From: Solibacteraceae bacterium | GTDB taxonomy: Bacteria; Acidobacteriota; Terriglobia; Bryobacterales; Bryobacteraceae | Assembly: GCA_021324015.1 (NCBI GenBank) | Contig: JAJPJX010000023.1 | Span: 1-64,000 of the forward strand | Direction of reading: 5' to 3' | DNA length: 64,000 nucleotides | The notes under the pieces: generated by a model | Database searches by the model: none | What the model was told of the DNA's origin: nothing | Seen by the model: the letters and a program-made list of their open reading frames with translations, nothing else | In this document: positions 1-64,000 of the stretch, piece after piece | How the letters are laid out: each line of letters begins with the position of its first letter | Numbering within the stretch: the first letter of the stretch is position 1 | Made by a program: the position numbers and the translations under genes

Positions 1-1
1 C

Positions 2-526
2 CAGGCGATCGAGAGCCAGGGGCTCGAGGAATTGCAGCGCCGCCTGGCGCGCTACGGCGCGGGGGTCGAAGTGCTGCGCGTGAAACTGGAGGACGTGCAC
101 CCGTCGCTCGAAGTGGTGGACGCGTTTCGCGAGGTGTCGGGGGCCTATGAGGAGAAGAACCGCCTGATCAACGAGGCGGAAGGATACCGCAACGAGCAGG
201 TGGCGCTGGCGCGCGGCAACGCGCAGGCGCGGTTGGCTAACGCCAACGCCTACACGCTGGGCCGCACAAACCGCGCCGAGGGGGACGCCGCCCGGTTCAT
301 CGCGGAGGAGCAGGCCTTCCGCACCGCGCCGGGCCCCACGGAGACGCGCCTGTACCTGGAGACCATCGAGCAGGTGCTGCCCGGGCGGAAGAAGCTGATC
401 GTAGATGCGAGCCGGGGGCGGCGGCACCTGCTGCTGCTCGAAGACGGCTTGGAGATCGCGCCGGCGGGCGCGGCGCTGGCGGCCCCTTTGCCGCAGGCGC
501 CGGGGCCCGCGGCGCCCGTTGAATAG
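2..526 (+). CDS. HflK-like SPFH membrane protease regulator, 5' partial
   Basis: This is the C-terminal part (about 174 residues) of an SPFH/band 7 protein; the reading frame is open to the left edge, so the start lies outside the window. What remains is the HflK-type tail: an Ala/Glu/Arg-rich coiled coil containing INEAEGYRNE, and the closing LYLETIEQVLP block followed by KKLIVD. HflK family members sit in the inner membrane with a periplasmic SPFH domain, pair with HflC, and limit FtsH protease. An HflC-like gene follows 10 bases later and a second HflK-like gene follows that, so this copy is probably part of the same complex. The Pro/Ala-rich extreme C-terminus looks disordered. Confidence 0.85.
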   Translation, partial: QAIESQGLEELQRRLARYGAGVEVLRVKLEDVHPSLEVVDAFREVSGAYEEKNRLINEAEGYRNEQVALARGNAQARLANANAYTLGRTNRAEGDAARFIAEEQAFRTAPGPTETRLYLETIEQVLPGRKKLIVDASRGRRHLLLLEDGLEIAPAGAALAAPLPQAPGPAAPVE

Positions 527-536
527 GAAGCTGGCC

Positions 537-1427
537 ATGATGGAACGCTACCGCAAGTATTACCCCGCCGCCGGAGCCGCGGCGCTTCTGGTGCTGCTGT
601 ACCTGACCTTCTTCAGCGTGCGCGAGACCGAGTTCGTGCTGGTGACGCAGTTCGGCCGCCCTATCCGCACGGTGACGGATGCCGGCATGCACGCCAAGTG
701 GCCCTTCCAGACGGCCACCTACTTCGACCGCCGCCTGCGCGTCTACAACCCGCGCCCCTCCGAGTTCCTGACGCGTGACAAAAAGAACATCGTCATTGAG
801 AACTACGTGGTGTGGAAGGTGGAGGACCCGGTGCGTTTCGTGCAGACGGTGGGCGATCCCATTGCCGCGGAGATGCGCCTGCATGACATCATCTGGTCGG
901 GGCTTTCGGCGGCCTTGGGTACGCACGACCTGGACTCCATCGTGTCCGCGAGCCCGGAGAAGGTGCAGGCCGCGGCGATGCTGGACAACCTGACCGCGCT
1001 CACCGACCGGGCGGCGCTCGAGCAGTACGGGATCAACGTGGTGGACGTGCGCATCAAGCGCCTGAACCTGCCGGAGCAGAACAAGCAGAGCGTGTTTGCG
1101 CGCATGCGCGCCGAGCGGGAGCGCATCGCCCGGCAATACCGCGCGGAGGGTGAAGAGCAGGCGTTGAGCATCCGCGCCGATGCCGACCGGCAGAAGGAAG
1201 AGATCCTGTCGGTGGCCTACAAGCAGGCGGAGAAGGTCAAGGGCGAAGGCGACGCGGAGTCCACGCGCATTTACGGCCAGGCGTATTCCAAGAACCCGCG
1301 GCTGTACAAGCTGCTGCGCACACTGGAGTCCTACCGGAAGGTGATCGACGAGAAGACCACGGCCATCCTGAGCAGCGATTCGGAACTGCTGAAGGTGCTG
1401 ACGCGGGGAGAAGCCGCCCTGAAATGA
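537..1427 (+). CDS. hflC: HflC-like SPFH membrane protein
   Basis: This is a 296-residue SPFH/band 7 protein, close to the usual HflC length. One N-terminal membrane segment (about residues 10-27) is followed by the SPFH domain, whose opening VLVTQFGRP is characteristic, and then by a coiled coil with RAEGEEQA and RADADRQKEE. In characterised bacteria HflC pairs with HflK around FtsH. The ATG at 537 was chosen because it directly precedes the hydrophobic anchor; the open frame extends upstream only through the end of the previous gene. The stop overlaps the next start as ATGA. The partner here could be either of the flanking HflK-like proteins. Confidence 0.88.
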   Translation: MMERYRKYYPAAGAAALLVLLYLTFFSVRETEFVLVTQFGRPIRTVTDAGMHAKWPFQTATYFDRRLRVYNPRPSEFLTRDKKNIVIENYVVWKVEDPVRFVQTVGDPIAAEMRLHDIIWSGLSAALGTHDLDSIVSASPEKVQAAAMLDNLTALTDRAALEQYGINVVDVRIKRLNLPEQNKQSVFARMRAERERIARQYRAEGEEQALSIRADADRQKEEILSVAYKQAEKVKGEGDAESTRIYGQAYSKNPRLYKLLRTLESYRKVIDEKTTAILSSDSELLKVLTRGEAALK

Positions 1428-2398
1428 GCACGTTTCTGATCGACACGCGAACGGCCGAAAGCGCGCCGCCGGAAGCGCCGGCGGGATGGAGGCGGAAGTG
1501 TGCGGCCGCCGCGGCGTGCGGACTTTGGGTGCTGACCGGGGTCTACCTGGTGGCGCCGGATCAGCAGGCCGTGGTGACGCGCTTCGGCGCGGTGGTGGAG
1601 CCACGCGTGATGCCGGGGCTGCACGTCTCGCTGCCGTGGCCGATCGACCGGGTCGCCAAGCTGAAGGTGCGTCAGTTGCAGCGCCTGGTAATCGGCGGGG
1701 ACCTGCCGGACAGCGTGCTGGGGCGCACGCAGCCGCTGGCGGCGCAGTTTCTGACCGGGGACCAAAATATCATCAACATGCGGGTGGTGGTGCAGTATTC
1801 GGTGGCCGTGCCGGCGGACTACCTGTTCCGCCACCAGGAGGTGGCCAGGGCCGTAGGTGCGGCGGTGGAGGCGGAATTGACGCGGCGCATTGCACACCGC
1901 GGCGTGGACGCCGTGCTGACCACCGAGAAGGCGGCCATTCAGGAAGAAGTGCGGGCGGCCGCGCAGAAGCGCATCAACGATTACCGTACGGGCGTGCAAC
2001 TGGCCTCGGTGAACATCGAAAGCGCCGCGCCGCCGCCGGAGGCGGCCGACGCCTTCCGCGACGTGGCCAGCGCGCGCGCCGACACGGTGCGCATCGTGAA
2101 CGAGGCGCAGGGTTATGCCAACGACCTGATCCCCAAGGCGCGCGGCGAGGCGCAGCAGTTGCTGGAGGCGGCCGAAGCCTACCGGGAGCGGAAGATCAAC
2201 GAGGCCGGCGGCGATGCGGCGCGTTTCCGCGAGGTAGAGGCGGAGTACGACAAAGCCGCGCAGGTGACCGCCGAGCGCCTGTACATGGAGACCATGGAGC
2301 AGGTTCTGCCCAAGATCAAGAAGCTGATCGTGGACCCGAATGGCAACCTGGACCTCAGTATTATCCGCAAAGGAGATCCGGCCCCGGTGCGGAAATGA
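1424..2398 (+). CDS. hflK: HflK-like SPFH membrane protease regulator
   Basis: This 324-residue protein has one membrane segment at about residues 25-45, then an SPFH domain beginning near AVVTRFGAVV, and an HflK-type tail with VNEAQGYAND and LYMETMEQVLP. It closely resembles the partial protein at the left edge, so the locus has two HflK-like genes around one HflC-like gene. It overlaps the upstream stop by 4 bases and its own stop overlaps the next start by 4 bases, which points to translational coupling. It probably acts as a membrane scaffold or FtsH modulator; the specific role of the extra copy cannot be read from sequence. Confidence 0.85.
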   Translation: MSTFLIDTRTAESAPPEAPAGWRRKCAAAAACGLWVLTGVYLVAPDQQAVVTRFGAVVEPRVMPGLHVSLPWPIDRVAKLKVRQLQRLVIGGDLPDSVLGRTQPLAAQFLTGDQNIINMRVVVQYSVAVPADYLFRHQEVARAVGAAVEAELTRRIAHRGVDAVLTTEKAAIQEEVRAAAQKRINDYRTGVQLASVNIESAAPPPEAADAFRDVASARADTVRIVNEAQGYANDLIPKARGEAQQLLEAAEAYRERKINEAGGDAARFREVEAEYDKAAQVTAERLYMETMEQVLPKIKKLIVDPNGNLDLSIIRKGDPAPVRK

Positions 2399-2904
2399 CC
2401 CGCGAGCGCACGGCCCGCCTGTTGACGGTGGGCGTTCTGGTGGTGCTTTCCGTGGCTGTGCTGGCGCGGAAGGCGGGTTGGGAGCCGTCGGATTTCTCCT
2501 GGGCCGGGGTGATGCGCAGGGCCGAGCCCAAGCCGGAGCCGTCCCCGCAGGACGCTATCTACGCGATGCTGGACGCGGCGCGGGCCGGGGACGTACGCCG
2601 CTACCTGGCCAGCTATGCGGGCCAGATGCAGGCGGCCGTCCAGCAGTCGGCAACCGAGACCGGGGAGGCGCGTTTCGCGCAGTATCTGAAGGACTCCAAC
2701 GCGCCGGTTAAGGGCATCGCCATCTCCGAACCGCAGGCTCTCAGCGACCGCGAAGTGAAAGTGCGGGTGGAGTACGTCTACCAGGATCGCAATGAGGCCC
2801 AGGTGATGTATCTGGAAAAATTGGCCGCGGGATGGAAGATCACGCGGGTGGACGGCGCGGAGAGGGTAAAGACGCTGGTGCCGTACGGGACGCCGGTAGA
2901 GTAA
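2395..2904 (+). CDS. membrane-anchored hypothetical protein in the SPFH operon
   Basis: This 169-residue protein is not confidently assigned to a family. It has an N-terminal hydrophobic segment (about residues 8-23), a Pro/Glu-rich linker (residues 45-55), and a small alpha/beta C-terminal domain of about 115 residues. The helix pair followed by strands ending in WKITRVDG resembles NTF2-like or DUF4878-like folds. The ATG at 2395 overlaps the stop of the preceding HflK-like gene (ATGA), so it is almost certainly co-translated and may be an accessory of the SPFH complex. The end is convergent with pgl, 7 bases away, with no obvious terminator between them. Confidence 0.7.
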   Translation: MTRERTARLLTVGVLVVLSVAVLARKAGWEPSDFSWAGVMRRAEPKPEPSPQDAIYAMLDAARAGDVRRYLASYAGQMQAAVQQSATETGEARFAQYLKDSNAPVKGIAISEPQALSDREVKVRVEYVYQDRNEAQVMYLEKLAAGWKITRVDGAERVKTLVPYGTPVE

Positions 2905-2911
2905 GGGCGGG

Positions 2912-3637
2912 TCAGTCCATCAAGCCGGCGGCGGCCTGGTCCAGGAACCAGGTGACTTTGCGGCCGTGGTGGGAGGCCACCTGGGCCGGGTAGCGCTTGG
3001 GCTCGTACTCTTCGTGAAACACGCTCCGGACGGCTTGGGCCTTATCCTGCCCGGCGACCAGGAACACGGTATGCTTGGCGGCCAGCAAGACGCCGGGCAG
3101 CAGCGTCACGCGCCACTGCGAGAACTTCTCCACGTACACGGCGGCGGCGATGTGCTCCCGGTCGTCGATCAACGGCTCTCCCGGGAATAGACTGGCAGTG
3201 TGCGCATCCGGCCCCATCCCCAGGTGCACGATATCGAAGTGCGGCAACTCGCCGGGCTCCAGGGCGAAGAAGTTGCGGACCTCCTCGATATAGCGTTGGG
3301 CGGCAATGTCCGGCATGGCCTCGCCATACACCCGATGCACCTGGCGATGCGGCATACGGGCCGGCAGGATCAGGTTGTCCTCGGCCAGCTTGTAATTGCT
3401 CAGAGAATCGGTGGGCGGCACGCAGCGCTCGTCCACCCAGAACAAATGCACGCGATTCCAGCCGAACCTGGCGGCCACGAGTTGTTGAAACAGGAGCTTG
3501 GGCGTGGACCCGCCGGAAACGGCCAGGGTCGCGTAGTCCTGCCCGGAAAGCGCCGTGTCCAGGAGGCTCAGGATATGATGCGCGCAGGCTTCCGCCGCCG
3601 TTTTGGCATCGGGCGAAGTGTACCAATGAACGCTCAT
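2912..3637 (-). CDS. pgl: 6-phosphogluconolactonase
   Basis: This 241-residue protein hydrolyses 6-phosphogluconolactone to 6-phosphogluconate, the second step of the oxidative pentose phosphate pathway, in the cytosol. Family signatures are present: the phosphate-binding SGGSTP loop (residues 41-46), WVDER (67-71), and the active-site block GMGPDAHTASLF (about 140-151) with the catalytic-region His146. The length is normal. Its ATG overlaps the stop of opcA (ATGA), so zwf, opcA and pgl form one translationally coupled minus-strand operon. Confidence 0.95.
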   Translation of the reverse strand: MSVHWYTSPDAKTAAEACAHHILSLLDTALSGQDYATLAVSGGSTPKLLFQQLVAARFGWNRVHLFWVDERCVPPTDSLSNYKLAEDNLILPARMPHRQVHRVYGEAMPDIAAQRYIEEVRNFFALEPGELPHFDIVHLGMGPDAHTASLFPGEPLIDDREHIAAAVYVEKFSQWRVTLLPGVLLAAKHTVFLVAGQDKAQAVRSVFHEEYEPKRYPAQVASHHGRKVTWFLDQAAAGLMD

Positions 3638-4650
3638 CCTGAGTTTGACGATAGCGCAAGTGCAGTGGCGGCGGCCAGGGTCCGGTCGTAGACGGGGTCC
3701 TGAGCCGGGATGGCGAGTTCCTCGCGCATGAGGGTGTACCCGGTGGCAGGCGAGAAAACCGTACGCTGGCAGACCTCGTCAATGCGGATCTCGACGGAGT
3801 GCTCCTCGACCACGGCGAGCGAAAAGGCATGCGCACCCGGGCCTCCGCCCAACTCCACGCCCACCAGGCCACAGGCGGCGCTGCCGGGAGCGCTGGTGAA
3901 GTGCACTTGAGCCCGGCCGCCGGCTTGTCGGATGCCCTCGGAAAGCCATGCCGCCAGATACCAGGCCTCGATGGTGGGCCGGGCCCCGGCGTGCAAGATG
4001 TTGACGGCGGAGAGGTGGGGCAGTTCGGCCAGGTAGGTGCGGTTCTCGAAGATCTGAGAAATCAGCTCGCGCCAGCGGGTCAGCCGGGTCCAAGCCAGGT
4101 CGGCCAGAGACTGGCGCCGGCGCGGCCAGGCGGCGAGGAAGCGGAGCGCAGCGGCGGGATCGGGCCAGCCGCCGGCATCCAGCACGAGCTTCTGCGCGAT
4201 GCCGGCCAGGGGCTGAAAATCGGGCTGTTCGAGGAGTCCCGGGTTGCGGCACCAGAGGATGACCGGCAGGTCCGGTACGGCCAGCGGCAGCACCACGGCG
4301 GGAAGATCCGGGAGACTGGCGTAAGAAGCGGTGATTTCGATCTGTTCGCAGCAGATCTGCTGTCGGTGCCCGAAAGGCATCCAGCACTGGGCAAAGACGC
4401 GCGCCGCCAGGGCGCGCTGGTCCCCGCGCCGCAGCCGGATCACGATGGCTCGGCTGGGATGCTCGGGCATGAGGGCGGCCAGGGTCTCGCCGATCTCCTG
4501 GGGGTCATCGGACTCTTCGGCCGCGACGATCAGAGTCATGGAGCAGGCGCGCAGGACGCCGGTCGAGGTATCCTCCCCGGCCTGCTTGCCGAGCGAGACC
4601 CACAGCTCGGACATCTCGCGGAGGATTTGTTCCGGGGCGATGGTGGTCAC
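3634..4650 (-). CDS. opcA: glucose-6-phosphate dehydrogenase assembly protein OpcA
   Basis: This protein of about 338 residues matches the OpcA family, which in cyanobacteria and actinobacteria activates or assembles G6PDH. Visible family features are the central CCEQIEI segment, the LPLAVPDLPVILWCR strand-helix region, and the WTRLTRWRELI helix. The GTG at 4650 is preferred: it has GGAG six bases upstream and overlaps the zwf stop as GTGA. A longer TTG start at 4662 is possible. Its position between zwf and pgl supports a role in the first pentose phosphate step. Confidence 0.88.
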   Translation of the reverse strand: MTTIAPEQILREMSELWVSLGKQAGEDTSTGVLRACSMTLIVAAEESDDPQEIGETLAALMPEHPSRAIVIRLRRGDQRALAARVFAQCWMPFGHRQQICCEQIEITASYASLPDLPAVVLPLAVPDLPVILWCRNPGLLEQPDFQPLAGIAQKLVLDAGGWPDPAAALRFLAAWPRRRQSLADLAWTRLTRWRELISQIFENRTYLAELPHLSAVNILHAGARPTIEAWYLAAWLSEGIRQAGGRAQVHFTSAPGSAACGLVGVELGGGPGAHAFSLAVVEEHSVEIRIDEVCQRTVFSPATGYTLMREELAIPAQDPVYDRTLAAATALALSSNSG

Positions 4651-6200
4651 GGCTTTCTCCAAACATGCCCGCGGCGGGCCAGCATGGCATCCGCCGCCGC
4701 CGGACCCCAGGACCCGCCGGCATAATTCGGGAAATCGAAGCGAGTCTCGCGCCAGACGTGCAGGATGGGCTCAACGGCGGCCCAGCTTGCCTCGACCATG
4801 TCCTGGCGGGTATAGAGCGTGGCGTCGCCCACGATGGCGTCCAGCAGAAGCGTCTCGTAGGCCGAGGGGGAGCGCTCGCCAAAGCTGGAGCCGTAGTTGA
4901 AATCCATGGAGACCGGGCGAAGCTTCATGCCCGCGCCGGGCCGCTTGGAGACGAACTTGAGCGAGATGCCTTCTTCGGGCTGGATGCGCAGGATCAGCAG
5001 GTTGGGCACGATCTCGGAGCCTCCGCCGTTGAAGATGGCGAGCGGGGCTTCGTTGAACTGGATGGCGATTTCGGTAACCCGCTTAGGGAGGCGTTTCCCG
5101 GAGCGCAGGTAGAAGGGCACGCCGGCCCAGCGCCAGTTGTCCACGAAGAAGGTGACGGCCGCGAAGGTATCGGTCTGGGCCTCCGGGTCCACACCGGCTT
5201 CCTGGCGGAATCCCGGCACGTCCTGGCCGCCGATACGCGCCGGGCCGTATTGCCCGGCCACGGCGTTCTCGAGCACCTCCTCAGGCTTCAGGATGCGGAT
5301 CGAGCGCAGCAGCTTGGACCGCTCGTCGCGCACCGAGGTGGGGCGGAAAGTGGCGCTGGGTTCCATGGCCACGGTGGCCATCACCTGCAACAGGTGGTTC
5401 TGGATCATGTCCCGCAGGGAGCCGGCTTCCTGATAATAGGCGCCGCGGCCCTCCACGCCGATGGACTCGGCGGCGGTGATCTGCACGTGGTTGACATAGC
5501 GGCGGTTCCACAAGGGCTCAAAGATCCCGTTGCCGAAGCGGAAGGCCAGGATGTTCTGCACGGTCTCCTTGCCCAGGTAATGGTCGATGCGGTAGACCTC
5601 GGACTCGCCGAAATGCTGGTGGAGTTGGTCGCTGAGTTCCCGGGCGCTGGCCAGGTCGTGGCCGAAGGGTTTCTCCACCACCAGGCGGCGCCACCCCGAG
5701 CCCCGGGAGAGGCCTGCCGCGCCCAATCCCGCAGCGGCGGAAGCATATTGGCTCGGCTGGGTGGAGAGATAAAACAGGGCATTGCCGCCCGTGTGCCGGG
5801 ACTCGTCGATGGCTTCCAGGCGGGCGGCGAGGCGGCGGTAAAGTTCGCCGTCGCTCACGTCGCCGGAGAGGTAGAACAATCCCTGGGCGAAGGCGCTCCA
5901 CACGCCATCATCGAATGGCGCGTCCTCCAGGTAGCGCTGGACCGAATCGCGCATCTTTTCGCGGAAGGCATCGTCGCTCAGGCCCGTGCGGGAGATTCCC
6001 AGCACGGCGAAACCGCTCGAAAGGCGCCGCTCGTAGGCCAGGCGGTAAAGGGCAGGCACCAGTTTCCGCTTGGTGAGATCCCCGTTGGCGCCGAAGATGA
6101 CCACCGTGCATTCCGGAGCCCGGCGTTCGAACCGCAGAGTATCCTGGAAGGGGTTCTCCTCAGGCATGTCCATCAACATAGCACGCGTGTCTTGAGCCAA
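4647..6200 (-). CDS. zwf: glucose-6-phosphate 1-dehydrogenase
   Basis: This NAD(P)+-dependent enzyme oxidises glucose 6-phosphate to 6-phosphogluconolactone. The N-terminal Rossmann motif GANGDLTKRKL and the substrate-binding signature RIDHYLGKE are intact, followed by the usual C-terminal G6PDH domain (ESIGVEGRGAYY, MRDMIQNHL-type region). The start is uncertain. The frame is open to an ATG at 6230 with no ribosome site. The TTG at 6200 has AGAGAGGGG eight bases upstream and is chosen here; ATGs at 6179, 6173 and 6167 are alternatives just before the conserved region. It is the first gene of the zwf-opcA-pgl operon. Confidence 0.95.
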   Translation of the reverse strand: MAQDTRAMLMDMPEENPFQDTLRFERRAPECTVVIFGANGDLTKRKLVPALYRLAYERRLSSGFAVLGISRTGLSDDAFREKMRDSVQRYLEDAPFDDGVWSAFAQGLFYLSGDVSDGELYRRLAARLEAIDESRHTGGNALFYLSTQPSQYASAAAGLGAAGLSRGSGWRRLVVEKPFGHDLASARELSDQLHQHFGESEVYRIDHYLGKETVQNILAFRFGNGIFEPLWNRRYVNHVQITAAESIGVEGRGAYYQEAGSLRDMIQNHLLQVMATVAMEPSATFRPTSVRDERSKLLRSIRILKPEEVLENAVAGQYGPARIGGQDVPGFRQEAGVDPEAQTDTFAAVTFFVDNWRWAGVPFYLRSGKRLPKRVTEIAIQFNEAPLAIFNGGGSEIVPNLLILRIQPEEGISLKFVSKRPGAGMKLRPVSMDFNYGSSFGERSPSAYETLLLDAIVGDATLYTRQDMVEASWAAVEPILHVWRETRFDFPNYAGGSWGPAAADAMLARRGHVWRKP

Positions 6201-6303
6201 AGATTGCACCCCTCTCTGGTGCGATGACATCTGTTAAGATGGGCCGGCGGGGCGCGAAGATTCCGGCGCCTGGTAAGGAACCATCCTTCCCGTCCACGGG
6301 TGG

Positions 6304-6333
6304 TTGCGGCCCGTTTCCGAAACTGAGTAGAAT
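6304..6333 (+). promoter_or_regulatory. candidate sigma70-type promoter for the receiver-like gene
   Basis: TTGCGG (6304-6309) and TAGAAT (6328-6333) are separated by 18 bases. The -10 matches the consensus at 5 of 6 positions and the -35 is weak. It would start a transcript near 6340 with a leader of about 66 bases before the GTG at 6406. Confidence 0.4.
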
Positions 6334-6405
6334 TAGGAGTCTCCTTCCTCCATTATTCGATTCACAGTCGAGGATTTCAGTCTAATCACAAGCGGGAGAT
6401 CCGTT

Positions 6406-6798
6406 GTGCTCGTCCCTATGCAAAAGCAGGAAAGTAAAAGAGTCCTGGCGGTGGTCAACGACCTCTTCTTCTCGGTGAAAATCAGCGATGCCGCGAAGCG
6501 CGCGGGCATGCACGTCGAATTTGTAAAGGAATCGAAAGACGTGCTGGAGAAGGCCAAGCTCAAGCCGGCTCTGATCATCTTCGACCTGAACTTCGATTCC
6601 GTTCAACCGGTGAAGCTGATCGGCAAAATGAAGGGCAACGCGGATTACAAAGGCGTGAGCCTGATCGGTTATCTTTCGCACGTGCAGGGGGAGTTGAAGC
6701 AAAAGGCGCAGGAAGCCGGCGCGGATATGGTGATGGCGCGCTCGGCATTTTCGCAGAATCTCCCACAAATTCTGAAACGCCACGCCGGCATGCTGTAA
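6406..6798 (+). CDS. receiver-like single-domain protein (degenerate CheY-like)
   Basis: This 130-residue protein has the layout of a stand-alone response-regulator receiver domain: RVLAVVNDLFF as strand 1, LIIFDLN as strand 3 with Asp60 at the phosphoacceptor position, and GADMVMA near strand 5. The acidic pair after strand 1 is reduced to Asn-Asp, and the conserved Lys of strand 5 is missing (ARSAF occupies the position), so canonical phosphorylation is doubtful. The GTG at 6406 has GGGAG seven bases upstream; an in-frame ATG at 6418 is the alternative. No kinase is adjacent. It lies divergent from zwf. Confidence 0.7.
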   Translation: MLVPMQKQESKRVLAVVNDLFFSVKISDAAKRAGMHVEFVKESKDVLEKAKLKPALIIFDLNFDSVQPVKLIGKMKGNADYKGVSLIGYLSHVQGELKQKAQEAGADMVMARSAFSQNLPQILKRHAGML

Positions 6799-6804
6799 CG
6801 GTTG

Positions 6805-7836
6805 TTACGGCGCAGCGGCCGGGCACGTGAAGGCGGCCAGAAGCTCCACCTTGCGGAGGGCGGCGCCGGAATCCACTGACCGGGCGGCCAGGCGCATTCC
6901 TTCGCGGAAGTCCGAAGCCTTGCCGGCGGCCACCAGGGCGGCCGAGGCATTCACCAGCACGATATCGCGCTGGGGGCCGGGCCTGCCTTCGAGGACCGCG
7001 CGGGCGATGGCGCAATTGGTTTCCCGGGCGCCGCCACGCAGATCCTCGGCGCGGGACGGGGACACACCGAAATCCGCGGGTTCGAGCGTGCGGCGGATCA
7101 CCTGCCGCTCCCGGATTTCGAAAGCCAGGGTAGGGCCGGTGGTGGTGATCTCATCCAGGCCATCCGAGCCGTGCACCACAAATCCCCGCTCGAGTTGCAA
7201 CTCGGCCAGCGCCCCGGCCATGAGCTCGGCCGCGTGGGGCGAGGGCGCGCCCACCAGTTGCGCCGAGGCACCGGCGGGATTGGTGAGGGGCCCCAGGAGG
7301 TTGAAGACCGTGCGCATTTTCAGCTCCAGACGCACGGGCTGGGCATACTTGATGGCAGTGTGCAGGGAGGGAGCAAACAGAAACCCGATGCCGACTTCGC
7401 GAATGGCGCGAGCGGCCTCGGAGGGTTCGAGGGGCACGCGGATTCCCAGGCTCTCCAACAGGTCCGCGCTGCCGCACTGGCTCGAAATGGAGCGGTTGCC
7501 GTGCTTCGCCACGCGCACGCCGGCGCCGGCGGCGACGAAAGCGGCCACCGTGGAGATGTTGAACGTGAAGCGCGCGTCGCCGCCGGTGCCGCAAGTGTCC
7601 AGCAGAGTCTCGCCGCCGAGCGCGGGGTCCACCGGCACAGCCATGCGGCGCATGGCACGGGCGAAGCCCACCAGTTCCTCCACGGTTTCACCCTTCATGC
7701 GCAGGGCTACGAGGAAACCGGCGATCTGCGCGGCCGAAGCCTGCCCGCTCAGGATGCTCTCCATGGCGTGCTGAGCTTCGGCCGAACTTAGGCTGGAGCG
7801 CTCGGAGACGCGGTGCAGGTAGGGGAGCAACGACAT
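6805..7836 (-). CDS. trpD: anthranilate phosphoribosyltransferase
   Basis: This enzyme transfers phosphoribose from PRPP to anthranilate in tryptophan synthesis. From the ATG at 7836 the protein has 343 residues, the family norm. The PRPP/anthranilate loops are intact: GTGGD (83-87), NIST (93-96) and KHGNRSISS (111-119). The frame stays open to 7920, but that longer version would overlap the start of sucC and adds an atypical N-terminus. No other trp gene is in the window, so the pathway is dispersed here. Confidence 0.94.
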   Translation of the reverse strand: MSLLPYLHRVSERSSLSSAEAQHAMESILSGQASAAQIAGFLVALRMKGETVEELVGFARAMRRMAVPVDPALGGETLLDTCGTGGDARFTFNISTVAAFVAAGAGVRVAKHGNRSISSQCGSADLLESLGIRVPLEPSEAARAIREVGIGFLFAPSLHTAIKYAQPVRLELKMRTVFNLLGPLTNPAGASAQLVGAPSPHAAELMAGALAELQLERGFVVHGSDGLDEITTTGPTLAFEIRERQVIRRTLEPADFGVSPSRAEDLRGGARETNCAIARAVLEGRPGPQRDIVLVNASAALVAAGKASDFREGMRLAARSVDSGAALRKVELLAAFTCPAAAP

Positions 7837-7918
7837 GATATAGTGAGAATTCGGTTTCGCGGGCCGCTCCGCGGGGCAGCCTTGCGTTACTGTCTCGAAT
7901 AGTAGCACAAGAGTTTCC

Positions 7919-9076
<1,158 letters not shown>

Positions 9077-9110
9077 TGGAACCGGCAGCCTGTCGCTTTA
9101 AGGGAACACA

Positions 9111-9973
9111 ATGAGCGTACTCGTCGATCAAAATACCCGCCTCATCGTTCAAGGTTTTACGGGAAAGGAAGGCACCTTCCACGCGCAACAGGCGATTGCC
9201 TACGGCACGCAGGTCGTGGGTGGGGTCACGCCGGGCAAGGGAGGCACCAAGCACCTGGAACTGCCGGTTTTCGATACGGTGGCGCAGGCGGTACGGGATA
9301 CTGGCGCCAACGCGTCGGTGATCTTTGTGCCACCCCCGTTCGCGGGGGACGCGATCATGGAGGCGGCCGACGCCGGGCTGCCCCTGGTGGTCTGCATCAC
9401 GGAAGGCATCCCGGCGCTGGACATGGTGAAGGCCTGGGCGTTTCTCAAAGGTAAGGCCACGCGTCTGATCGGGCCCAACTGTCCGGGGATCATCTCGCCC
9501 GGCAAGTGCAAGATCGGCATCATGCCTGGCCACATCCACAAGGAGGGCAACGTGGGCGTGGTTTCGCGCTCCGGCACGCTCACCTACGAGGCGGTAGGGC
9601 AACTGACGGGTCTGGGCATCGGGCAGTCCACGTGCATCGGAATCGGCGGCGACCCCATCATCGGCACCACCTTCCTGGACGCCCTGCGCCTGTTCCACGA
9701 AGACCCGGACACGCACGCCATCGTAATGATCGGGGAGATCGGGGGCAACGCCGAGGAAACGGCCGCGGCTTACGTGAAAGAGAACGTGAAGAAGCCGGTA
9801 GTGGGCTTCATCGCCGGGCAGACGGCGCCGCCCGGACGCCGCATGGGGCACGCCGGCGCGATCATTTCGGGAGGTTCCGGCGCTGCCGCGGACAAGATCA
9901 AGGCCATGGAAGCAGCCGGCATTACGGTGTGCTCTTCCCCCGCCGAAATCGGAGAAAAAATCAAGAGCCGTTT

Positions 9974-9977
<4 letters not shown>
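9111..9977 (+). CDS. sucD: succinyl-CoA synthetase alpha subunit
   Basis: This 288-residue protein has the N-terminal CoA-binding Rossmann domain ([10 protein letters not shown]) and the phosphohistidine loop [10 protein letters not shown], with His247 as the residue phosphorylated during catalysis. It forms the active enzyme with SucC. The ribosome site AAGGGAA lies just upstream of the ATG. Its stop overlaps the ndk start as ATGA. Confidence 0.96.
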
Positions 9978-10370
<393 letters not shown>

Positions 10371-10393
<23 letters not shown>

Positions 10394-10787
10394 GACGCAC
10401 CAGCCGCAGAGCGGCGGAATTCATGCAATAACGTGCGCCGGTAGGCGGCGGACCATCGGGGAAGAGGTGCCCCAGGTGGGCGTCGCACCGGGCACAGAGC
10501 ACCTCCACGCGCACCATGCCGTAACTGGTGTCTGTCTCGGTGACGACGGCTTCGGGCGCGACGGGCTCCCAGAAGCTGGGCCAGCCGGTGCCGGACTCGT
10601 ATTTCGCCTGCGAGCGGAAGAGCTGGTTGCCGCAGCAGACGCAATGATAGACGCCTTCGTCGTGGCAATCCCAATAGCGGCCCGTAAATGCCGGTTCCGT
10701 GCCTTTCCGGCGGGTTACCAGATACTCTTCGGGAGCAAGCTGCCGCCGCCATTCGCCATCCGGCTTGATTACCTTTTCTTCCGCCAC
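10371..10787 (-). CDS. msrB: peptide-methionine (R)-S-oxide reductase
   Basis: This 138-residue cytosolic repair enzyme reduces methionine-R-sulfoxide. Two CxxC pairs for structural zinc are present (Cys49/Cys52 and Cys98/Cys101), the core SGTGWPSFW is intact, and the catalytic cysteine is Cys121 in RYCMNSAAL, where Met replaces the usual Ile. The GTG start at 10787 has no ribosome site but has TATAGT exactly 7 bases upstream, suggesting a leaderless transcript. The 3' end overlaps ndk convergently by 23 bases, so the last residues are variable. Confidence 0.95.
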
Positions 10788-10794
10788 GCTACCT

Positions 10795-10800
10795 ACTATA
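10795..10800 (-). promoter_or_regulatory. -10 box for leaderless msrB
   Basis: On the minus strand TATAGT is followed by 7 bases and then the msrB GTG codon. It matches the -10 consensus at 5 of 6 positions; no convincing -35 is visible. Transcription would begin at or next to the start codon. Confidence 0.4.
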
Positions 10801-10850
10801 TCCCGATTGCCGCGCGGTTTTTGTGGTTACAATAGCCGTATCAGCACTCT

Positions 10851-12215
10851 ATGAAACAAGCCTTTGATTCGCACCTCACGGGCCGCCGGGGTTTTCTCCG
10901 TTCGGCCGCCGCCGGCACTCTGGCAGCCGGCTTGTGGGCCGACCCGGAGTTGGAGGGGGCGGTAAAAAACGTCAACACCAATTCGAAGCCATCCGAGTTG
11001 AAGATTACGGATTTGCGGGTCGCCACCATTACACGGGCGCCGATGCTGTGCCCGATCATCCGCATCGACACCAACCAGGGCATCTACGGGCTCGGAGAGG
11101 TGCGCGATGGAGCCAGTCCGACTTACGCGTTGTTTCTGAAGAGCCGCATCCTGGGCGAGAATCCCTGCAACGTTGACAAGATTTTCCGCAAGATCAAGCA
11201 GTTTGGTTATCACGGCCGGCAGGGAGGCGGCGTGTGCGGCATCGAGATGGCGCTGTGGGACCTGGCGGGCAAAGCCTACGGAGTGCCGGTGTACCAGATG
11301 CTGGGCGGCAAGTTCCGCGATAAGATTCGCTGCTACGCGGACACCACCGAATCGCACGATCCCAAGATCTACGGCCAGCGTCTGAAAGCCCGCCACGAGC
11401 AGGGGTTCACCTGGCTCAAGATGGACCTGGGAATCGATTTGCTCGAAGGCGTTCCCGGAACGGTGACGCATCCCGCGGGGGTGTCCATCGGCCAGGGCGG
11501 CAACGTGCAGCACATGTTCACGGGCATCGAACTGACGCCCAAGGGCATCCAGATGATGGCGGACTATGTGGCGCAGGTGCGGGAGCAGGTGGGCTACGAC
11601 GTGCCGCTCTCCGCCGACCATTTCGGGCACATCGGCGTGAACTCGTGCATCCGGCTGGGAAAGGCTCTGGAGAAGTACAACCTGGCGTGGCTGGAAGACA
11701 TGGTGCCCTGGCAGTACTCCGACCTGCTGAAGGAAATCGCGGACGCCGTAGACATCCCCATCCTCACGGGCGAGGACATTTATCTGAAGGAGGGTTTCAT
11801 CGAACTGGCGCGGAAACATGCGGTGGACATCGTGCACCCCGACCTGGCCACCTCCGGAGGGATTTACGAGACCAAGAAGATCGGCGACGCCTGCCAGGAG
11901 TACGGAGTGCCTATGGCCATGCATTTCGCCGGCAGTCCGGTTTGCTGCATGGCCAACGTGCACTGCGCGGCGGCCACAGAGAATTTCCTGGTGCTGGAGA
12001 ATCACTCCGTGGACGTGCCCTGGTGGAACGATTTGGTCAACGGCGTGGAGAAACCCATCGTGAACAAGGGCTTCATCACCGTCCCTGAAAAGCCGGGCCT
12101 GGGTATCGAACTGAACGAAGAAGTGGTGAAGCAACACCTGCTGGAGCCCGGCAAGTACTTCCTGCCCACTCCGGAGTGGGATAAAGAGCGGGCGCACGAC
12201 CGGCTCTGGAGTTAG
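10851..12215 (+). CDS. Tat-exported mandelate racemase/muconate-lactonizing (enolase superfamily) enzyme
   Basis: This 454-residue protein has a twin-arginine signal (RRGFLRS, residues 12-18, then an Ala-rich stretch). The N-terminal capping domain is followed by the TIM barrel with the three metal ligands of the superfamily: Asp256 (SADHFGH), Glu282 (WLEDMVPW) and Glu308 (TGEDIYL). These enzymes abstract a proton alpha to a carboxylate, typically dehydrating or cycloisomerising sugar acids; the substrate cannot be told here. It is monocistronic, followed by a GC-rich terminator. A second, frameshifted protein of the same superfamily lies at 34.5 kb. A TACAAT sits 17 bases before the ATG and could be a -10 box. 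Confidence 0.88.
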   Translation: MKQAFDSHLTGRRGFLRSAAAGTLAAGLWADPELEGAVKNVNTNSKPSELKITDLRVATITRAPMLCPIIRIDTNQGIYGLGEVRDGASPTYALFLKSRILGENPCNVDKIFRKIKQFGYHGRQGGGVCGIEMALWDLAGKAYGVPVYQMLGGKFRDKIRCYADTTESHDPKIYGQRLKARHEQGFTWLKMDLGIDLLEGVPGTVTHPAGVSIGQGGNVQHMFTGIELTPKGIQMMADYVAQVREQVGYDVPLSADHFGHIGVNSCIRLGKALEKYNLAWLEDMVPWQYSDLLKEIADAVDIPILTGEDIYLKEGFIELARKHAVDIVHPDLATSGGIYETKKIGDACQEYGVPMAMHFAGSPVCCMANVHCAAATENFLVLENHSVDVPWWNDLVNGVEKPIVNKGFITVPEKPGLGIELNEEVVKQHLLEPGKYFLPTPEWDKERAHDRLWS

Positions 12216-12228
12216 AAAACGCACATCC

Positions 12229-12268
12229 GGGGCCGGGCCGGACCGGCCCCAGAATTTACTTTCTGTTT
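12229..12268 (+). terminator. intrinsic terminator after the enolase-superfamily gene
   Basis: GGGGCCGG (12229-12236) and CCGGCCCC (12243-12250) form a perfect 8-bp stem with a 6-base loop, followed by a T-rich but interrupted tract (about 12254-12268). It separates the enolase-fold gene from the radical SAM operon. Confidence 0.6.
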
Positions 12269-12325
12269 ACCCGGCCAGGGTTGTAGATACAAACGGCGAG
12301 GTGCGAGAATCGGTTCAGCCTGGGC

Positions 12326-13744
12326 ATGGCCGATATCCTCCTGACGCACGCGAACCACCTGTATTTCGACCGGAAACAGGTGCGCAAAATGCAGCCCTAC
12401 CCGCCTCTCCAGACGCTCCTGGCGGCCGCCTGTCTGCGGCAGGCGGGCTTCGAGGTGGCGCTCTTCGATGCCACTCTCGAGCCTCCCGAGGACGGCTTTC
12501 GGGCGGCGCTAGAGAAATACCAGCCGCGCCTGGCGGTTTTGTGCGAGGACAATTTCAATTTCCTCACCAAGATGTGCCTGACGCGCAACCGCGAACTGGC
12601 CTTCTTCATGTGCCAGGCCGCGCGGGAGGCGGGCGCGACGGTGCTGGTAAACGGATCGGATGCCTCGGACCATGTTGGGGATTACCTGGCTCACGGCGCG
12701 GATTACGTGCTGATCGGAGAAGTAGAGACCACTCTGGTGGAGATGGCTGCCGCGGCGGCGCCGGACGGGATAGCTGGAATCGCTTACCGCGAGGGAGGGC
12801 GGGTGCGCTTCCACCCGCCGCGAGGGTTGATCAACGATCTCGACCGCCTGCCTTTTCCGGCCTGGGACCTGGTGGACGTGGAGAGCTACCGCTCCCGCTG
12901 GCGGGAGGCGCACGGCTACTTTTCTCTGAACATGGTTTCCAGCCGTGGATGCCCATACCGGTGCAACTGGTGCGCCAAACCCATTTACGGCCAAAGCTAC
13001 CACTGCCGGTCGCCTCACCTGGTAGCCGAAGAGATGCGGTACGTGAAGTCCCGCCTGGCGCCCGACCGCCTGTGGTTTGCCGATGACATCTTCGCGCTCT
13101 CGGCGAGGTGGACCGTGGAGTTCGCCGGCGCCGTGGAGCGGATGCGGGCGCAGATTCCGTTCCAGATGCAGTCCCGCGCCGACCTGATGACGCGGGATAC
13201 CGTGAGCGCCCTCGCCCGCGCGGGGTGTGCGGAGGTGTGGATGGGCGCTGAATCGGGCTCGCAGAAGATTCTGGACGCCATGGACAAGGGCCTCCGCGTG
13301 GAGCAGATTCACCGCGCGTGCGAACGGTTGCGGGCGCATGGCATCCGTGCCTGCCTGTTCCTGCAATTCGGCTACCCGGGTGAGGACTGGGAGGATATCC
13401 AGCAGACCATCCGCCTGGTGCGCGAGATCCGGCCGGACAACATCGGCATCTCGGTGGCCTACCCGTTGCCTGGTACGCGGTTCTACCAGCTTGTAGAAGC
13501 CGAACTGGGACCCAAGAAGAACTGGGAAGACAGCGACGATCTGGCCATGATGTTCCAGGGCGCCTACACCAGCCGCTTTTACCGCGAGCTGCGGGACGCG
13601 CTGCACCTGGAACTGGATGTGGCGCACGGGCGCGCCCCCCGAGGCGCGGGCACACGCGCAGTGCGGGACCTTTGGCGCCGGGTCGAGGAACTGGAACGAA
13701 CCTGCCTGAACCCCAACCCCACCTTGCTATGGACCTGCTGCTGA
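12326..13744 (+). CDS. B12-binding-domain radical SAM enzyme A
   Basis: This 472-residue protein has an N-terminal Rossmann-like domain of the cobalamin-binding type (about residues 1-145) and a radical SAM barrel with the 4Fe-4S motif Cys209-x3-Cys213-x2-Cys216 (RGCPYRCNWC). The layout is that of the COG1032/BchE-like class, whose members methylate unactivated carbons or do other radical chemistry. It is the first gene of an eight-gene operon and is clearly paralogous to the next gene (both open with a DILLTH/DLLLTH strand and share the region after the Cys motif). Substrate unknown. The ribosome site is weak; the ATG is the first in frame after the intergenic region. Confidence 0.88.
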   Translation: MADILLTHANHLYFDRKQVRKMQPYPPLQTLLAAACLRQAGFEVALFDATLEPPEDGFRAALEKYQPRLAVLCEDNFNFLTKMCLTRNRELAFFMCQAAREAGATVLVNGSDASDHVGDYLAHGADYVLIGEVETTLVEMAAAAAPDGIAGIAYREGGRVRFHPPRGLINDLDRLPFPAWDLVDVESYRSRWREAHGYFSLNMVSSRGCPYRCNWCAKPIYGQSYHCRSPHLVAEEMRYVKSRLAPDRLWFADDIFALSARWTVEFAGAVERMRAQIPFQMQSRADLMTRDTVSALARAGCAEVWMGAESGSQKILDAMDKGLRVEQIHRACERLRAHGIRACLFLQFGYPGEDWEDIQQTIRLVREIRPDNIGISVAYPLPGTRFYQLVEAELGPKKNWEDSDDLAMMFQGAYTSRFYRELRDALHLELDVAHGRAPRGAGTRAVRDLWRRVEELERTCLNPNPTLLWTCC

Positions 13745-15075
13745 CGCACGGCTACTTCCTCCACGAAGACCCCAAGGAGCAGCAGATCATGAAGCCATAC
13801 GCTCCGCTGGGGATCCTGTATCTTTCTTCGCACCTGCGGCGGAAGGGGTTCGGGGTGGAGATCTACGATGCAACCTTCGGCTCGCGGCAGGAACTATACA
13901 GCATTCTGGACAAGGGGCCACCGGCTGTGGTGGGTATCGCCGCGAACCTGATGACGCGTGGGAGTGCGATCCAGATCGCGCACGCGGCGCGGGCCGCCGG
14001 CTGGAAAGTCGTGCTGGGAGGGCCCGAACCGGCCAACTATCCGGCCGAATACCTGGCGGGCGGTGCTGACGTAGTCGTGGAGGGTGAGGCCGAACTCACG
14101 CTGGAGGAGCTGCTGCCCGCGCTACGCACCGGGGACGAGCAGGCGCTGGCGCGGGTGGCTGGCATTCTTTTCCGCGGCCCTGGCGGGGAGGTGGTGCGCA
14201 CCGGCCACCGGGCGCTGATCCCGGACCTCGACGCGCAGCCTTGGCCGGACCGCGAGCGGGTCGATATGGCGCGGTACCTCGAAACCTGGCGCCGGCATCA
14301 CGGCAAAGGCTCTGTTTCGGTAATCACCTCCCGCGGCTGTCCGTTTCACTGCAACTGGTGCAGCCACTCGACGTTCGGCCAGACGCATCGCCGCCGCTCG
14401 CCCCCGGGCGTGGCGCGGGAAGTGGAATGGATCCTCGAGCGCTACCAGCCCGAGATGCTCTGGATGGCCGACGATGTCTTCACCATCCACTCCGGCTGGA
14501 TTCTGAGGTACGCGGAGGAAATGCGGCGGCGCGGCTTGCGGGTGCCCTTCGAATGCATCACGCGGGCCGACCGGCTGAGCGCCCGCCTGGCGGATGCGCT
14601 GGCCGAACTGGGGTGCTTCCGCGTGTGGATCGGCTCGGAAAGCGGCTCGCAGCGCATCCTGGACGCCATGCAGCGCGGCGTCACCGTGGGGCAGGTGCGC
14701 GAAGCCATCGGGCTGTGCCGCGCCCGCGGCATCGAGACGGGCATGTTCCTGATGTGGGGCTATTCCGGCGAGGATCTGGAGGACATCGAATCCACGGTCG
14801 AACACGTGAAGCGCTGCCGGCCGGACGTGTTTCTGACCACGGTTTCCTACCCCATCAAGGGAACGCCCTATTACGCAGCAGTGGCGCCCCGGCTGGTGAA
14901 CCCACGCGGCTGGGCGGAAACGAGCGATCGCGACGCGAAGATCTCGGGGAGGCACTCACGCCGGTTCTACCAACTCGCGGACCGGCTGCTGCGCAGTGAA
15001 GTGGCCGGGGATGAGGGCGGGGCGTGCGCTGCGCGCGAGGCACTGCGCGAGGCGTATGCGGAGGTGGAGGCATGA
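13729..15075 (+). CDS. B12-binding-domain radical SAM enzyme B
   Basis: This 448-residue paralogue of the preceding enzyme has an N-terminal B12-binding-like Rossmann domain (KPYAPLGILYL, VVLGGPEP, ADVVVEGEAE) and a radical SAM barrel with Cys204-x3-Cys208-x2-Cys211 (RGCPFHCNWC). The ATG at 13729 overlaps the upstream gene by 16 bases; an upstream extension in frame exists but lies wholly inside the previous gene. Its stop overlaps the next start (ATGA). The pair probably arose by tandem duplication and may act on successive positions or intermediates of one product. Confidence 0.87.
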   Translation: MDLLLTHGYFLHEDPKEQQIMKPYAPLGILYLSSHLRRKGFGVEIYDATFGSRQELYSILDKGPPAVVGIAANLMTRGSAIQIAHAARAAGWKVVLGGPEPANYPAEYLAGGADVVVEGEAELTLEELLPALRTGDEQALARVAGILFRGPGGEVVRTGHRALIPDLDAQPWPDRERVDMARYLETWRRHHGKGSVSVITSRGCPFHCNWCSHSTFGQTHRRRSPPGVAREVEWILERYQPEMLWMADDVFTIHSGWILRYAEEMRRRGLRVPFECITRADRLSARLADALAELGCFRVWIGSESGSQRILDAMQRGVTVGQVREAIGLCRARGIETGMFLMWGYSGEDLEDIESTVEHVKRCRPDVFLTTVSYPIKGTPYYAAVAPRLVNPRGWAETSDRDAKISGRHSRRFYQLADRLLRSEVAGDEGGACAAREALREAYAEVEA

Positions 15076-15800
15076 GCGCGGCAGCCGCCTTCGACGCGCT
15101 GGCCGAACGATACGACGAAATGTGGACGCATTCGCTCGTGGGGCGGCTGCAGCGCGACGCCGTCTGGAGCGAGATAGATGGCCTGTTCCAGCCGGGCGAA
15201 GCCGTCTGGGACTTGGGCTGCGGAACGGGAGCGGACGCAGCCTGGCTGGCGCGGAAAGGCGTGCGCGTCTTCGCCTCCGACATTTCGCCCAGGATGCAGG
15301 AAATCGCCCAGGCCCGCGGAGTGCCCGTGGGGCCGGCGCCGGCCAGCCTGGACGGGGTGCTCTCCAATTTCGGCGTGCTGAACTGCATCCCGGACCTGCG
15401 CGCACTGGCGGAGGATCTGGTCCGGCGCATGCGGCCGGGAGGGCGCCTCGTCTTTTGTGTGATGGGGCGCTTCTGCCTTTCGGAAACCGCGTGGTACCTG
15501 CTGGCGGGGCGTCCGCGGAAAGCCTTCCGGCGGTGGGGGGGCCGGGCGGAAGCGCAGCCCGGCGGCTTTCCCGTGTGGTATCCCACAGTGGGTGAACTGG
15601 CCGCGGCCTTCGCGCCGCACTTCCGCTTGGTGCGGTGGCGCGGGATCGGCCTGCTGGTGCCTCCCTCCTGCACGGAGCGGGCGGTGCGCCGCTTTCCGCG
15701 GCTCCTGGGCGGGTTTGCGGCGGCGGACAGCGTGCTGGCGCGTCTGCCGCTTCTGCGCGGCATGGCGGACCATCGCCTGCTGATCCTGGTGCGCACATGA
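15072..15800 (+). CDS. class I SAM-dependent methyltransferase C
   Basis: This 242-residue protein has a methyltransferase fold with motif I DLGCGTGAD (residues 47-55) and a post-motif region ending in MRPGGRLVFCVMG. The N-terminal FDALAERYDEMW is typical of UbiE-like small-molecule methyltransferases. The long C-terminal part (residues 150-242) is rich in Arg and aromatic residues and may bind a hydrophobic substrate. It overlaps both neighbours by ATGA, within the radical SAM operon. Substrate unknown. Confidence 0.85.
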   Translation: MSAAAAFDALAERYDEMWTHSLVGRLQRDAVWSEIDGLFQPGEAVWDLGCGTGADAAWLARKGVRVFASDISPRMQEIAQARGVPVGPAPASLDGVLSNFGVLNCIPDLRALAEDLVRRMRPGGRLVFCVMGRFCLSETAWYLLAGRPRKAFRRWGGRAEAQPGGFPVWYPTVGELAAAFAPHFRLVRWRGIGLLVPPSCTERAVRRFPRLLGGFAAADSVLARLPLLRGMADHRLLILVRT

Positions 15801-16729
15801 TGGCGGGAGTGGAAACCGGAACCGTACGCCTGCTGTGCCCGGCCTGCCGTGAACCCGGGGCGCGGCTGGACGAGGTCACCGAGGCCGGCGCCTTGTGCCG
15901 CCGTTGCGGGTTCCGGCTGCTCCGGATGGATGGCATCGTCCGTGCTTTGGCTCCCGGCCGCCGGCAGCACTACGCGCGGTTCCTCGCGGATTACGCGGCC
16001 ATCCGGCACGCCGAAGGGCGCGGCTCGCCCGAGGAGGACTATTACCGCGCCTTACCGTACGAAGACCGGAGCGGGCGGAACTCCGCGCAGTGGGCCATCC
16101 GCGGCCGGACCTGGCGCTATTTCGAGACGCACGTGCTGACCGATCGGAAGTGCGACGTCCTGGACCTGGGCGCCGGCAACGGCTGGATGTCCTGGCGGTT
16201 GGCCCAACGCGGCCACCGGCCGGTGGCGGTGGACATCTTCACGGATGCGCTGGACGGCCTGGGCGCCGCGCGGCACTATGGCGGCTTTCCCCTGGTGGAG
16301 GCTGAATTCGACCGGCTGCCGTTCGCTGACGCGCAATTCGACCTGGCCATCTTCAACGCCTCGTTCCATTACTCGACCGACTACCGCCGGACCTTGCAAG
16401 AGGCACGCCGTTGCCTGCGCGCCGGCGCGCCCGTGGTCATCCTGGATTCGCCGATCTACCGCCGGCGCGAGCACGGGGAGCGCATGCGGGAAGAGCGCCA
16501 CGTGCAGTTCCAGGAAACGTACGGCTTCCGCTCGGACAGCATCCCCAGCCTGGAGTATCTGTGGGACGGCCTGCTGCGGGAACTGGAGCGCGAGCTGGGC
16601 ATCGCCTGGAGCGTGTACTATCCCTGGTACGGGTGGAAGTGGTTCTGGCGCCCGTGGAAAGCGCGCCTGGAGCGGCGGCGGCCGCCGTCGCGCTTTGCGA
16701 TTCTGGTGGGTCATTTTGAGCAGCCATGA
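15797..16729 (+). CDS. methyltransferase D with N-terminal zinc ribbon
   Basis: This 310-residue protein has a Trm112-like zinc ribbon (Cys14/Cys17 and Cys34/Cys37) followed by a class I methyltransferase domain with motif I VLDLGAGNG (about 121-129). The C-terminal half has conserved-looking blocks around FHYSTDYRR and DSPIYRR. The zinc-ribbon/methyltransferase layout is also seen in RlmA-like proteins, but the sequence between the domains is long and the operon suggests a small-molecule substrate. The start ATG overlaps the previous stop (ATGA); the stop overlaps the next radical SAM gene. Confidence 0.82.
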   Translation: MMAGVETGTVRLLCPACREPGARLDEVTEAGALCRRCGFRLLRMDGIVRALAPGRRQHYARFLADYAAIRHAEGRGSPEEDYYRALPYEDRSGRNSAQWAIRGRTWRYFETHVLTDRKCDVLDLGAGNGWMSWRLAQRGHRPVAVDIFTDALDGLGAARHYGGFPLVEAEFDRLPFADAQFDLAIFNASFHYSTDYRRTLQEARRCLRAGAPVVILDSPIYRRREHGERMREERHVQFQETYGFRSDSIPSLEYLWDGLLRELERELGIAWSVYYPWYGWKWFWRPWKARLERRRPPSRFAILVGHFEQP

Positions 16730-18186
16730 TCCTGCTGCTGCATCCCCGCGCCACCAAGCCCAAGAACCGGCGCCTGCCGCTGGCCGTACTGTCGCTCGCG
16801 GCGGTGCTCGAAGGCCGCGAAGAATACACCCTCGTGGACGGCAATCTCGATCCGGCCCCGGGAGAGTCGCTCGACCGCCTGATGCGCGACAAGCCCGCGG
16901 AACTGCTGGCCGTCTCGGTCATGCCCGGACCGCAGATGGTAGCCGCCATCCCGCTTTGCCGGGCGTTTCGCGAAAAGTACCCCGCCGTGCCCATCGTTTG
17001 GGGCGGCTATTTCCCGTCGCTGCACCCTGACGCCGCGCTGAACGCCTCTTACGTGGATTACGTGGTGCGGGGGCAGGGAGAGGAGACGCTCCTGGAACTG
17101 CTGGAGGCCTTGCGCGGCAGGCGCGAATTGGGCTCCGTGCGCGGCCTCTCCTGGAAGGACGGTTCCGGCCTGCACGTGCACAATCCCGAGCGGGCGCTGC
17201 GCTCGCCCAACGAGTTCCCCTGGCTGCCCTATCACCGGCTGGACATGCCGCGCTACCTGCTGCCGACGTTTCTGGGTTCGCGCACGGCCGTACACCAGGC
17301 CAGCATCGGGTGCCCGTATCGCTGCAATTTCTGCGGGGTGGTGCCGGTCTACGGCGGCCAGAAGATGGAATCGCCCGCGCGCACGGCCGCCGTTCTGGAG
17401 CACCTGCGGGAACGCTACGGCGCCAACGCGGTGCAATTCTACGACAACAACTTTTTCCTGCGCGAGGACCACGCGCGGGAACTGGCCGGGCGCCTCCGGC
17501 CGCTGGGGATGCGCTGGTGGTGCGAGGCGCGCGTGGACATCGTGCTGGGCTATTCGGACGACACGCTGCGGAAACTGCGGGACGCCGGCTGCACCATGAT
17601 CTTCTTCGGCGTGGAATCCGGTTCGGACGCGGTGCTTCGCGAAATGCGCAAGAACCTGCGCTCTGAGCAGGTGCTGGAGCTGGCGCGGCGCATCCGGGAG
17701 TTCGGCATCATTCCGGAATACTCTTTTATCTTCGGCAACCCGCACGATGCTGACCGCGATACCCGCGAGACCATCGCTTTTATCCGGCGCGTGAAGCGGA
17801 TCAACCCGCAGGTCGAGATCGTGGTGCAGACCTACGTGCCCGTGCCGCAGCGCGAGGGCATGTACGGCGGCGTGGACGGGCAGATCCGGTTTCCGGACAC
17901 GCCCGAGGAATGGGCTACGGACCGCTGGTTCCGCTTCACCATCCGCACCGATCCGCGGCTGCCCTGGCTGCCCGGACACGTCAAGCGGCGCATCGACAAT
18001 TTCGAGCTGGTGATGGCCTCGCGCTGGCCCACGGTGCAGGACGCGCGATTGCCGCGCTGGAGCAAGCTGCTGCTGCGCGGGCTGAGCAGTTGGCGCTACG
18101 CCTTGGGGATCTACGACTTTCCGCTGGAGCTGCGCTGGGCGCAGAATTGGATCAAGCTGAGGAAACCGCGTTTTGAGAGTCTCTGA
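16726..18186 (+). CDS. B12-binding-domain radical SAM enzyme E
   Basis: This 486-residue protein has an N-terminal cobalamin-binding-type domain (VVRGQGEETLLELL closes it, residues 113-126) and a radical SAM barrel with Cys196-x3-Cys200-x2-Cys203 (GCPYRCNFC). It is more distant from enzymes A and B than they are from each other. The C-terminal 100 residues, rich in Trp and Arg (about 400-486), lack a recognisable domain. It overlaps the previous gene by ATGA, and the next gene starts inside its last codons at a TTG. Possible roles are C-methylation or a rearrangement in the shared pathway. Confidence 0.86.
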   Translation: MILLLHPRATKPKNRRLPLAVLSLAAVLEGREEYTLVDGNLDPAPGESLDRLMRDKPAELLAVSVMPGPQMVAAIPLCRAFREKYPAVPIVWGGYFPSLHPDAALNASYVDYVVRGQGEETLLELLEALRGRRELGSVRGLSWKDGSGLHVHNPERALRSPNEFPWLPYHRLDMPRYLLPTFLGSRTAVHQASIGCPYRCNFCGVVPVYGGQKMESPARTAAVLEHLRERYGANAVQFYDNNFFLREDHARELAGRLRPLGMRWWCEARVDIVLGYSDDTLRKLRDAGCTMIFFGVESGSDAVLREMRKNLRSEQVLELARRIREFGIIPEYSFIFGNPHDADRDTRETIAFIRRVKRINPQVEIVVQTYVPVPQREGMYGGVDGQIRFPDTPEEWATDRWFRFTIRTDPRLPWLPGHVKRRIDNFELVMASRWPTVQDARLPRWSKLLLRGLSSWRYALGIYDFPLELRWAQNWIKLRKPRFESL

Positions 18187-18859
18187 GACGCTATCCCCGC
18201 GCGCGGCCTACCGGCTGTGGGCCCGGACCTGGGACCAGGACGCGAGCGCGATCGTGGCCTTGGAATCGCGCTGCCTGCTGCCACTGCTGCCGGAGATGCG
18301 CGGAAAGTGCGTGGTCGACGTTGGCTGCGGCACGGGGCGGTGGCTGGCGGAATTCCGCCGTCGCGGTGCGGTGGCCGTGGGAGTGGACCTGAGCGTCGAG
18401 ATGCTGGGGCAGGCAGCCCGCAAACCGGGGCTGGCGGGCCTGCTGGCGGCGGCGGATGCGGAGCGGCTGCCTTTTCCGGACGGCTGCGCGGACCTGGTGC
18501 TGTGTGCCCTGACGCTGGGGCATCTGCCGGATCCGGCGGGGTCGCTGGGCGAACTCGTCCGGCTGGCGCGCCCCGGCGGCGCCGTGTGGATCACCGATTT
18601 TCATCCCGAGGCGGCCCGCCGCGGCTGGAAGCGCACTTTCCGCAGCGGGGAGCGGACTTACGAAATCCGGAATCACTGGTACGGGAAGGCGGAACTCGAA
18701 CGGGCAGGCGAGGCCGCCGGTCTGGAATTGGAGGAGTGGCGGGAGCCTTGCTTCGGAGAGCCCGAGCGGGAAATTTTCCGGGAAGCCGGGCGGGAGGACC
18801 TCTTCGAAGCGGCGCGGGGCACGCCCGCAGTGCTGCTGGCGCGGTGGAGACGAAAATGA
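18173..18859 (+). CDS. class I SAM-dependent methyltransferase F
   Basis: This 228-residue Methyltransf_11-type protein has motif I VVDVGCGTGRW (residues 47-57), the acidic end of strand 2 at GVDLS, and the LVLCALTLGHLPDP post-motif. The TTG at 18173 is used because GAGG lies ten bases upstream and the conserved region begins soon after; it overlaps the upstream radical SAM gene by 14 bases. The stop overlaps the amidohydrolase start (ATGA). It is the third methyltransferase of the operon. Confidence 0.85.
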   Translation: MRVSETLSPRAAYRLWARTWDQDASAIVALESRCLLPLLPEMRGKCVVDVGCGTGRWLAEFRRRGAVAVGVDLSVEMLGQAARKPGLAGLLAAADAERLPFPDGCADLVLCALTLGHLPDPAGSLGELVRLARPGGAVWITDFHPEAARRGWKRTFRSGERTYEIRNHWYGKAELERAGEAAGLELEEWREPCFGEPEREIFREAGREDLFEAARGTPAVLLARWRRK

Positions 18860-20031
18860 TCTTGAGCGGCGCCAGGGTGGCGCTGGGCCCCGGGGAGACG
18901 GCGCCGCTGGAGATCGAGATTCGCGGGGGCAGGATCCGGCGCCTGGGCCGGCGCCTGGAGGGGAGACCGCGCCTGCGCCTGGAGGGCTGCCTGATTCTGC
19001 CCGGTCTGATCAACGCCCACGATCACCTGGAGTTCAATCTGTTTCCGCGCCTGGGCCGCGGTCCGCACCCCAATGCCGGCGCCTGGGCGCGTGTCGTCCA
19101 TCGGCCCGCGGAATCGCCGGTGCGCGAGCACCTACGGGTGCCGCAGAGCACGCGTCTAGTCTGGGGCGGGTTGAAGAATCTGCTGAGCGGCGCCACTACG
19201 GTGTGCCACCACAACCCCACGGGCGCCGCCGTCTTCCGGAGGCGTTTCCCGGTGCGCGTGGTCCGGCGCATGGGATGGGCGCATTCCTTGGAATTCAGCC
19301 CGGACCTCGCGGCGCGCTTTCGGCACACCCCCGCGGATCAGCCGTTCGTGGTGCACCTGGGAGAGGCCGTGGACGGGAGCGGAAAGCGCGAACTGCGCGT
19401 CTTGCAGGGGATGGGCGCGCTGGCCAGGCGGACGGTTCTTGTGCATGCCGTGGCTCTCGATGCGGCGGAGTTCGATCGCGTGCGCCAAGCTGGCGCCGCG
19501 GTGGTGTGGTGCCCCAGTTCCAATCTCTTTACCCTAGGCCGGACGGCCGGGCCGGAGTTGTTCCAGAGCGGTGTGCCGGTAGCCTTGGGCACGGATTCGG
19601 CGCTCACGGGCGCGGGCGACCTGTTGGATGAACTGCGCGTGGCGCGGCGTGCTTCCGGCCTCTCGCGGGAGGACTTGTACCGCATGGTGACCATCGAAGC
19701 GGCGCGCATCCTGCGATTGCGGCATGGCGAAGGCGCCATCACCGAAGGCGGCGTGGCGGACCTGGCGGTAGTGCGGGACGCAGGCCGGGCCCCGGCTGCC
19801 TCCGTGCGCCCGCCCGAACTGGTGCTCGTGGGCGGCCGGGTGAAGCTGGTTTCGGAGGCTCTCGCCGGAGGGCTACCAGGAGCGCTGCGGCGCCGCTTCG
19901 AGCCGCTTCAGGTAGCCGGGCGGCCTGGTGTGCTGGTGGATGCCGATGTCAGCGGCCTGGTGCGGCGCGCTGTGCGGGCGCTCGGTCCGGAGATCCGTCT
20001 GGCCGGCAAGCGAGTGCGCGCATGCATGTGA
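18856..20031 (+). CDS. metal-dependent amidohydrolase
   Basis: This 391-residue amidohydrolase-superfamily protein has all metal and catalytic positions expected: His55 and His57 (NAHDHLEF), His167 (VVHLGE), His197 (VHAVALD) and Asp247 (LGTDSAL). The pattern is closest to the deaminase branch (S-adenosylhomocysteine/5'-methylthioadenosine/guanine deaminase-like), so it may deaminate an aminated ring, or open a cyclic amide. In an operon that consumes much SAM, a role on a nucleoside by-product is also possible. It overlaps the upstream gene by 4 bases and the downstream gene by 10. Confidence 0.86.
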   Translation: MILSGARVALGPGETAPLEIEIRGGRIRRLGRRLEGRPRLRLEGCLILPGLINAHDHLEFNLFPRLGRGPHPNAGAWARVVHRPAESPVREHLRVPQSTRLVWGGLKNLLSGATTVCHHNPTGAAVFRRRFPVRVVRRMGWAHSLEFSPDLAARFRHTPADQPFVVHLGEAVDGSGKRELRVLQGMGALARRTVLVHAVALDAAEFDRVRQAGAAVVWCPSSNLFTLGRTAGPELFQSGVPVALGTDSALTGAGDLLDELRVARRASGLSREDLYRMVTIEAARILRLRHGEGAITEGGVADLAVVRDAGRAPAASVRPPELVLVGGRVKLVSEALAGGLPGALRRRFEPLQVAGRPGVLVDADVSGLVRRAVRALGPEIRLAGKRVRACM

Positions 20032-21005
20032 TCGAAAAGCTGCCCATCCTGATCCTCGAGCCGCACAGCCGTTGCAACTGCCGCTGCCGCATGTGCGACA
20101 TCTGGAAGGTGGAGACGGTGGAGGAGATCCGCGCTGCAGACCTGGAGCGGCAGGCCGGCGAGATATCTGCCCTGGGAGTCGAGTGGGTGGTGTTCTCGGG
20201 CGGCGAGCCGCTGATGCACTCCGGCCTGTTCCGCCTGGCCGCGCGGCTGCGCGAGATGGGCATCCGCACCACCGCGCTCAGCACCGGGTTGCTCCTGGAA
20301 AAGCATGCCCCGGCCGTCGCCGCGACGCTCGACGAGGTGATCGTGTCCCTGGACGGGCCGCCGCAGGTGCACGACCGCATCCGCGGCGTCGCGCGGGCCT
20401 TCGACCTGCTGGCCCGCGGCGTGCGAGCGCTCCGCGGGCGGCGTCCGGACTTTCCGGTGGCGGCGCGTTCGACCGTGCAGAAGGCCAACCATGCCCATTT
20501 GTGGGAAACCGCCGAAACCGCGCGGGCGTTGGGACTGCGTTCTATCTCCTTTCTGGCGGCGGATGTGACCTCCACGGCGTTCCATCGTCCGGAGGGCTGG
20601 CCGCCGGAAAGGCAGCATGAAGTGGCGCTGGCCGCAGACGAGATTCCGGTGCTCGAGGCGCAGATCGAGGCGCTCGCCCGCCTGCCGGACGGGTTTGTGC
20701 TGGAATCGCCCGAGAAATTGCGGCGCATCGTCCGGCATTTCCGGGCTTACCTGGGACAGGTCGAGCCGCAAGCGCCCCGTTGCAACGCGCCCTGGGTTTC
20801 CGCGGTGTGGGAGCCGGACGGCACACTGCGCCCCTGCTTCTTCCATCCAGCCTATGGGCGGCTGGGCGAAGCTGCTCTGCGAGAGGTGCTGAACAGCCCG
20901 CGGGCGGTCGAGTTTCGGGAGGGGCTGAAGATAGCCGATGATCCTACCTGCCGGCGGTGCGTGTGCTCGCTGTATCGACAAGGGTTCGGCTGGAGTCCGA
21001 AATAG
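20022..21005 (+). CDS. MoaA/SPASM-like radical SAM enzyme H
   Basis: This 327-residue protein lacks a B12 domain. It starts with the radical SAM motif Cys18-x3-Cys22-x2-Cys25 and has the SGGEPL strand-loop for SAM binding (about 65-70). The C-terminus carries further cysteines (APRCNAPW, RPCFFHP, and DPTCRRCVC), suggesting one or more auxiliary Fe-S clusters as in SPASM/twitch proteins. Such enzymes often modify peptides or aminated small molecules, but no precursor peptide gene is seen nearby. It is the last gene of the operon. Confidence 0.87.
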   Translation: MHVIEKLPILILEPHSRCNCRCRMCDIWKVETVEEIRAADLERQAGEISALGVEWVVFSGGEPLMHSGLFRLAARLREMGIRTTALSTGLLLEKHAPAVAATLDEVIVSLDGPPQVHDRIRGVARAFDLLARGVRALRGRRPDFPVAARSTVQKANHAHLWETAETARALGLRSISFLAADVTSTAFHRPEGWPPERQHEVALAADEIPVLEAQIEALARLPDGFVLESPEKLRRIVRHFRAYLGQVEPQAPRCNAPWVSAVWEPDGTLRPCFFHPAYGRLGEAALREVLNSPRAVEFREGLKIADDPTCRRCVCSLYRQGFGWSPK

Positions 21006-21031
21006 CCTCCACCTTTTGCCCATGGAACCGG

Positions 21032-21051
21032 GCCGCGACCGTCAGGGAGCG
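21032..21051 (+). repeat. short interspersed repeat, copy 1
   Basis: A 20-base element beginning GCCGCGACCGT lies between the radical SAM operon and the APC permease genes. A second copy at 35742-35761 differs at one base. Both copies are intergenic or 3' of a gene and read in the same direction. Confidence 0.5.
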
Positions 21052-21110
21052 CTTGAAATTGCGGCAGCACCCCTGTTGGTCCCGGCTTGCCTGGGTTAGG
21101 AGGCGGCGCC

Positions 21111-23309
21111 CTACCGGCGTAGTTCGCGCTTTAGCTCTTCCACCACCTCGGGGCGGCGGTCCGCGAGGTCTCTCTCTAGGCGCCGTAGCGCCACGCCGAC
21201 CACATCACGATGGTGCAGGCGCGAACCCAACTCCTCGGAGAGTTTGAGCCACAGGTCGTGCACCCGGTCAAGATCTTCCGGCCAGAGCCGCGGCGGATGT
21301 GGCCCCAGGTTCACGTACGCGGAGGGCCTTCCCGGGCTGATCACCTCGAGCGAAAACGCCTGACGCGGCTCGGGAAGGCGCTCCCATGCCAGGCCGATGC
21401 GCCGGGCCAGTTCCTCGGAGTCCATCCGGGGCGAGACCCCTGTAACCAGGCGGGAGGCCTGCAAATGCTGGGCAGTCTGCACCATGGCGTCGAAAGGATC
21501 CACCCCCGGAACCACCAGCAGATCCACGGTTTTGCCTTCTTTCTCCGCCATGGCTACCACGCGCGTGAACAGCTCGCGTTCGTAATCCGCGAAGATTTGG
21601 TTTTCGGCCAGATCATATTCCCCGGCGCCGGAGGAGACGGGGCGCACGGTCGTCACCACGATGTCGTGCCGGCGAGGATTGGTTTTGTGCAGCACGCTGT
21701 GCAGGTGCTCCATGCGGTTGTAGTCGCGCACGGCCACCAGCACGCAGCCGGGCCGGGCATGCACCGACCCGGCACTGATCTCCGGGCGCAGGTCCAGGTT
21801 AAATTCCTCGAGGCCCGACCGCCCGTGCTGTTTCCGGGCATTCACACGCTCGGAGACCGTAAAGATGGCGAACAACACCACCGTGAATCCCACGCCATAG
21901 ATGGTGGCGATCTGCTTGGAAAACAGGTTGGCGATAGCCACCAGGAAGAGGATCAGCGTGGTCAGGATCAGGCCCACGGGGATTTCCCGCCCGGCGATGC
22001 GGAAGTTCAGCGGGGTCTTGTACTCCTGATCGTGGCGGTGGTAGCGCAGCACCAGCACACCCAGCGACTTCAGGAAAAAGCTCCACACCACGCCGAAGGC
22101 GTAGGCCTCGCCCAGCAGATAAACGTCGCCGCGGCTCAGCGCGATGGTGGCAATCTGCAGCAGGGCGATCAGGTTGATGATCCGGTACGTGGTGCCGAAG
22201 CGCTTCTGCGGCTTGCGGAACCAGTCGATCAGGACGCCGTCCTCCGCCACCCGGTTCATGACCCCATTGGCGCCGATGATGGAGGTGTTCACCGCCCCGG
22301 ATAGAATCAGCACGCCCACCATCACCACGAACACATGAAACAGCAGCAGCAGCGGGCGAGGGCCGGCGAGATGCATGGCCAGGCCGCCCAGCAGGTTGTC
22401 CACATACTCCGTGCGGATGCGCTGCGCGGGGATGATCATGCCCGCGAAGATGGTGATCAATCCGGTGGACATCACGGCGTACAGGCATACCAGGTTCCCG
22501 GTGTAGCGCAGGTTCTTGAGCTTGGGAGACTTGATTTCCCGGTAGACCTGGGCCAGGGTCTCGAAACCGCTCATCGAAAGCAGGGAGTGGCCAAAGGCGA
22601 TCACGATCGCCACGGCGCCGATCTTCGGCCAGATGGTGCCGTCGAACCACCCCAGCGATTCGTGGCTGAACTCCAGGTTGGCCGGCACCGGCAGGGGCGG
22701 CAGTTGAAACTGCCGCCGGAGGAGCAGGGTCAGCGGGCACCAGAGCAGGAAAGCCACCACCATGATCGTGGTAATCTGCATGATCCGCAGCGCCTTGCCG
22801 CTGGATTCGTGGATGCCCTTGATGTTGTTCCACCAGAAGTAGACCGTAACCGCCACGCCGAAGAAAGCGGCAAAGGCGTTTGGCGGTACCGTGGCTTCCA
22901 GGTGCAGAAGTCCGGAGATTTCGTTCAGCAGGCGTCCCAGATACTGCCCCGCGCTCACCACACTGATCGGCCCGGTGAGGATGTAATCGAAGATGAGGGA
23001 GGAAACCGAAAGCCGGGCGATGAAGGGGCCCATGGAGTCGCGCACGACCACGTACACGCCGCCGCGCACGAACATCCCGCAGCTTTCCATGTACACGGAG
23101 CGCACCGCGAAGCTGAACAGCATCACCGCCAGGATGAACCACGGCGCGCTGGCCCCGATGGCCTTTTCGGCGATGCCGCCTGCGTAAAACGCCGAGGAGG
23201 CCAGGTCGCTGAGTACGATGGCGGCCGCCCGCCAGAACGAAATGAATGTCAGCGCGACGGTGGTCGCGACCACGACCTTCGACGCGGTATCCCGGTTTGG
23301 CGCAGCCAT
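21111..23309 (-). CDS. APC-superfamily amino acid permease with soluble C-terminal domain, copy 1
   Basis: This 732-residue protein has an N-terminal APC transporter core of about 490 residues with roughly 12 hydrophobic segments, beginning around VALTFISFWRAAAIVLSD. About 230 soluble residues follow. This tail includes a strand-helix pattern (GCVLVAVRDYNRMEHL, DIVVTTVRP, VDLLVVPGVDP) resembling a universal-stress-protein-like fold, and then LGPHPPRLWPED with HHRDVVGVALRR. The tail may sense a ligand or gate transport. The adjacent paralogue at 23353 has the same layout. Upstream, TAGAAT lies 11 bases before the ATG and no ribosome site is obvious. Confidence 0.85.
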   Translation of the reverse strand: MAAPNRDTASKVVVATTVALTFISFWRAAAIVLSDLASSAFYAGGIAEKAIGASAPWFILAVMLFSFAVRSVYMESCGMFVRGGVYVVVRDSMGPFIARLSVSSLIFDYILTGPISVVSAGQYLGRLLNEISGLLHLEATVPPNAFAAFFGVAVTVYFWWNNIKGIHESSGKALRIMQITTIMVVAFLLWCPLTLLLRRQFQLPPLPVPANLEFSHESLGWFDGTIWPKIGAVAIVIAFGHSLLSMSGFETLAQVYREIKSPKLKNLRYTGNLVCLYAVMSTGLITIFAGMIIPAQRIRTEYVDNLLGGLAMHLAGPRPLLLLFHVFVVMVGVLILSGAVNTSIIGANGVMNRVAEDGVLIDWFRKPQKRFGTTYRIINLIALLQIATIALSRGDVYLLGEAYAFGVVWSFFLKSLGVLVLRYHRHDQEYKTPLNFRIAGREIPVGLILTTLILFLVAIANLFSKQIATIYGVGFTVVLFAIFTVSERVNARKQHGRSGLEEFNLDLRPEISAGSVHARPGCVLVAVRDYNRMEHLHSVLHKTNPRRHDIVVTTVRPVSSGAGEYDLAENQIFADYERELFTRVVAMAEKEGKTVDLLVVPGVDPFDAMVQTAQHLQASRLVTGVSPRMDSEELARRIGLAWERLPEPRQAFSLEVISPGRPSAYVNLGPHPPRLWPEDLDRVHDLWLKLSEELGSRLHHRDVVGVALRRLERDLADRRPEVVEELKRELRR

Positions 23310-23352
23310 TGCTGATGACTATTCTAAGTCTGGATCACGCCGAACGCCGGGG

Positions 23353-25608
23353 TCAGTACGAATCCACCAGAGAGCGGCCGGTTTCCGATTCCGCGTTGGA
23401 GTGCGCCACTTCGCCGAGCACGTCGCGGATCACGTCGGGAGCCTTGTCCGATTGCAACTCCTCCTGCATGCGCCGCAAGGCCACGCCCACGACATCGCGG
23501 TGATGCAGCTTGCCCTTGGGCACCAGATTGCTCAGCGTCAGCCAGAGTTGGTGCACCAGTTGGACGTCTTCGGGCCAGAGGCGCGGCGGATGCGGGCCCA
23601 GGTTGAAGAACACGGATTTGCCTCCGGAGGCGACGATCTCGAGCGACAGCGACGGCCTCGGCTGCGGCAACTTCTCCCATTCGATGCCCACCAGGCGGCC
23701 CTGTTCGGAGGGGTCCAGTACGGGCGAAAGGCCCATCACGATGCGTGAGGACTGCATGCGCTGCGCGGTCTGCACGATGGCGGCGTAGGGGTCCGCTCCC
23801 GGTACGACCATCAGTTCCACGTGCTTGCCGGCCTTTTCCGCGAGCGAGACCACTTTCGTGAACACGGTCGTCTCATCGCCCGAGAAAATCTGATCCGGCG
23901 ACAGACCGTACTCCCCGGAGCCGGCGGGTGTCACCCCGCGAACAGTCAGCACCACAATGTCAAGCTTGCGTGTGTCGGTCTTTTCCAGGATTTTGGCCAG
24001 ATGGTCCAGGTGGTTGGGATTGCGCACCGCCACCAGCACGTTCCCCGGCCGCACCTTGACCGACTGCGCGGAGAGTTCTTCGCGCGTATCCAGGCGGAAC
24101 TTTTCCATCTCCAGTTCGTGCCGGGACTGTTTGCGCCGGTTGTACTTCTCCGAGAGCTCGAAGATCGTGAAGAAGGCCGCCGTAAAGCTCAGGCCGGAGA
24201 TAGTGGCTACTTTCTTGGTCAGCACGTTGACCGTAGCCAGCGAAAACAGCATCAGGGTGGTGATTCCCAGGCCCACCGGAATCTCGAGGCCGCCGATGCG
24301 CGGGTTGAAGGGGACCTTCCATTCACGCCCGTGAGGCTGCTTGTAGCGCAGCACCAGCACGGCCAGGCCTTTCATGGCGAAGCTCCACACCACGCCGAAG
24401 GCGTAGGCTTCGCCCAGCATGTAGACGTCGCCGCGGCTCAAGATGATAGTCACCAGTTGCAGCAGAACGATGGTATTGATCAGCCGGTGGGTGGTGCCGA
24501 ATTTGGCGTGCGGATGGCGGAACCAGTCGGGCAGCACGCCGTCTTCGGCAATGCGGTTCAGCACGCCGTTGGAACCGATAATGGCCGTGTTCACCGCGCC
24601 GGAGAGGATCAGCGTGCCCACCAGGACCACGAAGAGGTGGAAGAGCAGACGCAGAGAAACCGGGCCCACCAGGTACATGGAGAGGCCGCCAATCAGGTTG
24701 TCCAGGAACTTGGGCCGCTCGGCGTCCGGAATCAGCATCACCGCAAAGAAGGACACCAGCGAGATGAACAGCAGGCTGTAGACGAAGATCACGAAGCCGG
24801 CGCGTTCCAGGTTCTTCAGCTTGGGATGCGCGATTTCGCGGTTCACCTGCGCCAGGGTCTCCTCGCCGCTCATGGCCAGCAGGGAGTGGCCCAATCCGAC
24901 CAGGACGGCGATCGCCGTGAAGGAGGGCCAAATCGTGCCCTGCAGCCACCCCAACCCTTCCGGGCTGAAGTGCAGGTTGGCGCGCACGGGCAGCGGAACC
25001 GGGTTGTAGCCCTTCTGAAAAATAGTGAGCAGGCACCAGGCGATAAGGAGGATCACCATCACGGTGGTGATCTGCATGATCCGTAGAGCCTTTTCGCTGG
25101 ATTCGTGGATGCCGATGATGTTCTTGCGCCAGAAGTAGATCGTGACGATGGCGGCGAAGACCGCGGCGAAATGGGGTGGGTGCACGTGCAGCCCGGAGAT
25201 CCCGAAGTGTTCCCCGACCTCGTTGATCAGGCCGCCCAGGTACAGACCCGCGCTGACGCCGCTGATGGGTCCGGTCAGGATGTAGTCGAACATCAGGGCG
25301 GAAACCGAAAACTTGGCCAGGGTTCCGCCCATGGCTTCGTGCACCACCTTGTACACCCCGCCGCGCACGAACATGCTGCAACTTTCGATATAGATCGCGC
25401 GGACTGCGTAGGAGAACAGCATGATGCCCAGGATGAACCAGGGCGCGGATTTGCCGATGGCCTGCTCGGCAATGCCGCCCGCGTAGTAGGCGGAAGACGC
25501 CAAGTCGCTGAGAACAATCGCCGCCGCCCTCCAAAACGAAATGAAAGACAGCATTACGGTGGTCGCGACCACAACCTTGGTCGCGCTCGTGGATTGATCT
25601 ACTGCCAA
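23353..25608 (-). CDS. APC-superfamily amino acid permease with soluble C-terminal domain, copy 2
   Basis: This 751-residue tandem paralogue of the downstream gene shares an APC permease core (about residues 10-490, including SGEETLAQVNREI and the GDVYMLGEAYAFGVVWSF segment) and the same soluble tail with GNVLVAVRNPNHLDHL, VELMVVPGADPYAAIVQTAQ, LGPHPPRLWPEDV and HHRDVVGVALRR. The start is TTG at 25608, supported by AAGGAG eight bases upstream. The substrate is unknown; APC members usually carry amino acids or amines. The gap to copy 1 is 43 bases, so co-transcription is likely. Confidence 0.86.
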   Translation of the reverse strand: MAVDQSTSATKVVVATTVMLSFISFWRAAAIVLSDLASSAYYAGGIAEQAIGKSAPWFILGIMLFSYAVRAIYIESCSMFVRGGVYKVVHEAMGGTLAKFSVSALMFDYILTGPISGVSAGLYLGGLINEVGEHFGISGLHVHPPHFAAVFAAIVTIYFWRKNIIGIHESSEKALRIMQITTVMVILLIAWCLLTIFQKGYNPVPLPVRANLHFSPEGLGWLQGTIWPSFTAIAVLVGLGHSLLAMSGEETLAQVNREIAHPKLKNLERAGFVIFVYSLLFISLVSFFAVMLIPDAERPKFLDNLIGGLSMYLVGPVSLRLLFHLFVVLVGTLILSGAVNTAIIGSNGVLNRIAEDGVLPDWFRHPHAKFGTTHRLINTIVLLQLVTIILSRGDVYMLGEAYAFGVVWSFAMKGLAVLVLRYKQPHGREWKVPFNPRIGGLEIPVGLGITTLMLFSLATVNVLTKKVATISGLSFTAAFFTIFELSEKYNRRKQSRHELEMEKFRLDTREELSAQSVKVRPGNVLVAVRNPNHLDHLAKILEKTDTRKLDIVVLTVRGVTPAGSGEYGLSPDQIFSGDETTVFTKVVSLAEKAGKHVELMVVPGADPYAAIVQTAQRMQSSRIVMGLSPVLDPSEQGRLVGIEWEKLPQPRPSLSLEIVASGGKSVFFNLGPHPPRLWPEDVQLVHQLWLTLSNLVPKGKLHHRDVVGVALRRMQEELQSDKAPDVIRDVLGEVAHSNAESETGRSLVDSY

Positions 25609-25691
25609 GGGAGGTTCTCCTTCTTCACGCCGGCGGGCAAGACAGCCTCGGTGGGCCCCCCAAAAACTGCGCCGGGGGCGTCAGCACTCCA

Positions 25692-25751
25692 CATGCTAGC
25701 ATAACGGTGCGAGTGCCAACGGCTGCGCGGGGGCCCAGCCGGGCTAGCATG
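25692..25751. repeat. 9-bp inverted repeat in the permease/cca intergenic region
   Basis: CATGCTAGC (25692-25700) and GCTAGCATG (25743-25751) are perfect inverted copies 42 bases apart between divergent genes. It might be an operator or chance; the right arm ends 14 bases before the GTG of the downstream gene. Confidence 0.3.
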
Positions 25752-25765
25752 GAGAAGGGGCGGGC

Positions 25766-27091
25766 GTGACAGCGGAACAACTGGCCGGAGAAGTGGTGGG
25801 GCGCCTACGGACCGCGGGACACCAGGCCTGGCTGGTGGGGGGCTGCGTGCGCGACCTGCTGCTGGGCCGGCGGCCGAAGGACTACGACGTTGCCACCGAC
25901 GCGCGCCCCGAGCGCGTTGCGGCCCTGTTCGGGAAATCCGAGCAGGTGGGCGCGCATTTCGGCGTAATGCTGGTGCGAGACAATGCGGCCCAGGTGGAGG
26001 TGGCCACCTTCCGCAGCGACTTCACCTACAGCGACGGCCGCCGCCCGGATGCCGTCCACTTCGAGAGCGATCCACGGCAGGACGTCCTGCGCCGGGACTT
26101 CACCATCAACGCGCTGCTGCTTGACCCGGCGAGCGGAGAGGTGCTGGACTACGTGGGCGGGCGTGCCGACCTTGCGGCCGGCGTCATCCGCGCCATCGGC
26201 GAACCCGCGGTGCGTTTCGGCGAGGACCATCTGCGCCTGCTCCGGGCCGTGCGCTTCGCCGCGCGTCTCGACTTTGTCATTGAGCCGGAGACTCTGGCAG
26301 CCATCCGCCGCCTGCATCCGCTGATCCGCAAAGTCGCGGCCGAGCGCGTGCGCGACGAACTGGTCTGTATCCTGACCGAAGGCGGTGCGCGGCGCGGCTT
26401 CGAAATGCTGGATGGGACAGGCCTGCTGGCGGAGATCCTGCCCGAGGTGGCAGCCATGAAGGGCGTCGCGCAGCCGCCGGAATTCCACCCTGAGGGCGAC
26501 GTCTGGATCCACACCCTACTGCTGCTCGAGTACCTGCGGAACCCCACGATCACGGTGGCCCTGGGGGCGCTACTGCACGACGTGGGTAAGCCGTCCACCT
26601 TCCGGGTCGCCGGGCGCATCCGCTTTGACGGGCACGTGGAGGCGGGAGTCGCGCTATCGCGCGAGATTCTCCGGCGCCTGCGGTTTTCGAGCCAGCAGAT
26701 CGAGCGGGTGGCGGCCCTGGTGGCCAACCACATGCGCTTCAAAGACGCGAACCGAATGCGCGAGAGCACCTGGAAGAGGTTCCTGCGCCTGCCGCATTTC
26801 GAGGAGCACCTGGAACTGCACCGCTTGGATTGCCTGGCAAGCCACGGCCGCCTGGATACCTACGAACTGGTGCGCGCGCGATTCGCCGAGCTATCTGCGC
26901 AAGAGTTGAAGCCCAAGCCCCTGCTCACCGGCGCGGACCTGATCGCGGCGGGCTACCAGCCCGGTCCAGCGTTCGCCCGCATGCTGGCCGCGGCGGAAGA
27001 CGCCCAACTGGAATCCCGCGTGCGCACTCCCGAAGAGGCGCTGGACCTGGTGCGGCGGGAGTTCGGCGAGCCTAGCCGGGCTTGTAACTGA
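25766..27091 (+). CDS. CCA-adding-type tRNA nucleotidyltransferase / poly(A) polymerase family with HD domain
   Basis: This 441-residue class II nucleotidyltransferase has GGCVRDLLLGRRPKDYDVAT at residues 26-45 (the G-G-x-V-R-D loop with the catalytic DxD), followed by RRDFTINALL and the RNA-binding helices with EDHLRLLRAVRFAARLDF. An HD phosphohydrolase-type domain follows (LLHDVGKPSTF). It probably adds or repairs the 3' CCA of tRNAs; a split A- or CC-adding role cannot be excluded. The GTG start has GGAGAAGGGG upstream. Confidence 0.9.
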   Translation: MTAEQLAGEVVGRLRTAGHQAWLVGGCVRDLLLGRRPKDYDVATDARPERVAALFGKSEQVGAHFGVMLVRDNAAQVEVATFRSDFTYSDGRRPDAVHFESDPRQDVLRRDFTINALLLDPASGEVLDYVGGRADLAAGVIRAIGEPAVRFGEDHLRLLRAVRFAARLDFVIEPETLAAIRRLHPLIRKVAAERVRDELVCILTEGGARRGFEMLDGTGLLAEILPEVAAMKGVAQPPEFHPEGDVWIHTLLLLEYLRNPTITVALGALLHDVGKPSTFRVAGRIRFDGHVEAGVALSREILRRLRFSSQQIERVAALVANHMRFKDANRMRESTWKRFLRLPHFEEHLELHRLDCLASHGRLDTYELVRARFAELSAQELKPKPLLTGADLIAAGYQPGPAFARMLAAAEDAQLESRVRTPEEALDLVRREFGEPSRACN

Positions 27092-27188
27092 ACACCATGT
27101 ACAGCACGATGGCCACGATGGTGAAAATGGCGGACGCCGCCAGGATCTCGAGCAGTAACACCTGGCGCTCCTCGGGTTGGGGCTTCAT
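27072..27188 (-). CDS. small single-pass membrane protein (38 residues)
   Basis: The ATG at 27188 is preceded by GAGGT five bases upstream and opens a 38-residue frame ending in TAG at 27072. After a charged start (MKPQPEERQ), residues 10-34 form one hydrophobic segment (LLLEILAASAIF onward) ending in YKPG. The gene overlaps the 3' end of the nucleotidyltransferase gene antisense by 20 bases. No family is recognised; it resembles small respiratory-complex or transporter accessory peptides only in shape. Confidence 0.5.
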   Translation of the reverse strand: MKPQPEERQVLLLEILAASAIFTIVAIVLYMVFSYKPG

Positions 27189-27350
27189 TCGCACCTCACT
27201 CTACGCCCGGCCGCGGCGTGTGTCAATGGCCGGCCGCCCTGCCACCCGGCGGCACTCAGCAAGGGGTGGACCTGTAAAAAGATAGACTGGCCGCTAGTAC
27301 GGTTAGTGAAAATCCTTCCGTTTGAGTCTGTGGAAATCTGCTGCTTTTGC

Positions 27351-27380
27351 TTTACACCCGGAAAGCAAAGTGGCTATCCT
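27351..27380 (+). promoter_or_regulatory. candidate promoter of the PAS-LuxR regulator
   Basis: TTTACA (27351-27356) and TATCCT (27375-27380) are 18 bases apart. The expected start site falls 2-4 bases before the ATG at 27390, so the transcript would be almost leaderless; no Shine-Dalgarno is visible. Confidence 0.4.
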
Positions 27381-27389
27381 TTCTTCAAT

Positions 27390-28100
27390 ATGCGGGTTCT
27401 TCAAGCACCGGAGTCGCACCTCTTCGAGCGCACGCGGGATCTGCGCGAGCGCATGGAGCAGTTGGAGAAAGAAGCGGCCGAGGCGAAAAGCCAGGCGCTC
27501 GCTGCGGATTTGCGGTTTCGGCTGGTTGCCGATGCCGCGCCGGTCATGTTCTGGATGTCCGGTCCGGACTCCCTATGCACCTTCGTGGGGAAGCCGTGGC
27601 TGGATTTTCGAGGCCGGACCCTCGAGCAGGAACTCGGTACGGGGTGGCTGGAGGGGGTCCACCCAGACGATCGCAATGTATGTTTTAGCACCTACATGAC
27701 CGCGTTCCATCAGCGGCGGGACTTCCGTTTGGAATATCGCCTGAAGCGGGCCGATGGGGCCTATTGCTGGATTGTGGATACCGGGGTTCCGCGCTATGAG
27801 CCGGACGGCAGTTTTGCGGGTTATGTCGGATGCGGCGTGGAGGTAGACGGCTTCCGTCCAATCCTGCGCAACGGGACTGCCCACTCTGTTGCGCCGGTTG
27901 TCAATCCGCTCACTTGCCGCGAGCAGCAGGTGGTGAAACTCGTAGCCGACGGCAAGTCCACGAAAGAGATTGCCGCCCTGCTGGGGATCAGTTACAAAAC
28001 CGCCGATTCGCACCGCACCAAAATCATGGAGAAGCTGCGGGTACACGAGACGGCCAGCTTGGTGCGCTGGGCTGTTCGTGCGGGCCTGGTACAGGCGTAG
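27390..28100 (+). CDS. PAS-domain LuxR-family transcriptional regulator
   Basis: This 236-residue protein starts with a short coiled coil (about residues 10-35), then a PAS domain of the PAS_3 type (DAAPVMFWMSGPDSLCTFV to YVGCGVEVDG, about 48-150), and a C-terminal LuxR/GerE helix-turn-helix (LTCREQQVVKLVADGKSTKEI region, about 172-236). It presumably binds DNA in response to a small ligand or partner; there is no receiver domain, and no kinase gene is adjacent. The ATG at 27390 is the first plausible start after the promoter-like sequence. Confidence 0.82.
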   Translation: MRVLQAPESHLFERTRDLRERMEQLEKEAAEAKSQALAADLRFRLVADAAPVMFWMSGPDSLCTFVGKPWLDFRGRTLEQELGTGWLEGVHPDDRNVCFSTYMTAFHQRRDFRLEYRLKRADGAYCWIVDTGVPRYEPDGSFAGYVGCGVEVDGFRPILRNGTAHSVAPVVNPLTCREQQVVKLVADGKSTKEIAALLGISYKTADSHRTKIMEKLRVHETASLVRWAVRAGLVQA

Positions 28101-28196
28101 GCTCGGGCGAATAAGAAATTGGTCGAAATTTCGCGGCTTATGAGCCGAAAGCGCGGTTGTGTGGCTGTCTCCGCTGCTGTTGCCGCCAAAAGCTCA

Positions 28197-28235
28197 CAAA
28201 AAAAGGTCCGGCTCCCTCCGAAAGAAATCCGGACC
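28197..28235 (-). terminator. Rho-independent terminator of tex
   Basis: On the minus strand GGTCCGG (28235-28229) pairs with CCGGACC (28211-28205) around a 17-base loop and is followed directly by a run of 7 T (28204-28198). It lies about 85 bases past the tex stop. Confidence 0.7.
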
Positions 28236-28320
28236 CTGAAAAGTGCCGCGGGGAATTTCCGCGATTGAGTCCAAAGTATCAGGCCGCCGCATTTGCATCA
28301 ATCGGGAAAAGACCGCACGC

Positions 28321-30582
<2,262 letters not shown>

Positions 30583-30645
30583 AGGGTATCAGCAACTCCC
30601 ATGATAGCGGTTCATCCCCGCCAGCCACATGAACGCGGGTGCCGG

Positions 30646-31482
30646 CTACAGATACTTGATGAATAGTACTTCGTTGCCCTTTTCGTTGTAGATCAGCTCG
30701 TCCACCAGGTTGCGGGTGAGCAGGATGCCAAAACCTCCGGGGCGGACGCCCTGCTCGGCGCGCACCTCCAGGTGCTGCACCGGAGCATCGGGGGGATTCG
30801 AGATGGCCGCGTGCGGCAGATTTTCCAGCGAGAATCCGTGGCCCGGGTCCTGGATGTGATAGATGATGGCCCGGGCCGTACGGATGGCCGAGACCCGCAC
30901 CCACTTGTGCGGGTCGTAACGGCCGCCGTGCTCGATCGCGTTCATGAGCAGCTCGCGGAAGGCTGCGGCGATATCCTCGCGCTGCTTGGGCGCGAGGTCC
31001 ATCTCCATTTCGCGCAGGAACTGCACCAGGCGGTCGGCCGTTTCGGCCTGGCAGCGCACGCGGAGCGTAATCCAGTGGGGGCGGGCGGAGATCACCTGGA
31101 TGTCGTCGCTCCAGGCCGGGGCGCTGACGGCGCGCTCGATCAGATCCGCCACGGCGCACACGGAAAAGGGCTTGCTTACGCAGGCGAAGGCCTTCTCCCG
31201 GATGGCGCCGATCACGGCGTCCGGTGCCGCGCCGTCGGTCATCACCAGCACGCGCGCGCCGGGGCGCATCTCGCGGACGCGGTGGAGCAGGTCGAGCCCA
31301 TTGTTGCCGTGCGGGTGGATCCGCGCTACCACCACGTCATAGGGCGCCGTGCGGAGGCGGGCCAGGGCCGCGGCGTCGTCCTGGACGCTCTCCAGGTTCC
31401 ATTTGGGCGGCGGAAGCGCCGACTCCAACAACTGCTGCGCGGCGGGGTCTGGATCGACCACCAGGATCCGGAACGGGTTCAC
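30646..31482 (-). CDS. pseudo-receiver fused to a HATPase_c (anti-sigma-type) domain
   Basis: This 278-residue protein has an N-terminal receiver-like domain (about 1-120; ILVVDPDP at strand 1 and a Lys-Pro SKPF at strand 5). The strand-3 phosphorylation site reads VVVARIHPH with no Asp, so it is unlikely to be phosphorylated normally. The C-terminal part (about 130-278) is an RsbW/SpoIIAB-like ATPase with the N-box ELLMNAIEHGG, G1 DPGHGF and G2 GFGILLTRNLVDEL. It may be a partner-switching regulator. The GTG at 31482 is the start; the ribosome site abuts it. Confidence 0.78.
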   Translation of the reverse strand: MNPFRILVVDPDPAAQQLLESALPPPKWNLESVQDDAAALARLRTAPYDVVVARIHPHGNNGLDLLHRVREMRPGARVLVMTDGAAPDAVIGAIREKAFACVSKPFSVCAVADLIERAVSAPAWSDDIQVISARPHWITLRVRCQAETADRLVQFLREMEMDLAPKQREDIAAAFRELLMNAIEHGGRYDPHKWVRVSAIRTARAIIYHIQDPGHGFSLENLPHAAISNPPDAPVQHLEVRAEQGVRPGGFGILLTRNLVDELIYNEKGNEVLFIKYL

Positions 31483-31605
31483 CTCTCTGCTTGTCCGGGC
31501 GGCGAAGCATCGCCGCCAGCCCCCCAGGGTGCCGATTTCAGTCTACCGCCGCCCCCAGGGCCGCTGCCAGAGGGGTGCTAGACTAGCTAATCGCAGTGCG
31601 TCTCT

Positions 31606-32073
31606 ATGTCCGACGAATTCATGCGGCAAGCCATCGAACTGGCCCTGGACAACATACGCCGGGGCAAGGGCGGGCCTTTCGCCGCGCTGGTGGTGCGGGA
31701 CGGCAGAGTGATCGCGCGGGGCACCAACCTGGTGACCTCGATTCATGATCCCACGGCGCACGCGGAGATCGTGGCCATCCGGGAGGCCTGCCGCGCGCTC
31801 GACGATTTCCAGTTGTCCGGCTGCGATCTGTACACCACCTGCGAGCCGTGCCCCATGTGCATGGGCGCCATCTACTGGGCGCGCCCGGCGCGGGTCTTTT
31901 TCGCCTGCGCCAGCCAGGATGCCGCGGCCGCCGGCTTCGACGATTCCTTCATTTATGACCAACTGCGCGCGCCCCACGAACGGCGCCGGATTCCCATGAT
32001 TCCGCTGCTGCGGCAGGATGCCCTGCGTATCTTCGCCGAGTGGGAAGCCAAGCCCGACAAAATCAAGTATTGA
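31606..32073 (+). CDS. guaD: guanine deaminase, cytidine-deaminase-like fold
   Basis: This 155-residue zinc deaminase has the HAE motif at DPTAHAEIVAIR (His52, Glu54) and the CxxC ligands at CEPCPMC (Cys82, Cys85). The segments GAIYWARP and DAAAAGFDDSFIYD are close to Bacillus-type GuaD, which converts guanine to xanthine, rather than to TadA. The length is typical of GuaD. An HpcH-like gene follows after 7 bases. Confidence 0.85.
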   Translation: MSDEFMRQAIELALDNIRRGKGGPFAALVVRDGRVIARGTNLVTSIHDPTAHAEIVAIREACRALDDFQLSGCDLYTTCEPCPMCMGAIYWARPARVFFACASQDAAAAGFDDSFIYDQLRAPHERRRIPMIPLLRQDALRIFAEWEAKPDKIKY

Positions 32074-32080
32074 AACCACG

Positions 32081-33433
32081 ATGAGAACAGCCCTGACCCG
32101 CGAATCGACCAGCGACCTGTTTGCCCGCCTGCGGGCGGCCGAAGAATCCTTCGCGCGGCAATATGCGGAGCCACCCGCCCCGCGCCAACCGGTCCACACG
32201 GTGTACGGAGGCGCGCACCTCTTTAAGGCCGAGACCTGTCCGAAACTGGGTGCCCTGGCGCGGCGCGCGTTGACCACCCACGCTCCCGACCCCGCCGCGT
32301 TCGCGCGAGTCTTCGGGCTGCCGCACCCCGCCCTGGCGGCGACCGTCTACCACCGCGTGCTGGACAAACTCGAGCGCGAGCCGGTGGAGGATTTCCGGAT
32401 CGATTTCGAGGACGGCTACGGCCACCGGCCGGACGCCGAGGAGGACGGCCATGCGGTGGCGGCGGCGGGGGAGGTGGCCCGCGGCATGGCCGCCGGCACG
32501 CTGCCGCCGTTCCTGGGCATCCGCATCAAGCCGCTGAGCGCGGAACTTGGAGAACGCAGCGTGCGCACCCTGGACCTGTTTCTGAGTGCCCTGGCGGAAC
32601 AGACCGGCGGCCAACTGCCCGCGCCGTTCGTCATCACGCTGCCCAAGGTGCCGATGCCGGAAAGTGTGGCCGCGCTGGCGGACCTGCTGGATCTGCTGGA
32701 AGCGCGCTTGGGTCTCGCGCCCGGTGGCCTGAAGATCGAATTCATGGTGGAGACGCCGCAGGTGATCCTGGATGCGCGCGGCGAGTGCGCCCTGCGGCGC
32801 CTGGTGGCGGCGGCCCGCGGGCGCGCCCTGGGTGCGCATCTGGGCGCTTATGATTTCCTGGCTGGTTGCGGCATCGCCGCGGAGGTGCAGCATCTGCGGC
32901 ACCCCGCCTGCGACGCCGTGCGGCACGCCATGCAGGTGGCCCTGGCCGGCGCCGGCGTGTTCCTCTCCGATGGCGCCACCAACATCCTGCCTATCCCCAA
33001 ACATCCGCGCGCGGATACTCTGGAGCAGAGGGAGGAGAACCAGGCCACCATGGACCGCGCCTGGAAACTGCATTACGATAACGTGCGCCACGCCCTGGCG
33101 CAGGGCTTCTACCAGGGCTGGGATCTGCATCCGGCCCAGCTTCCCGCGCGCTATGCCGCGCTCTATGTCTTCTTTCTGGAGCACCTGGAAAGCTCCTCGC
33201 GGCGGCTGCGTAATTTTGTAGAGCAGGCGGCCCAGGCCACGCGCATCGGCGAGGTCTTCGACGACGCCGCCACCGGCCAGGGGCTGCTGAATACGTTCCT
33301 GCGGGCCATGCAGTGCGGGGCCATCCCGGAAGAGGAGGCCGGCCCCCTGACCGGCCTGACGCTCGCGGAACTGCGCACTTTGTCGTTCGTGAAAATTATT
33401 CGCAACCGCATCGCTGTCCGGGAGCGATGTTGA
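32081..33433 (+). CDS. HpcH/HpaI aldolase/citrate lyase-like protein (long form)
   Basis: This 450-residue TIM-barrel protein has citrate-lyase-beta-type motifs: RIDFEDGYG (metal region), LPKVPMPESV, and KIEFMVETPQ with the acidic ligand. It is longer than ordinary HpcH aldolases and resembles the acidobacterial/actinobacterial DUF6986-type long proteins of unknown activity. A C-C lyase activity on an acyl-CoA or oxo-acid is likely, but the substrate is unknown. The ATG at 32081 lies 7 bases after the guaD stop. Confidence 0.75.
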   Translation: MRTALTRESTSDLFARLRAAEESFARQYAEPPAPRQPVHTVYGGAHLFKAETCPKLGALARRALTTHAPDPAAFARVFGLPHPALAATVYHRVLDKLEREPVEDFRIDFEDGYGHRPDAEEDGHAVAAAGEVARGMAAGTLPPFLGIRIKPLSAELGERSVRTLDLFLSALAEQTGGQLPAPFVITLPKVPMPESVAALADLLDLLEARLGLAPGGLKIEFMVETPQVILDARGECALRRLVAAARGRALGAHLGAYDFLAGCGIAAEVQHLRHPACDAVRHAMQVALAGAGVFLSDGATNILPIPKHPRADTLEQREENQATMDRAWKLHYDNVRHALAQGFYQGWDLHPAQLPARYAALYVFFLEHLESSSRRLRNFVEQAAQATRIGEVFDDAATGQGLLNTFLRAMQCGAIPEEEAGPLTGLTLAELRTLSFVKIIRNRIAVRERC

Positions 33434-33455
33434 GAGGCCGCGCATCCAAACGAAC

Positions 33456-34439
<984 letters not shown>

Positions 34440-34492
34440 GGACGCGGTCCGCCCGAATCTGCGATACGCTGAGTGGGCGGAGGTTGGTTCCC

Positions 34493-35727
34493 ATGCGCTC
34501 GAAGTGGACTCGTCGTGACTTGCTGCGGCTGGCCGTCACGCTGCCGGCCGGATCCTTTCTTGCCCGGTACAGATCCCTGGCGGCGCCCCTCCGGAACAAG
34601 GTCAAAATCAAGTCCATCCGAGCCATGGCCCTGAAGAACATCGCCGGCAACTGCCTGATCCGCGTAGACACCGACGCGGGGCTGAGCGGGTACGGGGAAG
34701 CAGGCTCTACCGGACCCATGGCGCGCGCCCGCATCGAAACCATGAAAGGCTTGCTGGTGGGCAAGGATCCGCTGGCCATCGAGGTGCATTTCCACCAGAT
34801 GACCACGCTGATGCACACCTACATGGCGCACATCCCCACCATCAGCGGTATCGATATCGCCCTCTGGGACCTGGCCGGCAAGATCCTCGATCGGCCCGTG
34901 TACCAGCTTCTCGGCGGTCCTTTCCGCATGGCCATTCCCATGTATTCCCACGGCATCGGTGTGAACATGCTGGACCCGGCTTCCTGCCGCGAGTGGGCCG
35001 CGCGCGTCAAGGCTGCGCCGGAAGGCTTCACGGCCTTCAAGATGGGCGTGGATCAGCCGGCCGGGGTCCCGCGGCAAGATTTGCGAACACCCTGGACAGC
35101 GCGCAGTTGCGCAACGTGGCCCGGGCCTTCGCCAACGTGCGCGAGGCGGTCGGCCCCGAGATCGACATCGCGGCTCACTGCCACAACGAGTTCGATACTC
35201 TCAGCGCCATCGGCGTGGCCAAGGCCATCGAGTCCATGAACCCGCTGTTCCTCGAAGACGCGCTGAATCCTCCGTTTTCGGAAGGCTGGATGGCCTTGCG
35301 GCGTGCCACGCGCATCGCCCTGCTTACCGGGGAAAAACTGGAACTGGTGCGCGGCTTCAAGCCGTTCCTGGACCACCAGGCCGTGGACATCGTGCACCCG
35401 GACCTCGCCTTCGCGGGCGGATTGACGGGCGTGAAGAAGATCGCCGATTATGCCGCGCTGACCCGCACGCCGGTGGCGCTCCACAACGTTGGGTCGCTGG
35501 TGCTATGCTACGCCAACGCGCACTTCGCCGCCTCGATCCAGAACTTCTACCGCTCGGAGAGCGCCCTGGGCCGGGCGAACCATTACGTGGAGAGCATGGC
35601 CGCCAGCAATCCGCCGGAGGTGCGCAGGAGCCTGCTGAAGGTGCCGGACGCGCCGGGCTTGGGGGTGGACCTGAATCCGGATGTGCTGCGGGCCAACCTG
35701 GCGGAGGGCGAAACATTTTGGGCGTAG
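34493..35727 (+). pseudogene. Tat-type mandelate racemase/enolase-superfamily gene with a frameshift
   Basis: Two overlapping frames together encode one enolase-superfamily protein of about 410 residues. The first frame holds a Tat-like signal (TRRDLLRLAVTLPAG), the capping domain and the barrel start (LWDLAGKILDRPVYQLLGG); it loses homology at about 35060. The second frame resumes with LDSAQLRNVARAF and contains the metal-ligand segments (AAHCHNEFD, LFLEDAL, LLTGEKLEL) and VDIVHPDLAFAGG. A one-base deletion (or two-base insertion) between about 35055 and 35090 explains this; an assembly error is equally possible. The ATG at 34493 has GGAGG nine bases upstream. Confidence 0.8.
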
Positions 35728-35741
35728 CAGAAACTTGCCGA

Positions 35742-35761
35742 GCCGCGACCGTAAGGGAGCG
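35742..35761 (+). repeat. short interspersed repeat, copy 2
   Basis: This 20-base copy (beginning GCCGCGACCGT) differs from copy 1 at 21032-21051 by one base and lies just after the enolase-fold pseudogene, upstream of the dioxygenase gene. No hairpin or transposase is linked to either copy. Confidence 0.5.
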
Positions 35762-35790
35762 GTGTTTTACCGCGAAGGACACCTGAACCG

Positions 35791-36579
35791 ATGAGCGTTT
35801 CATTACGGGAGCAATTTTTCTCCCAAGGCTATTGTTGTCTCGAGGACGTGATTCCGGAAAGCGAGATCGCTGCGGTGTGCGCGAGCGTTGAGCGCGACGT
35901 CTATGCGAACACGCTGCTGGCGCTGCCTTCCGGATACGTGCCGGGCTTTCTGCGCTTCAACCAGGCGCTCGCCCCGTACGTGGCCTCCCCGCGCGTGGTC
36001 GGATTTGTGGAATCCCTGCTGGGCCCGCACCTGCGCATCTCCATGTTCACCGGCACGGTGAACGGGCCGGGCATCCCGCGTGGCGACCTGCACGCCGACT
36101 GGCCCTACAACCAGGCTGGCGCGGCGCGCATTCCCGCGCCCTATCCGGATTGCCTGATGCACGTGGTGACCATGTGGATGCTGAGTGATTTTACCCCGGA
36201 GGGAGGCGGCACTATCGTGGTGCCCGGCAGCCACCGGCACCCGGATCATCCCCGCAAGGACGGCCCCATTCAACCGGTGGCCCCCTATCCCGGCGAGAGG
36301 CAACTGGTGGGCCGCGCCGGCACGGTGGCGGTGTTCGACGCCCGGCTGTGGCACGCCGTGGCGCCGAATCGCACCGGCCACCCGCGCGTGGCGGCCATCG
36401 TGCGCTACGCCCCCTGGTGGCTGAATGTCAATCCCCTCCGTCCGGGCACGGTCGATCGCCAGGAGATCGTGGAAGCGCAGAACGGCAAGGACTCGCAGGT
36501 GCCCTCCCTGCCGCGCGGCGTGTTCGAAAAGCTGCCGCCGGAGCTCCAGAAGCTGGTGCGCTATTCGGTAGCCGAGTGA
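35791..36579 (+). CDS. phytanoyl-CoA dioxygenase (PhyH) family oxygenase
   Basis: This 262-residue Fe(II)/2-oxoglutarate-dependent dioxygenase-like protein has the iron motif HxD in HADWPYNQ and the distal His in WHAVAPNRTGHPR, with the Arg of that segment as a likely 2-oxoglutarate contact. PhyH proteins hydroxylate varied small molecules. Its neighbours are an enolase-fold gene, an aldo/keto reductase and a HpcH aldolase, suggesting a catabolic role. The stop overlaps a possible GTG start of the next gene. Confidence 0.83.
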   Translation: MSVSLREQFFSQGYCCLEDVIPESEIAAVCASVERDVYANTLLALPSGYVPGFLRFNQALAPYVASPRVVGFVESLLGPHLRISMFTGTVNGPGIPRGDLHADWPYNQAGAARIPAPYPDCLMHVVTMWMLSDFTPEGGGTIVVPGSHRHPDHPRKDGPIQPVAPYPGERQLVGRAGTVAVFDARLWHAVAPNRTGHPRVAAIVRYAPWWLNVNPLRPGTVDRQEIVEAQNGKDSQVPSLPRGVFEKLPPELQKLVRYSVAE

Positions 36580-36587
36580 GCGCGGGC

Positions 36588-37568
36588 ATGCAGACACGCC
36601 TCCTCGGAAGAAGCGGCATTTGCGTCCCGCGGCTGGGCCTGGGTTGCGCCACCTTCGGCCGCGAAATCGATCAGGCGGCTTCGTTCGCCATCATGGATTA
36701 CGCGCTGGAACAGGGCATCTGCCTGTTCGATACGGCGGAGGCCTACGGCGGCGGGCAGGCACGGGACTACCGCAAGGCCGCCTTCCAGGTGGACGACGTG
36801 CGCGAGGTCTCCGGCGAGCATCACTCCTCGGAAAAGATTATCGGGCGCTGGCTGCGCTCCACCGGCGCGCGCGAGCGCATCGTGCTGGTAAGCAAGGTCT
36901 CCTCCAACTTCACGCGCCGCCACGTGCGCGAAGCGCTCCAGGCCAGCCTGGAGCGGCTCCAGACCGATTACCTGGACGTCTATCTGTTCCACAGCTTCGA
37001 TCCCTCCAGTCCGCTCGAAGAGGCTCTCGAGGCTATGGCAGAGGCTCGCCAGGCCGGGCTGATCCGCTGCGCCGGTTGCAGCAATTTCAGCGGCGCACAG
37101 CTTCGCGATGCCCTGGAGACTGCCCGCCACCGGGGCCTGCCGCGCCTGGAAGTGACCGAGGCGAACTGCAACCTGGCGGCACGCGAGGCGGAGGCGGACC
37201 TGCTCCCGCTGTGCCGCGAACAGCAGATCGGCTTTCTCGGCTACAGCCCCCTGGGCGCCGGTTTCCTTACCGGCAAATATGCCGGCGGCCGCGCCGCGCT
37301 CCCGCCGGGATCCCGCTTCCACGTGATTCCCGGCCACGCCGACGTTTACTTCCACGAACGCAATTTCCGCGTGGTGGAAGATCTGCACCGGACTGCGGCG
37401 CAATGTGGCGTGCCGGCCGCGCGCCTTGCCATCGCCTGGGTGTTGGCGCATCCGGATGTGACCAGCGTGCTATGCGGTGCGCGAAATATTAGCCACCTGG
37501 AGAATGCGCTGGCCGCAGCCCGCCTGGAACTCCCCGCGACCTGGCCCGCCGAACTGCACCCGGCATAA
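36588..37568 (+). CDS. aldo/keto reductase
   Basis: This 326-residue AKR-superfamily oxidoreductase has the tetrad Asp/Tyr in LFDTAEAYGGG, Lys in VLVSKVS and His in YLFHSFD. NCNLAAREAEADLLP and YSPLGAGFLTGKYAGG fit the family. The ATG at 36588 is used; a GTG at 36576, which forms a GTGA overlap with the dioxygenase gene, is an equally reasonable start adding four residues. Confidence 0.9.
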   Translation: MQTRLLGRSGICVPRLGLGCATFGREIDQAASFAIMDYALEQGICLFDTAEAYGGGQARDYRKAAFQVDDVREVSGEHHSSEKIIGRWLRSTGARERIVLVSKVSSNFTRRHVREALQASLERLQTDYLDVYLFHSFDPSSPLEEALEAMAEARQAGLIRCAGCSNFSGAQLRDALETARHRGLPRLEVTEANCNLAAREAEADLLPLCREQQIGFLGYSPLGAGFLTGKYAGGRAALPPGSRFHVIPGHADVYFHERNFRVVEDLHRTAAQCGVPAARLAIAWVLAHPDVTSVLCGARNISHLENALAAARLELPATWPAELHPA

Positions 37569-37587
37569 CGAACCGCGAGACAAACTC

Positions 37588-38367
37588 ATGCTGGCATCTA
37601 CACTGAAAGAACGGCTCCGCTCCCGGCAACTGACCATGGGGCCGCTGCTCTCCTTCGATTTCTGGCCTGGCTACCTGGAGATTTTCAAAGCGGAAGGCAT
37701 GCACTATGCCGTGCTGGACCTGGAGCACGGTTCCGCCACCCTGGCGCAGGTGGAAGACCTGTGCCGCGTGGCCCGCCTGCTGGATTTCCCCTTGATCGTG
37801 CGTCCCGAAGCCAGCGTCTACCACCTGTTGCGCAAGTACCTGGATATGGGCGCGGCCGGATTCATGCTGCCCTGGGTGGAGTCGGAAGAGCAGCTTTCGA
37901 CCGCGCGCGATGCCCTGTTCACGCCGCCGCGCGGCCGGCGCGGACCGGGCGGCCCCGCAGTCTTCCACAACCGCACGCTGGACCGCCAGGGCTGGGACGA
38001 AATCGAGCGCGATCTGTTCCTCATGCCGCAGATCGAGACCTCCGCCGGCCTGGAGAAGGTAGCGCAGATTGCCGCCACACCCTGGGTGGACGCCACCATG
38101 CTTGGCCCGTACGACCTCTCGCTGAATCTGGGCCACTGCGGCGAGATGGACCATCCCGAAGTCGTAGATGCCATCCAAGCCGTGCATGACGCCTCCGCCG
38201 GAGTAGGCAAGCCCTGCGGCATGGTGATCGCGACCGCCGAACAGGCGCGCTTCTGGATGGCGCGGGGCTTCTTTTTCTTCATTACCGGCGAGGTCAGCTA
38301 TCTGGCGCGGCAGCAGGCCCGCAGCCTGGTTCGCCAAATGCAGGAGTTCCAGGCGGGAGGGAAGTAG
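37588..38367 (+). CDS. HpcH/HpaI-type aldolase (2-keto-3-deoxy sugar-acid aldolase-like)
   Basis: This 259-residue class II aldolase-like protein has LDLEHGSATLAQVEDL, IVRPEASVYHLLRKYLDMG and MPQIETSAGLEKV, the metal-binding segments of the 2-dehydro-3-deoxyglucarate/rhamnonate aldolase group. The enzyme would cleave a keto-deoxy acid to pyruvate and an aldehyde. It follows the reductase by 19 bases. An enolase-fold dehydratase next to such an aldolase is a classic sugar-acid pathway pair, but the nearby dehydratase is frameshifted. Confidence 0.85.
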   Translation: MLASTLKERLRSRQLTMGPLLSFDFWPGYLEIFKAEGMHYAVLDLEHGSATLAQVEDLCRVARLLDFPLIVRPEASVYHLLRKYLDMGAAGFMLPWVESEEQLSTARDALFTPPRGRRGPGGPAVFHNRTLDRQGWDEIERDLFLMPQIETSAGLEKVAQIAATPWVDATMLGPYDLSLNLGHCGEMDHPEVVDAIQAVHDASAGVGKPCGMVIATAEQARFWMARGFFFFITGEVSYLARQQARSLVRQMQEFQAGGK

Positions 38368-38376
38368 GACGGCGCT

Positions 38377-39609
38377 CTATTCGCCGGAAACCTGCCGGAT
38401 GCGGGTGGTGAGCCAGACCGCCGACAGCGCCATGGCCAGGCCGAAACTGAAGCTCGCGCCGAAGCCGAAGTGATCCGCCAGGTAGCCGAACAGCGCTGGC
38501 GAGAAGCTCGAGACCGGCTGCGCCAGGGTCAGCAGCGAGATGTTCCGCGCCGTAGTCTCCGGGCGCGAGAGGGAGACGCCGTAGTTGGGAATGTAGGCGC
38601 CGCCCAGCTCGCCCGCGCCCAGAAATCCGAACGCCAGCAGAAAGGCGTAACCCGGCGCCGCCCATCCCCACACCGTTCCCGCGGCCAGCAGCAGCGAGGC
38701 GGTCATCACGCTGGCCCGCAGGCTGCCGCGCAGGGCGATCGAGCCTAGCAGGTACCCGCCGAGGGATTTGCACCCGAAGCGGATGGCCATGATCAGGCCG
38801 GAAAATTCCTTGGGGTCCCGCCCGATGGCTTGGCGCGTGTACAAAGACAGGTTCGGGGTGATCGAGAGAGCGCAGTTCCACAAGGTGTAGACCACGAACA
38901 GCAGGACCAGCGGCCGGGAACTGGCGTAATCCCGAACGCTCCCGGCCAGGTGCCGCAGGAGGGGCGGCCGGGGCTCTTCCGCAACAGGCGCGAGCTGGAA
39001 GAGGAAGCTGAAGGCCGTCACCCCGGCCATGCACACGAAGCCCACCGCGTAGAGCAGCGCGAAGTCGTCGGGAAAGCGCACCCCGTGCAAGCCGCCATTC
39101 AGGATCCACTGCGCCCCCAGCGAGCCGATCACCGCAAAGAGGGGAGTCAGAAAGTACGTCCGCTTGAAGGCGCGGTTCCGGCCCTCCTCTGTGGTGCCGC
39201 GCGCCAGGCACTGAAAGGTGAAGACCTGCGCCGTGGAGGCGGTAAAACCTTGCAGCAGCCCTTGTAGCACCAGGACGGTGAGCGGAATCCACGGCGGCAG
39301 GTTGGTGGCCAGCGTCAGACACACCAGCCCGAGGAAGACGGCCGTCAGTCCGTTGGCCCAGCACAACACCGCGCGCTCCAGCCGGTGCGGCACCGTGAGC
39401 GAGAGCAGCAACGGCGCGAATCCGCCCAGCAGATAGGTGGCCGAAGGCAGGTTGGCGATCGTGGCGTTGGAGCCCAGCTTGTCGCACAAAGCCGCCTGTA
39501 CCACTCCGATGTAGGAAACCGGTGCCGCCAGGTAGATCAACAAGTACATCAGCAGGTACAGCAGCCCGTTGCGGCGGTTCATCGCGGGCGTGATGACGAG
39601 CGGCTTCAT
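38377..39609 (-). CDS. major facilitator superfamily transporter
   Basis: This 410-residue protein has about 12 hydrophobic segments and an MFS layout, with a central cytosolic loop around VAEEPRPPLLRHL. The ATG at 39609, just before KPLVITPAMNRRNG, is chosen because it is 9 bases after the ABC permease stop; a longer frame runs back into that gene. No drug- or sugar-specific motif is clear. Co-directional with the ABC-2 exporter genes upstream. Confidence 0.8.
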   Translation of the reverse strand: MKPLVITPAMNRRNGLLYLLMYLLIYLAAPVSYIGVVQAALCDKLGSNATIANLPSATYLLGGFAPLLLSLTVPHRLERAVLCWANGLTAVFLGLVCLTLATNLPPWIPLTVLVLQGLLQGFTASTAQVFTFQCLARGTTEEGRNRAFKRTYFLTPLFAVIGSLGAQWILNGGLHGVRFPDDFALLYAVGFVCMAGVTAFSFLFQLAPVAEEPRPPLLRHLAGSVRDYASSRPLVLLFVVYTLWNCALSITPNLSLYTRQAIGRDPKEFSGLIMAIRFGCKSLGGYLLGSIALRGSLRASVMTASLLLAAGTVWGWAAPGYAFLLAFGFLGAGELGGAYIPNYGVSLSRPETTARNISLLTLAQPVSSFSPALFGYLADHFGFGASFSFGLAMALSAVWLTTRIRQVSGE

Positions 39610-39617
39610 CAGCTCGA

Positions 39618-40430
39618 TCAGCTCACTGTCTCGGCGCTGTAGCGGGCGATCAATCCGGTCCGCACCGCGCGGCGGTAGACGCGGGTGAACACCCAGCACG
39701 CCAGTGCCAGGTCCAGCAGGGCCAGGCCCACGCCCAACGCCAGCGCCTCACCCGGCACGGTCCTGCCGGCGATGATCTTCCGCAGGCTCTCGAAGACGTA
39801 CGCGGGAGGCAGCAGGTACGCGACGTCCTGCATCCATCGGGGTAGCGTGTCGAGCGGATAGAAGACTCCGGCGAACGGCGAAACCAGCGCCGGAATCGGC
39901 CAGACGAACCATTCCGCGGCCGGTCCCAGCCGCAGCACGAGGGAACTTCCCAGGACGCCCAGCGCGATCCCGAACAGAAACAGCGCCAGCAGAAATGGGA
40001 TCAGCAGCAGGCCGAACCCGAAGAAGGACAAGCCGAACACCAGGCTCGCCATGGCGATCATCACCGCCAGTCCGACCGAGCTCGTGAGGATGCTCGAGAG
40101 CACTAGGCCGCTCACGTACTCGGCGATCGAAAGCGGCGTGGCGAAGATGTTGAGAAAGTTGCGGGACCAGACGTCCTCGAAGAATGCGGTGGTGACTCCC
40201 TGCATCACGCGGATAAAGAAATCCCATAACAGCACCGCTCCGAGCAGCGCCGGCACGAAATTGAAGCCGGGCGGCGCGACCGTATTCAGGTACCGGCTGA
40301 TGAAACCCCACAGCACCATGTCGATGGCTACCCACGCGAAGAGCGGAATAAAACGCGCCGGGCTGCCGCGCACCAGGTAAAGCTGGCGGAGCACGATTGC
40401 CGCGATGCGCCGCAGGTGCGCCGCGCTCAT
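39618..40430 (-). CDS. ABC-2-type transporter permease
   Basis: This 270-residue permease has about six membrane segments (FIPLFAWVAIDMVLWGF, LLGAVLLWDFFIRVMQG, and others) and the ABC-2 signature region around PALVSPFAGVFYPLDTLPRWMQ. It would form an exporter with the ATPase encoded just upstream. The ATG at 40430 has GGAGG seven bases upstream and overlaps the ATPase stop by 4 bases. Substrate unknown. Confidence 0.88.
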   Translation of the reverse strand: MSAAHLRRIAAIVLRQLYLVRGSPARFIPLFAWVAIDMVLWGFISRYLNTVAPPGFNFVPALLGAVLLWDFFIRVMQGVTTAFFEDVWSRNFLNIFATPLSIAEYVSGLVLSSILTSSVGLAVMIAMASLVFGLSFFGFGLLLIPFLLALFLFGIALGVLGSSLVLRLGPAAEWFVWPIPALVSPFAGVFYPLDTLPRWMQDVAYLLPPAYVFESLRKIIAGRTVPGEALALGVGLALLDLALACWVFTRVYRRAVRTGLIARYSAETVS

Positions 40431-41188
40431 CGTTCCTCCAGGGAGAGCGGTTCGCGCGCCACGGCGATGAACAACTCCTCCAGGTTTTCCCGCCCGTATT
40501 CCTGCGGAAGCGTCTTGGGATCCCCTTCCAGCAGGATCTTGCCGTGCGAAAGGAACAGCACCCGGTCGCAGACTTCCTGCACTTCGTACATGTTGTGCGA
40601 GGTCCACAGCACGCCGCCGGCGCCCTCGGCGGCGAAGGCGCGGATTTTGGCGCGGATCTCGCGCGCCGTGGCGGGGTCGAGCGACGCGGTGGGCTCGTCG
40701 AGCAGCAGCAGGTTCGGGGCGTTGAGCATGGCCTTGGCGAGACACACCCGGGTTTGCTCGCCGGAGGAGAGCAGGCCGCATTTGGTGTCCCGGAACCCGG
40801 TGAGATCGAACTGCTCGAGCAGCGCCGGGATGCGGCTCGCGAGATCGCGGACGCCGTAAATCATGCCGAAAATTCGCAGGTTCTGAGACACCGTCAGGTT
40901 TCCGGGCAGGGGCGCGTACACCGCCGCGAAATTGGTGTGCTGGAGCGCCTGCCGCCGGCGCCGGGTAATGTCCAGTCCCTCGATCCGGATGCTTCCCCCG
41001 CTGGGCTCCAGCACGCCGAGGATCATGTTAATGGTGGTCGTCTTGCCCGCGCCGTTGGGTCCCAGCAAGCCGACAATCTCGTTGCGGCCCACCTGGAAGG
41101 AGATGCCGTCCACCGCGGCGAGGTCCCCGTAGACCTTGCGCGCGTTGAGGACCGCGAGGACCTCACGAGGGGAATTCGTTACCGGCAT
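40427..41188 (-). CDS. ABC transporter ATP-binding protein
   Basis: This 253-residue ATPase has Walker A GPNGAGKTT, signature region LLSSGEQTRVCLAKA (an SGEQ variant), Walker B LLLLDEPTASLD and the switch His in VLWTSHNM. It pairs with the overlapping ABC-2 permease. Upstream TAGACT lies 15 bases before the ATG and no strong ribosome site is seen. ABC-2 systems typically export drugs, glycans or lipids. Confidence 0.9.
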   Translation of the reverse strand: MPVTNSPREVLAVLNARKVYGDLAAVDGISFQVGRNEIVGLLGPNGAGKTTTINMILGVLEPSGGSIRIEGLDITRRRRQALQHTNFAAVYAPLPGNLTVSQNLRIFGMIYGVRDLASRIPALLEQFDLTGFRDTKCGLLSSGEQTRVCLAKAMLNAPNLLLLDEPTASLDPATAREIRAKIRAFAAEGAGGVLWTSHNMYEVQEVCDRVLFLSHGKILLEGDPKTLPQEYGRENLEELFIAVAREPLSLEER

Positions 41189-41257
41189 TCGTTCGTGCGG
41201 ACCAGTCTAGCGTACCGTGCGTCGTTCCTGCCGCGAAGCCGGTAATCGACGTTGCGA

Positions 41258-42220
41258 CTAGGCAGTGAGGTACTGTTCCAGGCGCCACTTGGAGTCTTTC
41301 AAGTCGCGCGGCATTTCCGCGGCTGGTGCGCCGATTTCGAGCATCAGGACACCCTGATAACCGATCCGCCGAAGCAAGCTGATCAGGCGGGGATAATCCA
41401 CAAAGCCGGTTCCCAGGGGCTTGTGCTCCTTCCAGGTCTGCGGATCGATGTCGTGCACGTGCAGATGAAAAACCTTTTCGCGTAACTGCTCGATGATCGA
41501 CAGGGTCGTGTCGTTGTACGCGCGCCTGCCCTCCGGCGTCGCGCGCTGCTCCGGCTTGACTCGGGCGAGCAGTTCCTCGTAGCGCGACTGATGGCCCACG
41601 TCGATGGTGGCTCCCACCCAGGGATGGTTGACTTCCTTCACCAGCCGCACGAACTCGTGGACCGAGCGCGGATATCCGGTCTCCATGGCGAGACGGACCT
41701 GGTGCTTGCCTGCGAGATCGCCCCAATGACGAAAGCGGTCGAGCATCACGCGCCAGCCTTCTTCCTGGGTGTATCCGGTGGGCTCGATAGGGTGCACGAC
41801 GGCGACCTTGGCGCCGAAGTACGCCGCGCCTTCCAGTGCAACCTCCACCTCGCGCGCCGAGGACTGCCAGGATGCGGCGTCGAAGTAGCGCAGGCCGGCA
41901 TAGGGCAGATGCGCGGTGACTTCCTGAAACGGCTGAAGAGCTTGCAGGATGCGCCGCTTCACATCCGCCGCGAGCCGGTCGAACTGAAACCCGGGAAAGC
42001 GGCCCGGAGCGGGCTCCGGCACGCCCATGGCGTGGATTTCGATGACCGGAAATCCCAGATCACGCAGCAGGGAGATGGCTTCGAAGAGCCCGTAGCCGGC
42101 GATTGCCGTATTGGCGCCCAGGGATATCCGGCCGGCAGACGCGCCGCGAAGCCCGGACGCCGCGTATGCCGCGGCTCCGGCCAGCAAAGCGCGGCGGGTC
42201 AGGAGTTGGTGTCGCGCCAT
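41258..42220 (-). CDS. Tat-exported sugar phosphate isomerase/epimerase-like (xylose isomerase-fold) protein
   Basis: This 320-residue protein has a twin-arginine signal (LTRRALLAGAAAYAASG, about residues 6-23) followed by an AP-endonuclease-2/xylose isomerase TIM barrel with metal-site segments VIEIHAMG, VAVVHPIEP, LAMETGY, TIDVGHQSR and LHVHDIDP. Secreted members of this group are common in acidobacteria and planctomycetes and probably act on sugars outside the cytoplasm. TACGTT lies six bases before the ATG, a weak leaderless-type -10. Confidence 0.85.
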   Translation of the reverse strand: MARHQLLTRRALLAGAAAYAASGLRGASAGRISLGANTAIAGYGLFEAISLLRDLGFPVIEIHAMGVPEPAPGRFPGFQFDRLAADVKRRILQALQPFQEVTAHLPYAGLRYFDAASWQSSAREVEVALEGAAYFGAKVAVVHPIEPTGYTQEEGWRVMLDRFRHWGDLAGKHQVRLAMETGYPRSVHEFVRLVKEVNHPWVGATIDVGHQSRYEELLARVKPEQRATPEGRRAYNDTTLSIIEQLREKVFHLHVHDIDPQTWKEHKPLGTGFVDYPRLISLLRRIGYQGVLMLEIGAPAAEMPRDLKDSKWRLEQYLTA

Positions 42221-42317
42221 ATTAAAAACGTACACCGGCTCCGGGGCATTGGGGGAAATCGCGCACCACGAATCTTCCCTTGGGCCGTGAGACCCAGGCC
42301 GGCGATCCTCTCGCCAC

Positions 42318-42335
42318 TTGCATCTCATTTGCATC
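42318..42335 (+). repeat. direct repeat TTGCATC x2 in a divergent intergenic region
   Basis: TTGCATC occurs at 42318-42324 and 42329-42335, an 11-base (about one helical turn) spacing, between the divergent xylose-isomerase-like and TIGR03437 genes. This spacing suits a dimeric regulator, but no regulator is identified. Confidence 0.3.
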
Positions 42336-42406
42336 AGGCGTCTTAGCGGGAAGGGTCTGCTTGGGCAGCGAATTGCTCTTATGCGCTTCGCGGCCTGGAG
42401 GGTATT

Positions 42407-44464
42407 ATGCGCGGAATGAATTCATTTTTCATCCTATTTGTGCTGGCCCTGGCTGGAGGCGCGGGCATCGCCTCGGCCCAGATGACCGTGGTCAATGGCG
42501 CTTCGTTTGATTCCACTCAACCAATGGCTCCGGGGTCGTTTGCCACGATATTCGGCCAGAACCTGTGCGGCCAGACGGCGGCCGGGAATTGGATCGCGCC
42601 GGGCCAATTGCCCACCTCGCTCGGTTCCTGCTCGGTGGCCGTGAACGGTATGCCGGCCATGCTGCTCTACGTGTCGCCCGGGCAGATCAATTTCGTGGTG
42701 CCGCAAAACCTGGGGCCGGGCTCGGGCAGCGTCGTGGTGAACAACGGCTCTCAGGCGCTATCCGGGACGATGATGGTGGGGCAGGCCGGCCCCGGCATCT
42801 TCGCCATGAGCGGCATGGGAGTGGGCGAGGGCGCCATGCTGCATGGAACCATGTGGTCGGCCGGACCGTTTAGCACCACGACCAACGGCCAGGCGACTCC
42901 GGTCGCCATGTTCTGCACGGGGCTGGATCTTTCCACGAAGCCGGCCGTTTCCATCGGCGGCATGATGGCCGATGTGACCTGGTCTGGTAACGCGCCGGGT
43001 TATGTGGGCCTCCAGCAGATCAACATCAACCTGCCCGCCGGTGCCGCTGGGAGTGGCCGCGCGCCGGTCATGGTGACGTCGGACGGGCAGGGGAGCAACG
43101 TGACGTTCATGACCATCCTGCCCACCAATGCCATGATGCAGGGCATGCCGGGATGGGGATCGGGCATGATGCTGGGAGAAAACGCGCCACGCGCGCACGA
43201 AGTCAGCTTCCTGGCGGCGAACCCGGCGAACAACACCGCTCTGGTCACCGACGAAAACGACGATGTGGTGCGTGTGATCTCGCTCGATTCCGGCTCTACC
43301 ACCGCCACCATCACGCTGCCGCAGGGCTCGCAGGCGCACGAGATCGCGGTCAACGCCGCGGGCACGCTCGCGGCAGCCACGCTGAGCGCCAAGGGTTCGG
43401 TCGCGCTGATCGATCTGAAACAAAACCAGGCAGCTGCGGTCGTCGCCACGGGCAACTATCCCAGCCATGTGGTCTTTTCCGGCGCGAACTTGCTGGTTAC
43501 GAACGGCGCCGGTGGCACGGTTTCCGTGATCGATACCAACGCGCGGGCGGCCACGCAAACGATTCCGGTAGGCTTCGGGCCGAGCGGCATTGACGCCTCC
43601 GCTACTGTGGCCGTAGTCGCGAATTTCCAGGCGGGATCGCTCTCGCTGATTAACCTGGTGAACTACAGCGTAACGCCCGTTTCGCTGCCGGCGGGCGCGC
43701 GGCCGTACGACGTGGCCGTTTCAGCAGCCGCGAACAAGGCGGTCATCACCACTCCCATGTCGAGCGGGTTTCTCATCCTCGATCTCGGCACGCGGGCCAT
43801 CACTGCCGTCGACACCGGGGTCTGGAACACCATGGGGCCTGGCTCCGTGGTCACCAACGGCAGCCTGGCTTACCTGGCGAACCCGATGACGGCTAGTGTG
43901 ACTGTGGCCGACCTGGCCGCGGGGAAAGTGGTCAAAACCTTCCCGGTGGATCCCGGGCCACGGGCCCTGGCGGTGAACCCCAATAAGAATCAACTGCTGG
44001 TGCTGGCCGAAGGCACGGGCACGCTGGACGTGGTGGACCTGGGCAGTTCCTCAATCGTCTCGCGTCTCAACGCGGGTGCCACCGAGCGCCAGGGAACCTG
44101 GGCACTCCCGGTGGTTTCCTCGATTTCACCCAACTCGGCGCAAGCCGGCGCGTCGTTTACTCTGACCATCGCAGGCGCCAATTTCCAGGGCGTGAATGAC
44201 CTGGAGTTCGAGTTCGCCGGGCTGTCATCCGGCGGTGGAATGATGGGCGGCGGCATGGGCTCCGGCATGGGCCCGGGCATGGGAAGCGAGGACCCGAATA
44301 TCAAAATCTCGAACGTGCAGGTGAACTCCGCCGGGACGCAGATTACGGCCTCGGTGCAGATTCTCGGCTCGGCCGCGGCCGGCACGCGCGTGATCCGGCT
44401 CGAGACCGGGCGTGGAGAGGTGATGGGGCCGATGACGGCGAACCTGTTCACCGTGACCAGGTAG
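42407..44464 (+). CDS. secreted TIGR03437-domain beta-propeller protein with IPT/TIG-like end
   Basis: This 685-residue secreted protein has a signal peptide (residues 1-24, cleavage after ASA), then a Solibacter-type TIGR03437 domain starting at VNGASF (residues 29-34) with ILYVSPGQINFVVP-like sequence. A YncE-like seven-bladed propeller follows (about 260-560; blades such as NTALVTDENDDVVRVI and KNQLLVLAEGTGTLDVVDL), and then an IPT/TIG-like domain (VSSISPNSAQAGASF onward, about 567-685). Two Met/Gly-rich stretches occur at about 233-250 and 605-625. GGAGG precedes the ATG. Function unknown; such proteins may bind surfaces or metals. Confidence 0.85.
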   Translation: MRGMNSFFILFVLALAGGAGIASAQMTVVNGASFDSTQPMAPGSFATIFGQNLCGQTAAGNWIAPGQLPTSLGSCSVAVNGMPAMLLYVSPGQINFVVPQNLGPGSGSVVVNNGSQALSGTMMVGQAGPGIFAMSGMGVGEGAMLHGTMWSAGPFSTTTNGQATPVAMFCTGLDLSTKPAVSIGGMMADVTWSGNAPGYVGLQQININLPAGAAGSGRAPVMVTSDGQGSNVTFMTILPTNAMMQGMPGWGSGMMLGENAPRAHEVSFLAANPANNTALVTDENDDVVRVISLDSGSTTATITLPQGSQAHEIAVNAAGTLAAATLSAKGSVALIDLKQNQAAAVVATGNYPSHVVFSGANLLVTNGAGGTVSVIDTNARAATQTIPVGFGPSGIDASATVAVVANFQAGSLSLINLVNYSVTPVSLPAGARPYDVAVSAAANKAVITTPMSSGFLILDLGTRAITAVDTGVWNTMGPGSVVTNGSLAYLANPMTASVTVADLAAGKVVKTFPVDPGPRALAVNPNKNQLLVLAEGTGTLDVVDLGSSSIVSRLNAGATERQGTWALPVVSSISPNSAQAGASFTLTIAGANFQGVNDLEFEFAGLSSGGGMMGGGMGSGMGPGMGSEDPNIKISNVQVNSAGTQITASVQILGSAAAGTRVIRLETGRGEVMGPMTANLFTVTR

Positions 44465-44470
44465 CCGGCT

Positions 44471-45196
44471 TCACCCCGCCGCCCGCACTGCGGCGCGGTC
44501 GGACGCGGTCATCTTCTCGCAGGCGATACGCAGCGCCAGCCGAGGGGCACGGGCCGCGCGCGGCAGCAGGAAGGCCAGCACCTCTTTGGGCTTGGCCGGA
44601 TAAGCGTCTTTGAGCAGCCATCCCACGCCCTTGCGCACCATGTCGTCGGCATCGGCCAGAAGCGCGTCTGCCACGCGGAGGATCTCCGCCGTGTGCCGGC
44701 CCGCGCGCGCCTCCCGCACCAGCGAGACCGCCGCTGCCCGGCGCTTCCAGCGGTTCTGGGACGCCGTCCAGGGCGGCACCCGTTCGAGCAGCGCAGGCTC
44801 ATTGCGGATGGCCGCGGCCACCAGGCCCGTGGCCACCCCGTCACAGTGCGCCCAGTTGTGGACGAAGCGATCGATCCATTTCTCGAAAAGCTGGAATTCG
44901 CACAGGCCGCACTGCCGGTGAAAGCGCTGGTAGAGGTAGATGGCTACGCCGCCTTCTTCCAGCGTGCCGCCCTTCCAGAGTTCCGTGCACAGCCGGTTGC
45001 GCTGGGCGAGCGGCCAGGCGCGGACCTCCCGGTAAAGCTCCTGGGCGATGCGGCGCACGGCCGGCGCGCGCACCCCGTAAAGCGTCGCGGATCCCTGGAA
45101 GTAGCGTGCGGCGCCCTCCCGAAACCGCGGCTCGGCCAGCGCCCGGAGTTGGGTGCGGATGGCCTCCAGGTGCGTGTCCATCGCGGTCTGGCTCAC
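44471..45196 (-). CDS. AlkD-like DNA alkylation repair (HEAT-repeat) protein
   Basis: This 241-residue, all-helical HEAT-like protein matches the AlkD family: [57 protein letters not shown] and [21 protein letters not shown]. AlkD glycosylases remove bulky alkylated bases. The GTG at 45196 has no ribosome site but TAGAGT lies six bases upstream, suggesting leaderless initiation. An internal ATG at 45181 is the alternative. Convergent with the propeller gene, 6 bases apart. Confidence 0.87.
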
Positions 45197-45202
45197 TTTC
45201 CC

Positions 45203-45208
45203 ACTCTA
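45203..45208 (-). promoter_or_regulatory. -10 box for leaderless alkD-like gene
   Basis: TAGAGT on the minus strand is followed by GGGAAA and then the GTG start codon at 45196. The -35 is not convincing. Confidence 0.35.
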
Positions 45209-45256
45209 CGCCCCGGCCGAAAAATCCCGAACAGGGGCCTGTCCGCGCAAGGTAAA

Positions 45257-48106
<2,850 letters not shown>

Positions 48107-48107
48107 T

Positions 48108-49073
48108 ATGAAACGGTTGGCGGTCTTCCTGTTGCCGGCCCTCGCTTGGGCGGCAATCTGGCCGGAGAATTTTGGCGCCTTCCACCGGGTGTCCGCGCAG
48201 GCGGCGGCTCTCACCGAGCCGGCTTTGTGGGAGGAGTTTGGCTTCCAGGCCGGCGAGACGGCCCGGTACGCGTCGGCGGGCGCCAAGTTTACCGGCACCG
48301 CTTGGCGGCTGCAGGACCCTACGGGCGCGCTGGCGGCCTTCGAGTGGCAACGGCCGGCGGATGCCAAACCATCGTCTCTAGCCAAGCTGGCCGTGCAAAC
48401 TGCCAAGGGCGTTCTTCTAGTGCACGGTAACTACCTGTTCGCCTTCGACGGCTACCAGCCGCAGGTGAGCGAGGTGGCGGCGGTGATCGAGAACTTGCCC
48501 AATCTGGACGATTCGCCCCTCCCGGTGCTTCCCAGCTACCTTCCCTCGGGGAATCTGGTGGCCAATTCCGAACGCTACATTCTGGGTCCGGCGGCGCTGG
48601 CGAAATTCGAGCCGGGTGTGCCTCCTTCCACGGCTGCGTTCCACCTCGGGGCGGAAGCCCAAATGGGAACGTTTCATACGGCCGCCGGGGACATGCGGCT
48701 GGCGATCTTTAATTACCCCACCCCGCAGATCGCCAGGCAGCAGGTCCAGGAGTTCCAAAAGCTACCCAGCGCCATGGCTAAGCGAAGTGGACCCCTCGTA
48801 GCCGTGGTGCTATCTCCACCGGACCGGGATGCGGCGGAAAGACTGCTGGCTCAAATCCGCTATCAAGCCGCCGTGACGCTCAGCGAGCGCGTCCCCACGC
48901 GCCGGGACAACATCGGCAATTTGATCATTAACGCATTCATTTTAATAGGGATTCTCCTGGCTTTCTCGGCTGTTGCGGGGATCACCATGGGGGGCTTGCG
49001 CGTGCTGCTGCGGCGCGGTGGCAAGGGCGTCGAGGAAGACCCCATGATCCTCCTGCACCTGGAAGATCGCTGA
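48108..49073 (+). CDS. secreted or membrane hypothetical protein (DUF6599-like)
   Basis: This 321-residue protein has a signal peptide (residues 1-16, cleavage after AWAA) and a hydrophobic segment near the C-terminus (about 270-295). The middle part has a strand-rich pattern (FEWQRPADAKPSS, LVHGNYLFAFDGY) and resembles acidobacterial DUF6599 proteins. It starts one base after the secA stop, so it is probably co-transcribed; a role in the envelope is likely but unproven. Confidence 0.65.
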   Translation: MKRLAVFLLPALAWAAIWPENFGAFHRVSAQAAALTEPALWEEFGFQAGETARYASAGAKFTGTAWRLQDPTGALAAFEWQRPADAKPSSLAKLAVQTAKGVLLVHGNYLFAFDGYQPQVSEVAAVIENLPNLDDSPLPVLPSYLPSGNLVANSERYILGPAALAKFEPGVPPSTAAFHLGAEAQMGTFHTAAGDMRLAIFNYPTPQIARQQVQEFQKLPSAMAKRSGPLVAVVLSPPDRDAAERLLAQIRYQAAVTLSERVPTRRDNIGNLIINAFILIGILLAFSAVAGITMGGLRVLLRRGGKGVEEDPMILLHLEDR

Positions 49074-49230
49074 TTGGGTAAGCCATCCCTTTTGTTGGCC
49101 TTAGACTTGAAACATCTGCTCCAAACAGACCCTTTTTCCTGGTTTTCGCACCGCCTGTGGAAAACTTCGATGGAGTTAAGCGATTGCGGATCATGATGTT
49201 ACAGCGGAAAATTTTGAGCGGGATTTTTAC

Positions 49231-49259
49231 TTGACTTGAGACGCCGGGGGAAATAAGAT
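49231..49259 (+). promoter_or_regulatory. strong sigma70-type promoter
   Basis: TTGACT (49231-49236) and TAAGAT (49254-49259) are separated by exactly 17 bases. Transcription should begin near 49266, 142 bases before the next start codon and immediately ahead of three hairpins. Nothing gene-like is seen in 49074-49230. Confidence 0.6.
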
Positions 49260-49265
49260 CCAACT

Positions 49266-49376
49266 ACAAAAGTTTTTGACGGTTGCGATTCCGTCGAAAC
49301 TGATTCTCCCATCGAACATCACCCTGGTAGAACAGGGAAACGAATGCTCACCCTCCGGGGTGAGCATTTCTATTTT
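49266..49376 (+). ncRNA. candidate small structured RNA (about 110 nt) with its own promoter and terminator
   Basis: The promoter-driven stretch contains three successive hairpins. Hairpin 1: GACGG (49278-49282) with CCGTC (49291-49295), extended by GTTT/AAAC (49272-49275 with 49297-49300) and one G-U pair. Hairpin 2: CCCTG (49322-49326) with CAGGG (49333-49337). Hairpin 3 is the terminator at 49343-49368. No start codon with a ribosome site lies inside. It is either a free-standing small RNA or a leader with attenuation of the ABC exporter gene at 49408. A class cannot be named from sequence alone; the acidobacterial Acido-type motifs would be the first to compare. Confidence 0.45.
49343..49376 (+). 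terminator. intrinsic terminator
   Basis: A perfect 11-bp stem (49343-49353 with 49358-49368) closes on a TCCG tetraloop and is followed by TTCTATTTT. It ends 31 bases before the ABC exporter start codon, so that gene needs its own start site or read-through. Confidence 0.75.
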
Positions 49377-49394
49377 GTAGGAAACACATCCTGT

Positions 49395-49400
49395 TACACT
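49395..49400 (+). promoter_or_regulatory. -10 box for leaderless ABC exporter gene
   Basis: TACACT is followed by 7 bases and the ATG at 49408; there is no Shine-Dalgarno. It lies between the terminator and the gene, as expected if the gene has its own promoter. Confidence 0.35.
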
Positions 49401-49407
49401 GGGAATC

Positions 49408-51240
49408 ATGCACCCGCCCACGCCCAAGAGGCACGCCCAGGAAGCCGGTTGGCGCGTGCGGCTGGCTTCCTTGCGCAATCTCCGGCCGCTGGTTGGCATG
49501 GTGTGGGAGAGCAGCCCGGGGCTGGCTGCCGCCACGACCCTCCTAAGGCTCGTCAGGGCACTGCTGCCGCTGGCCATGCTCTGGGTCTCCAAGCTCATCC
49601 TGGACGGTGTAGTGGCCTGTATTCTGCGAAAAAACGGACATCCCGCGGCCGTCTGGGAACTGGTCTTCCTGGAGTTCGGTCTGGCCATCCTGAGCGACGT
49701 CCTGGGCCGGGCGAACACGCTCACCGACAGCCTGCTGGGCGACCGCTTCACCAACCGCATCAGTGTGCGGCTGATGCGGCACGCCGCCCAACTGGACCTG
49801 GCGCACTTCGAAGATCCCGTTTTCTACGACAAGTTGGAGCGGGCGCGCCGGCAGACCACCGGGCGGCTGGGATTGCTGGGGGCCCTGCTGAGCGTGTGCC
49901 AGGACAGCATCAGTTTGGCCTCGTTTTCGATCGGCTTGGTGGTCTTTTCGCCCTGGCTGGTGCTGCTCCTGGTAGCGGCGATCATCCCCGCTTTCCTCGG
50001 GGAGACGCACTTCACCACGCTGGCGTACTCGGTGCTCTACCGCTGGACTCCTCAGCGCCGGCAGCTCGACTATCTGCGGCTGTTGGGGGCAAGCAATCAG
50101 AGCGCCAAGGAGGTAAAGATTTTCGGCCTGGGTAGCCACCTGGCTCATCAATATGATGAGGTTTCCGAGCGTATCTATCAGGAAAACAGGAAGCTTGCCG
50201 TGCGGCGCGCCACCGTGGGCTCCGCCCTCAACCTGATCTCCACAGGTGGCTATTATGGCGCCTACGCGGTGGTCTTGGCGCGCACGCTGGCGGGCACCCT
50301 GACGGTCGGGACGTTCACCTTCCTGACCGGGGCATTCTCCCGCTCGCGGGCTTACATCGAAAAAATCCTGGCCAGCTTTACGGACATTTCCGAGCAGGCG
50401 CTGTTTCTGAAGGATCTCTTTGAGTTCTTCGACATGCAGCCTTCGATCCGCTCGGTTCCGGGCGCTGTTCCGGCGCCGCGTCCCATACGCGACGGGTTCG
50501 AGTTCCAGGGGGTTGGCTTCGCCTATCCGGGTTCGGACCGGCTGGTGGTCAAGAACATCGAGTTTCGCCTGGAACCCGGCCAAAAAATCGCGCTGATCGG
50601 GCAGAACGGTGCCGGCAAGACCACGCTGGTCAAGCTGCTTGCCCGGCTCTACGATCCGACGCTGGGGCGCATCCTGCTGGACGGCGTCGATCTGCGGGAG
50701 TACGACATCGAGGACCTCCGCCGGGAGATCGGCGTGATCTTCCAGGATTACATGCGTTATGAGATGTTAGTCAGAGAAAACATTGGATTTGGAAAGATCG
50801 AACAGCTCCCGGATACGGCCCGGATCGAAGCCGCAGCGCGGAAGAGCCTGGCGTGGCAACTGATCGAGAAGCTGCCCCGGGGCTACGACCAGATGGTGGG
50901 ACGGCGGTTCGAGGGCGGCGTGGATCTTTCGGGCGGCGAGTGGCAGAAGCTGGCCCTGGCCCGCGCCTACATGCGCGACGCCCAGTTGCTCATCCTGGAC
51001 GAGCCCACCGCCACCCTGGATGCGCGTGCCGAGTACGAGGTGTTCCAACGATTTGCGGATCTCACCCGCGACCGCATGGCGGTGCTCATCTCGCACCGTT
51101 TCTCCACCGTGCGGATGGCGGACCGGATCCTGGTGCTCGCGGATGGGGAGATTCGAGAGCAGGGTACCCATCCCCAGTTGGTGGCGCTCGGCGGCCGCTA
51201 CGCCGAGCTGTTCGAGCTTCAGGCGGCAGGTTATCGATAA
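49408..51240 (+). CDS. ABC exporter, fused membrane and ATPase domains
   Basis: This 610-residue half-transporter has an N-terminal membrane domain (about residues 20-340, five to six hydrophobic segments) and a C-terminal ATPase: Walker A GQNGAGKTTL (about 396-405), signature LSGGEWQKLALARAY, Walker B LLILDEPTATLD, H-loop ISHRFSTV. It probably works as a homodimer exporting lipids, peptides or drugs. The preceding hairpins may control it. RNase J starts 12 bases after the stop. Confidence 0.92.
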   Translation: MHPPTPKRHAQEAGWRVRLASLRNLRPLVGMVWESSPGLAAATTLLRLVRALLPLAMLWVSKLILDGVVACILRKNGHPAAVWELVFLEFGLAILSDVLGRANTLTDSLLGDRFTNRISVRLMRHAAQLDLAHFEDPVFYDKLERARRQTTGRLGLLGALLSVCQDSISLASFSIGLVVFSPWLVLLLVAAIIPAFLGETHFTTLAYSVLYRWTPQRRQLDYLRLLGASNQSAKEVKIFGLGSHLAHQYDEVSERIYQENRKLAVRRATVGSALNLISTGGYYGAYAVVLARTLAGTLTVGTFTFLTGAFSRSRAYIEKILASFTDISEQALFLKDLFEFFDMQPSIRSVPGAVPAPRPIRDGFEFQGVGFAYPGSDRLVVKNIEFRLEPGQKIALIGQNGAGKTTLVKLLARLYDPTLGRILLDGVDLREYDIEDLRREIGVIFQDYMRYEMLVRENIGFGKIEQLPDTARIEAAARKSLAWQLIEKLPRGYDQMVGRRFEGGVDLSGGEWQKLALARAYMRDAQLLILDEPTATLDARAEYEVFQRFADLTRDRMAVLISHRFSTVRMADRILVLADGEIREQGTHPQLVALGGRYAELFELQAAGYR

Positions 51241-51252
51241 GGTTGAAACGGA

Positions 51253-52923
51253 ATGACTGATAAGAAATTGCGAGTGATCCCCCTGGGGGGCCTCGGCGAG
51301 TTCGGCATGAACATGGCGGCTCTCCAGTACGGGGATGACATCCTGGTGATCGACTCCGGAATGATGTTTCCGGAGGACGAACTGTTGGGCGTCGATCTGG
51401 TGATGCCCGACCTGACCTTTCTCAACGAAAATCACGAGCACGTGCGCGGCTTGGTCCTGACGCACGGCCACGAAGATCACATCGGGGCGGTGCCCTATTT
51501 CCTCTCGGAACTCGACGTTCCTGTCTATGGCACGCCCTTTACCCTGGCGCTGGTCGAGCGCCGCCTGGAAGAGTACGAACTGGAGCACGAGCCGCGGCTG
51601 AATGCGGTGCATCCGGGGCAGAAGCTGGAAATCGGCCCGTTTACAATCGAGTTCATCCGCGTCACGCACTCCATCGTCAGCGCGGTGGCTCTGGCCATCA
51701 CGACTCCGCTGGGGGTGGTGATCCATACCGGCGACTTCAAGGTGGACCCGACTCCCACCGACAACGAACTGTTCGATTTGCATACTTTGGCGGACTACGG
51801 GAAACGCGGCGTGCTCTTGCTCCTGTCGGATTCGACCAATTCCGACCGGCCGGGCTACACCGAGTCCGAACGCGCTGTGCGGCCCCGCATGGAGGAGATC
51901 TTCAACCGGGCGGACAGCCGTATTATCGTCTCTTGTTTCAGTTCTTCCATCCATAGAATTCAACTAATACTTGATATTTCGCGGGAGCTCGGGCGGAAGG
52001 TTGCGATCCTGGGCCGCAGCATGGTCAGCGTCAGCGAGATCGCGCACTCTCTGGGGCTGCTGCACATCCCGGACGGCATCCTGATCCGGCCCCAGGACGT
52101 GATGGACGCCCCGCCGGGAGAGGTCACGGTCCTGATTTCCGGGACGCAGGGCGAACCCATGTCCGCCCTGGCGCGGGTGGCCGTGGATAACCACAAGCAT
52201 GTGAGCGTGAAGCCGGGCGACACGGTGGTCCTGAGCGCCCGCATCATTCCGGGCAACGAGAAATCCATCTTCCGCATGGTGGATCATATGGCGCGGCGGG
52301 GCGCGGACGTCCTCTATGGCAGCATGAACCCGCCGTTGCACGTCTCTGGGCACGCCAGCGTCGAAGAGCTGAAGCTGGTGCTGAACCTGGTGCGGCCGCG
52401 GTACTTCGTCCCGATCCACGGCGAATACCGGCAGTTGAGCAAGCACGCCCGGCTGGCCGAGCACCTGCGGCACTCCGGGCTGGAGGAGACCTTCGTGCTG
52501 GATTCGGGCGACGTCTTGGAAATCGACGATGAGGGGGCGCGTAAGGCGGGTCGCGTCACCGTGGGTCGGGTCTGCATCGACTCGGGATCGGTGGACGAGG
52601 TGGTCGAGGAAGTGGTGATTCGCGACCGGCGGCACCTCTCGGAGGACGGCATCGTGCTTCCCATCATTGCCATCAACCGGCACACCGGGCGGGTCGAGAC
52701 GCTACCGGAGATCGTGAGCCGGGGTTTCGCGCTGGCCGAAGACGGGTCGGATTTCCTGCAAACGGCGCGGCAGGTGGTGGCCAGAACTCTGGAGGCCTCC
52801 AACCCGGAGGAGAAGACCGATTGGGGCGTGATGAAAGAGAAGGTGCGGGCAGATTTGAAGCGGTACATTCAGAAGCAGACCTCGCGGCGGCCTTTGGTGA
52901 TGCCCGTGGTCCTGGAAGTGTGA
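51253..52923 (+). CDS. rnj: ribonuclease J
   Basis: This 556-residue metallo-beta-lactamase/beta-CASP nuclease has the HxHxDH motif in LTHGHEDHIGA, further zinc ligands in THSIVS and HTGDFKVD, and the beta-CASP plus KH-like C-terminal regions with PIHGEYRQLSKHA. RNase J acts as a 5'-3' exo- and endonuclease in mRNA turnover. Length and order are canonical. The final GTG-TGA overlaps the next gene's GTG start. Confidence 0.94.
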   Translation: MTDKKLRVIPLGGLGEFGMNMAALQYGDDILVIDSGMMFPEDELLGVDLVMPDLTFLNENHEHVRGLVLTHGHEDHIGAVPYFLSELDVPVYGTPFTLALVERRLEEYELEHEPRLNAVHPGQKLEIGPFTIEFIRVTHSIVSAVALAITTPLGVVIHTGDFKVDPTPTDNELFDLHTLADYGKRGVLLLLSDSTNSDRPGYTESERAVRPRMEEIFNRADSRIIVSCFSSSIHRIQLILDISRELGRKVAILGRSMVSVSEIAHSLGLLHIPDGILIRPQDVMDAPPGEVTVLISGTQGEPMSALARVAVDNHKHVSVKPGDTVVLSARIIPGNEKSIFRMVDHMARRGADVLYGSMNPPLHVSGHASVEELKLVLNLVRPRYFVPIHGEYRQLSKHARLAEHLRHSGLEETFVLDSGDVLEIDDEGARKAGRVTVGRVCIDSGSVDEVVEEVVIRDRRHLSEDGIVLPIIAINRHTGRVETLPEIVSRGFALAEDGSDFLQTARQVVARTLEASNPEEKTDWGVMKEKVRADLKRYIQKQTSRRPLVMPVVLEV

Positions 52924-54281
52924 ACCGGTCGTACCTGGAGGACGCCTCTGGGTTCCAGGGGCATGCGGAGAAGGTGTTCGCCCCGGCGGACGAAGCCGGG
53001 GTGGCGGAGGTCTTGCGCCAGGCTTCGGCCACGGGCAAACCGGTGACGGTGGCCGGGGCGGGAACGGGCGTGACAGGCGCCCGCGTGGCTCTGGGGGGCT
53101 GGGTTCTGTCTCTCGAGCGGCTGAACCGGCTGGAAGTGCACCCGGGGTTAGCCCGCGCGGAGGCCGCCGTTACGCTTTCGGAACTGCACCGGGCGGCGGG
53201 GCAGAGCGGGCAGTTCTACCCGCCGGACCCGACCGAGGCGGCCGCCTCGTTGGGCGGCACCATCGCCACCAATGCCAGCGGCTCGCGCAGTTTTCGCTAC
53301 GGAGATACCAGGAAGCACGTGCTGCGGCTGCGGGTGGTGCTGGCCGATGGCCGGGTGCTGGACCTGCCCCGGGGTGAGCCTGTGGATTTCGAGGTGCCCG
53401 CTATTCCGGCGCCGGCGACCACCAAGCAGACGGCGGGTTACCATCTGCGCCCGGGGATGGACTGGGTGGACCTGTTCATCGGCTCGGAAGGCACGTTGGG
53501 GGTGATCACCCACGCCGAACTTAGGCTGCTGCCGGCGCCGGGGGCGCTTCTGGCGGGAGTGGTCTTCTTTCGGGGCGACCGTGCCGCAGTGGCGGCAGTG
53601 GAGGACTGGCGTGCCAACGCCCGGGCGCGCATGCTGGAGTACTTTGACCGGCCGTCCCTCGCCCTGCTGCGCGGCAGATTTCCCGAGGTCCCCGAACAGG
53701 CGGGCGCCGCCGTGTTGTTCGAGCAGGAGTTGAGCGCGGAGGACGACCCCGAGGTGGAGCGCTGGGCGGAACGTCTGGAAACGGCCGGGGCGCTGGTGGA
53801 GGATTCCTGGTTCGCCACGTCGGCGCGCGACCGGGAGCGCTTCCGCAAATTCCGGCACGCGCTGCCCGAAGCGGTAAACGATACCGTGCGGCGCAACGGC
53901 TTTCTGAAGATGGGCTCGGACTACGCCGTGCCGCCGGCCCGCAACCTCGAGATGCTGGAATATTACCGCCGCCGGCTGGAGCAGGAATTCGCCGGACGAT
54001 ATGTGATCTTCGGGCACATCGCCGACGCGCACGTGCACGTGAACATCCTGCCGGCTTCCCAGGAGGAATTCGCGCGGGCCCAGGCGCTGATGGTGGAGTT
54101 TGCGCGGCAGGCCGTGGCGCTGGGTGGAACGGTGTCGGCCGAGCACGGCCTGGGCAAGCGCAAAGCGCACCTGCTGGCCATCCAGTACACGCCGGAGCAC
54201 CTGGAGGCCATGAAACAGGTCAAGCGGCGCCTGGACCCGCAGTGGCTGCTGGGCAGAGGAACGCTTTGGCCAGCGGAGTAG
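52920..54281 (+). CDS. FAD-linked oxidase (GlcD/D-lactate dehydrogenase type)
   Basis: This 453-residue flavoprotein of the FAD_binding_4/FAD-oxidase_C family has the FAD-binding segments VAGAGTGVTGARVA, GQSGQFYPPDPTE, GGTIATNASGSRSFRYGDTRKHV and the C-terminal HIADAHVHVN and SAEHGLGKRK with the catalytic-region His and Arg. It would oxidise a 2-hydroxy acid such as glycolate or D-lactate. The GTG at 52920 overlaps the RNase J stop (GTGA); an upstream extension lies wholly inside RNase J. Its end overlaps hypF by 16 bases. Confidence 0.9.
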   Translation: MNRSYLEDASGFQGHAEKVFAPADEAGVAEVLRQASATGKPVTVAGAGTGVTGARVALGGWVLSLERLNRLEVHPGLARAEAAVTLSELHRAAGQSGQFYPPDPTEAAASLGGTIATNASGSRSFRYGDTRKHVLRLRVVLADGRVLDLPRGEPVDFEVPAIPAPATTKQTAGYHLRPGMDWVDLFIGSEGTLGVITHAELRLLPAPGALLAGVVFFRGDRAAVAAVEDWRANARARMLEYFDRPSLALLRGRFPEVPEQAGAAVLFEQELSAEDDPEVERWAERLETAGALVEDSWFATSARDRERFRKFRHALPEAVNDTVRRNGFLKMGSDYAVPPARNLEMLEYYRRRLEQEFAGRYVIFGHIADAHVHVNILPASQEEFARAQALMVEFARQAVALGGTVSAEHGLGKRKAHLLAIQYTPEHLEAMKQVKRRLDPQWLLGRGTLWPAE

Positions 54282-56521
54282 AAGCGCGGCGCGTCCGCAT
54301 ACGGCTACGCGGGATTGTGCAGGGGGTAGGGTACCGGCCGTTCGTCTACCACCTGGCGCGGGAACTGCAACTGGGCGGCTGGGTGCTCAACGCGTCGTCC
54401 GGGCTGTGGGTGGAAGTCGAGGGGCCGGGGGCCGCGGTGGATGGCTTTCTGGAGCGGGTCCGGACGGAGGCGCCGCCGCTGGCGCGCATCGAAGAGATGA
54501 CGGTCGTGGATGCGCCCCTGGCCGGCGGCGCCAGCTTCGTGATCCGCGAGAGCGTGGCCGAGGAGGGCGAGTTCGTGCTGGTCTCGCCGGATGTGGCCAC
54601 CTGCGCGGACTGCCTGCGCGAGCTCCGCGGCCCGGCCGATCGGCGCTACCTCTACCCGTTCACCAACTGCACCAACTGCGGGCCGCGCTACACCATCATC
54701 CAGGACATTCCCTACGACCGGCCCAAGACCACCATGGCGCGCTTCCGTATGTGCCCGGCGTGCCAGGCGGAGTATCAGGATCCGAATGACCGGCGGTTCC
54801 ACGCGCAGCCGAACGCCTGCCCCGCCTGCGGGCCGCGGCTTTCGTCCGGCTTGGAAGAAGCACGGCGGCTGCTGCGAGACGGCCGCATCCTGGCCGTCAA
54901 GGGATTGGGCGGCTTTCACCTGGCCTGCAATCCGGCCGATGCGGCGGCCGTCGAGCGGCTGCGGGCGCGCAAGCGACGCGGAGACAAGCCCTTCGCGCTG
55001 ATGGCCCGCGACCTCGAGGCGGTTGAACGGATCTGCCATGTCTCCGAGGAAGACCGGCGGTCGCTCACGAGCGAACGGCGGCCCATCGTAGTGATGCCTC
55101 GCCGCGAGGACTCCGGGCTCTCCCCGGCGCTGGCGCCGAACGACCGGACCCTGGGTGTGATGCTGCCCTATACGCCGCTGCACCACCTGCTGCTCGATGA
55201 TCCCGCGCTGCCGGTGCTCGTGATGACCAGCGGGAATATCGCCGAGGAGCCCATCGTGACCTCCAACCAGGAGGCGCGGGAACGGCTGGCCGGCGTGGCC
55301 GACGGGTTTCTGGATCACGACCGCGATATCTATATGCGGGTGGACGACTCGGTGGTGCGGACCTTCGAGGGCCGCGAGCGCCTGCTGCGTCGCTCCCGCG
55401 GCTACGCGCCTGAGCCCATCGACCTGGGAATGGAGGTGGCCGGGATCCTGGCCTGCGGCGCCGAATTGAAAAATACCTTCTGCCTGAGCAAGGGCCGGTA
55501 CGCCGTGCTGAGCCAGCATATCGGCGACCTGGAAAACTACGAGACCCTGGTCTTCTTCGAGGAAACGCTGGCCAATCTGAAGAAGCTGTTCCGCGTGGAG
55601 CCGCGCGCGGTAGCTTATGATCCGCACCCGATGTATCTGAGCACGCGCTTCGCGCTGGACATTCCGGACCTGCAAAAGATCGCCGTGCAGCACCATCACG
55701 CGCACGTGGCCAGTTGCATGGCGGAGAACGGGCTGCGGGGGAAGGTGATCGGGGTGGCATTTGATGGCACCGGCTACGGAACCGACGGGCAGATCTGGGG
55801 CGGGGAATTCCTGGTGGTGGATTACAGCGGCTTTGAGCGCCGGGCGCACCTGCGGTACGTGCCGCTGGCGGGCGGCGACGCAGCGGTTCGGCTGACCTGG
55901 CGCGCCGCGCTGGGATACCTCACCGATACTTTCGGCGCGGCATCCCCGCCGGCGAGCCTGCCCCTGTGGGAGCAGGTGCCGGAGAAGAAAACGAATGCCC
56001 TGCGCGCTCTTCTGGCGCGGGGCGCGGGCACGGTACGGACCTCTTCGTGCGGGCGGCTGTTCGACGCGGTGGCCTCGATCATCGGCCTCCGGCAGGAAGC
56101 CAATTTCGAGGCGCAAGCGGCCATCGAACTCGAAACCATCAGCGAGGACGGCTGGGACGGAAGCTACCCCTTCGAGATCGAGAACTCCGAGCCTTGGCAG
56201 ATCGACCTGCGGCCCACGATCTCGGCCATCGTCGCGGACCTCGGGCGGGAATGCTCGCTGGCCCGGATCGCCGCGGCGTTCCATAGCACGGTGGCGGCGA
56301 TCATCGTGGAAGTCTGCCGGCGGCTGCGCGCGCTGGAGGGGCTAAACCAGGTCTGCCTAAGTGGCGGCACGTTCCAGAACATGCGGCTGCTGGAGCGCGC
56401 AGCGCGCGGGTTACGGAAGCAGGGGTTCGAACTTTTTCTGCACGCCCGGGTGCCGGCCAACGACGGGGGCATCGCGCTGGGACAGGTGGTGGTGGCGAAC
56501 GCGGTTTTGCGAAACCGATAA
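54266..56521 (+). CDS. hypF: carbamoyltransferase HypF
   Basis: This roughly 751-residue protein makes the thiocarboxamide on HypE from carbamoyl phosphate, a step in the cyanide ligands of NiFe hydrogenase. All HypF modules are present in order: acylphosphatase domain (GIVQGVGYRPF), two zinc-finger Cys pairs (CADCLRE, CTNCGPRY, CPACQAEY, CPACGPR), YrdC-like domain (VKGLGGFHLACN), and Kae1-like C-terminus (VQHHHAHVASCM, CLSGGTFQNMRLL). The TTG at 54266 has GAGGA five bases upstream. No other hyp or hydrogenase gene is in the window, which is unusual. Confidence 0.95.
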   Translation: MASGVEARRVRIRLRGIVQGVGYRPFVYHLARELQLGGWVLNASSGLWVEVEGPGAAVDGFLERVRTEAPPLARIEEMTVVDAPLAGGASFVIRESVAEEGEFVLVSPDVATCADCLRELRGPADRRYLYPFTNCTNCGPRYTIIQDIPYDRPKTTMARFRMCPACQAEYQDPNDRRFHAQPNACPACGPRLSSGLEEARRLLRDGRILAVKGLGGFHLACNPADAAAVERLRARKRRGDKPFALMARDLEAVERICHVSEEDRRSLTSERRPIVVMPRREDSGLSPALAPNDRTLGVMLPYTPLHHLLLDDPALPVLVMTSGNIAEEPIVTSNQEARERLAGVADGFLDHDRDIYMRVDDSVVRTFEGRERLLRRSRGYAPEPIDLGMEVAGILACGAELKNTFCLSKGRYAVLSQHIGDLENYETLVFFEETLANLKKLFRVEPRAVAYDPHPMYLSTRFALDIPDLQKIAVQHHHAHVASCMAENGLRGKVIGVAFDGTGYGTDGQIWGGEFLVVDYSGFERRAHLRYVPLAGGDAAVRLTWRAALGYLTDTFGAASPPASLPLWEQVPEKKTNALRALLARGAGTVRTSSCGRLFDAVASIIGLRQEANFEAQAAIELETISEDGWDGSYPFEIENSEPWQIDLRPTISAIVADLGRECSLARIAAAFHSTVAAIIVEVCRRLRALEGLNQVCLSGGTFQNMRLLERAARGLRKQGFELFLHARVPANDGGIALGQVVVANAVLRNR

Positions 56522-56545
56522 CATGGAGGAGCGGAAGGGAAGCTT

Positions 56546-57424
56546 ATGCGTCAATTTCGCCGGCTGATTTCGCTCTTCATGGCCATGTTGCTGGCGGGGG
56601 CCCTGTTCGCGCGTCCGCCGCGGAAGGTTCTGATCGTGGATGGTCAGAACAACCACGCCTGGCGGGAAACTACCCCGGTGCTGAAAAAGATCCTGGAAGA
56701 GACCGGGTTGTTCCAGGTGGATGTGGCCACCTCCCCGCCGGCGGGCGGCGACATGAGCGGCTTCCGGCCGGACTTCGCGGCCTACCGGGCGGTGGTGCTG
56801 AACTATAACGGCGATCCCTGGCCGGCCGGGACCAAGGCGGCGTTCGAGAAATACGTGCGCCGCGGAGGCGGCGTGGTGAGCTACCATGCGGCGGACAACG
56901 CGTTCCCGGAATGGACCGCATACAACGAAATGACCGCGCTCGGCGGATGGGGCGGCCGGACGACGGAGAAATCCGGCAAGATGGCGCGCTTCCGGGACGG
57001 GAAACTGGCCCTGGATAGCGGCCCGGCGAACTGCGGGCATCACGGCGCGCGGCTGCCGTTCGTGGTGACCCTGCGGGACCCGAATCATCCGATCGTGACG
57101 GGGCTGCCGCGCGAATGGATGCACGCTGCCGACGAACTGTACGACAGCCTGTGCGGTCCGGCGCAGGATCTGAACGTGATCGCCACGGCGCACTCCGACC
57201 CCGCGAACCGCGGCACGGATCAGAACGAGCCCATGCTGATGACTGTACGGTACGGCAAGGGCCGCATCTTTCACACCACGCTGGGGCATGACGTGGCGGC
57301 CATGCGGTGCGTGGGCTTCATCGTGACCTTGCAGCGGGGGACAGAGTGGGCGGCCACCGGCAAGGTGACGCAGAAGCTGCCCACGGATTTTCCCACCGCC
57401 AGCCAGGTCAGCTTGCGGCAGTGA
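56546..57424 (+). CDS. secreted ThuA-like protein
   Basis: This 292-residue protein has a signal peptide (residues 1-22, cleavage after LFA) and a ThuA-type glutamine-amidotransferase-like fold: KVLIVDGQNNHAW, DVATSPPAGG, YRAVVLNYNGDPW, and YVRRGGGVVSYHAADNAF, with HTTLGHD near the C-terminus. ThuA proteins are linked to carbohydrate use. The ATG has GAAGGGA upstream and follows hypF by 24 bases. Confidence 0.85.
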   Translation: MRQFRRLISLFMAMLLAGALFARPPRKVLIVDGQNNHAWRETTPVLKKILEETGLFQVDVATSPPAGGDMSGFRPDFAAYRAVVLNYNGDPWPAGTKAAFEKYVRRGGGVVSYHAADNAFPEWTAYNEMTALGGWGGRTTEKSGKMARFRDGKLALDSGPANCGHHGARLPFVVTLRDPNHPIVTGLPREWMHAADELYDSLCGPAQDLNVIATAHSDPANRGTDQNEPMLMTVRYGKGRIFHTTLGHDVAAMRCVGFIVTLQRGTEWAATGKVTQKLPTDFPTASQVSLRQ

Positions 57425-57506
57425 CATCCGGAGCTCCGATTTTGGCGGAGAGGCCCACTCGTGGTGCGCCTTTCTTCGGTTACGGCCTTCGCCAAAGCCG
57501 TACATC

Positions 57507-57956
57507 CTAGCGGACCGGCAAGGGCTCACTCGCCCGAATGCGAGCGAACTCGGGATGTTCCTGGTTCAGCAGAATATTGTGCTCCACCAGCGTCGCCAAA
57601 GAGGGAACCATCAGCACCGGCGTGCGCCGCTCGTCATACCATCTGTCGCCAAACGCCCGGGCTGCTTTATAGGAAGGCGCGTCCCACCCCGGGACGTCCC
57701 CGGGCGCAATCTCTTCCACGGGCAGACCGGCCGGAATCTCAATCGTGACATAGCCCTGGGTTGACGGTACGTTCCCGGAAGCGTGCACCAAAACTTCCAG
57801 CAGAGCACCCGCGTAGGTTTCGGCGGCATAGATCACGCGCCGCCCCGGGGAATTCCAGCGGGCCCCGTAAAGCATCGCGCCACTTCCGTCGAAGATGACA
57901 TGTCGCATGTCGGCAATCCGGAATGCTCGCAGCGGGCCGCTACGCCGGAAGGCCAT
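57507..57956 (-). CDS. RES-domain toxin
   Basis: This 149-residue RES-family protein has the family blocks RIADMRHVIFDGSGAMLYGARWNS (start of the NAD+-binding region with the conserved Arg), VIYAAETYAGALLEVLVHAS (with the conserved Tyr and Glu) and LNQEHPEF. Characterised RES toxins degrade NAD+, stopping growth until the antitoxin is made. Its start overlaps the 3' end of the Xre/DUF2384-type antitoxin gene upstream by 17 bases, the standard order for this toxin-antitoxin class. Confidence 0.88.
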   Translation of the reverse strand: MAFRRSGPLRAFRIADMRHVIFDGSGAMLYGARWNSPGRRVIYAAETYAGALLEVLVHASGNVPSTQGYVTIEIPAGLPVEEIAPGDVPGWDAPSYKAARAFGDRWYDERRTPVLMVPSLATLVEHNILLNQEHPEFARIRASEPLPVR

Positions 57957-58374
57957 AAACGATGCGGGCCATCACCTCTTCGGCCTGCCGCGCGCCTAAT
58001 TCCGTCAGAGCCGCTTCGAGAGGGGTCTTGCCCCCAATCTCGGGATGCGGAGAGGTGAGAAAGCGCCTGGCCCGCTCGCGGTCCCCCCAGACCTCTTCGG
58101 CCATGGCCACCACCCGCGCCATGCGCTCCGTCCGTTCGCTCTCCGCGGGGCTTAGGCGCTCCCGCCTCCGTTTGTACGTGGCTTCCGGTACGATCCGGTG
58201 CATCATGGCGCGCTGCTCGCCGGCGTCCGAAAAGACGCGCCTGGCCACATTGCGGAGAGTGGACTTGGGCAGCCCGCGTTCCACGGCGTCGTTCAGTTCC
58301 AGGATGGAGGTCACAGGACTTCCCAGAACGCGGAGGCCCCCCAGAACTTCTCCAATGTGACGCGGTTCCAGCAT
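57940..58374 (-). CDS. Xre/MbcA/ParS-type (DUF2384) antitoxin
   Basis: This 144-residue protein has the DUF2384 C-terminal domain (MARVVAMAEEVWGDRERARRFL, TPLEAALTELGARQAEEV) preceded by a helix-turn-helix region (about 20-80, PKSTLRNVARRVF). It should neutralise the RES toxin and repress its own operon. The ATG at 58374 is chosen because a perfect TATAAT lies 7 bases upstream, placing transcription at this codon; an ATG at 58383 lies inside that -10 box. Confidence 0.87.
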   Translation of the reverse strand: MLEPRHIGEVLGGLRVLGSPVTSILELNDAVERGLPKSTLRNVARRVFSDAGEQRAMMHRIVPEATYKRRRERLSPAESERTERMARVVAMAEEVWGDRERARRFLTSPHPEIGGKTPLEAALTELGARQAEEVMARIVYGLPA

Positions 58375-58376
58375 CG

Positions 58377-58412
58377 GTATCATTATAGCCCGTCACGCGG
58401 ATCAAATGATAC
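58377..58412 (-). promoter_or_regulatory. toxin-antitoxin promoter with an inverted-repeat operator
   Basis: GTATCATT (58377-58384) and AATGATAC (58405-58412) form a perfect 8-bp inverted repeat with a 20-base spacer. On the minus strand the -10 TATAAT (58387-58382) overlaps the right arm, and the -35 position (58410-58405) lies in the left arm, 17 bases away. A dimeric antitoxin bound here would block RNA polymerase. Confidence 0.6.
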
Positions 58413-58430
58413 GGGACATCCCGCCGGGGG

Positions 58431-58459
58431 TTGCACAATTTCAGGTAAACCGATACGAT
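58431..58459 (+). promoter_or_regulatory. candidate promoter of the M48 peptidase gene
   Basis: TTGCAC (58431-58436) and TACGAT (58454-58459) are 17 bases apart. The expected start at about 58466 would leave a 23-base leader containing GCGAGGG before the ATG at 58489. Confidence 0.4.
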
Positions 58460-58488
58460 AATCCTTATTCGCGCGCGAGGGTACCTGC

Positions 58489-59901
58489 ATGTTTATGGCG
58501 CCGGTTTCTCTAGAGCGGTCCACCGCGCCCACGGGCTTCGCCCTTGCTCTTGGCCTCTGCTTCGCGCTGTTACTGGCCGCAACCGCAGCGGCTCAGGGGC
58601 CCCGACAACTCAAGCCCGGCTGGAACCTGTTCTCGAAGGATCAGGACATCCAGCTCGGCAAAGAGGCCGCCGCGCAGGTGGAAAAGCAATACACCGTGGT
58701 TCGCGACGAGGCCTTGGTGCAATACATCCGGCGGATCGGCGCCAAGCTGGCGTCTACCCCGGAGGCGGGTGGGTATCCGTACTCTTTCCAGGTGGTGGCC
58801 GACAAATCCATCAACGCCTTCGCGCTGCCGGGCGGGCCCGCGTTCGTGCATACCGGGTTGCTGGCGGCGGCTGACAACGAAGCCCAGGTGGCCGGCGTGC
58901 TTGCGCACGAAATCTCGCATGTGGCGCTGCGCCATGGCACCAGTCAGGCGTCCAAGGCGAACCTGTTCCAGTTGCCTGCCTTGTTGGCGAGCGGGATGCT
59001 CGGCAAGAGCGGGTCCATGCTCGGCCAGTTGGCGCAACTGGGAATCGGCTTGGGCACGAACTCCGTGCTGCTGAAATTCTCCCGCACGGCCGAAAGCGAT
59101 GCCGACCTCCTGGGCACTCGCATCATGGCCAAGGCCGGGTACAACCCCCTGGAGATGGCTCGGTTTTTCGAGAAACTGGAGGCTTCCGGCGGCGCCCGCG
59201 GCCCGCAGTTCCTCTCGGACCACCCCAACCCGGGCAACCGCGTCAAAGCTGTCGAGACGGAAATCGGATATCTTCCACGGAGCAGCTACACGACCGGGAG
59301 CGCGAACGAATTCGCGCGTATACAGAAATTGGCTGCGGCCGTTCCGGTGCCTCCGCCCAAGCAGGCGGCTTCCGCGCAACCAACTGCGGCGCCTTCGATG
59401 CCGCAAATCCCGGTGTCCCGGACCATCCGCGAGTACCGTGCCAGCGCCTATGCCATTTCGTACCCGGACAACTGGCAGGCCACCGCCGCGCAGAAGTCGC
59501 AGGGAGTCACCCTGGCGCCCCGGGAAGGCTACGTGCAAGGTAGTGGCGGCGGGTATTCCATCGGCGCCGGCGCCGTAGTGGACTTCGCCAGTAAGACGGG
59601 TGACCTGAACCGGGACACCGCCGGCCTGCTCCAGAAGCTGGCAGGCGAGAACGCAGACATGCGTACCCAGGAGCCGTCGAAGAGCACGCGGGTGAATGGG
59701 CAACCCGCCCTTGTCACGATTCTGCAGTCACGGTCGCCCTTCGCTGGCGAAACGGAAGTCGATACGCTGGTCACCGTCGAGCGTCCGGAGGGCCTCTTCT
59801 TCGTGGTGCTGATCGCTCCGCAGAGTATGGTTCGGAACATGCAGGGCGCCTTCGACGCCATGCTCCGTTCGATCCGCTTCAGCCCTGCTGCATCGCGTTG
59901 A
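58489..59901 (+). CDS. secreted M48-type metallopeptidase with C-terminal PsbP/MOG1-like domain
   Basis: This 470-residue protein has a signal peptide (residues 1-35) and an M48 peptidase domain with HEISH (zinc ligands His140 and His144, catalytic Glu141), the third ligand Glu in SRTAESDAD, and substrate-region FALPGGPAFVHTGLL. A Pro/Ala-rich linker (about 285-305) leads to a C-terminal domain of about 160 residues (AYAISYPDNWQATAA to FDAMLRSIRFS) resembling DUF1795/PsbP-like lipoprotein domains. Likely an envelope protein-quality protease. Confidence 0.85.
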   Translation: MFMAPVSLERSTAPTGFALALGLCFALLLAATAAAQGPRQLKPGWNLFSKDQDIQLGKEAAAQVEKQYTVVRDEALVQYIRRIGAKLASTPEAGGYPYSFQVVADKSINAFALPGGPAFVHTGLLAAADNEAQVAGVLAHEISHVALRHGTSQASKANLFQLPALLASGMLGKSGSMLGQLAQLGIGLGTNSVLLKFSRTAESDADLLGTRIMAKAGYNPLEMARFFEKLEASGGARGPQFLSDHPNPGNRVKAVETEIGYLPRSSYTTGSANEFARIQKLAAAVPVPPPKQAASAQPTAAPSMPQIPVSRTIREYRASAYAISYPDNWQATAAQKSQGVTLAPREGYVQGSGGGYSIGAGAVVDFASKTGDLNRDTAGLLQKLAGENADMRTQEPSKSTRVNGQPALVTILQSRSPFAGETEVDTLVTVERPEGLFFVVLIAPQSMVRNMQGAFDAMLRSIRFSPAASR

Positions 59902-59929
59902 GGGTCTAAGAAGGGGAAGGGTCAATGCC

Positions 59930-61309
59930 GTGAGAAGCAAGACTTGTACAGCGATCGCGGCGCTTCTGATGCTGTGGGTGGGCGCCAGGCCGGCCAGGGC
60001 ACAGATCCCCGGCTCGCAGACGGTGCGCTTTTTCGATAGCGAGACCGGCTTGGCAGTCGAACCTCAGCAGGTCACGCTCGATGGGACGGCCTTCACCACC
60101 CGTGACACACGCTTCGCAGGCGCCTACCGCTTCAGTCTTACCGGCGGCGAACACGAAATCCAGGCCCTGACTTCTGGATATAGGAACTTCGTTTTTTCCC
60201 TTCGCGCATTCGACACCTCTAGCGGCGCCGAAGCCATGGTCGATCCGGTGGTGGGTCCGCCCGAGTTCTCTCCGGACGCCATCCGCAAGAACCTCAGCCC
60301 GGACAGCGCCTTGGTCGTCGGCTTCGTCGGAGAAGATTCCACCGGCAGACCTCTCAGCGGTGTCCGGGTGGCTGCTCTCGGGGTGGAAGCCTACACCAAT
60401 GAGCGCGGGTTCTTCTCGCTCAAGGTGCCGGTTGCCGCCGGGGCTGCGGACAACGCAACCGCCGCCAGCATCACGTTCTCAAAAGACGGCTATCGCACGG
60501 ACGAGCGCAGCAACGTGGATTTATACCCCGACAACGCACTGAAGTACCGCGTGCGGCTGCAGGCGGGCGCCGGGACACAGGCTCGCGACGACCGGGGCGC
60601 CCCTACCGCGCAGCAGGCCGTCCCGGCAAAGCCCGATCTGATGGCCCCGGTCGGCCAATTGCTCGGCCTGCTACTCGGCGGCCGCGCTCCGGGTGTTGCA
60701 CCGCAATCGACCCCCGGCGAGATTGCGTCGACTTTGGTGCCCAAGAACTGGCGGGTCCCCTCCTCCATCCGTGTCGGGCGCGACTGTAAGACGCCGGTCA
60801 CCTGCGCCGCCATCGAAGTCATCAGTCTGGACCACTACTGCAAACGGGTGCTTCCCTCTGAGTGGATTCCGGCGTGGAAGCAGGAGGCTTTGAAGGCGGG
60901 CAGCGTGGCGGTTCGCACTTATGCCACCTGGTACTATAATTCCCGCGCACGGGTCTCCTACGACATCTGCGACAACCCTTCGTGCCAGTACTTCGGCCCG
61001 AGAACGTACTTCACTACGGACCTTTCGGTGGATGCCACGACCGTGGCGGTGCTCACCGGATCAGACGGAATCGTAGTCAAGGCCGAATACTCCGCGGAGG
61101 CCAACGACACCGGCTGCGGCGACGGCAAGACCGCCGATTGCATCGAGGATCCGGTTTGCGCCGGTATGCGATCGAGGGGCCATGGCCGCGGGATGTGTCA
61201 ACGTGGGACGCAACGATGGGCCGCGCAGGGGAAGGACTGGAAGTGGATCGTGCAGCACTACTTCCCTTCGTTCAAGGTCGCCCCTGCCCCCAAGGAGGCG
61301 CAGCCGTGA
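59930..61309 (+). CDS. secreted CnaB-like + SpoIID-like protein
   Basis: This 459-residue protein starts at a GTG (59930) with AAGGGG upstream and a signal peptide (residues 1-25, cleavage after ARA). Domains: a first beta-sandwich (about 30-95), a carboxypeptidase-regulatory/CnaB-like beta-sandwich (about 125-195, GVRVAALGVEAYTNERGFFS), a low-complexity linker, and a SpoIID-type domain (about 270-450) with VLPSEWIPAWKQEALKAGSVAVRTYA and GHGRGMCQRG. SpoIID proteins are lytic transglycosylases of peptidoglycan; here a cell-wall or adhesin role is likely. Confidence 0.83.
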   Translation: MRSKTCTAIAALLMLWVGARPARAQIPGSQTVRFFDSETGLAVEPQQVTLDGTAFTTRDTRFAGAYRFSLTGGEHEIQALTSGYRNFVFSLRAFDTSSGAEAMVDPVVGPPEFSPDAIRKNLSPDSALVVGFVGEDSTGRPLSGVRVAALGVEAYTNERGFFSLKVPVAAGAADNATAASITFSKDGYRTDERSNVDLYPDNALKYRVRLQAGAGTQARDDRGAPTAQQAVPAKPDLMAPVGQLLGLLLGGRAPGVAPQSTPGEIASTLVPKNWRVPSSIRVGRDCKTPVTCAAIEVISLDHYCKRVLPSEWIPAWKQEALKAGSVAVRTYATWYYNSRARVSYDICDNPSCQYFGPRTYFTTDLSVDATTVAVLTGSDGIVVKAEYSAEANDTGCGDGKTADCIEDPVCAGMRSRGHGRGMCQRGTQRWAAQGKDWKWIVQHYFPSFKVAPAPKEAQP

Positions 61310-61375
61310 GTGCTGCCTCCCGCACAAATCTTGATGCCGAATAAGGAACGGGACGAATCGTGGAAGGAGGATTCC

Positions 61376-61627
61376 ATGCACTATCTGTGGATGTGCATCA
61401 TCGGCCTCGTGGTCGGCCTACTTGCAAAACTGATCATGCCCGGCAAGGATCCGGGCGGCATCATCGTCACGATGCTGCTCGGCATTGCCGGGTCGTTTGT
61501 CGCCGGGTTCCTGGGACGCGCCGCGGGCTGGTACCAGCCGGGTCAGGGAGCTGGATTCATCATGTCGGTCCTTGGCGCGATCCTGCTCCTGCTGCTGTAT
61601 CGCCTGTTGAGGCGGAGCGCCGCTTGA
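61376..61627 (+). CDS. small membrane protein of the YeaQ/YmgE (GlsB) family
   Basis: This 83-residue protein has three membrane segments (LWMCIIGLVVGLLAKLIMPG, IVTMLLGIAGSFVAGFLG, MSVLGAILLLLLYRLL), the pattern of the transglycosylase-associated/GlsB stress proteins. The ATG at 61376 has a perfect AAGGAGG six bases upstream. A longer frame from 61310 is possible but starts without a ribosome site. Confidence 0.87.
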   Translation: MHYLWMCIIGLVVGLLAKLIMPGKDPGGIIVTMLLGIAGSFVAGFLGRAAGWYQPGQGAGFIMSVLGAILLLLLYRLLRRSAA

Positions 61628-61693
61628 GCGCTTGAGTTCACAACCGCATCTAGAGAAGACTCTAAGACTGGATCTCTTTATAGGCTGGCGTCG

Positions 61694-62770
61694 GTGTTGC
61701 CACGTCTGCGATCTGTGCTTGGCATACTGATTGGGTGGATGAGGTCCCGCAGCGGCAGCCCCGCGATCTCCGCTGGAGCGCATGGCGGTACTTCCCTGCG
61801 CTCCTTCGCCCTGCTCGTCGGAGGGCTGTGCCTTTTCTTTGCTGTTGCGGCGTCGCTGTTCTTTCAGCGATATCCGCTCCCGCGCCGGCATGAAGTAGCG
61901 CTCTATGGCTGCCTGATTGTGCTCCTGTTTCTCGCGGCGCTTCCGGCTCTGCCTCTGGGCCGCCGGTTCGCCCATCGGTGGAGGCGGCGGCGCTGGGCGC
62001 CGCTTCTGATCCTGTTCGTCTGGGTAGTGCCTTATTGGATCTATGCCGCCGGGACCGGCGATTTCCGGCTGGCGGCCCTATACCGCCTGCTCGCCGTTTG
62101 CGCGCCGCCTTTGTCGATCTACTACGTAGTGCCGCGCCGTCATCCTGGCTTACTCTATTGGGCGGATGCATTTGCCTGGTTGTGGCTCACGTTGGCAGTC
62201 GTGCTGCGCCGGTTGGCCGGCATCTGGACCGTGCCAGTAAACCTGGACTTCATGGCCCGGCTGTTCGTGATCGCGGTGGCTTCCTGGTGCTGGGTCTTTG
62301 TGCGTCCCGTACCGGGCATGGGATACGCCTTTTCGGTCTCCGCCCGAATCGTCCGCGCGGCGGCCTTCAATTTCGCTGGCTTTGCCTTGATCGCGATTCC
62401 CGCCGCCTTCGCGATGCGTTTCGCCGGATGGCATCCGCGCTGGCAGGGCTTCGCGGCGTTTTGTCTGAACTATGTGGAGATTCTGGTATTCATTGCCTGG
62501 CTGGAGGAGTTGCTCTTTCGCGGATTCCTGCAATCCCTGGCCACCCGCTGGCTCCAGTCCGAAATCAGAGGGCAACTCGTCGCCTCGCTGGCATTCGGGT
62601 TGAGCCATGTTCTGCTCGCGCCCGCTCCGAACTGGCGATATGTAGCGCTGGCCTCTGTGGCAGGCTGGTTCTACGGCTCAGCGTTTCGGCGGAGCCGGAA
62701 TCTGGTAGGGCCTTCGCTAACCCACGCCCTGGTCGACGTGGTGTGGCGCACCTGGTTCACCCCGGCTTGA
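61694..62770 (+). CDS. CPBP-family intramembrane metalloprotease
   Basis: This up to 358-residue, eight-to-nine-span membrane protein carries the CPBP/Rce1 motifs: EELLFRGFLQS (EExxxR, about residue 271), LAFGLSHVLLAP (FxxxH) and LTHALVDVVWR. These proteases cleave CAAX-type or bacteriocin/quorum substrates. The start is uncertain: the GTG at 61694 gives an extra basic N-terminus, and the ATG at 61739 is an alternative. Confidence 0.83.
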   Translation: MLPRLRSVLGILIGWMRSRSGSPAISAGAHGGTSLRSFALLVGGLCLFFAVAASLFFQRYPLPRRHEVALYGCLIVLLFLAALPALPLGRRFAHRWRRRRWAPLLILFVWVVPYWIYAAGTGDFRLAALYRLLAVCAPPLSIYYVVPRRHPGLLYWADAFAWLWLTLAVVLRRLAGIWTVPVNLDFMARLFVIAVASWCWVFVRPVPGMGYAFSVSARIVRAAAFNFAGFALIAIPAAFAMRFAGWHPRWQGFAAFCLNYVEILVFIAWLEELLFRGFLQSLATRWLQSEIRGQLVASLAFGLSHVLLAPAPNWRYVALASVAGWFYGSAFRRSRNLVGPSLTHALVDVVWRTWFTPA

Positions 62771-62802
62771 CCCGACGTGAGCGCGTAGCGGGAGGCCGGA
62801 CA

Positions 62803-63162
62803 TCAGATCCATTCAAACCGGCGCACGGTAAGGTCGCTTGCCACCTCGCCGGTGTGCTTGATCCCGGCGGGTTCGAACAGCATGACCTCCACCTCTTGCT
62901 CTGCCACAGGGCGGTGCTCCACTCCGCGAGGTACGACGATGAACTCGCCCTCGCCCAGCGTCACGCTCTTTTCGTGGAACTCCATCCGGAAACTGCCTCG
63001 CAAAACCAGGAAGAACTCGTCCTCCTCGGTGTGGTCGTGCCAGACAAACTCGCCTCGAAACTTGACGACCTTCACGTGCTGCCCGTTCAGTTCGCCCACA
63101 ATCCGCGGGTTCCAGTGATCTGAGATCATCGCCAGCTTTTCGCGGAGGTTAACCTTCTCCAT
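62803..63162 (-). CDS. cupin-domain protein
   Basis: This 119-residue single cupin has metal-binding motif 1 in WHDHTEEDEFFLVLRGSF (two His and a Glu) and motif 2 around PRGVEHRPVA. Such small cupins are isomerases, dioxygenase-like or binding proteins; the substrate is unknown. The ATG at 63162 has no ribosome site; TATCCT lies six bases upstream, with ATGACA a further 17 bases upstream. Confidence 0.88.
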   Translation of the reverse strand: MEKVNLREKLAMISDHWNPRIVGELNGQHVKVVKFRGEFVWHDHTEEDEFFLVLRGSFRMEFHEKSVTLGEGEFIVVPRGVEHRPVAEQEVEVMLFEPAGIKHTGEVASDLTVRRFEWI

Positions 63163-63168
63163 GGGGCG

Positions 63169-63197
63169 AGGATAGCAGGAATTCGGCGGATGTCATC
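63169..63197 (-). promoter_or_regulatory. promoter for leaderless cupin gene
   Basis: On the minus strand ATGACA (63197-63192) is 17 bases from TATCCT (63174-63169), which is six bases from the ATG at 63162. Both boxes match the consensus well, so transcription should begin at the start codon. Confidence 0.5.
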
Positions 63198-63213
63198 GGT
63201 CCGCCGCGGGTGA

Positions 63214-63219
63214 TACACT
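63214..63219 (+). promoter_or_regulatory. -10 box for leaderless hypothetical gene
   Basis: TACACT is followed by 7 bases and then the ATG at 63227. No Shine-Dalgarno is present; the -35 region is weak. Confidence 0.4.
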
Positions 63220-63226
63220 CCCCCCT

Positions 63227-63631
63227 ATGCCAGATCTTCCCCAGTCCAGCCTGGACTATCGGCTCGATCAACTTTCGAAACTAGCCGGCATCCTGTTGCC
63301 GCTCGTCGTGGCGGTAGTGGGTGGTCTCTACACCTACGAGAAGGACAAAAACGATACGCGCACCCTAAACCGGCAGGAACGGCGCGATCTCCAACAAGTG
63401 CAGTATGCCAACCTGACCGCGCTGGTTCCTTTGCTGACCAGCCAGGACCCCTCCAACCGGTTGCTCGGCATGGAGATTTTCACTTCCGAGGCCAAGAAAC
63501 GCGAGGCTCCCCTGGACTTAATCCCCGCGATCCGGCGGCTCGGCAACGAGCATCCGGAACACCTGAAGCAGGCGATGGCCGCGGTGGCGGCAGCCGAGGA
63601 GCAAAGCAAGGCAGCGAAGAACGGAAGCTGA
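63227..63631 (+). CDS. hypothetical protein with one membrane segment
   Basis: This 134-residue protein has one hydrophobic segment (about residues 20-38, LAGILLPLVVAVVGGLY) and a helical, charged C-terminus (about 45-134) including QERRDLQQVQYANLTALVPLL. The family is not recognised. The helical tail could mediate protein contacts on one side of the membrane. Confidence 0.65.
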   Translation: MPDLPQSSLDYRLDQLSKLAGILLPLVVAVVGGLYTYEKDKNDTRTLNRQERRDLQQVQYANLTALVPLLTSQDPSNRLLGMEIFTSEAKKREAPLDLIPAIRRLGNEHPEHLKQAMAAVAAAEEQSKAAKNGS

Positions 63632-63681
63632 TCGGGACCGGGATGGGTTCTCCAAACGTCTGCTCCCCAACCTGGACGTTG

Positions 63682-63687
63682 TACCAT
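63682..63687 (+). promoter_or_regulatory. -10-like box for leaderless DinB-like gene
   Basis: TACCAT is followed by GGGGCG and the GTG at 63694. It is the weakest of the leaderless-type boxes in the window. Confidence 0.3.
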
Positions 63688-63693
63688 GGGGCG

Positions 63694-64000
63694 GTGACGC
63701 ACACGGACGAAGGTGCATTTCTATTGGAGAGCCTGAGGCGCACGCGCGACTTGTTCCTCGGCGAAGTGGCCGGCGTGTCGGAGGCGCAGGCGAGCTTTCG
63801 GCCTTCGGCGGATGCCTGGTCGATTGCGGACTGTGCGGAGCACGTGGCGATAGCGGAGCGGGGGATGTACAAGCTGATTGCCGCCGCCGGGCCGCGAACT
63901 GAAGAGAGCGACCGGCGGATTGACGAACGCATTCTCGAAATGGGCAGGAACCGGGAGCAGAAGATGGCCGCCCCCGCGGGCGCCCATCCCCGGCGGCGCT
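63694..64000 (+). CDS. DinB-superfamily protein, 3' partial
   Basis: The frame starts at GTG 63694 and runs off the right edge (102 residues seen). The segment FRPSADAWSIADCAEHVAIAER is characteristic of the DinB_2 four-helix-bundle family, with the conserved His at the metal site. Family members are thiol-dependent or metal-dependent transferases, many of unknown role. The preceding gene is 62 bases upstream. Confidence 0.75.
   Translation, partial: MTHTDEGAFLLESLRRTRDLFLGEVAGVSEAQASFRPSADAWSIADCAEHVAIAERGMYKLIAAAGPRTEESDRRIDERILEMGRNREQKMAAPAGAHPRRR

Follow-up and report, generated by a model that had tools for sequence, protein, structure and literature searches.

Eight overlapping genes, o1 to o8, on the plus strand at positions 12326-21005 of the window (the whole 64-kb stretch of DNA that was analysed) have, in our estimation, about an even chance of being the acidobacterial form of an uncharacterised gene cluster that is built around a tandem of two B12-type radical SAM genes (o1-o2) together with the methyltransferase gene o3 and that would modify a sugar or glycan precursor destined for the cell surface. 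That o1-o8 act in one pathway is well supported by sequence comparison, and from the gene neighbourhoods of related clusters we infer that the product is probably a surface glycan. A more far-reaching proposal, which falls somewhat short of an even chance, is that such clusters make a new, probably horizontally spread class of surface glycan or glycolipid in at least ten phylum groups, the sugars of which would be remodelled by the tandem pair and would bear a handle made by a nucleotidyltransferase or kinase. In the acidobacterial form the set would be enlarged by a third up to a fifth B12 radical enzyme, by a SPASM enzyme and by a unit consisting of a methyltransferase and an aminohydrolase.

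The eight consecutive genes each overlap the next, by 16, 4, 4, 4, 14, 4 and 10 bases in order. The tandem pair, o1 (12326-13744, 472 aa) and o2 (13729-15075, 448 aa), encodes proteins with B12-binding and radical SAM domains and is followed by the third core gene, o3 (15072-15800, 242 aa), and by o4 (15797-16729 with an alternative start at 15800, 310 aa), both for class I SAM methyltransferases. Further downstream lie another B12-binding radical SAM gene, o5 (16726-18186, 486 aa), a third class I methyltransferase gene, o6 (18173-18859, 228 aa, TTG start), the gene for a mononuclear-type amidohydrolase of the aminohydrolase branch, o7 (18856-20031, 391 aa), and that for a radical SAM protein with a SPASM domain, o8 (20022-21005, 327 aa). 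A codon-position GC filter was passed by seven of the eight genes; o7 is absent from its list, probably because its longest open reading frame begins far upstream within o6, and is backed as a real gene by its homologues. Beyond the lists of open reading frames, the examination covered positions 4647-30582. An earlier note had described eight overlapping plus-strand genes for three B12-type radical SAM enzymes, three methyltransferases, an amidohydrolase with a metal site and a SPASM-like enzyme, and coordinates, overlaps of 4-16 bases, Pfam domains and invariant residues all agree with this description. The arrangement exceeds chance, as much of the gene order is found again across phyla.

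With regard to the B12 radical SAM proteins, o1, o2 and o5 match PF04055 (Radical_SAM) with 68.4, 75 and 72.3 bits and PF02310 (B12-binding) with 34.9, 57.9 and 58.2 bits (cut-off 32.1), respectively. The cysteines of the CxxxCxxC motif are invariant in alignments from which matches below a length threshold had been removed: C209, C213 and C216 of o1 in 90/90 rows, C204, C208 and C211 of o2 in 91/91, and C196, C200 and C203 of o5 in 49/49. B12-binding domain and motif together place the three proteins in class B, with cobalamin binding and methyl transfer to unactivated carbons as predicted properties. o1 and o2 form separate sister clades (90 rows, SH-aLRT 97, and 91 rows, SH-aLRT 94), each of which extends across ten named phylum groups. 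Among solved structures, AprD4 (6fd2) comes closest to both o1 and o5, and OxsB is in third place for o5. For o2, AprD4 ranks second after 9ccb, a top match that weighs against the surface-sugar interpretation. Since AprD4 is a sugar diol-dehydratase and no methylase, methylation is not to be assumed, and the heavily methylated small molecule, lipid or cofactor that had been proposed earlier is putative.

When the best 25 NCBIfam profiles for each of the eight proteins were considered, none reached its cut-off, and assignments to curated radical SAM families, those of hopanoids and chlorophyll included, were rejected as unsupported. For o1, o2 and o5 the top-scoring curated profiles are HpnJ (TIGR03471; 138.9, 110.9 and 120.5 bits, cut-off 577.6) and BchE (TIGR02026; 112.1, 132.7 and 115.9 bits, cut-off 481.35); below cut-off as well are TIGR04295 B12_rSAM_oligo (99.9, 54.4 and 47.1 bits, cut-off 400), AprD4 (NF033070; 83.3, 62.1 and 73.2 bits, cut-off 500) and the RiPP C-methyltransferase rSAM_ocin_1 (TIGR03975; 72.7, 79.9 and 92.3 bits, cut-off 281.85). 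Branched tetraether and iso-diabolic lipids occur in Acidobacteria, and the host is an acidobacterium whose enzymes match a lipid and a tetrapyrrole profile best, so that o1, o2 and o5 might introduce methyl branches into long alkyl chains of membrane lipids. We consider this very unlikely in view of scores that do not exceed 139 bits (cut-off 578) and 133 bits (cut-off 481), of a distribution extending to Chloroflexota, Bacteroidota and Roseobacter, and of neighbouring genes, the nameable recurrent ones of which are sugar genes and just 2/148 sampled ones of which contain an acyltransferase domain.

Among the methyltransferases, o3 matches PF13489 and PF08241, with G51 and G53 invariant in 74/74 sequences, o4 matches PF08241 with 58.1 bits, with G125 invariant and G127 present in 37/38, and o6 matches the same family with 80.3 bits. 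An N-terminal stretch of o4 with CxxC/CxxC lies outside the conserved positions of its family. In all nine o2-bearing operons that were retrieved from family f8 (12 such genomes in the sample), o6 and o7 are fused into a single open reading frame. The mononuclear aminohydrolase branch of PF01979 is characterised by a metal and catalytic set of HxH, HxxE, H and D. o7 (PF01979, Amidohydro_1, 67.1 bits) fits this branch, as the corresponding residues H55, H57, H167, E170, H197 and D247 are complete and invariant in 38/38 sequences and the predicted fold agrees. The AlphaFold2 model (pLDDT 95.6) superimposes on TM0936, which we take to be an MTA/SAH deaminase, with a Z score of 37.6 and 2.8 A over 343 residues at 22% identity, and the first seven places among its structural matches are taken by two entries of TM0936 and by deaminases of adenosine or MTA/SAH (Z 36.1-37.6). 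These matches could indicate that o7 is a clean-up deaminase of S-adenosylhomocysteine or 5'-deoxyadenosine, the by-products of methyltransferases and radical enzymes, a role that would also account for the fusion to o6. We regard it as doubtful: the profiles for MTA/SAH deaminase (NF012037) and 5'-deoxyadenosine deaminase (NF005557) score o7 with 26.2 and 55.6 bits against cut-offs of 779 and 522, isocytosine deaminase and triazine hydrolases follow as nearly as similar structures (Z 33-34), and the middle, substrate-facing stretch is unaligned by sequence in the five alignments listed.

o8 matches PF04055 with 57.3 and PF13186 (SPASM) with 35.3 bits, and C18, C22 and C25 as well as C254, C272, C310, C313 and C315 are invariant in 30/30 sequences. 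Its nearest solved relative is the cytosylglucuronate decarboxylase BlsE (E 1e-12, residues 16-173), with the profiles for BlsE (TIGR04466; 51.5 bits) and SynChlorMet ScmE (TIGR04250; 62.8 bits) both below their cut-offs of 400. That sugar or nucleoside enzymes, namely AprD4, OxsB and BlsE, are among the nearest solved relatives speaks for the surface-sugar interpretation. All kinships of the operon proteins to solved enzymes are remote, which weighs against it.

Conservation of the cluster was assessed in 80 loci, from which L122 and L187 had been removed as duplicates of L042 and L043, with thresholds for family membership set by our own choice; o2 is present in 75 of them, 50 of which have 3 kb on either side. 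In these 50 loci with enough flank, o1 lies within 8 kb of o2 in 47, o3 accompanies o2 in 38 and o5 occurs within 8 kb of it in 24. The o1-o2 pair is found across ten named phylum groups, the distribution extending to Chloroflexota, Bacteroidota and Roseobacter. Within the Acidobacteriota, o2 occurs in 29/347 genomes (30 matches minus G325, which is of the o1 type) and o7 in 23/347, while both are present in 18 compared to 1.9 expected, on one contig in 16 of the 18; significance values are overstated because the relatives' loci are not independent. Conserved synteny, co-occurrence of o2 and o7 and the o6-o7 fusion strongly support the single pathway proposed in the earlier note. In a neighbourhood search of Acidobacteriota and beyond, homologues were not scattered and kept their gene order, and no described pathway matching the operon was found among NCBIfam profiles, solved structures and the literature. 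Plasmid spread of o2 was also considered and rejected, with just three plasmid records at 28-30% identity.

The relatives' clusters adjoin genes for glycosyltransferases (GT87, GT9, GT4), Wzx flippases, an ABC exporter and SLBB-type polysaccharide export, unlike the operon in the window, inside which, as had been stated earlier, there is neither a transporter nor a precursor peptide. Glycosyltransferase and Wzx profiles that were built from non-acidobacterial loci only, with L124 excluded, match at 100 bits in 17/37 Acidobacteriota cluster loci vs. 0/20 control loci, which lie around genes for TRZ/ATZ-type amidohydrolases in the host's relatives; the other neighbourhood profiles, i.e., those behind synteny, linkage and the f8 kinase counts, were built from the loci under test. 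In 18-20 of the 37 loci the available stretch contains no glycosyltransferase gene, and the operon in the window has neither an adjoining glycosyltransferase nor a linked nucleotidyltransferase gene, which weighs against the glycan reading. A Pfam tally of unassigned neighbours, for which 148/294 open reading frames were drawn at random after exclusion of those >700 aa and of eight near-duplicate loci, gave no recurring theme among the 25 of 104 families listed, a further point against this reading. Conserved divergent genes in loci of Bacteroidota and Ignavibacteriota were rejected as parts of the pathway, being housekeeping genes (PASTA, Rpe, NagA, GlnA).

Two nucleotidyltransferases occur next to the clusters, family C2 in 25/53 loci and NTP_transf_5 with an HprK-like kinase in 8/53, never both (none in all 104 loci). 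They are handled as different nucleotidyltransferases since a kinship is unsupported (hhalign probability 0.3%). C2 resembles aminoglycoside nucleotidyltransferases with a Z score of 8.0, a level at which a shared arrangement can suffice, and was undetected in the host genome in a search without positive control. In family f8, the HprK-like kinase is encoded in 12/12 o2-positive vs. 7/24 o2-negative genomes, and the lack of o2 was confirmed for six f8 genomes. In the host itself, the genes for an HprK-like kinase and NTP_transf_5 lie apart from the operon, within an exopolysaccharide locus that also contains sugar transferase, GT4 and Wzy genes; its kinase scores 19.6 for PF07475 (cut-off 33.3) and is termed HprK-like because it shares 37% identity with the kinase of KBS 96. 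Three of the relatives' kinases score 40.7, 46.5 and 35.6 bits with the HPr-rel-A kinase profile (TIGR04352), below its cut-off of 200. In some loci kinase and NTP5 are separated by a small gene, which has no family match.

AprD4, BlsE and OxsB are antibiotic enzymes. As these are the solved relatives of the operon proteins, as o2 is patchily distributed among Acidobacteriota, as the C2 fold is like that of aminoglycoside nucleotidyltransferases and as the recurrent ABC exporter could fit equally, the product might be a diffusible secondary metabolite resembling a nucleoside or an aminoglycoside instead of a structural surface glycan, with the relatives' glycosyltransferases belonging to it or being chance neighbours. 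The recurrence of Wzx, SLBB export and GT87 genes and the position of the host kinase/NTP5 pair within an exopolysaccharide locus render this unlikely. In paeninodin and pseudomycoidin, a peptide is modified by an HprK homologue and a nucleotidyltransferase, as described in PMC8498205. Both kinds of gene adjoin several of the loci and o8 is a SPASM enzyme; on the other hand, there is little chance that the substrate of the radical SAM proteins, of the kinase and of the nucleotidyltransferase studied here is a ribosomal peptide, as RiPP-maturase profiles all stay below cut-off among the best 25 NCBIfam profiles per protein and no precursor-like family is shared by the 3399 small open reading frames (25-140 aa) around the loci. 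No more than three groups of these recur in four loci each (blastp 1e-4). One is a 79-aa Anaerolineae protein, another the antisense shadow of this protein, and the third, from four f8 loci, is cupredoxin-like, exported and ~124 aa long; by eye none is precursor-like, the search having covered the cluster surroundings and recognisable similarity.

For the tailoring of a surface sugar, the following course may be envisaged. A nucleotidyltransferase, C2 in many loci and NTP_transf_5 with the HprK-like kinase in others, would add a phosphate or nucleotide handle to a sugar-type precursor, the kinase and NTP_transf_5 of the present genome being encoded away from the operon. o1, o2 and o5 would then perform radical changes on unactivated sugar carbons, most likely C-methylation and less likely an AprD4-like deoxygenation, while o3, o4 and o6 would cap O or N atoms. 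o7, working with o6, may hydrolyse a C-N bond of an intermediate, o8 may contribute a BlsE-like radical step, and glycosyltransferases and exporters would put the product onto the cell surface.

B12 radical chemistry is known chiefly from antibiotics, cofactors and lipids. If our proposal is true, it also shapes the surface sugars of many soil and sediment bacteria, and the enzymes are candidates for selective C-H methylation or sugar deoxygenation. The conserved o1-o2 pair can serve as a marker for finding such clusters, the o6-o7 fusion singles out two enzymes that are expected to work together, and, as carriers include genomes assembled into one or few contigs, a direct search for the product is feasible in those carriers that can be cultured.

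In comparison with known systems, HpnJ and BchE provide the best curated profiles, yet with 111-139 vs. 578 and 112-133 vs. 481 bits, and the eight genes of the operon include none that is specific for hopanoids or chlorophyll. BlsE, the best solved relative of o8, differs by its low score (51.5 vs. 400 bits), and TM0936, which shares fold and type of metal site with o7, by 22% identity and family scores far below cut-off. HPr-rel-A and lasso-peptide systems likewise have an HprK-like kinase paired with a nucleotidyltransferase as seen next to the operon's relatives, whose kinase, however, reaches 40.7 bits vs. the HPr-rel-A cut-off of 200. AprD4 (457 aa), the radical SAM diol-dehydratase of apramycin formation, combines an N-terminal B12-type domain with a radical SAM domain as do o1, o2 and o5 and acts on the pseudodisaccharide paromamine (PMC5461906). 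It has a partner reductase of its own, AprD3, and o1, o2 and o5 are only remote kin (62-83 bits vs. 500). GenK, GenD1 and MoeK5 have sugar carbons as their targets. They are B12 radical SAM methylases of gentamicin and moenomycin biosynthesis (PMC8992657); Fom3 methylates a CMP-tagged substrate (PMC8158854). All four have the enzyme class in common with o1, o2 and o5, to which they are likened by class and description, and the cytidylylated substrate of Fom3 resembles the nucleotidyltransferase link of the relatives' loci.

The eight genes o1 to o8 follow each other on the plus strand at positions 12326-21005 of the window with overlaps of 16, 4, 4, 4, 14, 4 and 10 bases, which confirms the eight-gene operon with 4-16 base overlaps described in an earlier note. 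Our domain search likewise agrees with the first assignments, i.e., o1, o2 and o5 combine a B12-binding and a radical SAM domain, o3, o4 and o6 are class I methyltransferases, o7 is an amidohydrolase of the mononuclear type and o8 is a radical SAM/SPASM enzyme. Long antisense ORFs are plentiful because the GC content of the window amounts to 65%. A filter for GC content by codon position picked seven of the eight operon genes and missed o7, which is backed by homologues, probably since its longest ORF begins within o6. Among aligned relatives, the radical SAM cysteines are invariant in o1 (90/90), o2 (91/91), o5 (49/49) and o8 (30/30), as are six metal and catalytic residues of o7 in 38/38 sequences. 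Next to the operon lie two adjacent long genes of the amino acid permease type on the minus strand (21111-23309 and 23353-25608; 732 and 751 aa), whose Pfam matches stop at residues 482 and 470, beyond which roughly 250-280 C-terminal residues are unmatched.

A search with o2 among one genome per species returned 192 relatives, the best 80 loci of which were retained; 75 of these contained o2 proper, 50 of them flanked by 3 kb or more on either side. Within these 50 loci from the best 80, o1 resides at most 8 kb from o2 in 47 cases, always on the same strand, while o3 accompanies o2 over the same distance in 38 and o5 in 24 (22 on the same strand), followed by C2, a nucleotidyltransferase-like family (21/50), o7 (15/50), o4 (13/50), o8 (12/50) and o6 (11/50). 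Two Bacteroidota loci, L101 and L108, carry o2 without o1 nearby and are instead flanked on both sides by ABC-type genes. In a tree of 187 rows, o1 (90 rows) and o2 (91 rows) formed two sister clades (SH-aLRT 97 and 94) with similar sub-groups, ten named groups altogether, that include Acidobacteriota, Chloroflexota, Thermomicrobiota, Bacteroidota, Ignavibacteriota, Myxococcota and Pseudomonadota. The tree stems from a quick search without bootstrap and is midpoint-rooted, and paralogues as well as metagenome bins may break up its groups. As the sub-groups are similar in the sister clades, the pair looks like an old, co-inherited duplication; its horizontal transfer is likely, though not proven. 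Upstream of C2-o1, seven Bacteroidota/Ignavibacteriota loci (L078, L081, L088, L093, L100, L113 and L116) have one divergent block of housekeeping genes in common (PASTA, Rpe, GlnA and others), which points to insertion at a common site or to inheritance from a common ancestor. Four Anaerolineae loci (L060:3045-3284, L068:9154-9393, L070:9256-9495 and L071:1923-2159) share a conserved small protein of about 79 residues, encoded between o1 and o2.

With regard to the Acidobacteriota, 30 of 347 genomes match o2 at E <=1e-90, 29 with o2 itself and one (G325) with an o1-type protein, and o7 is present in 23 (E <=1e-40). Both occur together in 18 of the 347 genomes compared with 1.9 expected, and share one contig in 16 of these 18; they lie on separate contigs in the fragmented assemblies G247 and G305. 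Five genomes contain o7 without o2 (G325, G109, G190, G126 and G176), and among these G109 and G190 (loci L188 and L189) feature a reduced cluster of o1, o3, o4 and o7. Many acidobacterial relatives contain one or two extra genes for B12 radical SAM enzymes, termed o0, upstream of o1, which the window lacks. Culturable carriers include Silvibacterium bohemicum (L048), Paracidobacterium acidisoli (L045) and KBS 96 (L042). In family f8, which we take to be the Acidobacteriaceae because in the tree its rows cluster with those of Silvibacterium and Paracidobacterium, o6 and o7 form a single ORF of 631-708 residues in all nine fetched o2-bearing operons (L177-L184 and L196; 12 such genomes), a gene fusion that ties the methyltransferase to the amidohydrolase. 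No o4 was seen in two of these nine operons (L179 and L184). That all eight genes belong to a single pathway can be regarded as practically shown.

The neighborhood of the relatives' core bears on the product. C2 precedes the core in many loci; one member is without a Pfam match and another matches NTP_transf_2 marginally. Residues G124, D136 and D138 are invariant, and the predicted fold (pLDDT 89.5) comprises a winged helix and a nucleotidyltransferase domain, which compares with aminoglycoside nucleotidyltransferases at Z 8.0 and 3.0 A over 112 residues (best Foldseek E 0.013), a suggestive, not strong, indication that C2 may be a nucleotidyltransferase of this kind. In most loci of the eight-gene type having such a partner, C2 is replaced by an HprK-like kinase and an NTP_transf_5 protein, encoded directly 3' of o8 in KBS 96 and divergently or nearby elsewhere, together with GT87, GT4 and SLBB export genes; a few acidobacterial loci, e.g., L098, L111, L114, L117, L185 and L186, contain C2 rather than this pair. 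Among 53 loci spanning 14 kb or more, C2 occurs in 25, kinase or NTP_transf_5 in eight, neither in 20 and both in none. The kinase is present in 12/12 o2-positive vs. 7/24 o2-negative f8 genomes (n = 36; hypergeometric p 4e-5, a significance overstated by relatedness), at most 16 kb from o2 on the same contig in 10 of the 12. A conserved exported protein of about 124 residues, labeled cupredoxin-like by eye, is encoded near the kinase in four f8 loci (L177:19443-19823, L178:19328-19696, L180:190-546 and L196:2025-2429). In lasso peptides, an HprK homologue and a nucleotidyltransferase are described to attach phosphate and hexoses (PMC8498205). A peptide product is less likely here; a small-ORF search around the loci gave three groups, each in four loci, none precursor-like by eye.

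Genes for GT87, GT9 and GT4 glycosyltransferases, Wzx-type flippases and ABC exporters adjoin the core in relatives. Glycosyltransferase and flippase profiles built from non-acidobacterial loci only matched 17/37 acidobacterial cluster loci at >=100 bits vs. 0/20 control loci around ordinary amidohydrolase genes, and 19/37 at >=40 bits (Fisher p 1e-4 and 3e-5, a significance overstated by kinship of the loci); with profiles from all loci, 21/39 cluster loci matched vs. 0/20. The same profile search found no such gene in the window region. On contig C50 of the host, an HprK-like kinase with 37% identity to that of KBS 96 and a match to PF07475 under the cut-off is encoded side by side with an NTP_transf_5 protein in what is, judged by gene content, an exopolysaccharide locus (L121:5036-14284), which also encodes GT4 proteins, a bacterial sugar transferase and two Wzy_C proteins and shows a Wzz match below the threshold. 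Our best-supported inference, with about an even chance of being correct, is that the pathway tailors a precursor of the sugar type for a surface glycan. The earlier interpretation is partly supported: its single pathway is retained, while of the suggested heavily methylated small molecule, lipid or cofactor, a lipid is less likely than the surface sugar-type precursor now favored.

None of the best 25 NCBIfam profiles for each operon protein reached its cut-off, nor did any named family among those for o7. The predicted structure of o7 (pLDDT 95.6) is closest to TM0936, which we take to be an MTA/SAH deaminase, and other deaminases (Z 37.6); o7 may act on a pathway intermediate or clear SAH and 5'-deoxyadenosine. 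We found no paper describing the cluster by title and abstract start among open-licence PMC papers, which is a weak indication of novelty. Tailoring clusters with B12 radical SAM enzymes are already known, and the o1-o8 architecture, conserved across phyla, was matched to no described system. The nearest solved relatives by sequence, all remote, are AprD4 for o1 and o5, 9ccb followed by AprD4 for o2, and BlsE for o8; OxsB ranks third for o5. The strongest rival to a surface glycan precursor is a diffusible nucleoside- or aminoglycoside-like product; peptide and lipid products rank below it. For o1, o2 and o5, putative C-methylation is likelier than deoxygenation. AprD4 is described as a diol-dehydratase of the radical SAM type with paromamine as its substrate (PMC5461906), and the B12 radical SAM methylases GenK, GenD1 and MoeK5 as acting in the biosynthesis of gentamicin and moenomycin (PMC8992657). 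According to its description, Fom3 methylates a cytidylylated substrate (PMC8158854), which makes it an earlier example of a B12 radical methylase combined with a nucleotide handle.
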